The position numbers were made by a program, and so were the translations under genes. This document shows, piece after piece, positions 1-34,819 of a stretch of DNA of 34,819 nt. Numbering within the stretch: position 1 is the stretch's first letter; every line of letters starts with the position of its first letter. The notes under the pieces were generated by a model that saw only the letters and a list, made by a program, of their open reading frames with translations, had not been told where the DNA came from and ran no database searches. Source of the DNA: Pseudomonadota bacterium (GTDB lineage: Bacteria; Pseudomonadota; Alphaproteobacteria; Rhizobiales; Xanthobacteraceae); assembly GCA_016195095.1 (NCBI GenBank), contig JACQAE010000191.1:1-34819 (forward strand), written 5' to 3'.

Positions 1-289
1 CGTCGATGCGCGCCGCCTGCTCCGGCGCCAAGGCGATTCCGCGCGCCTGCGCCAGCGCCTGCAGGCTGCGGGCGAGATCGACATCTTCGGACGCAAGCGC
101 GGCGTCAACTTCGCGCTCCGCAAGCGGCGCGGAAAACGTCTGCTCCACCACCGCGCGCGCGACCACGTCCGCGTCATCGCGCGCCAGTAGGATATCACCC
201 GCCGCGACGGCGCGCGGAAGCGCGTATACCGCCAACGCCGCGAACAATGCGGCGGCAACCAGCGGCAATACGAAACGCGCCCCATTCAT
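1..289 (-). CDS. Partial exported or membrane-anchored hypothetical protein (5' end only)
   Basis: An open frame starts at the ATG at 289 and continues off the left edge without a stop, giving the first 96 residues. The first ~25 residues are strongly hydrophobic after Met-Asn-Gly-Ala-Arg (FVLPLVAAALFAALAVYALP), so they form a signal peptide or membrane anchor. The following part is acidic, alanine-rich and predicted helical (AERE-VDAAL-ASEDVDLARS). I think similar N-termini occur in conserved rhizobial hypothetical proteins with further membrane helices downstream, but this is from memory. Function is unknown. The coding frame is convincing because the base composition and hydrophobicity pattern fit and no stop interrupts it. 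Confidence 0.6.
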   Translation of the reverse strand, partial: MNGARFVLPLVAAALFAALAVYALPRAVAAGDILLARDDADVVARAVVEQTFSAPLAEREVDAALASEDVDLARSLQALAQARGIALAPEQAARID

Positions 290-608
290 GGCCGCGATTC
301 TCCCCCAACGGCGCCGTGCGCGCCGCCCTATATAGTGGCGAATTGCGCCAATCTCCAGGCCGTGGCGGGCGCGGCCGGGCCGGCATCGACCATCTCGGCG
401 CCTGGCCATTCACAACGACGGGCAAACGCCGGAATCGGATTTCATTCTTGCATCCGCCAACATGGCTGCGCGCGGTACGGCGGAAATGGCGCTGGGAATC
501 GCCGTCCCGGCCCGCTATCTTGGCGACAATTGCTCACCCTTGACGCGCAGACGGCGCATGCACGCGGCGGCGCGGCGCGCCGGACCGCTAGCCAGACGGC
601 GACTGTCC
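290..608. other. Gene-free stretch between the first two genes
   Basis: I see no convincing gene here. Divergent promoters for the left-hand minus gene and the zf-CHCC gene are expected. A TATATA stretch at 329-334 and a small dyad TGGCG-N5-CGCCA at 336-350 lie upstream of the minus-strand gene and could be promoter elements. No good -35 partner is visible. Confidence 0.4.
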
Positions 609-857
609 ATGACCGATCATGTCGTTCCGCACTTCCACAACGAGGCTGGCGTCGCCGTCATTGACATTGGCGCGCGGGAATTCATGTGCATCGGCGCGCT
701 GGCGCCCTTCGACCATCCGCACGTCTTTCTCGACATGGGCGCCGAGGCGGATATCATCTGTCCCTATTGTTCGACGCTTTATCGGCATGACACCGCGCTC
801 GACCCGCGTGCGGCGCGGCCGGCGGAATGCGCGTTGGTGACGCGCACAGAAGCGTGA
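609..857 (+). CDS. Zinc-finger domain protein, zf-CHCC (NDUFS6-like) family
   Basis: An 82-aa protein. The core holds Cys27, a His at 36 or 38, Cys51 and Cys54 (CPYC), with His60 close by, which fits the CHCC zinc finger of the small complex I accessory subunit NDUFS6/13 kDa family. Bacterial members are short like this and often annotated only as zinc-finger domain proteins. The ATG at 609 is chosen because family members start just before a sequence like DHxxPxFxN; upstream in-frame starts add arginine-rich sequence unlike the family. It lies 28 bp upstream of an FAD monooxygenase gene on the same strand, a neighbour pair I recall from other rhizobia. A role in respiratory complex I or zinc/iron-sulfur handling is inference. 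Confidence 0.85.
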   Translation: MTDHVVPHFHNEAGVAVIDIGAREFMCIGALAPFDHPHVFLDMGAEADIICPYCSTLYRHDTALDPRAARPAECALVTRTEA

Positions 858-885
858 GGCGCGCGGCGGGCGCGCGCGCGCTTAC

Positions 886-2106
886 ATGATGCCATCGCGC
901 ACCATCGTCATTGTCGGCGCTGGGATCGGCGGGTTGACGACGGCACTCGCGCTGGTGCGTCACGGCTTTCGCGTCGTGCTGCTCGAGCAGACGGCCACGG
1001 TCGAGGAGGTCGGCGCCGGAATCCAGCTCACCCCCAACGCGACGCGCGCGCTGATCGCGCTTGGCCTCGGGGAGCGGCTGCGCCAGACGGCGGTCGTGCC
1101 GAGCGCCATTCGAATCGCGCGCGCGCGCAATGGGCGGGAAATTGTGCGCATTCCGCTGGGGGCGGCGGCGGAGCTGCGTTACGGCGCGCCCTACTGGATC
1201 GTGCATCGCGCCGATTTGCAGTCCGCCCTCTTCGCGGCGGCCAATGACAACCCTGATATTGAAATCGTGGCCGGGGCCAAGGTCGCCGATTGCGCCGTGC
1301 ACGCCAACGGCGTCTCCGTCGCCGCGATGCGCGGCGGCGGCGGCTTCGACGCCCATGGTATCGCGCTCATCGGCGCCGACGGCCTGTGGTCGACGTTGCG
1401 CACGCGGCTTGGCGACGCGCGCGCGCCAAACCCGGCGCAACGTATCGCCTGGCGCGCGCTCGTCCCGGCGGCGCAGGTGGCGCCCGCCCTGCGCGAGGCC
1501 ATCGTGCACCTGTGGCTTGGCGCCGGCGGCCACGTCGTTGCCTACCCGGTGCGCGCGGCGAGCATGGTCAACATCGTCGCCATCCATGCCGACACTTGGA
1601 GCGAGTCCGGCTGGAACGCCGAGGGCGGGCGCGACGTGCTGCTGGCGCGGTTTCCGGCGTCGGCGTGGTGCGCGCAGGCGCTTGAACTTCTCGCCGCGCC
1701 GCGGCGTTGGCGCAAATGGGCGCTGGCCGACCGGCCGCCTGGCGCGCCCTGGGGCCGCGGTCCGGTAACGCTCGTTGGCGACGCCGCGCATCCGATGCTG
1801 CCGTTCCTGGCGCAAGGCGCCGCCATGGCGATCGAAGATGCCGTGGTGCTCGCCGATTGCATGGGCCGCATGCCGGCAGACCCGGCCAATGCGATGCGCC
1901 ATTACGAGCGCAGCCGGCGCGTTCGCGTCGCGCGCGCGCAGTTGAGCGCACGCGCGAACGGGCGCATTTATCATCTTGCCGGGGCCGCCGCCCTCATGCG
2001 CGACACCGCGCTGCGCGCCATCGGCGGCAAGCGCCTGCTGCACCGCTACGACTGGGTTTACCGTTTCAATGGCGAGGCCCCCGGCGAGAATGGAACGCCT
2101 CGCTAG
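886..2106 (+). CDS. FAD-dependent monooxygenase (salicylate/3-hydroxybenzoate hydroxylase-like)
   Basis: A 406-aa group A flavoprotein monooxygenase. It has the N-terminal dinucleotide fold GAGIGG at residues 11-16, the ADG motif at 164-166, and the FAD ribityl-binding GDAAHPMLPFLAQG at 298-311. These belong to the PF01494 family of NAD(P)H-dependent aromatic ring hydroxylases, related to salicylate hydroxylase and 3-hydroxybenzoate 6-hydroxylase. The exact substrate cannot be read from sequence. Two adjacent ATGs (886 and 889) are possible starts. The stop lies 23 bp before a core methionine synthase gene on the same strand, so the two are probably cotranscribed. No aromatic degradation genes surround it, so a role outside aromatic catabolism is possible. 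Confidence 0.88.
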   Translation: MMPSRTIVIVGAGIGGLTTALALVRHGFRVVLLEQTATVEEVGAGIQLTPNATRALIALGLGERLRQTAVVPSAIRIARARNGREIVRIPLGAAAELRYGAPYWIVHRADLQSALFAAANDNPDIEIVAGAKVADCAVHANGVSVAAMRGGGGFDAHGIALIGADGLWSTLRTRLGDARAPNPAQRIAWRALVPAAQVAPALREAIVHLWLGAGGHVVAYPVRAASMVNIVAIHADTWSESGWNAEGGRDVLLARFPASAWCAQALELLAAPRRWRKWALADRPPGAPWGRGPVTLVGDAAHPMLPFLAQGAAMAIEDAVVLADCMGRMPADPANAMRHYERSRRVRVARAQLSARANGRIYHLAGAAALMRDTALRAIGGKRLLHRYDWVYRFNGEAPGENGTPR

Positions 2107-2129
2107 ACCAACGCGCGCGGAGCGACACC

Positions 2130-3149
2130 ATGTTTGCGACAACGATCGCGGGAAGCCTGCCCAAGCCCAAATGGCTCGCCGAGCCCGCCAAGCTGTGGCC
2201 GCAATGGCGGCTGGCCGGCGACGCCCTCGCCACCGGTAAGCGCGACGCGACGCTCCTTGCACTCCAGCTGCAGGAGGAGGCAGGCATCGACGTGGTCACC
2301 GACGGCGAACAGGCGCGCCAGCATTTCGTGCATGGATTTCTCGAGCGCGTCGATGGTATCGACTTCACCAACAAGGTTGAAATCGGCATTCGCGATAATC
2401 GCTATAAGGCCATGGTGCCGCGCGTCGTCGCCCCATTGCGGCTGCGCGGGCGCGTGCATGCCGAGGAGGCGCGCCATGCGCGCGCGCATACGCGCCGGCT
2501 GCTCAAGTTCACGCTGCCGGGCCCGATGACGATCGTCGATACGCTCGCCGACGAATATTACGGCGACCGCGTGGAAATGGCGTTCGCCTTCGCGCGGCTG
2601 CTCAACGAGGAAAGCCGCGCGCTCGCCGCCGACGGCGTCGATGTCATTCAGTTCGATGAGCCGGCATTCAACGTCTACATGCAGGACGTGCAATCATGGG
2701 GCATCGACGCGCTGCATGTGGCGATCGAGAACCTCGCCTGCCCCAGCGCCGTGCACATCTGCTACGGCTACGGCATCAAGGCCAATAGCGACTGGAAGGC
2801 CACGCTCGGCGCAGCGTGGCGGCAATACGAGCAAATATTTCCGGCGCTCGCGTCGAGTCGCATCGCGCAGGTCTCCGTCGAATGCCGCAATGCCAATGTC
2901 CCGCCGGACCTGCTCGGCCTGCTCGTCGGCAAGGACGTCCATATCGGCGCCATCGACGTTGCCACGGACACGGTTGAAAGCGCAGAGGATGTCGCGGCGA
3001 CGATCGAGGCGGCGCTGAAATTCGTGCCGCGCGAAAAGGTCATCGCCTCGACCAATTGCGGTATGGCGCCCATGCGCGCCGACATTGCCGCGGCCAAGCT
3101 CATGGCGCTGGGAGCGGGAGCGGCCCTCGCGCGCCGGCGCTTCGCCTGA
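2130..3149 (+). CDS. Core cobalamin-independent methionine synthase (MetE C-terminal domain type, MesD-like)
   Basis: A 339-aa protein that matches only the catalytic barrel of MetE and lacks its N-terminal half. The zinc/homocysteine ligands are present: His209 and Cys211 (VHICYGYG), Glu251 (VSVEC) and Cys310 (TNCGMAPM), along with DEPAF at 176-180 and SDGE-like TDGE at 57-60. Family knowledge: stand-alone core MetE proteins transfer a methyl group to homocysteine from donors other than polyglutamyl-methyltetrahydrofolate. The sequence resembles my memory of the MesD group, whose known partner MesX (DUF1852) is not visible here. The gene follows the FAD monooxygenase by 23 bp. The ATG at 2130 is chosen because homologues begin with a short lead into TxAGSLPKPxWLAEP. 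The methyl donor is unknown. Confidence 0.85.
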   Translation: MFATTIAGSLPKPKWLAEPAKLWPQWRLAGDALATGKRDATLLALQLQEEAGIDVVTDGEQARQHFVHGFLERVDGIDFTNKVEIGIRDNRYKAMVPRVVAPLRLRGRVHAEEARHARAHTRRLLKFTLPGPMTIVDTLADEYYGDRVEMAFAFARLLNEESRALAADGVDVIQFDEPAFNVYMQDVQSWGIDALHVAIENLACPSAVHICYGYGIKANSDWKATLGAAWRQYEQIFPALASSRIAQVSVECRNANVPPDLLGLLVGKDVHIGAIDVATDTVESAEDVAATIEAALKFVPREKVIASTNCGMAPMRADIAAAKLMALGAGAALARRRFA

Positions 3150-3210
3150 TCGCGCCGACCCGCCGCGAGCCGTCGCACGACCGCGCCGGCAACGGCAAAA
3201 CATCGATCGA

Positions 3211-3516
3211 TCAGAACGTCACGAGGCTCTTGATGGCCGTCTGCGCATTGGCGGGAACGACCTTGCGCGCGACAAAATCGTCCCAGTTCTTGAACTTTCC
3301 CTTGGCGCGCGCGTCGATAATCGCCTTGGCACGCGCGGGGCCAATCTGCGGCAGCGTGTCGAGATCGCTGGCGCCGGCGGTGTTGAGATTGACTTTCTTG
3401 GCCACCGGCGTGACAGCGGCCGGCGCCGCCGGCTTGCTGGCCGGCGCCTGTGCCGACGCGGGAGCCGATAACAGCGCGGCAAGGACCGCCGCCGCAATCA
3501 GACGCATGGCGTACAT
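3211..3516 (-). CDS. Exported ComEA-like helix-hairpin-helix protein
   Basis: A 101-aa protein with a hydrophobic signal peptide (residues ~4-22, ending ASAQA), an Ala/Pro/Lys linker, and a helix-hairpin-helix region at ~42-95 beginning VNLNTAGASDLDTLPQIG and followed by ARAKAIIDAR. This is the ComEA/HHH_3 type that binds DNA non-specifically at the cell surface during uptake in competent bacteria. In alphaproteobacteria such short proteins are often only annotated as HHH domain proteins. The start could be either Met1 or Met4 (MYAMRL). No other competence genes are in the window, so a role in DNA uptake is only suggested. It is convergent with the methionine synthase gene. Confidence 0.85.
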   Translation of the reverse strand: MYAMRLIAAAVLAALLSAPASAQAPASKPAAPAAVTPVAKKVNLNTAGASDLDTLPQIGPARAKAIIDARAKGKFKNWDDFVARKVVPANAQTAIKSLVTF

Positions 3517-3742
3517 GGCATGTTCCTGTCGACCCGGCCGACCCCCTCAACCGGCGCTTGCCCGCCGGGTGGGGCAAGCGACGGCCATTCAATAAACTCG
3601 CGCGTGCAACCCGCGATCTTCGACAATGCGATGAACGAAATCGCGCGGGCCATACTCGCGCACGAAACTGATGAACACCACAACGACAAAGTACGGCGGA
3701 TTTGCGCGGCGCGCCGCAGCGCGCGATCGCCGTGCTCAGCCG

Positions 3743-4081
3743 TCAGGCCTGTGCGTTTTCCTTGACCGCCAGACCCTTGTTCTTCAACAGACCCTGCAAC
3801 TCGCCCGCCTGGAACATTTCGCGCACGATATCGCAGCCGCCGACGAACTCGCCCTTGACATAGAGCTGTGGAATGGTCGGCCAGTTGGAATAGGTCTTGA
3901 TCCCGTTACGCAAGTCCTCGTTGTCGAGAACGTTGAGACCCTTGTACGGCACGCCGAGGTAATCGAGAATCTGCACAAGCTGGCCGGAAAACCCGCACAT
4001 CGGAAACTGCGGGGTGCCCTTCATGAACAGAACCACGTCGCTGTTTTTGACTTCGTTATCGATGAACTGTTCAATGCCCAT
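3743..4081 (-). CDS. grxD: Monothiol glutaredoxin Grx4/GrxD
   Basis: A 112-aa protein with the CGFS active site at residues 29-32 inside KGTPQFPMCGFSG. It also has the WPTIPQLYVKGEFVGGCDIV glutathione-binding region typical of Grx4/Grx5 monothiol glutaredoxins. These bind a [2Fe-2S] cluster with glutathione, pass clusters to target proteins, and form heterodimers with BolA. The start at 4081 is chosen from homologues (MGIEQFIDNEV) and has a GGA-containing ribosome site upstream. A longer frame upstream gives Arg/Pro-rich sequence unlike the family. bolA lies ~820 bp upstream on the same strand, with a RidA-like gene in between. Confidence 0.95.
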   Translation of the reverse strand: MGIEQFIDNEVKNSDVVLFMKGTPQFPMCGFSGQLVQILDYLGVPYKGLNVLDNEDLRNGIKTYSNWPTIPQLYVKGEFVGGCDIVREMFQAGELQGLLKNKGLAVKENAQA

Positions 4082-4393
4082 GGAAACATCCTTGCGTTGG
4101 CGCCGTCGCGCCCCTGGTACCGGCCGCCGGCGATTCCGGCTTCCCCACAATGTAGCGCAGATGGCCGCCGCATCCCAGGGGCGGGCGCGCGGATCGCCGG
4201 CAGCTGGGTCGAAATTTCGCCGGCGCCAGGGTGCGGGAGGCAATCCGATCTGTCCTATTTGTAAGACATTACAATTATTTAGACCACATTACGCGGTTCG
4301 GAACCAAGCCGACACGGTGCCATTCATTTTTTTGTGTCGCGTGCCCCGCCGCGGTCCGTCGACCGTCGCGTCGCCAATCGCGTCGCAGTGCGA
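4082..4393. other. Gene-free, locally AT-rich stretch between ridA-like gene and grxD
   Basis: No gene is supported here. The part at about 4250-4345 is much richer in A+T than its surroundings and contains the perfect dyad described separately. It probably carries the grxD promoter, which would read leftward, but I cannot place clear -35/-10 boxes. Confidence 0.45.
4259..4274. promoter_or_regulatory. Perfect palindrome TTGTAA-N4-TTACAA upstream of grxD
   Basis: The sequence TTGTAA GACA TTACAA is a perfect 6-bp dyad with a 4-bp centre, in an AT-rich patch ~180 bp upstream of the grxD start. Its symmetry and location suggest an operator for a dimeric regulator. I do not recognise the regulator, and a chance palindrome is possible. 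Confidence 0.35.
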
Positions 4394-4846
4394 TTATCGA
4401 GCAGGTAAATCGTCCGATGGCGAGCCGTCCGCTCCCGGCGGCGCCACCGCAAGCGGCGCGTAGAACGTCCCTTCGACCTCAAAAATGTCGTCCTCGTTAA
4501 GTCCGGTCACCGCGACGATGCTGCGCGGGGGATAGGGGCCGCCATTCCACAGTTCAGCCTGCACCTTGTTGGCAAGCGGCCGCAGCCGCGCCATGTCCGT
4601 GACATAGACGACAAGACGCGCGCAATCGCGCAGGCTCGCGCCGGCCGCTTGCGCGATCAGCGCCATGTTGAGGAAGGTGCGCCGCACGCGCGCCTCGTCT
4701 CCCTCCACCAGCTGGTTGGTCGCCGGGTCGATGCCGCGCATCCCGGCGACGAACACGAAGTCGCCGGCGCGCACGGCGACGCTCCATGTCCCCGTTGGCG
4801 CGATCGCCCCCGATGGCGAGAGGATTTTCAACGCCGACTTCGACAT
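4394..4846 (-). CDS. RidA/YjgF/YER057c/UK114 family protein
   Basis: A 150-aa protein. The RidA fold signature is present: GDFVFVAGMRG near 28-38, EARVRRTFLNMALIAQAAG at 51-69, and PPRSIVAV at 106-113. Arg108 matches the reactive-enamine/imine deaminase Arg (Arg105 in E. coli RidA), and Glu123, fifteen residues later, matches Glu120. Deaminase activity on 2-aminoacrylate-like intermediates is therefore plausible. The C-terminus has a ~20-residue tail beyond the usual end (PLAVAPPGAD onward). The ATG at 4846 fits the usual length. It starts 56 bp after the bolA stop on the same strand, between bolA and grxD, which are often direct neighbours in alphaproteobacteria. Confidence 0.88.
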   Translation of the reverse strand: MSKSALKILSPSGAIAPTGTWSVAVRAGDFVFVAGMRGIDPATNQLVEGDEARVRRTFLNMALIAQAAGASLRDCARLVVYVTDMARLRPLANKVQAELWNGGPYPPRSIVAVTGLNEDDIFEVEGTFYAPLAVAPPGADGSPSDDLPAR

Positions 4847-4902
4847 GACCGGGCGTTCAACGCGGCGCGGACGGCGCAAACGCCGACCACCGAAATACCG
4901 CG

Positions 4903-5139
4903 TCAACCATCGGGGAAACCGGTCTGCAACGCGAGCGCGTGCAGTTTGCCGCCCATTTCGCCCTTCAGCGCCGCATAGACAAGCTGATGCTGCTGCACGC
5001 GCGATTTCCCGCGAAACGATTCCGCGATGACGGTCGCGGCATAATGATCGCCATCGCCAGCGAGGTCGCGAATCGTCACCACCGCATCGGGAATTCCCGC
5101 CTTGATCATCCGCTCGATCTCGCCTGCATCCATCGCCAT
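4903..5139 (-). CDS. bolA: BolA family protein
   Basis: A 78-aa protein with the BolA class II KH-like fold signatures: GDGDHYAATV near 28-37, GKSRVQQHQLVY at ~44-55, and a conserved His in LHALAL near the C-terminus. BolA proteins partner with CGFS glutaredoxins to bind a [2Fe-2S] cluster and act in iron sensing or cluster delivery, which fits grxD downstream. The start at 5139 (MAMDAGEIERM) matches homologue length; ATG at 5133 is an alternative. A longer upstream frame is not supported. A divergent DUF427 gene starts 183 bp away. Confidence 0.92.
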   Translation of the reverse strand: MAMDAGEIERMIKAGIPDAVVTIRDLAGDGDHYAATVIAESFRGKSRVQQHQLVYAALKGEMGGKLHALALQTGFPDG

Positions 5140-5321
5140 CGGTGCGAACCTCCTGTCGCAACGGCCGGCAAAGGCCGCCCGCAACGATTGCAGTTTATCA
5201 TATGCCATCTTGAATTGCGGCAACGTTGACACCAGTTCACTACCAAAAGTGTGACAAAACAAGGAAATCAGTCGCGCTGTCGGGCGCGCGCGCAGGCGGG
5301 CGCCCCGTAGGAGAGTGAGCC

Positions 5322-5687
5322 ATGAAAATTCCCGGCCCCGAGCATCCGATTTCCATCGCGCGCAATCCCGCGCGCGTGCGCGTCACCATTGGCGGCCGCG
5401 TCGTCGCCGATAGCACGCGCACGCTGACGCTGCGCGAGGCCTCCTACCCGCCGGTGCATTATTTCGCGCGCGAGGACACCGATATGACGCTGCTTGCGCC
5501 CACGGCTCACGCCACGCATTGTCCCTATAAGGGCGACGCCAATTACTTCAGCATCGCGGTCGACGGGCGCAGCGCCGAGAACGCCGTGTGGACCTACGAG
5601 CAACCGTTCCCAGCCGTTGCCGCCATTGGCTTGTACCTTGCGTTCTATCCGCAAAAGGTCGACGCGATCGAGGAAGGCGGGGCGTAA
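5322..5687 (+). CDS. DUF427 domain-containing protein
   Basis: A 121-aa protein matching the DUF427 (PF04248) pattern: RVRVTIGGRVVADS near 18-31, then REASYPPVHYF, then CPYKGDANYFSI, and a late WTYEQPFPAVAAIGLYLAFYP. The family is small and widespread and its biochemical role is not established. The ATG at 5322 is preceded by a GGAGAG ribosome site. It is divergent from bolA and convergent with purL. Downstream are a hairpin and a dispersed repeat element. Confidence 0.85.
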   Translation: MKIPGPEHPISIARNPARVRVTIGGRVVADSTRTLTLREASYPPVHYFAREDTDMTLLAPTAHATHCPYKGDANYFSIAVDGRSAENAVWTYEQPFPAVAAIGLYLAFYPQKVDAIEEGGA

Positions 5688-5714
5688 CCGGCCACGCGCG
5701 GGCCTCGCCGCCAT

Positions 5715-5748
5715 CGCGCCTTGCGTTGCGTTGGGAAGGCAAGGCGCG
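5715..5748. repeat. 10-bp perfect inverted repeat (hairpin) downstream of the DUF427 gene
   Basis: CGCGCCTTGC at 5715-5724 pairs exactly with GCAAGGCGCG at 5739-5748, with a 14-nt loop. It lies 27 bp after the DUF427 stop and could help end or stabilise that transcript. No T-run follows, so it is not a clear intrinsic terminator. Confidence 0.45.
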
Positions 5749-5815
5749 TCATGTTCCTTGCGCGGTCGCAATGATTCGCCGCGAACCGGCGTCCATGCCG
5801 GGGGAAAATATCTTG

Positions 5816-5919
5816 GAGCGCTTCCCGTCTCGATCGGATCGGCAAGCGCCCTAATTTTTTTTGACTTTATTGCACTTTCCGCAGCGAACCGGTTCCCGCT
5901 TCGGCGAAAATTGCGCTAG
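5816..5919. repeat. Dispersed palindromic element, copy 1 (3' end of purL)
   Basis: The element reads GAGCGCTTCCCGTCTCGATC, a T-rich middle (TTTTTTTTGACTTT), then GCGAACCGGTTCCCGCTTCG, and closes with GCGCTAG. It shares order and motifs with the copies at 9897, 29565 and ~34111. Its terminal CTAG (5916-5919) overlaps the purL stop codon, read as TAG on the minus strand. A partial second copy seems to lie just to the left (about 5769-5815, GCGAACCGG ... GGAAAATATCTTGG). This type resembles the RIME/BIME-like elements of rhizobia. Confidence 0.65.
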
Positions 5920-8129
5920 CTCGCGCCCGCCGCCATGAACTCCGGCAACCACGATTCGTGCCGCCGGCGCAGCGCATCAAGCGCGACGGGCGGCTCGCCG
6001 GGGATGACAAGGGTGTCGCCGCCGGTCGTGCCGATGACGGCGAGCGCGACTTCGGCCGCACGCGCGCGCGCGCCAACCGTCTCGGCATCCGCCGCGCTCG
6101 CGGTAACGACATAGCGCGCCTGGTCTTCGCCGAACCAGAAGCCATGCGCGGGGGCGCCGGTGGGCGCCGCGTCAAGCCGCGCGCCGATGCCGCCGGCCAG
6201 CGCCATCTCCGCGAGCGCGACCAGGAGCCCGCCGTCGGACACGTCATGCACGGCGCTCGCAAGCCCGGCGTCGACCAGCGCGCGCACGAAATCTCCGTTT
6301 TTGCGCTCGATCGCAAGATCGACCGGCGGCGGAGCACCGTCCTCGCGCGCGCAGACGTCGCGCAGATAGAGCGACTGGCCGAGCCACCCCGTCGTGGTTC
6401 CGACAACGAGGATCATATGCGCCGCGGACTTGAACGCCAGCGTCGCGGCGCGCGTGAAGTCGTCCAGGAGACCGACGCCGCCGATGGTCGGCGTCGGCAG
6501 GATGGCGCGACCGCCAGTCTCGTTATAGAGCGAGACATTGCCCGAAACGACGGGAAAATCGAGCGCCTGGCATGCCGCCGCGATACCGCGCACGCAGCCG
6601 ACGAACTGGCCCATGATCTCCGGCCGTTCCGGGTTGCCGAAATTGAGATTGTCGGTCAGCGCCAGCGGCCGCGCGCCGACCGCGGTGAGATTGCGCCAGG
6701 CTTCCGCCACCGCCTGCTTGCCGCCCTCGAACGGGTCCGCCTCGCAGTAGCGCGGCGTTACATCCGTCGTCAGCGCCAGCGCGCGCGGCCCGTCATTGAC
6801 GCGCACCACCGCCGCGTCGCCGCCGGGGCGTGCCACGGTGTTGCCAAGAATGACATGGTCATATTGCTCCCACACCCAGCGCCGCGAACACAGGTCGGGC
6901 GTACCGATCAGTTGCGCGAGCGCGTCGATGACGGCCATCGGCGGGGCAATTGCGGCGGCGTCCACCACCGGCCGCGACGGGGTCTCGACAAAGGCGCGGT
7001 CGTAAACGGGGGCCTCGCTGCCCAGTTCCTTGATCGGCAGGTCCGCGACCACCACGCCGCCATGCTTGACGATGAAGCGCTTCGCCGTCGTGGTGTATCC
7101 GACCACCGCGAAATCGAGCCCCCATTTGCGAAAAATAGCCTCCGCCTCCGCCTCCTTTTCGGGCCGTAGAACCATGAGCATGCGCTCCTGGCTCTCCGAG
7201 AGCATCATTTCATAGGCCGACATTGCGGATTCGCGGCAGGGCACCTTGTCGAGATCGAGCGTGACGCCGAGGCCGCCCTTGGCCCCCATTTCTGTGGCCG
7301 AAGAGGTGAGCCCGGCCGCGCCCATGTCCTGGATGGCGATGACACAGCCGCTGGCCATGATTTCGAGGCAGGCTTCGAGCAGGAGCTTTTCGGCGAATGG
7401 ATCGCCGACCTGGACGGTCGGGCGCTTTTCCTCGGCGTCGGCGCCGAATTCGGCGGAGGCCATGCTGGCGCCGTGGATGCCGTCGCGGCCGGTCTTGGAG
7501 CCAAGATAAACGATCGGCATGCCGACGCCGGAGGCCGCCGCATAAAAAATCCGCGCCTTGTCGGCGAGACCGACGGCCATGGCGTTGACCAGGCAATTGC
7601 CGTCATAGCGTGTGTGAAAGCGCACTTCGCCGCCCACCGTCGGCACGCCGAACGAGTTGCCATAGCCGCCGATCCCGGCAACGACGCCAGACACGAGATG
7701 GCGGGTTTTGGCGTGCCGCGGATCGCCGAAGGAGAGCGCATTGAGGCAGGCGATCGGCCGCGCGCCCATGGTGAAAACGTCGCGCAGGATGCCGCCGACG
7801 CCAGTCGCGGCGCCCTGGTAGGGCTCAATGAAGCTCGGGTGGTTGTGGCTCTCCATCTTGAACACGACGGCAAGCCCGTCGCCGATGTCGATGACGCCGG
7901 CATTCTCGCCAGGGCCCTGGATGACCCATGGCGCCCTGGTCGGCAAGCCGCGCAAATGCACCTTGGAGGACTTGTAGGAACAGTGTTCGTTCCACATGGC
8001 GGAGAAAATGCCGAGTTCGGTCATGGTCGGCGCACGCCCGATCAGGTCGAGCACGCGCCGATATTCGTCGGGCTTGAGCCCGTGTGCGGCGACGAGTTCG
8101 AGCGTGACGCGCGGCTCGCTGGAATTCAT
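5916..8129 (-). CDS. purL: Phosphoribosylformylglycinamidine synthase subunit PurL
   Basis: A 737-aa protein, the usual length of the small PurL that works with PurS and PurQ. It makes formylglycinamidine ribotide (FGAM) from FGAR, ATP and ammonia in purine synthesis. The catalytic His49 lies in [17 protein letters not shown]/Mg motifs such as [10 protein letters not shown] and the AIRS-like repeats ([18 protein letters not shown]) are present. The ATG at 8129 (MNSSEPRV) is preferred because the longer frame upstream does not resemble the family. It is the last gene of the minus-strand pur operon, with a 228-bp gap after purQ in which I see no gene. Its TAG stop is formed by the CTAG end of a dispersed repeat element. 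Confidence 0.97.
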
Positions 8130-8357
8130 TTCAGAACTCAATCGCCCCTGTCTGAATACCCGTTTTCGCCAGCCGGTCGCGGCGGCCGACACGCATTGGA
8201 ATTTCTGCATCGCGGCGCGCCGTGATGCAAGTGCCGCGGCCGACGCCGTCACTCGCGCTTTCGCTGACAAGCACCGCGGTAGCGCCTTCCCCGCGGCTTT
8301 CCGCGCGGCGATTTCCGCCGCGCAACGACCCTTCCCCCGGCGCCCGCGCCACGGCCG

Positions 8358-9113
8358 CTAATTCCTGCTCGCCTGCGATACCGTTGCCTCAGCCGGTCGC
8401 GGCCAGGCCGTTTCCGCCGCCCCATCGAAATGACCGGCCAGACCGGCGAACAGCCCACGCCCGTCCGTGCTCCCGAGCGCGGCCTCGACATGATTTTCCG
8501 GGTGCGGCATCATGCCGAGCACATTGCCGCGCGCGTTGAGAATGCCGGCGATGGCGTTCGTCGCGCCGTTGACGTTCCACGCCGGATCGCGCGCGCCATC
8601 GGGCGCGACGTAGCGCAGCACGACGCGGCCATCGCCCTCCAGCCGCGCGATGGTTTGCGCGTCGGCGACGTAGTTGCCCTCGCCATGCGCGACGGGAACG
8701 CGGATGACCTGCCCGGCATTATAGCCGCGCGTGAACGCCGTGTCGGAGCGCTCGACGCGCAGATACGCGTCCTTGCAGATGAATTTCAGCGCCGCATTGC
8801 GCATGAGCACGCCGGGAAGCAGGCCGGCCTCGCAGGCGATCTGGAAGCCGTTGCAGACGGCGAGCACCAGCCGGCCCGCGTCGGCGTGCCGGCGCACCGC
8901 CGCCATCACCGGCGCGCGCGCGGCGATCGCGCCGCAGCGCAGGTAGTCGCCATAGGAAAATCCGCCGGGAATGACCACGAGATCGGTATCGGGCGGCAGT
9001 ACCGTCTCGGCGTGCCAGACCATGTAAGGCGCGCGACCGCTCACCAGCGTGAGCGCGCGTGCCATATCGCGTTCGCGGTTGATGCCAGGAAAGACGAGGA
9101 CGGCGGATTTCAT
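8358..9113 (-). CDS. purQ: Phosphoribosylformylglycinamidine synthase glutaminase subunit PurQ
   Basis: A 251-aa class I glutamine amidotransferase that feeds ammonia to PurL. The nucleophile Cys87 is in LAVCNGFQI, and His204 with Glu206 in MMPHPENH complete the triad. [13 protein letters not shown] marks the oxyanion region. The C-terminus extends ~20 residues beyond the usual end. The start ATG at 9113 overlaps the stop of the upstream DUF4336 gene as ATGA, which suggests translational coupling between the two proteins. Confidence 0.97.
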
Positions 9114-9871
9114 GCGGCGGCCCGATAGACCCAGCGAAAGGCGCGCTTCAACTCAGCATCGGCATTGGCCGGATACCACCGGCCGTGCGCCAGCACAATC
9201 CGCTCGGGGCCCCAGCTCAGCATGCGCTCGATTGCCGCGCCAAACCCGGCGCGATGACGATAAAACGTCGCGCGCAAATCGACCGGCATCGCGCCGTCGG
9301 GGTCGCAGCAGCCTGCCAGGCAGACGATCGAGCGCATCAGCCGGCCGGCGATTCGCCGCGGCTCGAAATTCTCGATGAGGTCGGTCAGAATCAGGGTGCG
9401 CGAGGCGACGTGCATGAAGACGGCCTCGGTCATGAAATCGCCGCGCACCAGGGTCTGTTCGATTTCGCCCTGCCATTGCGGCGGCGGCGTGTCGGTCAAT
9501 TCGACCTCGAAGCCTGCGAAGCGACGGGCGGCGGCCGCGCGCACACCGGGCGCCGCGTAGGTCACGGCGTGCGGATAGCGCGCTTTCCAATCGCCGATCC
9601 ACCAGTAATGCAGCCGGTTTGGCGCGACCAGGAAACGCACCGCGCCGAGCGCGTCGATATCGCGCGCCAGCGCGTCCGTGAGCGGCGTCGGTGAATGGAT
9701 CCATAGCCCGCCATCGGCCAGCCGCGCCACGGTCATGCGCGTCGGGAATGCCAGCTTGAGCAGGCGCAGATACGGATACGCCATCTTGATTTCGGGGCCA
9801 TCGACGATCCAGACCCGCTCGCCCACCGGCTTGAGCACGTTGAGGGGATCGTAGGGTGCGTAGGACGACAT
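9110..9871 (-). CDS. DUF4336 domain-containing protein within the purine operon
   Basis: A 253-aa protein that begins with [19 protein letters not shown] and contains [30 protein letters not shown] and a late IVLAHGRWY. These match the DUF4336 pattern, a distant relative of the metallo-beta-lactamase fold that lacks the classic HxHxDH metal motif. Function is not established. It sits between purS and purQ, and its stop overlaps the purQ start by 4 bp, so it is translated together with purQ. A 128-bp gap filled by a dispersed repeat element separates it from purS. Whether it has a role in purine metabolism or is a passenger is open. Confidence 0.85.
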
Positions 9872-9896
9872 CGTTCGGCGCCCAGCCTGTTATCCC

Positions 9897-10003
9897 CTAG
9901 AGCGTTTCGAGCGAAATGGGTACCGAATTCGCGCGAAGAAAACGCGTCAAAACAAAAAGTGAGAGCCCCGGCTTTGATTGCATCAAAGCCGGAATGGCTC
10001 TAG
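9897..10003. repeat. Dispersed palindromic element, copy 2 (3' end of purS)
   Basis: A complete copy bounded by CTAGAGC at 9897 and GGCTCTAG ending at 10003. Inside are GCGAAATGGGTACCGAATTC, GAAGAAAACGCGTCAAAACA, and the perfect stem CCGGCTTTGAT/ATCAAAGCCGG at about 9969-9992. Reverse-complemented, its order of motifs matches the other copies. The right CTAG forms the purS stop codon (TAG on the minus strand). The element fills the purS to DUF4336 gap inside the operon, so the polycistronic RNA would carry its stem-loops. Confidence 0.75.
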
Positions 10004-10242
10004 CCCAGAACCTCGACGCTAAAGTTCTCGATCACGGTGTTGGCGAGAAGTTTCTCGGCCGCCTCGCGCAGCACGTCTTGCGCCCGCGAGCGGTCGTCGG
10101 TCTCCACCTCGATGTCGAACACCTTGCCCTGTCGCACGCTGGCGACGCCGGCAATACCGAGCGATTTGAGCGCGCCCTCGATCGCTTTGCCCTGCGGGTC
10201 GAGGATGCCGGATTTGAGCGTCACGACGACGCGGGCTTTCAT
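10000..10242 (-). CDS. purS: Phosphoribosylformylglycinamidine synthase subunit PurS
   Basis: An 80-aa protein with the PurS pattern MKARVVVTLKSGILDPQG, SLGIAGVASVRQGKVFDIEV and ANTVIENFSVEVL. PurS is the small dimeric subunit that bridges PurL and PurQ. The ATG at 10242 gives the family's normal length and lies 13 bp after the purC stop, so the two genes are tightly linked. The stop TAG falls in the CTAG terminus of the adjoining repeat element. Confidence 0.96.
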   Translation of the reverse strand: MKARVVVTLKSGILDPQGKAIEGALKSLGIAGVASVRQGKVFDIEVETDDRSRAQDVLREAAEKLLANTVIENFSVEVLG

Positions 10243-10255
10243 GACGCGCCCGCCG

Positions 10256-11023
10256 CTATCCCTTGACCAGGACCGGCCCGGTACCCTGCGGCCGCTCACC
10301 CTCGTTCATGATGCCGAGCCGCTTGGCCACCTCGGTATAGGCCTCGAGCAAGCCGCCGAGATCGCGGCGGAAGCGGTCCTTGTCGAGCTTCTCGTTCGAC
10401 TTGATGTCCCAAAGCCGGCACGAGTCGGGCGAAATCTCGTCGGCGACGACAATTCGCATCATGTCGTTTTCCCAAAGCCTGCCGCATTCCATCTTGAAAT
10501 CGACGAGGCGGATGCCGACGCCAAGGAACACGCCGGAAAGGAAATCATTGACGCGGATGGCCAGCGCCATGATGTCGTCGATCTCCTGCGGCGTCGCCCA
10601 GCCGAACGCGGTGATGTGCTCTTCCGACACCATCGGATCGCCGAGCGTATCGTTCTTATAGTAGAACTCGATGATCGAGCGTGGCAATTGCGTGCCTTCC
10701 TCGATGCCCAGCCGTTGCGCGAGCGAGCCGGCGGCAACGTTGCGCACGACGACCTCGAGCGGAATGATCTCCACTTCGCGAATGAGCTGCTCGCGCATGT
10801 TGAGGCGGCGAATGAAGTGGGTCGGCACCCCGATGTCGTTCAAATGCTGAAAGATATATTCGGAGATGCGGTTGTTGAGCACGCCCTTGCCTTCGATCAC
10901 CTCGTGTTTCTTGGCGTTGAAGGCGGTCGCGTCATCCTTGAAATGTTGAATCAGGGTTCCGGGTTCCGGTCCCTCATAGAGGACCTTCGCCTTGCCCTCA
11001 TAAATACGGCGACGACGGCTCAT
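10256..11023 (-). CDS. purC: Phosphoribosylaminoimidazole-succinocarboxamide synthase (SAICAR synthetase)
   Basis: A 255-aa protein that joins CAIR and aspartate using ATP to make SAICAR. Motifs include [15 protein letters not shown] at the N-terminus, the KDDATAFNA loop, [12 protein letters not shown], and the signature [11 protein letters not shown] with [12 protein letters not shown]. The ATG at 11023 ([13 protein letters not shown]) matches the family. An in-frame ATG at 11053 adds ten residues and has a GGAG site upstream, so it cannot be excluded. purC is the first gene of the minus-strand operon purC-purS-DUF4336-purQ-purL; its promoter should lie in the 291-bp gap before the divergent zeta-inhibitor gene. 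Confidence 0.96.
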
Positions 11024-11237
11024 TGGGGTATACCGTGGCTTGAGGAAATCCATTGAATGCCGAGACTCCAGTTTGTGATCGAGGTCCGCGGCGGCAGCGG
11101 AAGTCGGCGGCGCGACGCAAAAGCGGGTCGGCTCGCCCCTCCGCGCCGACAACCTAACCAATCGTGGTGCGCAGCACAATCGACATAGACCCGCATGGAC
11201 TTTCTCGCAACGATCATATTTCCTTCCTCCATGGTGT

Positions 11238-11266
11238 TGTCTTGACGCATACCGGTCGATATGCAA
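11238..11266 (+). promoter_or_regulatory. Possible promoter of the ATPase inhibitor zeta gene
   Basis: TTGTCT at 11238-11243 and TATGCA at 11261-11266 are 17 bp apart, ~50 bp before the ATG at 11315. A dyad GCATA-N8-TATGC (11248-11265) overlaps the spacer. The match to a sigma-70 promoter is weak. Confidence 0.3.
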
Positions 11267-11314
11267 GCCGGCGCGTTCCCAATCTGCGGCATTGCCGCGC
11301 AGCGTGAGGTCCAC

Positions 11315-11638
11315 ATGAATTCGTTCGACAAGCGTCAAGAAGGGTTTGAAAAGAAATTCGCACATGATGAAGAGCTGAAATTCAAGGCGAACGCGCGACG
11401 CAACAAGCTGCTCGGCCGCTGGGCCGCCGAAAAGCTCGGTCTCACCGGCGCCGATGCGGAAACCTATGCCAAAGAGGTCGTGGTCGCCGATCTGGACCGA
11501 CCCGGCGACGACGACGTATTCGAAAAGATTCGCAACGATTTCGATGCCAAGGGCGTGACCCAGTCCGATCACCAGATTCGCCGTACCATGGACGAATTGA
11601 TGACGCGGGCGATTGGGGAGATCAAGGACGGCCGCTAG
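11315..11638 (+). CDS. ATPase inhibitor subunit zeta (DUF1476)
   Basis: A 107-aa protein with the clear family pattern [56 protein letters not shown] and [16 protein letters not shown]. It is the alphaproteobacterial F1-ATPase inhibitor zeta first described in Paracoccus denitrificans: its N-terminal region enters the F1 catalytic interface and blocks ATP hydrolysis. The ATG at 11315 follows a GTGAGG site and matches the family start. The gene is divergent from purC. No ATP synthase genes are in the window. Confidence 0.93.
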
Positions 11639-11728
11639 TGGTGCGACCCAAACCAATTGTTTCCAACTGATTGGATGGGTTGCCCCGCTGATTCGATACG
11701 TTATCGGCTTGCTGATGGAACATAGAAA

Positions 11729-12505
11729 ATGACAATTGCCGCTTTTTCGCTCGCCCGCCGCCTGCGCAACGGTGAGACCGTGTTCACCGGCTGGTGCGGC
11801 CTGCCCGCGCCGCTCGTTGCCGAGACGATCGCGCGCGAGGGATTTCCCGCGGTCACTATCGACATGCAGCATGGATTGTGGGACGTCGCCGGCGTGGTCG
11901 CGGCAATCGCGGCGATTCGTCTAGCGGAAGTGGCGCCCGTCGTGCGTATCCCACTCGGCGAGATGGCGAGCGCCAGTCGCGCGCTCGATTTCTGCGCCGA
12001 AGGAATCATCGCGCCGATGATCAATACGGTGGCGCAGGCGCGCGCCTTCGTCGCGGCGACGAAATTTCCCCCGCTCGGCGAACGCAGCTGGGGACCGCAC
12101 CGCGCGATGGCGCTGGCCGGCATCGCCGACCAAATGGTCTATCTGCGCACGGCGAACGCGGCGACCGTGACATTCGCCATGATCGAAACCGGCGAGGCGC
12201 TGGCGAATGTCGAGGCGATCATGGCCGTGCCGGGCATCGACGCGGCTTTCGTCGGACCATCGGATCTTTCCATCGCGCTGAGCAAGGGAGCCGTACTCGA
12301 CCCACATTCGAGCGAGGTTGAAGCCGGCGTCGATCGGATCGCCGCCGCCGCCTTGGGTGCCGGCAAGATCGCCGGCGCCTATTGCGCGACACCCGAGCGC
12401 GCACACGAACTTGCCCGCCGCGGCTATCGTTTTCTGGCCATCGGCAGCGATCTCGGGTTCCTGCGCGCCGGCACGGCCGCGGTGGTCAGCCGGCTCAAGG
12501 CCTGA
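11729..12505 (+). CDS. HpcH/HpaI family aldolase
   Basis: A 258-aa class II (metal-dependent) aldolase of the HpcH/HpaI family. These enzymes cleave or form bonds between pyruvate/oxaloacetate-type units and aldehydes, as in 4-hydroxy-2-ketoheptanedioate aldolase. Alignment by eye with HpaI places the catalytic His48 (IDMQHG), Arg73 (VVRIPLG), metal ligands Glu153 (MIETGEAL) and Asp179 (GPSDLS). All four key residues are present. The substrate cannot be told from sequence, and no aromatic catabolism genes lie next to it. The spacing of 90 bp from the zeta-inhibitor gene suggests its own promoter or loose linkage. Confidence 0.9.
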
Positions 12506-12560
12506 CCGGCGCGTCCTTGTGCTGGCGCCCCCCGGCGACCGGATCGCCGCCGACCGGCGA

Positions 12561-13778
12561 TCAATGGCCGGGCGCGCGCGCAAAGCCCAATTCGGCGGCG
12601 ATGCGCTCGGTCACGGCATGGCGGTCGGCGCCGATGTCATGGGCATTGACCGGGATGACACGGTAGCCGCGCGCGTCAAGCCAGGCGCGCAGGCGCGCGC
12701 GCGCATTGGCACCATCAGGGCTTTCATCCGCCGGCTCGATGTCGATAACGACGCGCGCCGAAAACGACACAATGTCGGCAATGTGGGGGCCGATCGGCGT
12801 CTGCCGCTTGAAACCCGCGCCGGCGAAGCGCCGGTCCTTGACCAGCGCGTCCCATAAGGCGCGTTCGGCGTCTGTCGGATTGCGTCGCAATAGCCGCGCG
12901 AGACCGCGTACCGGCCCACGTTCCGAGGGCGTGCGTCCCGCCTCATGTTCGGCGATCAGCGCGCGCAGCCGCGTCGCTTCCGCGCTGTCGAGCACGCCGC
13001 CGCGCGCGGGGCCCTTGCGGCCCTGCGCGATGGCCATGATCACGCCGTGCAGCGTCTGGACGTCCTGCTGGGTGGGACGCATGCGCGTGAAGATATTGCG
13101 CATGTTGATGACCATGGTGGCGCGCTTGTCGGGCGGGCGGAAATATTCGACGCGCTCGAGCTCGCGCTCGAGATCCTCGAAATAAGCCAGCAATTGCTGC
13201 TTGGGCGCCGGCGCGGACTTCTCCAGCATGACGAAAGGCAGCCGGTCGAGCGTGGCGAGCTTGAACCATTCATAACAGAGGATGGCAACGGCCTGCGCCA
13301 GGTTAAGCGAGGCGAAGGCCGGGTTGACGGGAAGCGTGACGATATGGTCGGCGAGCGCGACCTCGTCGTTCTCGAGCCCATTGCGCTCGCGCCCGAACAC
13401 CAACGCAACATTGCACCCCGACGCCACCAGCGGCGCCGCGAGACGCGCCGCCTCCTGCGGCGAGACGACGGGCTTGGCCTGGTCATGCGCGCGCGCCGTC
13501 GCCGCGAGCACGAATTCGCAGTCGCCGATCGCCGCCGCGAGCGTCGGGTGAATGACGGCATCGTCGAGGACACGGTCGGCGCCGGCGGCCATGACGCGCG
13601 CCTTGTCATTGGGCCAGCCCTGTTTCGGCCGCACGATGCGCAGGCGCGACAGGCCGAAATTGGCCATCACGCGCGCCGCCGCGCCAATATTCTCGCCGAG
13701 CTGCGGCTCGACCAGAACGACGAGCGGACCCGCGACGTGCGTCCAGTTCCTTGTCCTGTCGGTCCCCGCGCCTGGCAT
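12561..13778 (-). CDS. TrmJ-type tRNA methyltransferase fused to a C-terminal DUF559 (Vsr-like) domain
   Basis: A 405-aa two-domain protein. Residues ~15-250 are a SPOUT (TrmH/TrmJ) methyltransferase: VEPQLGENIGAAARVMANFG at 23-42, LVFGRERNGLEN at 126-137 and SLNLAQAVAI at 157-166, the knotted SAM site. TrmJ methylates the 2'-OH of nucleotide 32 in tRNAs. After a linker, residues ~291-397 match DUF559 (RGLARLLRRNPTDAERALWD, FKRQTPIGPHIADIVSF), a relative of the Vsr nuclease. The usual E-x-D-G-G-Q-H stretch reads Asp346-Ile-Glu348-Pro-Ala-Asp, so the active site is altered. The start at 13778 has AGGAAGG just upstream; an upstream in-frame start at 13850 exists. Role of the tail is unknown. 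Confidence 0.88.
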   Translation of the reverse strand: MPGAGTDRTRNWTHVAGPLVVLVEPQLGENIGAAARVMANFGLSRLRIVRPKQGWPNDKARVMAAGADRVLDDAVIHPTLAAAIGDCEFVLAATARAHDQAKPVVSPQEAARLAAPLVASGCNVALVFGRERNGLENDEVALADHIVTLPVNPAFASLNLAQAVAILCYEWFKLATLDRLPFVMLEKSAPAPKQQLLAYFEDLERELERVEYFRPPDKRATMVINMRNIFTRMRPTQQDVQTLHGVIMAIAQGRKGPARGGVLDSAEATRLRALIAEHEAGRTPSERGPVRGLARLLRRNPTDAERALWDALVKDRRFAGAGFKRQTPIGPHIADIVSFSARVVIDIEPADESPDGANARARLRAWLDARGYRVIPVNAHDIGADRHAVTERIAAELGFARAPGH

Positions 13779-13871
13779 CGCCTTCCTATGCACCGGCGAT
13801 GCACCAGCGTCGAGCGCCGTTGGGCGCGGCCGCGCCGTCGCCGCCGCCAAAGGAAAGACCTAGCGCCACGG

Positions 13872-14270
13872 CTATTCGCGTTTGAGGTCGTCCGGCGTGA
13901 GCGCAAAAAACCGTTCCGGAACCTGCCAGCCGCCGGGAATGTGGCGGCCCGACCAGCGCGTCACCGCCTGCAGGATCGGCAACAGGTCGGCGCCCTTTTC
14001 GGTCAGAAGATACTCATAGCGGCGCGGCCGCTCCTGGTAGGGTACGCGACGGATGACTTCGAGCCTTTCGAGTTGCCGCAACCGGTCGGCAAGGATGTTG
14101 GAGGGAATATTCTCCGGCGATTTCTGCAATTCGCCATAGCGGCGCTTGCCCATCACCAGGTCGCGGATGACGATCAGCGTCCAGCGGTCGCCGAACGTGT
14201 CAAGCGCGTTGGCGACGGGACAGCCCGAACGCGGCAGCCGGCCGCCTGCTTTCGCATCGTCGTCCACCAC
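13872..14270 (-). CDS. HxlR family transcriptional regulator
   Basis: A 132-aa winged helix-turn-helix protein. It shows the HxlR pattern: Cys17 in GCPVANALDTFGDRWTLIVI, RRYGELQKSPENIPSNILAD as the recognition region, and RYEYLLTEKG in the wing. HxlR-type regulators often sense reactive electrophiles such as formaldehyde, quinones or hypochlorite through the N-terminal Cys. It is divergent from a GFA-family gene, and a perfect 17-bp palindrome lies in between, so it likely controls itself and that gene. The start ATG at 14270 fits the family length. Confidence 0.9.
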   Translation of the reverse strand: MVDDDAKAGGRLPRSGCPVANALDTFGDRWTLIVIRDLVMGKRRYGELQKSPENIPSNILADRLRQLERLEVIRRVPYQERPRRYEYLLTEKGADLLPILQAVTRWSGRHIPGGWQVPERFFALTPDDLKRE

Positions 14271-14448
14271 CCCTCACCTCGATCGCGGGCGCCGTCGAAT
14301 TCTTGAGCCTGTGCGCATCTTGCGTATCCGGTCACGCCTCGAATCGCCACTTGCGAATGCATGCGCCGCGCGAGGCCGGCAGATCACCGTCGCGACTGCC
14401 TCCATTTTCACACTTGAAAAATGAAAGCAATCGAGGCAATCTGCAGAT

Positions 14449-14465
14449 ACTTGCATATTGCAAGT
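14449..14465. promoter_or_regulatory. Perfect palindromic operator ACTTGCA-N3-TGCAAGT
   Basis: ACTTGCA TAT TGCAAGT is a perfect 7-bp dyad between the divergent HxlR and GFA genes, 24 bp before the GFA start codon. HxlR dimers bind such short dyads, so this is the best candidate operator. A second looser pair, ACTTGAA at 14412-14418 and TTCAAG at 14472-14477, surrounds it. Confidence 0.6.
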
Positions 14466-14488
14466 TTCATATTCAAGGAGGTGTTTGC

Positions 14489-14920
14489 ATGGCTGGCGAC
14501 AGTAAACTCAAAGGTGGGTGCCTATGCGGGGCGGTGCGTTACGAACTTGCGGCGGAGCCGGTGATGACGGGAATCTGTCATTGTCTGAATTGCCAGAAAT
14601 TAAGCGGTTCCGGCCATGCATTTCACATCATGGTCCCGGAAGCGGCGTTTTCGGTGTGCGGCACGACCAAGGGCTATACCTGGGCAGCGGATAGCGGCAG
14701 CAAGGTAACGACCAGCTTCTGCGGGGAATGCGGTTCGCCGATGTTTGGCCGCACCGGCAGCTTCCCCGGCATGGTCACGGTACGCGCTGCAAGCCTTGAC
14801 GATCCGACTGCCGTCAAGCCGCAGGTGCGGGTCTTTGCCAAGCGCCAGCAGCCATGGGACCATGCTGACCCGGCTTTGCCTGCGTTTCCCACCATGCCCC
14901 CGGCGGAAAACCGCGCCTGA
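14489..14920 (+). CDS. GFA family (glutathione-dependent formaldehyde-activating enzyme-like) protein
   Basis: A 143-aa zinc protein of the GFA/CENP-V family. The zinc-binding cysteines are all present: Cys11 and Cys13 (GCLCGAVRYEL), Cys30, Cys32 and Cys35 (CHCLNCQKLSGSGHAF), and Cys78 and Cys81 (FCGECGSPMF). Founding members speed adduct formation between glutathione and formaldehyde, but most members have no proven substrate. A strong ribosome site AAGGAGGTG at 14475-14483 fixes the ATG at 14489. The gene is likely controlled by the divergent HxlR regulator. Confidence 0.92.
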   Translation: MAGDSKLKGGCLCGAVRYELAAEPVMTGICHCLNCQKLSGSGHAFHIMVPEAAFSVCGTTKGYTWAADSGSKVTTSFCGECGSPMFGRTGSFPGMVTVRAASLDDPTAVKPQVRVFAKRQQPWDHADPALPAFPTMPPAENRA

Positions 14921-15132
14921 TCGCGCGGCCCGGTCCACGCTGACCGTCGCGCCGTCGGGTGCGATGCGTGGCGCGGGGTTTTTCGCCTGGTTGGCTTTCT
15001 CCCCCGGCGCGCGGGTGCTATAGCGCTCGCGCGCCAGAACGGGGACGCGGCCATTCATTCGCGAGCGCACGCCGCCCGATCCCGCAGTTCCGGTGCATGA
15101 CCGCGATACCCGCGCGCTCCGAAAAGGCCCAC

Positions 15133-16344
15133 ATGGCAAAGATCAAGGTGAAGAATCCCGTCGTCGAAATGGACGGCGACGAGATGACCCGGATCATCTG
15201 GCAACTGATCAAGGATAAGTTGATCCACCCTTATCTCGACATCGACCTTCTCTATTTCGATCTCGGCATCGGCAAGCGCGACGAGACGCGCGACCAGATC
15301 ACCATTGACGCGGCCGAGGCCACCCGCAAGGTCGGCGTCGCCGTCAAGTGCGCGACCATCACGCCGGACGAGGGCCGCGTGAAGGAATTCAGTCTCAAGG
15401 AGATGTACCGTTCCCCCAATGGCACGATCCGCAATATTCTTGGCGGCGTCATTTTCCGCGAGCCGATCATCTGCAGGAACGTGCCGCGTCTGGTGCCCGG
15501 ATGGACGCAGCCGATCATCATCGGCCGCCATGCCTATGGCGACCAGTATCGCGCCACCGATTTCAAGGTTCCCGGCAAGGGCACGCTCACGCTGACCTTC
15601 GTTGGCGCGGACGGCGCCAAGATCGAACGCGAGGTCTTCACTTTTCCCGGCGCCGGCGTCGCCATGGCGATGTACAATCTCGATCAATCGATCATGGATT
15701 TTGCCCGCGCGTCGCTCAATTTCGGGCTCAACCGCAGCTACCCGGTTTACCTGTCCACCAAGAACACGATCGTCAAAGTCTATGACGGCCGCTTCAAGGA
15801 CATCTTTCAAGACATCTACGAGAAGGAATTCAAGGCGGCCTTTGAGAAGAAGAAGATTTTCTACGAACACCGGCTCATCGACGACATGGTTGCCGCCGCG
15901 CTGAAATGGTCGGGCGGCTATGTGTGGGCGTGCAAGAATTACGACGGGGACGTGCAGTCGGATACGGTCGCGCAAGGTTACGGCTCACTTGGCCTCATGA
16001 CCTCCGTGCTCATGACCCCCGACGGCAACGTGGTCGAGGCGGAGGCCGCGCACGGCACGGTGACACGGCATTTCCGCGAGCACCAGAAGGGCAACGCGAC
16101 ATCGACCAACTCGATCGCCTCGATTTTTGCCTGGACGCGCGGCCTGGCGCACCGCGCCAAGCTCGACAATAATAGCGAGTTGACGAAATTCGCCGCCACG
16201 CTTGAGACGGTTTGCGTCGATACGGTCGAGGCCGGATTCATGACCAAGGATCTCGCGCTGCTGGTCGGGGCCGACCAGAAATGGCTCTCCACCGCTGGGT
16301 TTCTCGACAAGGTGTCCGACAATTTGCGCCGGGCGATGGGCTGA
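15133..16344 (+). CDS. icd: Isocitrate dehydrogenase (NADP+)
   Basis: A 403-aa dimeric, eukaryote-like (type II) NADP-dependent isocitrate dehydrogenase of the TCA cycle. It begins [20 protein letters not shown] and carries the substrate loop [12 protein letters not shown] (around residues 95-106), [20 protein letters not shown], and the metal-binding stretch [20 protein letters not shown]. The conserved [18 protein letters not shown] is the coenzyme region. Length and motif order are normal. The ATG at 15133 matches homologues. Its neighbours, alaS and recA further right, form an arrangement common in rhizobia. Confidence 0.97.
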
Positions 16345-16473
16345 CGCCGCCATCGCGAAATTCGCCTGCCAGCCGCGCCGCGCGCCTGGCGCGCGGCCGC
16401 GTGTCCCCGGCGCGGCGATGGCGACGCGCCTGCGCGCCGCTCAAGGCCGCAATCTCCACGCAGCCCACCCACG

Positions 16474-17718
16474 TCAGGATGGCGACGTCTCGCCGGTCCT
16501 GGCCGCCTCGCCGCCGGCGATCTCCTCGGCCACGATGTCGCCGCTTGCCGCCGCCGGCGGGCCCGATGCGCGGCTTTTCGCCACCTCATTGATCAGCTTG
16601 GCGATCTGCGGCGAGCGCTCGATCAGCGCGTGGAAGTCGTGCGCGTCGAGCACCAGCAGATTTGTGCGCGTCACCGCGGCGACGGTCGCCGAACGGTTGG
16701 TATGGTGCAGCAGCGCCATCTCGCCAAAAAAATGCCCAACGCCGAGCGCTACGTTTTCGTTAGGCAGTTCGACGCGCACGTCACCCGCGGTAATGAAATA
16801 CATGCACGTCGCAGGCTCTCCGCGCCGCACGATGACGCGGCCCGCCTCGACAACCTGCGCGCGTAACAGGCGCATGATGTCGCCGATCTCGCGCGCGCCG
16901 AGCGCGGAAAACAGCGGCACCCGCGCCACCATTGTCCAGGTGACGATGAAGTCGCGGCGGCGGATTTCCTCGGAGAACGCGGTGGCGATGATCGCGACCG
17001 GCAGGGCGAAGATCATGATGCCGCCGATGATCGCGAATCCCGCCACGAACTTTCCGGCCGGCGTCACCGGCACGGTGTCGCCGTAGCCGACCGTGCACAA
17101 GGTCACGATGGCCCACCACATGGCGTCGGGAATGGTGCCGAACCGGTCGGGCTGCGCGGTGCGCTCAAGCATGTACATCAACGCGGCAAACGTCACCGTG
17201 GCGCCGAACAGGATGACGAAACAGCCGACCAGCGTGCGGCGTTCGTTATAGAGCGCGGTGAGGAGCGAGCGCACCGCCGCCGAATAGCGCGCGATCTTGA
17301 GGAAGCGGATGGCGCCAAACAAAATGAGCGGGCGCAGATCGGCCGGGAAAAACGGAACGACGACGAATGGCAGGACCGACAAGAGGTCGATGATCCCCGC
17401 GCCGCTGGCCATATAGCCCAGGCGCGCGCGCAGCGGCGTGAGCTGGAGATAAGGTGCGTGCTCGACCGTGGACCAAACGCGCAACACGTATTCCACGGCG
17501 AATACCGCCAGCGAGACATATTCAACGGCGTCGAACAATCGACCGTAGCGCGCGTCAAGCTCCGGCACCGACGCGAGGATCATCGCCGCCAGGTTGACGA
17601 TCACGATAACGACGATGCCGCGGGCGACCCAGCGACTGAGCGCGCTCACCGCATGGTCCTGCTCAAAGGCGTCATAAACAAAACGCCGCAACCCGACGGC
17701 CCCATCGTTCGACGCCAT
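16474..17718 (-). CDS. Cyclic nucleotide-gated potassium channel (six-helix ion channel with CNBD)
   Basis: A 414-aa inner-membrane channel. Hydrophobic helices occupy ~33-52, 65-82, 105-125, 130-150, 163-185 and 222-247. The pore helix and selectivity filter are at WWAIVTLCTVGYGDTVPVTP with TVGYGD at 209-214, so it should select K+. The S4 region (RFLKIARYSAAVRSLL) has few positive charges, arguing against strong voltage gating. Residues ~265-375 form a cyclic nucleotide-binding domain: GHFFGEMAL at 328-336 and NRSATVAA at 341-348, where Arg342 contacts the cyclic phosphate. The layout recalls MloK1 of Mesorhizobium. The last ~35 residues are a low-complexity Ala/Glu/Gly tail. Confidence 0.9.
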   Translation of the reverse strand: MASNDGAVGLRRFVYDAFEQDHAVSALSRWVARGIVVIVIVNLAAMILASVPELDARYGRLFDAVEYVSLAVFAVEYVLRVWSTVEHAPYLQLTPLRARLGYMASGAGIIDLLSVLPFVVVPFFPADLRPLILFGAIRFLKIARYSAAVRSLLTALYNERRTLVGCFVILFGATVTFAALMYMLERTAQPDRFGTIPDAMWWAIVTLCTVGYGDTVPVTPAGKFVAGFAIIGGIMIFALPVAIIATAFSEEIRRRDFIVTWTMVARVPLFSALGAREIGDIMRLLRAQVVEAGRVIVRRGEPATCMYFITAGDVRVELPNENVALGVGHFFGEMALLHHTNRSATVAAVTRTNLLVLDAHDFHALIERSPQIAKLINEVAKSRASGPPAAASGDIVAEEIAGGEAARTGETSPS

Positions 17719-17866
17719 GCGACAGCCCTCCGCGGGCGATCATAATGCGCGCGCGGGCTCGGGGAAACCGGATCGACCGCCGATCGCGTCGCGGGCACAT
17801 CAGCGCCCGGCGCGGGCACGATGCCGGCGGCTGGGTCGGCGCACCGCCGCGAATGGCGGGCGAATC

Positions 17867-20527
<2,661 letters not shown>

Positions 20528-20764
20528 GGGACCTCTCGCGCCGGCCTGCATGCCGGCGACGCGCGGGGATTGTTGCCGTCGCGGTTTTACCGGCGCGTCC
20601 CAACCATGTCCAGAAAGGACGGGTGCGGGCAGCGGTGGGACGAGCGCTTGCCCAACATTTACGCGCGCGGCGAACATCCGCTATAAGCAAATTCAGCATC
20701 AACCGCCGGCGCGACAAGCCTCGACGGTCCCGCCATCGTGAACCGGATTTCCCGGGCAGCGCCT

Positions 20765-21991
20765 ATGACCAGCACCGGCCAGCAAACCGCCACGACGCTG
20801 GCGACGCGCCTGCGCGGCGGGCAATTCGTCATCACCGCGGAGGTCGCGCCGCCGGTATCCTGCGACGCGCAGGACCTGCTGCGCAAGGCGATGCCGCTCA
20901 AGGGCCTCGCCGACGCGGTCAACGTCACCGACGGCGCCGGCGCGCGCGCGCATATGTCGGCGCTCGCGGCCGCCGCCATTCTCATCGATTCCGGCATCGA
21001 GCCGATCCTGCAATTGGCCTGCCGCGACCGCAACCGCATCGCGCTGCAGAGCGAGTTGATGGGGGCGGCGGCAATCGGCGTGAGCAACCTGTTGCTGCTG
21101 CGCGGCGACGATCCTTCCGCCGGCGATCAGCCCGACGCCAAGCCAGTATTCGACCTCGATTCGCAAAGCCTCATGCGCACCGCGCGCGCCATCCGCGACG
21201 ACCGCCTCCTACCCTCCGGCAGCAAGGTGGGCGGACGGGCGTCTTTCTTTCTCGGCGCGGCCGACATGCCGACCGACCCCAAGCCCGATTGGCAGCCCGA
21301 CAATCTGCGCCGCAAGATCGACGGTGGCGCGCAATTCGCGCAGACGCAATTCTGCATGGACGCCGCAATCGTGCGGCGATATCTCGCGCGACTGGCCGAT
21401 GCCGGACTGGCGCGCCGGATCTTCCTCATCATTGGCGTGTGCCCACTACGCTCGGCGAAATCGGCGACTTGGATGCGCAATCACCTTTTTGGCACCATCA
21501 TCCCCGACGCCCATGTCGAACGCATGCGGGCGGCAAGCGATCCAATCGCCGAAGGTCGGCGCATCTGCGTGGAGCTGATCGAGGAACTCGCCAGTCGAAT
21601 AGACGCCAAGGAAACGCCTTGCGATGCGAGTGCTACGGAGGGCGCCTCAGCCGACACATTTCCCTGCGCACCCCTCCCCGCAACACCACCGGCAGCGCCG
21701 CGCGCGCCACGCTCATCACGAACGGGCGCGCAGCGACCGGTGCATCATGCGGTGCATCATGCGCGGCGACTGCGACCAGGCGACCACACGCGCGCGGTCA
21801 CGCCCGCCTATGCCTCGGCCGCATCTTCCTCATCCTTATCCTCCGAACCATCATTGCCGGCGAGAATCTGCTCGGCGATCAGCCCAGAATTCTGCCGCAC
21901 CGCCGCCTCGATGCGCGCGGCGATTTCCGGATTCTGCTTGAGGAAGGTCTTGGCGTTCTCGCGCCCCTGCCCGATCCGCTGCGAATCGTAG
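20765..21991 (+). CDS. Methylenetetrahydrofolate reductase-like protein with altered, overlapping C-terminus
   Basis: A TIM-barrel protein of the MTHFR family (PF02219). Residues 1-276 align well: [10 protein letters not shown] near 21-30 with the acid Glu26, NVTDGAG at 53-59, LLLRGDDP at 110-117, AQTQFCMD at 192-199, and [16 protein letters not shown] at 239-254. Family members normally end within ~30 residues of LIEELA with a strand like GVHxMA; here that is absent in all forward frames. Instead the frame continues for ~130 low-complexity residues, the last ~60 of them antisense to the recA 3' end (21808-21991). A frameshift or deletion has probably removed the true C-terminus. A GTG start at 20738 adds nine residues. 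Whether it is active is uncertain. Confidence 0.7.
21739..21762. repeat. Tandem 12-bp direct repeat
   Basis: GGTGCATCATGC occurs twice, end to end, in the tail of the MTHFR-like frame. It may mark slippage or small rearrangement where the true C-terminus was lost. Confidence 0.7.
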
Positions 21992-22899
21992 GAAAACCAG
22001 GCGCCGGATTTTTCCACCACGCCCGCCTTGACCCCGAGATCGATGATCTCGCCCATCTTGGACACGCCCTCGCCATACATGATGTCGAATTCGACCTGCT
22101 TAAACGGCGGGGCGAGCTTGTTCTTGACGACCTTCACACGCGTCTGGTTGCCGACCACCTCGTCGCGGTCCTTGATGGCGCCGATGCGGCGGATGTCGAG
22201 GCGAACGGACGCATAGAACTTGAGCGCGTTGCCGCCGGACGTGGTTTCCGGCGAACCGTACATGACGCCGATCTTCATGCGCATCTGGTTGATGAAGATG
22301 ACCATCGTATTGGAGCGGTTGATCGAGGCGGTGAGCTTGCGTAGCGCCTGCGACATCAGGCGCGCCTGCAGGCCGGGCTGGCTGTCGCCCATCTCGCCCT
22401 CAAGCTCCGCGCGCGGCACCAGCGCGGCGACCGAATCGATCACCAGGACGTCGATGGCGCCCGAGCGCACCAGCGTATCGGCGATTTCGAGCGCCTGCTC
22501 GCCGGCGTCCGGCTGCGAGATCAGGAGGTCGTCGACCTTGACCCCAAGCTTGCGCGCATAGATCGGGTCGAGCGCGTGCTCGGCGTCGATGAAGGCGCAG
22601 ATGCCGCCCTTCTTTTGCGCCTCGGCCAGGCAGTGCAAGGCGAGCGTGGTCTTGCCCGAGGATTCCGGGCCGTAGATCTCGACCACGCGTCCGCGCGGCA
22701 ATCCCCCAATGCCAAGCGCGATATCGAGGCCGAGCGAGCCGGTCGAGATCGTATCGACATCCATGGATTTCGGGTTCTTGCCGAGCCGCATGATCGAGCC
22801 CTTGCCAAAGCTGCGCTCGATCTGGGCGAGCGCCGCGTCGAGGGCCTTCGATTTGTCCATGGATTGTCCTTCGACAACACGCAGAGCCGCTTGGGCCAT
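21808..22899 (-). CDS. recA: Recombinase RecA
   Basis: A 363-aa RecA of normal length: the ATP-driven strand exchange protein and co-protease for LexA cleavage. The Walker [10 protein letters not shown] is at residues 77-85, with the Walker B-like [18 protein letters not shown], loop L1 [14 protein letters not shown], and loop L2 [22 protein letters not shown] in two parts. The acidic C-terminus ([10 protein letters not shown]) is typical. The N-terminus [20 protein letters not shown] matches rhizobial RecAs, supporting the ATG at 22899. An SOS box and promoter lie ~85-120 bp upstream. The 3' end is overlapped antisense by the MTHFR-like frame. Confidence 0.98.
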
Positions 22900-22980
22900 G
22901 TCACTCGCTCCTTATGACCGGGATTCGGAAGGCCGACAACGAAGGACCCGCCGCCATTCGCCCCCTGGCGAACAAGCAGC

Positions 22981-23009
22981 AATGTACACGATATGTTCTC
23001 CGTTCGCAA
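22981..23009 (-). promoter_or_regulatory. recA promoter
   Basis: On the minus strand, TTGCGA (23009-23004) and TACATT (22986-22981) are 17 bp apart, ~82 bp upstream of the recA start codon. The -35 box lies inside the LexA box, so LexA would block polymerase here. Confidence 0.65.
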
Positions 23010-23016
23010 TATGTTC
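23002..23016 (-). promoter_or_regulatory. LexA (SOS) box of recA
   Basis: On the minus strand the sequence is GAAC-ATATTGC-GAAC, a perfect match to the alphaproteobacterial GAAC-N7-GAAC LexA site. A further GAAC follows three bases later (22998-22995). Location over the recA -35 box is as expected for SOS repression. Confidence 0.85.
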
Positions 23017-23033
23017 TTGTGTGAGGAGTGGTA

Positions 23034-23089
23034 CTGGCCTGTTTCGACCCTCAGTGGCCTAATTTGAAAACGGCAGTGGCCTAATTTGA
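23034..23089. repeat. Three TGGCCT-type repeats resembling an IS21-family end
   Basis: Related units start TGGCCT at 23035, 23055 and 23077. The last two are identical for 16 bases (CAGTGGCCTAATTTGA), and the first is diverged (CTGGCCTGTTTCGA). IS21-family elements carry such multiple 20-22 bp-spaced repeats at their ends. No istA or istB gene is present, so this would be an orphan end at the border of the low-GC island, right beside the recA SOS box. Confidence 0.5.
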
Positions 23090-23093
23090 TTTT

Positions 23094-23318
23094 TCACCAC
23101 GTAGCGAAGCCGAAAAGAATCGTTGCTCCAACGAATGCTGCAACCATAATCATGAATGCCGCAATGCCGATTAGTCTGACTATCAGCCCATAGAGATACC
23201 GCCGTTCGGCAGTCTGAGCGGCGGTCGTTGGGAACACCCTTTGAGCAAGGCGGTTCGCTTGAAAGGTGACGAATAGGCTTAAAGCAAGCCATGCGGCGAT
23301 GGCGACAAATTTTTCCAT
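23094..23318 (-). CDS. Small two-helix membrane protein, unknown function
   Basis: A 74-aa protein (79 aa from a GTG at 23333). It has two hydrophobic helices at about residues 4-20 (VAIAAWLALSLFVTFQA) and 47-72 (LIVRLIGIAAFMIMVAAF then ATILFGF), joined by a polar loop rich in Arg, Gln and Thr. This is an integral membrane hairpin, probably of the inner membrane. I do not recognise the family. It lies 27 bp downstream of the 237-aa gene on the same strand and shares its lower GC content, so the two look like one transferred unit. A hairpin spans the junction. The 3' end touches the IS21-like repeats. Confidence 0.55.
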   Translation of the reverse strand: MEKFVAIAAWLALSLFVTFQANRLAQRVFPTTAAQTAERRYLYGLIVRLIGIAAFMIMVAAFVGATILFGFATW

Positions 23319-23330
23319 CCCTATAGGCCC

Positions 23331-23370
23331 CACAAAGAAGCCGCCTCAGATGGCGGCTTCCTTCTTTGTG
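23331..23370 (-). repeat. Long hairpin at the junction of the two island genes
   Basis: CACAAAGAAGCCGCC (23331-23345) pairs with GGCGGCTTC...CTTTGTG (23352-23370), interrupted by four extra bases. The loop holds the stop codon of the 237-aa gene, and the distal arm touches the alternative GTG start of the membrane protein. It could act as a partial terminator or couple translation. Confidence 0.55.
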
Positions 23371-24059
23371 GTTAGCGGCAATAGCGCTTTATTCGCCTCT
23401 AGTGCCTTCACTAAGCGATCAACGGCAGCCGCATCCGAAAGCACTGCCGACACCTCCAAAAGATCGCCGTTAAAAGACACGCGCATGGGGACTGGCGCTG
23501 CTGGCGGGGTAAGTCGGGACGTGCCTTGGTTCCCGGTCGTCTGCATCGCGGCCTCCTGACTTTTAACGAGCTGTCCGCCCTGTTGCGCAGGATATACCCC
23601 CGATTCTAGCGTTACAAGGTCCATCGTCTCTTTGTAGACCTCTATAACGCGGTCCAAAGCGTCAGCAGCGAATTTCCGACGAATTAGATAAACCCGCAGA
23701 TTCTCGTCACTAGGCCGTGATCCCTCCCACTCTTCCTTAATCGCTGCGAAGAGCGGATGCTTGAACGCGGCGTCGTTGATCGCGCGCTGCTTTTCCTCAG
23801 GAGTTGAGGGGAAAAGTATAGACATCGCCAACGGAGACACTTTCACCTTGTCCCCAGTTACTTCCTCCAAAAGCCCATAATTTTCGATAGCTGAGATCAT
23901 GCGCTTGGCCAACCCGTGGAGGGTCGTATAGCCAATATGCTTCGCGACAACTTCTTTCGGTGCCGTCCGGTGCTGCTCGGCCACCTGTATTGTAGCAACC
24001 AATTTAATGGCCTCTGGCAAGCTCAGCGCTGGGTAATTTGGGCTACGAATGCGCGACAT
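23346..24059 (-). CDS. Hypothetical 237-aa protein, possible winged-helix N-terminal region
   Basis: I do not recognise a named family with certainty. The N-terminus reads SPNYPALSLPEAIKLVATI, then KEVVAKHIGYTTLHGLAKRM, then ENYGLLEEVTGDKVKVSPLA. This looks like a winged-helix or DUF5343-like fold in which the first helices pair with a short beta-wing. I recall similar SPNYP-starting proteins scattered in mobile regions of rhizobia. The middle (residues ~90-145) is helical; the C-terminal third has a Gln/Pro linker (~165-190) and a short domain with VSFNGDLLEVSAVLSDAAAV. GC content is clearly lower than that of neighbours. The ATG at 24059 has GGAGG eight bases upstream and a good promoter behind it. 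Confidence 0.75.
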   Translation of the reverse strand: MSRIRSPNYPALSLPEAIKLVATIQVAEQHRTAPKEVVAKHIGYTTLHGLAKRMISAIENYGLLEEVTGDKVKVSPLAMSILFPSTPEEKQRAINDAAFKHPLFAAIKEEWEGSRPSDENLRVYLIRRKFAADALDRVIEVYKETMDLVTLESGVYPAQQGGQLVKSQEAAMQTTGNQGTSRLTPPAAPVPMRVSFNGDLLEVSAVLSDAAAVDRLVKALEANKALLPLTTKKEAAI

Positions 24060-24087
24060 ATCCAATACCTCCGATTTATCTTCGAAG

Positions 24088-24116
24088 CATATAGAGCACG
24101 TCGCTAACACCGTCAA
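24088..24116 (-). promoter_or_regulatory. Sigma-70-type promoter of the 237-aa gene
   Basis: On the minus strand, TTGACG (24116-24111) and TATATG (24093-24088) are separated by exactly 17 bp, ~30 bp before the start codon at 24059. This is one of the best promoter matches in the window. Confidence 0.65.
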
Positions 24117-24259
24117 CGTTCTTTTCCTGACAAATCAAAATATAACTTGCGTAACAGAAAATGGCGTTATAATCTGCGTTCACTGGATTGGAGATCGTAA
24201 TGACCAGAAGGGTCGAGAGCCCCAGCCGCGCTGGCCGAGCGTCGGGGGTGGAAAAAGGA

Positions 24260-24302
24260 AGGGCCGCTGCGATCTCCCCTGAATAAGGAACGCAACGGCC
24301 CT
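24260..24302 (-). terminator. Possible intrinsic terminator (minus strand)
   Basis: AGGGCCGCTGCG (24260-24271) pairs with CGCAACGGCCCT (24291-24302) with one wobble, around a ~19-nt loop. Read on the minus strand the stem is followed by TTCCTTTTTCC. It sits between the tRNA-like sequence and the island genes and would stop leftward transcription. Confidence 0.45.
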
Positions 24303-24319
24303 GCAATTGGCTTCAATAC

Positions 24320-24395
24320 TGCCCCTTAGTCTAACGGTAGGACGCTCGCTTTTACAGGCTGGGAGGTCCGGGTCCAAATCCCGGCGGGGCCGCCA
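24320..24395 (+). tRNA. tRNA-like sequence, degenerate; identity uncertain (possible UUA anticodon)
   Basis: The sequence folds as a tRNA in most parts. The acceptor stem has five pairs (GCCCC at 24321-24325 with GGGGC at 24386-24390) but mismatched ends. The D arm is GTCT/GGAC with loop AACGGTA, and the T arm CCGGG/CCCGG has loop TCCAAAT. A discriminator G and encoded CCA (24393-24395) follow. U8, A14, GG18-19, A21, T54, C56 and A58 are kept. The anticodon stem is poor: CTCGC (24345-24349) does not pair with the 3' side. With standard numbering the anticodon would be TTA (24352-24354), an ochre-reading form, but UUU or UAC are possible if the loop shifts. T-loop position 55 is C, not T. It is probably a mobile-element tRNA or a decayed one. 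Confidence 0.5.
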
Positions 24396-24839
24396 AGGAT
24401 GCGAATTAGTGGGACCGCCCGGGCTGCAACCCTGACGATCCCGATCAACCGCACCGGGGATGAGCCCGAAGCGAATGACGGTCTGGCAAATATACGCCCT
24501 GCAAGGCAGCTTTGCTAGAGTCTCGCCGAAATCCATCCCTTCAACCCGAAAGATGAGCTTCGTGGACGTCCTCCGCGCGAAAAGCAAATTGACGACATTG
24601 CGGCGCGCTGCGACGGCCTTGTTCGCACCGGCGGACCTTGGAGATCGCGCAAGAATGGCGGGTGGACAAATCCGGCCCGCGCCGCCATCCGCGCCTTTCC
24701 GCTACCAGCAATGATCGCTCATGCGGCCGGACGCTCACGTCCACCGGCGTAAAACCATCGGCGCTTGTCCGCGCGTTCTTCACCGGCCGAGCGTTGACGA
24801 ACCCCGGCGTTCAGGCCCGGGTCATTTGCGTCAAAAAAA
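24396..24839. other. Gene-free stretch right of the tRNA-like sequence
   Basis: I find no supportable gene, repeat or RNA here. Short open frames exist on both strands, but none has a convincing ribosome site or a recognisable protein. GC content returns gradually to the chromosomal level. Confidence 0.4.
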
Positions 24840-25202
24840 CTATTTCACCTGGCTCAGCAGGTTGCCGCAGGCTTCCGCCACCTTGCGGTCGGGCTCCGAG
24901 CCGGGGAACGTCGTCCAGCCGGCCTTCTCGATGATCTCATCGCGTTTCCATGAGTCGGCCTTCTTGAGCGCCTGCATATTCGTGCCGACGTCGGCGGAGC
25001 GCTGGAACTTGTCGGCGCAGATGGGAGCCAACACGCGCACAATGCTCGCCTGTTCGGCATCGCGAACCTGCTTCACCACGTTACTGTGCAGCGTCCATCC
25101 GCCCCAGTTGAAGCCGATGAGCATGGTCGCCGCCGCGCCGGCGGCCGCGCCTTGCAAAAGACGGGTCAGCGAATCGCCTCGTAGGATCGGTGGAAGTTGC
25201 AT
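24840..25202 (-). CDS. Conserved membrane-anchored hypothetical protein (120 aa)
   Basis: A 120-aa protein with one N-terminal hydrophobic segment at ~15-34 (LLQGAAAGAAATMLIGFNWG followed by GW). A soluble C-terminal part follows with two cysteines (IVRVLAPICADKFQ at ~62; ACGNLLSQ near the end) that could form a disulphide outside the inner membrane. The pattern LPPILRGD...GFNWGGW...APIC.DKFQ...W....GW...PG recalls a hypothetical family I know from Bradyrhizobium and relatives, with no assigned role. The ATG at 25202 is preferred because the frame further upstream is Arg-rich and unlike the family. Confidence 0.75.
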   Translation of the reverse strand: MQLPPILRGDSLTRLLQGAAAGAAATMLIGFNWGGWTLHSNVVKQVRDAEQASIVRVLAPICADKFQRSADVGTNMQALKKADSWKRDEIIEKAGWTTFPGSEPDRKVAEACGNLLSQVK

Positions 25203-25865
25203 GGTTTTCACCTTTTGATGCGTGGGACTTGCCAATGCGAGGGACTTTCGCCGCAAGATTCGCAATGAGGGCGGCGATGCCCGGACGCGGCGTTGCCAAC
25301 ATCCGCGCCAAACACAGCTCAAATTGAAGTGCGAATTGCCTGCCGACGGCACCGGCGCTGCCAATGAGAGGTAACGGAGACTTCGGAAGATCCCCGATTT
25401 GCGGGCAGTGCTTCGGGCAAGGGATTTCTTGCCGTGTCTACTAATATGGGGCGCCGAAAGCTGGAAACAATAACTTCACGGCAAAGATTAGGTGCGCAAC
25501 CGACACTTAATTCTTCATGCGCCCATCGGCCGAGCGGGCGAAAAGTATCGCGCATGGCAAACGCCTTGCTGACGTTTGCGAACGTTCCGCACGAGCGACC
25601 GGTGCGGGCGCGGGCGTCAAACCGCGCGCCGCGGCGACACCTGTCGCCTCATCGCGCCGCGCGGTCGGCCAACCGTCACCAATGAACGCCAATCGCGGGT
25701 GATTTCATTCGCCTATCAATTGCCGCTTCGCTTCGAATTGGACGCCGCAAGCGAGCCTCCCTAGGTTTGATCCTCGCCCACCGGTCCGCCGAAACGCGCC
25801 CGGCGAGAATTTGGTCGGTGCCGGCGGTGGCCGGGCGCATGGCTTCTGTTTCAGGGAGAGTTGCG
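25203..25865. other. Gene-free stretch before the cupin gene
   Basis: About 660 bases without a supportable gene. The part at 25435-25515 is locally AT-rich and may carry regulatory sequence or decayed DNA. Short frames on both strands lack ribosome sites and recognisable content. Confidence 0.4.
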
Positions 25866-26264
25866 ATGAGGGCTCTGACGGGGATTTGCATACTTGCGTC
25901 GATCTGCGCGGGTTCGGCTGTTGCGCAGCCCCTCCCCGCCAAGGTGGCGCCGCTTCTCAAGGAAGCAATGGCCGAATGGCCCGGCAAGGAACTGCGGTCT
26001 TTCCTTGTCGAATTTCCTCCCGGCGGCGAATCCGTGCCGCATACCCATCTCGGCGCGATTTTCGTGTATGTGCTCAAGGGGACGTGGGCCATGCAGCTTG
26101 AAGGCTCGCCGCTCGCGACATTGCGCGAGGGGCAGGTCGTCTATGAGCGCGCCAACCACAAGCATCTCGTTTCCCGCAACGCCAGTTCAACCGAACCGCT
26201 GCAACTCGTCGTCTTTTATGTCTCCGATCCAGGCGCGGCGGTCTCCGTGCCGATCGCGAAGTAG
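25866..26264 (+). CDS. Exported cupin domain protein
   Basis: A 132-aa protein with a signal peptide (residues 1-20, LTGICILASICAGSAVAQ) and a single cupin barrel. The first cupin motif is PHTHLGAIFVYVLKG (His59 and His61 as metal ligands, with a shortened variant of the usual Glu), and the second holds ANHKH (His98/His100). It should be a periplasmic metal-binding protein; the substrate is unknown. The ATG at 25866 is set by the signal peptide and GGGAGAG seven bases upstream. It is convergent with the LysR regulator. Confidence 0.85.
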   Translation: MRALTGICILASICAGSAVAQPLPAKVAPLLKEAMAEWPGKELRSFLVEFPPGGESVPHTHLGAIFVYVLKGTWAMQLEGSPLATLREGQVVYERANHKHLVSRNASSTEPLQLVVFYVSDPGAAVSVPIAK

Positions 26265-26333
26265 CGCGCTGGCACGGCGGCGAAAAATCCAGACCTCGCG
26301 GCGCGCCGCATATCGGCGGCGCCAATTCCGGCA

Positions 26334-27284
26334 TCAGCTACCGCGCCGTCGTTTCGCTGTCGCGCTCGCCTTGAAAAAATCCGGGCCACGGCGATCGCGC
26401 AGCGCCTGTTGAAACGCGAGGAGAACGGGCGAGGAATTATCCGCCCGGCAAATCATGGTGACCGGTATGCGCGCGCGCTCCTTGAGCCTTGGAAACGCGA
26501 CAAATCCCCGCCAGCCTTCGGTAGCGCAGGACGGCACCAGGCTGACCCCATAGCCGGCAGCGATCAGCGCCAAGGCGGCCGGCAATTGTTCGACTTCTTG
26601 CCCAATATTGACGCGAAAACCTCCGCCCTCCGCGCATAATCGCACGACCTGATCGTAATGGCCGGTTTCGGGCGAGCGCGGCAACGTAATGAACGTGTCG
26701 CCCGCGAGCGCGCGCAGCGCAATCGTCGCCTGGTTCGCCAACCGGTGCCCGGTCGGGATCGCCGCCACCAGTTCCTCCTCCCAAATCCGCGTCACCGTCA
26801 GCTCGACCTGTTGAACGCGAAGTTGGCCTTGCGGCGGCGCGATCGCCAAAAAGCCGACATCGATCAGTCCGGCCGCGACCGCCTCGATCTGTTCCTTGGG
26901 CGGGCGCTGAACCAGGTCGATCATGACGCCGGGATTGGCGGCGCGGAACCCCTGCAGCATCGCGGGAAAACGGCTCAGCATCGCTGCGCTCATGAATCCG
27001 ACCACCAGGCGTCCGACCTCGCCGCGCCCGATCCGGCGCGCCTCGCTTGCCGCGCTCGCCGCCTGATCGAGAAGCGCGCGCGCCCGGCGCAGAAACGCCT
27101 CGCCGGCGGTCGTGAGCGCAACGGAACGACGATCCCTTCTGAGCAGCGTGGTGCCAAGCTCCGCCTCGAGCGCCATGATCTGCTGGCTGAGCGGGGGTTG
27201 CGACATGTGCAGGCGGTCGGCGGCGCGCCGAAAATGCCGCTCCTCGGCGACCGCGATGAAATAGCGCAATTGGCGAAAATCCAT
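26334..27284 (-). CDS. LysR family transcriptional regulator
   Basis: A 316-aa regulator. The winged helix-turn-helix is at ~1-60 (MDFRQLRYFIAVAEERHF, RAADRLHMSQPPLSQQI, LEAELGTTLLRR), followed by a linker helix and an effector-binding domain (VVGFMSAAMLSRFPAMLQGF onward). The start at 27284 is the usual LysR start; the frame can extend seven residues. It is divergent from the SDR gene with 102 bp between, so it most likely controls the SDR/PPOX pair, possibly through the TGATC dyad beside its own start. The inducer is unknown. Confidence 0.92.
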   Translation of the reverse strand: MDFRQLRYFIAVAEERHFRRAADRLHMSQPPLSQQIMALEAELGTTLLRRDRRSVALTTAGEAFLRRARALLDQAASAASEARRIGRGEVGRLVVGFMSAAMLSRFPAMLQGFRAANPGVMIDLVQRPPKEQIEAVAAGLIDVGFLAIAPPQGQLRVQQVELTVTRIWEEELVAAIPTGHRLANQATIALRALAGDTFITLPRSPETGHYDQVVRLCAEGGGFRVNIGQEVEQLPAALALIAAGYGVSLVPSCATEGWRGFVAFPRLKERARIPVTMICRADNSSPVLLAFQQALRDRRGPDFFKASATAKRRRGS

Positions 27285-27285
27285 G

Positions 27286-27304
27286 TGATCGCAAATCCAG
27301 ATCA
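27286..27304. promoter_or_regulatory. Dyad TGATC-N9-GATCA between LysR and SDR genes
   Basis: A perfect 5-bp inverted repeat with a 9-bp centre, directly upstream of the LysR start codon. The overall size fits a LysR half-site pair with autoregulation, but the arms are short. Confidence 0.35.
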
Positions 27305-27386
27305 AAATCGCGGAAAAGTAATATTGGACCTATCAAAGCACGGCCGCGACATTCCCGGAAGCTCAATCGCAGGCGCATCAAACACA

Positions 27387-28202
27387 ATGACAACCCGGCC
27401 AACGACGCCCGATTACGCGCGCCTCTCGCCGCCGCCGGGAAGTCGCGTCCTGATCGTCGGCGGCAGCGGCGCCATAGGCCGCGCTTTGGTTTGCGCCTGC
27501 CGGTCCTTGGGGCACGACGTGGCGATCTTTGCGTTGCCGCGCTCGCTCGCGGCTAATCCGCCGCCGCCCGATATTATGTCGCTTGCCGTCGATGCCACCG
27601 ACGAGGCATCGGTGGCGGTAGGCGTGGACCGGCTTCGGCAACGCTGGAGCGCGGTCGATGTCCTGGTGTTCCTGGTCGGCTACATGACGGTTCCGCCGCG
27701 CCCGATCGAGGAGATGGACGCAGCCGAATGGGACGACGTCATGGGCGGCAATCTGCGCTCCGCCTATCTCGTCAGCCGCGCGGTCTTGCCGATGTTGCAA
27801 GCGGCCGATGCCGCCAGCATCGTGACGGTCGGATCAAGCCTTGCCTACAACCCGTTCCGCGGCGTTGCCGCCTATGCCGCGGCGAAAGCCGGGCTCGTCG
27901 CCCTCACCAAATCGCTGGCGATCGAGAACGCCCCGAAAATTCGCGCCAACTTGGTGGCTCCGAGCGCGATCAACACCGGGTTTCTGGCCGGCGGCGGCGG
28001 CACACGCGGCGAGGAGGCGGCAAAATCGGGCGGCGATGCATGGTTCCGCGACTTGGCAGGCACCTATGTTGCGACCATTCCGCTCGGCCGCATCGCGGAA
28101 GTCGAGGACATTATCGGGCCGGTGCTTTTTCTTGCCGGCCCAGCCGCAGGGTTCATCACCGGACAGGTGATGCACGTCAATGGCGGAAGGCTTACGCCGT
28201 GA
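27387..28202 (+). CDS. SDR family oxidoreductase
   Basis: A 271-aa classical short-chain dehydrogenase/reductase. The NAD(P)-binding motif is GGSGAIGRAL at 25-34. The catalytic residues are Asn122 (MGGNLRSAY), a Ser at 150-151 (VTVGSSLAY), and Tyr163 with Lys167 (YAAAKAG). The C-terminus ends GQVMHVNGGRLTP as expected. The substrate is unknown. The usual NNAG after strand four reads FLVGYM, a variant. The ATG at 27387 gives a ~20-residue lead before the fold. The next gene starts eight bases after its stop, so they form an operon. Confidence 0.9.
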   Translation: MTTRPTTPDYARLSPPPGSRVLIVGGSGAIGRALVCACRSLGHDVAIFALPRSLAANPPPPDIMSLAVDATDEASVAVGVDRLRQRWSAVDVLVFLVGYMTVPPRPIEEMDAAEWDDVMGGNLRSAYLVSRAVLPMLQAADAASIVTVGSSLAYNPFRGVAAYAAAKAGLVALTKSLAIENAPKIRANLVAPSAINTGFLAGGGGTRGEEAAKSGGDAWFRDLAGTYVATIPLGRIAEVEDIIGPVLFLAGPAAGFITGQVMHVNGGRLTP

Positions 28203-28210
28203 GGTGACGC

Positions 28211-28672
28211 ATGAATATCCTGACCGACGACATGATCGCGGTGATCCGGCGCGCCATTCTTTGCTTCGCGGCGACAATCAATGCCGACGGAACGCCCAAT
28301 CTCTCGCCCAAAGCGTCGTTGACGGCGCGCGGGGACATGCTTTTCTTCGCCAATATCTCCTCGCCGCGCACCGTTGCCAACCTTCGACGCAATCCCGCCA
28401 TCGCCATCAATGTCGTCGATATTTTCTCGCGCCGCGGTTACCGCTTCAACGGCAAGGCCTCGGTGGTTGGGCCGGGAAGCCCCGATTACGACGCCATCGC
28501 GCAATGGGTTTGGGGCATCAATGGCAGGGACTATCCCGTCCATGACGTGGTGCGCGTCGCCGTTGCCGAAGCGCTATCGCTCCACTCGCCCGCCTACGAG
28601 TTTGGCGTCGGCGTCACCGAGGCGGGACTGCGTGAGGCATTCCTTGCGAAATATGGGGTGCAGCCGCTCTAG
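28211..28672 (+). CDS. Pyridoxamine 5'-phosphate oxidase family protein
   Basis: A 153-aa split-barrel flavoprotein of the PPOX-like PF01243 group. It has the typical order: LCFAATINADGTPNLSPKAS at ~17-36, then DMLFFANISSPRTVANLRRN at ~42-61, and AIAINVVDIFSRRGYRFNGK at ~63-82. These proteins bind FMN or F420 and reduce or oxidise small molecules; the name does not imply vitamin B6 synthesis. It is translated right after the SDR gene (8-bp gap), so the two may act on the same compound. Confidence 0.88.
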   Translation: MNILTDDMIAVIRRAILCFAATINADGTPNLSPKASLTARGDMLFFANISSPRTVANLRRNPAIAINVVDIFSRRGYRFNGKASVVGPGSPDYDAIAQWVWGINGRDYPVHDVVRVAVAEALSLHSPAYEFGVGVTEAGLREAFLAKYGVQPL

Positions 28673-28893
28673 CCATCGCGACCGAGAATGACCGAAACGC
28701 AGCTCCGCGCCTTTGCGCACTGACCCGACCAGAAGCCTGTTGACGACCGCAACCGCATAGCCTGGCCCGCCCCCCTCCCCCGCGACGCATGCCACGCAAT
28801 CGTGAATTTTTGGGGAATACGGCGCCTGGCATAATCGTTATCCTCCATGGCATACGGCACTCGCCCCCTGGCGAGGCCGAAGGGAGGCAAAAA

Positions 28894-29568
28894 ATGCGTT
28901 CGCTTTATCAGATATCAGTCTTGTCTGCGGCACTTGCCTGCGGCGGGGTCTTCGGCGCGCAGGCGCAACAGGCCGATATGACCTTTTTCGTCACCAGCAT
29001 GGGCCCCGGCAAGGGCGGCGATCTCGGCGGGCTTGCTGGCGCCGATCGTCACTGCCAGCAATTGGCGCAGGCCACTGGCGGCGGCGCCAAGGCCTGGCGG
29101 GCCTATCTGTCGACCCAGGCCGAGGGCGGCGCCCAGGCGGTCAATGCGCGCGATCGCATCGGCAAGGGGCCGTGGAGCAACGCCAAAGGCACGGCCGTCG
29201 CCAAGAGCGTCAACGACCTGCATGGCGACGCCAACAATCTCAACAAGCAGACCGCGCTCAATGAGAAGGGCGAGGTCGTCAACGGGCGCGGCGACACGCC
29301 AAACCGTCATGACGTGTTGACTGGCTCGACGCCGGACGGCCTTGCCTTCCCTCCCGGCGAGGATCGCACTTGCGGCAATTGGACGAAGAGCAGTGGAGAA
29401 GGCGCCGCCATGGTCGGCCATCACGACCGCATCGGGCTGCGCGACGATGCGCCGTCCAAGTCGTGGAATTCCTCGCATCCCTCGCGCGGACCGGAAGGCG
29501 GCTGCACGCAGACGGCACTGCGTGGTACGGGCGGCGATGGCCTGTTGTATTGCTTCGTGGCCAACTAG
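28894..29568 (+). CDS. Secreted lectin-like hypothetical protein
   Basis: A 224-aa protein with a signal peptide (residues 1-~25, ending GAQAQQ). The mature part begins MTFFVTSMGPGKGGDLGGLA and includes ADRHCQQLA, WRAYLST, ARDRIGKGPW, EKGEVVNGRGDTPNRHDVLT, GEDRTCGNWT, MVGHHDR, SWNSSHPSRG and LLYCFVAN. The order and the paired cysteines recall the C-type-lectin/endostatin-like fold; rhizobial relatives are annotated as lectins. A ligand is not known. The ribosome site GGGAGG sets the ATG at 28894. Its stop codon TAG is part of the CTAG that opens a dispersed repeat element. Confidence 0.85.
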   Translation: MRSLYQISVLSAALACGGVFGAQAQQADMTFFVTSMGPGKGGDLGGLAGADRHCQQLAQATGGGAKAWRAYLSTQAEGGAQAVNARDRIGKGPWSNAKGTAVAKSVNDLHGDANNLNKQTALNEKGEVVNGRGDTPNRHDVLTGSTPDGLAFPPGEDRTCGNWTKSSGEGAAMVGHHDRIGLRDDAPSKSWNSSHPSRGPEGGCTQTALRGTGGDGLLYCFVAN

Positions 29569-29670
29569 AGCGCTTTCCGTTTTAATCGAATCGGCATGCG
29601 CGCCATTCTCCTGAGGTTTTTCGCAATTTCTGCGGCGAACCGGTTCCCACCTCGCCGGAAAATGCGCTTG
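29565..29670. repeat. Dispersed palindromic element, copy 3 (3' end of the lectin-like gene)
   Basis: Begins CTAGAGCGCTTTCCGTTTTA, continues through ATCGAATCGGCATGCG, a T-rich spacer, TCTGCGGCGAACCGGTTCCC and GGAAAATGCGCTTGG. The right end is decayed (CTTG in place of CTAG). The left CTAG supplies the TAG stop of the lectin-like gene. Confidence 0.7.
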
Positions 29671-29855
29671 GGCAGATTCCGACGCGGAAATCGGTTCGCC
29701 GCGGAAGTCACGACATGACGGATAGAGTTGGGCGCTTCCCGGTTCGCTGGCGGACCGCTGCGATCGCGGCGCATAGACGAATGAATGAGCCTGGAGACCG
29801 CCGGCCATGCGGCATCGCTGCGGCGATCTCGCAGACACCGCCGGCGGGCGCGCCG

Positions 29856-30485
29856 CTATCGCGTGCCAAAGGCGCGATCGCCGGCGTCGCCCAGTCCGGG
29901 GATGATATAGGCGCGCTCATCGAGGCACTCGTCGATTGCCGCCGTCCAGATCGGCACGTCCGGATGTAGCCCGCGCAGCCGCTCGATGCCTTCCGGCGCC
30001 GCGATCAGGCAGACGAAGCGAATATCCTTGCCGCCGCGTTCCTTCACCCGGTCGATCGCCGCGACAGCGGTATTGGCCGTCGCCAGCACCGGCGAGACGA
30101 CGATGACGAGACGCTCGGCCAGGTCGGAGGGCGCCTTGAAGAAATATTCGACCGCCACGAACGTGGCGGGATCGCGATAAAGGCCGATATGCGCGACGCG
30201 CGCCGTCGGGACAAGATCGAGCATGCCCTCGACGAACGTAATGCCGGCGCGCATGATCGGCGCGAAAACGAGCTTCTTGCCGGCGATCTTCGGCGACGTC
30301 ATGCGCTTGAGCGGGGTCTCGATCTCGACATCGGCCAGCGGCAGGTCGCGCGTGACCTCGTAGCATAGAAGGACGCCGATCTCGTTGCACAGTTCGCGAA
30401 AGGATTTTGTCGATCGTTTCTTGTCGCGAATGAGGGTCAGTTTGTGCTGAACCAGCGGGTGAGAGACGACAGTAACGCCTTGCAT
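29856..30485 (-). CDS. upp: Uracil phosphoribosyltransferase, URC6-like, with variant PRPP motif
   Basis: A 209-aa enzyme that converts uracil and PRPP to UMP. Family signatures are present: [47 protein letters not shown], and the uracil-binding [13 protein letters not shown] at the C-terminus. The PRPP motif, usually DPMLATG/ANSA, reads [10 protein letters not shown] at 131-140, so the acidic residue is Ser. I recall a similar change in Bradyrhizobium Upp, but not firmly. It is the last gene of the operon urc1-urc4-upp (17-bp gap after urc4), so it likely supplies UMP or another nucleotide for the URC uracil catabolic route, not general salvage. The start at 30485 matches homologues. Confidence 0.93.
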
Positions 30486-30502
30486 GAGCTTGCCCCGCGC
30501 GT

Positions 30503-31744
30503 TCAAAAAACCGTTCCGTCGCTGACGACCGAGATTGGCGGCGCGCCATCGGCGCGCAAGTCGCGCGCGATCCGTCGTCCCGCCGCCCAGGCGCCGCCTT
30601 CCAGCACCCTTGCGAGCGGGAACGATACAGGATCGACGCCCAGCCGTGCGCGCAAACCCGCTGCCAACCGGTCAAGGAGCGCGACGGTCAGCGCGCGCCA
30701 TTCGACGACCAATGTCGAGGACACCGCCTGCGCGCGCTGCGCCTGCGCCGGTTCGCGCAGCGCCAAAACGCCGGTGTCGATAAAGAGGCCGCCATTGCGG
30801 TACTCGGCGAGCCCGGTCAATCCTTCGATATCGATGACACGCAATCCCGCGTCCTGCATCGGCTCGATCAGCGAATAGGTGAGCCATTGCGACAATTTGT
30901 GCAATGGCACCATTTCATGCGTCGCATCGCCGGTTCGCAGCGCCGGATGGCGCCAGCAATCACCAAGCACGACGCCGCCGAGCGTGATGCGCGACGGCCA
31001 GATCGGCGCGAAAATCCGCAGCAGGTCCGACAGGATCGCCGGCGCCGCGATGTCGCCGCCCATGGCCCGCGCGGCAATATGGTCGAAGAAACCGCCTGGC
31101 CGTGGCGTGTCGTCGCGCGCGAATATGGCGGGCGCAGCGACGATGGTCGCGCCAAGCCGCCGCAGCAGATCGCACCTGCCCTCAATGCCGACCAGCGGGT
31201 TATCGCCCGCCACCTGAAACCCACGCAGCAGCACCTGCGGCGAAAGCCGCTGCAGTGCCGCAGCGTCAACGCGCAGCGGATCGGCAGTGTCAGTCGAAAA
31301 CAGGCCGTCGGAAAACATGGCGAGACTGGCCAGCGCCAGCCCTTCGGAGCGGCCGATACGCGCACCGCTGGCGCGATCGACATAGCGCCAATCGGGTCCG
31401 GCGCCGGCGTCGAGGAGGACGCTGATGATCGCGAGGTCGAAGGCCGCGCGCGCCCGCGACGCCTTGTCCTTCCAGGTGGCGGCAGCGGCGATGACGGCCC
31501 AGCGGTCCAAGCCGTCGAGCGTGAAATGGCGCCAGCGCGAATGGAACGGCACGGCGAGGGACGGATAGGCCGCGCGCGTCGTCGCGAGCGTGAGATCGAT
31601 CGCCGCGTCAAGCCGCGCCAGGTCGACGCGAAAATGCGCCAGCCCATCGGCAAGCCCGATCGCCAGCAGACGGTGCGCGCGCGCGCGCACCGCTTCGGCG
31701 CTGAGCAGGGAAAGGGCCGCGGCCGTGTCGGGATTCACGTGCAC
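30503..31744 (-). CDS. URC4/Urg3 family protein (DUF1688)
   Basis: A 413-aa protein of the URC4/urg3 family. Recognisable parts are [74 protein letters not shown] and [19 protein letters not shown]. In the yeast Lachancea kluyveri URC4 is needed for growth on uracil as nitrogen source; its chemistry is, as far as I know, not settled. The start is a GTG at 31744, with a second GTG at 31738. It lies between urc1 (17-bp gap) and upp (17-bp gap), so all three are one transcription unit. Confidence 0.93.
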
Positions 31745-31761
31745 TGTCCGCGCGCGACTGC

Positions 31762-33021
31762 TCAGTATTTTTCGAGCGGTCGGCCGATCGATCCGCTCAG
31801 GTCGCGCGCATTTGGCGGCGCGTCGGGCGTGTAATAGCCGGCCGCTTTCTTGGCCGCGATCTCGACATGCGCGTCCGCCGGAACGAGTTCCTCGGGGATG
31901 GGGACCCGCTCAACGATCTCGACACCTTGGCTGCGCAGCGCGTCGTACTTCATGTCGCTCATCGAGATGAAGCGATCGATCCGCTCCAATCCGAGCCAGT
32001 GAATAACGTCAGGCATGAGTTGCTGGAAACGCGCGTCCTGGACGCCGGCGACGCATTCGGTGCGCACGAAATAGGCGCTCGCCGCGTCGCCGCCCTCCTG
32101 GCGCTTGCGCGCGTTATAGACCAAGAACTTGGTGACCTCGCCGAGTGCGCGGCCTTCCTTGCGGTTGTACACGATGACCCCGAGCCCGCCGGCCTGCGCG
32201 GCAATGGCGCATTCCTCGATGCCGTGGAACAGATATGGCCGGCAGGTGCAAATGTCCGATCCGAAGACGTCGGAACCGTTGCATTCGTCATGCACGCGGC
32301 AGGTGATCTTGGTTCGCGGGTCGCCGAGCCGTTCGACGTCGCCGAAGAGATAAACGGTGATTCCGCCGATCGGCGGCAGGAAAACCTGCAGGTCGGGCCT
32401 GGTGATCAATTCAGGAAACATGCCGGCGGTCTGTTCGAACAGGCTGTGGCGCAGGCCGGTTTCGCTCGCGCCGAATCGTTCGGCAATACCGGGCAAGTGC
32501 CACACCGGGTCGATGGCGATCTTGACCACCGACAGGCTGCCGCTCGCACTCACGACGTCGCCATCGGCGCGCAGGCGGCCGGCGGCCATGGCGTCGCGCA
32601 TCTCGAGGAGATCAAGCCGCGCGCGGGTAACGGCGATGCTCGGACGAATGTCGACGCCCTCCGCGATTTCGGCGGCGAACGCCTCGGCGGCAAGATGGCC
32701 CCAGGGATCGATGGACACGATGCGGCGCGGCTGCGACCACCGCGCGAACGGACCGATCTTCGCCACCGGATGGGTGTTGGTAAGGTCGGGCCGCCGGATC
32801 GGATCGAGCGCGCCCGACGATACCGCGAGCGCGCGATAGAGCGCGTAGGAACCGCCATGGCTGCCGATCACGTTGCGGTCTTGCGGGCGCGAAACCGTGC
32901 CGATGATCGGGCCACGCTCGCGCGCGGTCGCCGCGCCCCAATCAATGCGAAATCTCGCCTTGGCATGCGGGTCCGGATGCGACGTCAGGCGAATGTGATC
33001 GGTGCGATTGGAGCGGGTCAT
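31762..33021 (-). CDS. GTP cyclohydrolase II-like protein, URC1 type
   Basis: A 419-aa relative of RibA. The C-terminal half has the cyclohydrolase II pattern: RVHDECNGSDVFGSDICTCR with zinc ligands Cys247, Cys258 and Cys260, and NRKEGRALGE with Arg291. The N-terminal ~200 residues (TDHIRLTSHPDP, NVIGSHGGSYALYRALAVSSG) are specific to the URC1 branch. No DHBP synthase domain or other riboflavin genes are present. In yeast URC1 acts in uracil catabolism, with genetic evidence that it opens the pyrimidine ring of a uracil nucleotide. First gene of the urc operon. The ATG at 33021 matches family starts; an upstream in-frame ATG at 33165 is not supported. Confidence 0.92.
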   Translation of the reverse strand: MTRSNRTDHIRLTSHPDPHAKARFRIDWGAATARERGPIIGTVSRPQDRNVIGSHGGSYALYRALAVSSGALDPIRRPDLTNTHPVAKIGPFARWSQPRRIVSIDPWGHLAAEAFAAEIAEGVDIRPSIAVTRARLDLLEMRDAMAAGRLRADGDVVSASGSLSVVKIAIDPVWHLPGIAERFGASETGLRHSLFEQTAGMFPELITRPDLQVFLPPIGGITVYLFGDVERLGDPRTKITCRVHDECNGSDVFGSDICTCRPYLFHGIEECAIAAQAGGLGVIVYNRKEGRALGEVTKFLVYNARKRQEGGDAASAYFVRTECVAGVQDARFQQLMPDVIHWLGLERIDRFISMSDMKYDALRSQGVEIVERVPIPEELVPADAHVEIAAKKAAGYYTPDAPPNARDLSGSIGRPLEKY

Positions 33022-33331
33022 CAACGACGATTCCAAATAGCCGATGGCCCGCCAGCGGGACGGGCCTGACCGCGATGTTTGACGAAAATGGCGCGCCCGA
33101 TCACGAAACCACACAAACGCGGGGACTTGGGCGCGCGTCTTTATCAAATATAGCAGTTTTGCCATGAAAAGAAAGGGGTTCGGCGCCGCGCATGGCCGTC
33201 GCCGCTACCGCGACGGGCGGAAACCGCGACCGGCGGCAGTCGCAGGCGCGCCAGATCGCAGGCGTGCATGGTCGGGTTGGGGCGAACGGCGCCCGCGGTC
33301 TTGAGCACATGGGGCGCGAATCGATCCGCCC
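33022..33331. other. Gene-free leader region upstream of urc1
   Basis: No gene is supported. It should hold the urc operon promoter: on the minus strand TATATTTGATAAAG near 33140-33153 is the most promoter-like stretch, without a clear -35 box. A hairpin (GGCCCG 33046-33051 / CGGGCC 33061-33066) lies 25 bases before the start codon and would be in the leader RNA. Confidence 0.45.
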
Positions 33332-33637
33332 TCAGCCGAGCTCCGCGACGGCGAGCTTATTGAGGAAACGAAGCTGGTCGGTCTCCGAAAGCCGCATCGT
33401 CTCGGCCGCCTGCCGCACCAACGCGATCAGGCGCTTGAATGCGTCATCGGCGACGTCGCTCGGCAGCGGCTGCTCATCATAGGTTTCCATGAACCGACCG
33501 ACGAGCGACGCCAATAGCGAAAACAGCGCTGAATGGCGCGGGTTCTCGGCGGCAAGCCGGAGAATGCGCTGCTGAAAGGCCGCGTAGGTGCGCAGTCCAT
33601 TATGTTGCGTCGTCAACCATGCAATCAGGTCGTCCAC
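33332..33637 (-). CDS. Small hypothetical protein, copy A of a tandem paralogous pair
   Basis: A 101-aa acidic, helical protein without signal peptide or membrane segment. It shares a clear pattern with its upstream neighbour (33780-34082): GLRTYAAFQQR, ALFSLLASL..RF, QPLP..VA and TDQLRFLNKLA. I do not recognise the family. It lies ~310 bp upstream of urc1 on the same strand, and ~140 bp downstream of copy B. Conservation between the two copies over their full length shows that both are real genes. Confidence 0.75.
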   Translation of the reverse strand: MDDLIAWLTTQHNGLRTYAAFQQRILRLAAENPRHSALFSLLASLVGRFMETYDEQPLPSDVADDAFKRLIALVRQAAETMRLSETDQLRFLNKLAVAELG

Positions 33638-33779
33638 TTCGGGCGCTCCGGCTTTTGTTGCAACACCGAACGCACACGCTCGGAATGCGCAACGCGAAGT
33701 CGCGTAGTCTATCAGTTATCGGGGCGGAGAAAATAGGCGCGCGTGCGGAAGCGCGATCGCTGTCGGTTCGGCGCAAATG

Positions 33780-34082
33780 TCACGCAAGATCCGTGCGCGC
33801 GATTTCATTGAGGAAGGCCAATTGGTCGAGATCGGGGGATTCGGCAACCCGACGTGCCCGTTCCAGCGACAAGGTCAATGACGCGAGCGCCCCCTGCGCC
33901 ACTCCGACGGGAAGCGGCCTCCCGTCCCAGGCGGCAACGAAGCGCGCGGCAAGGGCGGCGAGAAGGCTGTAAAGCGCGGCGTGGTCGCCGCCGGCGGCCA
34001 ATGCCGACACCCGTTGCTGAAAGTCGCGAAAGGTTCGCACCCCGCTATTCTGCTGGCGTTGCCAGGCCATCGACGCATCCAT
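33780..34082 (-). CDS. Small hypothetical protein, copy B of a tandem paralogous pair
   Basis: A 100-aa helical protein paralogous to the gene at 33332-33637. Matching segments are GVRTFRDFQQRVSALA, AALYSLLAALAARF, RPLPVGVAQ and LDQLAFLNEIA; roughly two in five residues are shared by eye. No enzyme motif is visible. Both proteins are soluble, with a likely four- or five-helix bundle. The divergent XRE regulator starts 218 bp away, with a dispersed repeat in the gap. Confidence 0.75.
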   Translation of the reverse strand: MDASMAWQRQQNSGVRTFRDFQQRVSALAAGGDHAALYSLLAALAARFVAAWDGRPLPVGVAQGALASLTLSLERARRVAESPDLDQLAFLNEIARTDLA

Positions 34083-34110
34083 GACGTGTCCTTGAGCGAA
34101 AGGTTCGCTC

Positions 34111-34213
34111 GAGCACTTTGCATTTGATCGGCATCGGAAAGCGCACGATATCCTTCAGCTTTTTTGAATTTTCTGCGGCGAACCGGCTACCGCTTTGCCG
34201 AAAAATGCCCTAG
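34111..34213. repeat. Dispersed palindromic element, copy 4
   Basis: Left part GAGCACTTTGCATTTGATCG, middle CTTTTTTGAATTTTC, right part TGCGGCGAACCGGCTACCGC and AAAAATGCCCTAG ending with CTAG at 34210-34213. Same order as the other copies. Unlike them it lies in a divergent promoter region, ~30 bp upstream of copy B and ~90 bp before the XRE gene. Confidence 0.65.
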
Positions 34214-34300
34214 CCAAACCTCATCGGCTGGACTAGACATCGGCCGGGAACATCGTATCAAAATTTGGACAAATGACAAGACGGGGGCTTTGGACGTTCG

Positions 34301-34819
34301 ATGACGCTCCAGTTTGAGGAAATCGGCAGACGCCTGCGCGCCTACCGCCTCGGGAAAAACTTCAGCGCCAACGAGATTGCCGAGCGCATCGGGGTGTCGC
34401 GGGCCGCCGTCTATCGACTGGAAAAGGGCGGGCTGGTCAAGATCGAAACATTGGAACGTTTGTCGGAACTGCTCGACGTGTCGCTACCTTCACTGATGGG
34501 CGTTGGCGTCGAGTATTACAGCAAGGCGATTTCCTTCTTCGAGCGTATGCGGCAACTGGAGGAAGACGCGGTCTTGGTTCTTGGCAACTTTTCCCCCGTC
34601 TCGTTTCTGCTGCTGTCAGACGATTATCTGTCGCATCTTCGCACCATGCTGCACGAGGCGATTACCGATACCCACAAGGAGCGGCAAAGCGCGCTCGACT
34701 ACGCCGAAAAAGTGCTCGATATTCTCCGCCAGCGCCGCGCATCGGCTGCGCGCAGGCAGGCGCCGGTCGTCAGCATCATCGGCGCGCAGGACATCGCACG
34801 ATTCGTCAGGTTCGGTTTG
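34301..34819 (+). CDS. XRE family transcriptional regulator (partial, runs off the right edge)
   Basis: The first 173 residues of a regulator; no stop is reached. The helix-turn-helix is at ~7-63: IGRRLRAYRLGKNFSANEIA, then ERIGVSRAAVYRLEKGG, then IETLERLSELLDVSLPSLMG. A longer helical part follows (EYYSKAISFFERMRQLEEDA, then VLGNFSPVSFLLLSDDYLSH), which may be an effector-binding or dimer domain. The ATG at 34301 is at the normal distance from the helix-turn-helix. It is divergent from the paralogous small genes and, further on, from the urc operon, so it could control these. This is inference from position. Confidence 0.88.
   Translation, partial: MTLQFEEIGRRLRAYRLGKNFSANEIAERIGVSRAAVYRLEKGGLVKIETLERLSELLDVSLPSLMGVGVEYYSKAISFFERMRQLEEDAVLVLGNFSPVSFLLLSDDYLSHLRTMLHEAITDTHKERQSALDYAEKVLDILRQRRASAARRQAPVVSIIGAQDIARFVRFGL

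Follow-up and report, generated by a model that had tools for sequence, protein, structure and literature searches.

Short hairpin-forming repeats that land on stop codons in a soil alphaproteobacterium look like IS630-type MITEs

Introduction

Why should the stop codons of several unrelated genes lie in the last letters of a dispersed repeat? We met this question in a 34,819-nucleotide stretch (hereafter the window; positions 1 to 34,819 of the forward strand of contig JACQAE010000191.1, assembly GCA_016195095.1) from a Pseudomonadota bacterium of the family Xanthobacteraceae. An earlier note, made from the sequence alone, had described four related palindromic elements of about 105 bp ending in CTAG, three of which supply the TAG stop of purS, purL, and a lectin-like gene, and had proposed that the element either targets CTAG or TAG or has inserted into gene ends and replaced the original stops, with a REP-associated transposase (RAYT) as a possible partner. 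We therefore asked whether the coincidence holds across the genome, how the elements insert, and what may have moved them.

Element ends and stop codons in the window

Direct reading of the sequence showed that the observation in the earlier note is correct. The purL gene (5916-8129, minus strand) has its stop TAG at 5918-5916 within CTAG 5916-5919, which is one end of an element at 5813-5919 (plus strand) whose other end has lost its TA and reads CCAA. The purS gene (10000-10242, minus strand) has its stop at 10002-10000 within CTAG 10000-10003, the end of an element at 9897-10003 (minus strand) that carries CTAG at both ends and lies between purS and the next gene of the pur operon. The gene between purS and purQ (9110-9871) overlaps the purQ start by 4 nt, and in many relatives purS and purQ are adjacent without it. 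The lectin-like gene (28978-29568, plus strand) has its stop TAG at 29566-29568 within CTAG 29565-29568, the left end of an element at 29565-29670 (plus strand) whose right end has decayed to CTTG, and a degenerate, partial second copy at 29669-29748 (minus strand, 27.5 bits) abuts it. The fourth element, at 34108-34213 (plus strand), has CTCG at one end and CTAG at the other and adjoins no stop codon. Nearby, two neighboring minus-strand ORFs of about 100 aa (33332-33637 and 33780-34082) look like diverged copies of each other.

The four elements are more precisely members of two subfamilies, of about 106 and 107 bp, with subfamily A comprising the purL, lectin, and 34108 elements (as well as the degenerate copy) and subfamily B the purS element. 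Both share one plan, namely a hairpin, a T-rich linker, and a second hairpin, with ends GAGC...GCTC flanked by TA. An Rfam search at the gathering threshold assigned no family to the elements and returned only a marginal tRNA match elsewhere in the window (24320-24392, plus strand, 29.8 bits against a cut-off of 29).

Genome-wide coincidence with stop codons

Searches of the home genome (a draft of 3.81 Mb in 307 contigs, 96% complete) gave dozens of copies of each subfamily, and a pattern for the second hairpin gave 210 hits against 4 for the reversed control, making a chance origin of the family untenable. Of these some 200 hits, we analyzed 120 fetched loci, which together with the window comprise 411 kb and in which profile searches found 116 full copies in 129 clusters. 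Tandem arrays of the second hairpin plus linker with a period of about 62 nt were also seen attached to subfamily B elements, at G000:C186:12865-13235 (fetched locus L071) and also at C150, C161, C226, and C231.

Using our own codon-usage gene finder, we found that about half of the 226 intact element ends have a gene pointing at them within -400 to +140. In 55 of these the stop codon is exactly the terminal TAG or TAA, and in only 3 does a gene stop elsewhere inside the element. If genes ran into elements in random frames, a third would stop at this position, and the probability of the observed counts under this null is about 5e-23. As the copies were collected by similarity and not by position, the sample is not biased towards stops. 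Although these gene calls are home-made, a Pfam scan of ten of the genes gave a match above the curated cut-off for 8, confirming that most of this sample are ordinary genes. The same rule appears at 14 ends in five other genera of the family and in two independently annotated plasmid genes of Xanthobacter and Chelatococcus. We would like to note that TA is present at 54/54 stop-bearing ends against 66/150 other ends, but that we do not use this difference as proof of selection, because the first class is defined by having the TA.

Target site and mode of insertion

To determine what is duplicated on insertion, we compared the ends of 25 clusters with TA intact on both sides. The base inside each TA is fixed (G on the left in 24/25, C on the right in 25/25), while the base outside is C, T, or rarely A on the left and G or A on the right. 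So only TA is duplicated, and the target is YTAR, mostly CTAG. A 4-bp duplication of CTAG was considered and rejected, as it predicts TTAG...TTAG on one strand (0 seen) instead of TTAG...CTAG or TTAG...CTAA (6 seen).

Empty sites agree with this reading, although they come from Bradyrhizobium and not from the window copies themselves. In one Bradyrhizobium genome, a copy (locus L235) sits on the stop of a short-chain-dehydrogenase-like gene, and more than 60 other species align without interruption across the joined flanks. Of 30 read letter by letter, 28 have TAA or TAG at that stop and 2 have TGA, for example AATACGGCCTAGGCGGAAC (empty) against AATACGGCCTAG-element-CGGAAC (filled). A second copy (locus L233) sits in intergenic DNA where all 29 species read have GCTAGCATG. 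In a Xanthobacter plasmid (locus L411, 1201-1408), two elements abut and share one CTAG, as if one had inserted into the terminal target of the other.

The second option of the earlier note, that insertion replaced the original stop and changed the C-terminus, draws some support from the third base of the present stop being the element's and from 3 of 19 testable stops looking like TAA turned into TAG. However, purS orthologues without the element end at the same residue, two of them in GGC TAG (loci L128 and L139), many purL orthologues also end at the same residue, as does the Bradyrhizobium gene, and almost no gene stops elsewhere inside an element. We therefore reject replacement as very unlikely. 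Insertion in a YTAR stop leaves the protein unchanged and always yields TAG. The base beyond the far TA suggests that, of the 19 testable stops, 15 were TAG before insertion and 3 were TAA, with 1 unclear. Three elements have both ends serving as stops of two convergent genes, which implies two stops that once overlapped in one YTAR.

Whether stop codons are targeted as such

The excess at stop codons that the earlier note had set as a test is present genome-wide, raising the question of whether stops are preferred beyond the target sequence. In masked background DNA, 26% of non-coding CTAG sites, 14% of non-coding YTAR sites, and about 6% of all non-coding TA are stop codons. In contrast, 52 of 129 elements (40%) are at stops, which far exceeds YTAR in general and slightly exceeds CTAG (p = 0.019). 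No element cluster lies inside a called gene (0 of 129). A preference for CTAG together with loss of insertions in genes and promoters would account for most, perhaps all, of the effect, such that targeting of stops as such is not needed, but a further preference is not excluded.

One such preference would arise if hairpins directly after a stop codon acted as 3'-end stabilizers or terminators, with insertions at stops being positively selected. The share of stops above that of CTAG sites is compatible with this, and the consensus elements fold very stably as RNA (z -7.5 and -5.3). Nevertheless, the purS copy lies inside an operon, where a strong terminator would silence purQ and purL, and the lectin and fourth copies fold no better or hardly better than shuffled sequences. 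As such, we regard a selected function at gene ends as unlikely, though possible.

Candidate transposase

The RAYT suggested by the earlier note was not found, as a search for Y1_Tnp (PF01797) gave 0 matches in the genome, of which 4% is missing from the assembly. REP elements with RAYTs are 20-40 bp palindromes tagged with GTAG at one end. The elements described here are about 106 bp with two hairpins, inverted ends and YTAG at both sides, and a TA duplication, and the tetramer is YTAG, never GTAG, at stop-bearing ends of the home genome. We therefore reject this origin as highly unlikely.

Among transposase families with a TA duplication, we first considered an IS5/IS427-type transposase, since Brucella IS711 is reported to duplicate TA of YTAR and to prefer Bru-RS repeats (PMC2266754). 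However, none of 27 IS5-type loci (PF13586) of relatives has GAGC end pairs around the transposase, making this partner improbable. In contrast, IS630-type loci of the same bacterial family have the same ends, TA|GAGC..TTTCC. An inverted-repeat search that knew nothing of the MITEs gave ends TA|GAG in 26 of 30 IS630 loci, and the 24 non-identical ones are flanked on the left by C (19) or T (5) and on the right by G (23). The subfamily A left end matches an IS left end at 22 of 28 positions without gaps and that of subfamily B at 18 of 28, values which shuffled MITE ends reach in 0 and 0.015% of trials. The similarity of the right ends is limited to about a dozen bases. A family-wide search with one such transposase found matches in 122 of 297 genomes but none in the home genome, so that mobilization is inferred from relatives.

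A conserved GANTC in the transposon end

The CcrM methylation site GANTC lies at position 21 from the terminal G in 23 of 24 non-identical IS left ends. G, T, and C are invariant there and A is 23/24, while the middle base is A, T, C, or G and positions 12-19 are poorly conserved. The IS copies are related, and 23/24 does not represent 24 independent events, though the variable middle base and the poorly conserved neighbors argue for constraint. Further GANTC sites lie near 32 and 55, so that three cluster in the first 60 bases of the left end, upstream of the transposase start (ATG at 87 in one copy), while the right end has almost none (loci L380-L409). Both MITE subfamilies have GAATC at position 21 in the consensus, in the tip of hairpin 1, with the site intact in 43/82 copies of A and 18/31 of B, as do relatives in Xanthobacter and Asticcacaulis.

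These findings allow a tentative hypothesis, which we consider somewhat less likely than not, that GANTC is a working part of this IS630 group. Dam methylation gates IS10 and IS50. By analogy, transposition or transposase expression would be gated by CcrM methylation and so by the cell cycle, and CIR-type repeats (Caulobacter CcrM-associated intergenic repeats) across the class would be MITE offspring that kept this end.

Discussion

The interpretation in the earlier note was thus partly supported: targeting of CTAG or TAG was nearly right, the target being YTAR, while stop replacement and the RAYT connection were not upheld. We consider it well supported, though from sequence analysis only, that the elements are non-autonomous IS630-type (Tc1/mariner-like) MITEs. 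In this view, an IS630 transposase recognizes their ends (GAGC..TTTCC) and inserts them at the TA of a YTAR target, CTAG preferred, giving Y-TA-[GAGC...GCTC]-TA-R. A gene whose stop is YTAG or YTAA would keep its frame and end in TAG, because the target's TA is followed by the element's G. CTAG being rare inside genes and insertions there being lost, surviving copies would sit in intergenic DNA or exactly on stop codons, which are hit because they contain YTAR and because insertion there is harmless. Our analysis shows the genome-wide stop coincidence, the TA duplication and YTAR target from end pairs and empty sites, the unchanged protein ends, and the existence of IS630 elements with matching ends, target, and GANTC register. 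That this IS630 group mobilized the present copies in trans, its transposase not being found in this genome now, and that insertions within genes were removed by selection are inferences.

Two points about a widespread class of alphaproteobacterial repeats become testable as a result. The review PMC2229807 listed how CIR repeats move as unknown and posed as a question whether their methylation motif was captured or evolved in place. Here the duplication is TA, the likely mobilizer is a defined IS630 group, and the GANTC sits at the same position in the transposon end, suggesting that the GANTC of CIR repeats is an inherited transposon end. The stop-codon rule is also a clear case of a mobile element with a built-in harmless landing site, that is, a target that occurs in stop codons and an end whose first base rebuilds the stop. 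We found no paper in the open-access literature searched, absence from which is not proof of novelty, that links CIR-like repeats to IS630, gives their TA duplication, or notes the conserved GANTC in IS630 ends.

Comparison with known systems

That repeat termini often supply the TAG stop of flanking genes is already known for GTAG REPs with RAYTs (PMC3733652), from which the present elements differ in having no RAYT, no single tagged hairpin, and a target duplication of TA. RIME1 and Bru-RS1/2 of Rhizobiales are palindromic intergenic repeats of about 103-108 bp from the same order, and Bru-RS is linked with IS711 insertion at YTAR; a relationship to these repeats is only suspected. RUP of Streptococcus pneumoniae, an IS630-derived MITE (PMC2229807), is similar in its length of about 107 bp, its TA target, and its sharing of ends with an IS630-family element. 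It differs in end sequence and host, and the present elements have two independent hairpins with a linker, rebuild stop codons as TAG on insertion, and carry GANTC in the end.

The closest match in architecture is to the published description of CIR repeats (Chen and Shapiro 2003, as reviewed in PMC2229807), which are about 110 bp long with two hairpin arms joined by a linker, GANTC at the loop of one arm, and TA at the termini, and which are strictly intergenic and found in alphaproteobacteria. The alignment and folds of both consensus sequences, the position of GANTC in hairpin 1, and the absence of any cluster inside a called gene agree with this description, and a full relative is found in Asticcacaulis (Caulobacteraceae) with GAATC at position 21. 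CIR is listed without a terminal inverted repeat and with an unknown duplication; for the present elements, a TA duplication and IS630-like ends are shown. On the strength of this shared architecture, rather than of sequence homology to CIR1-4, we read these elements as CIR-type repeats, and CIR-type repeats as IS630 MITEs.
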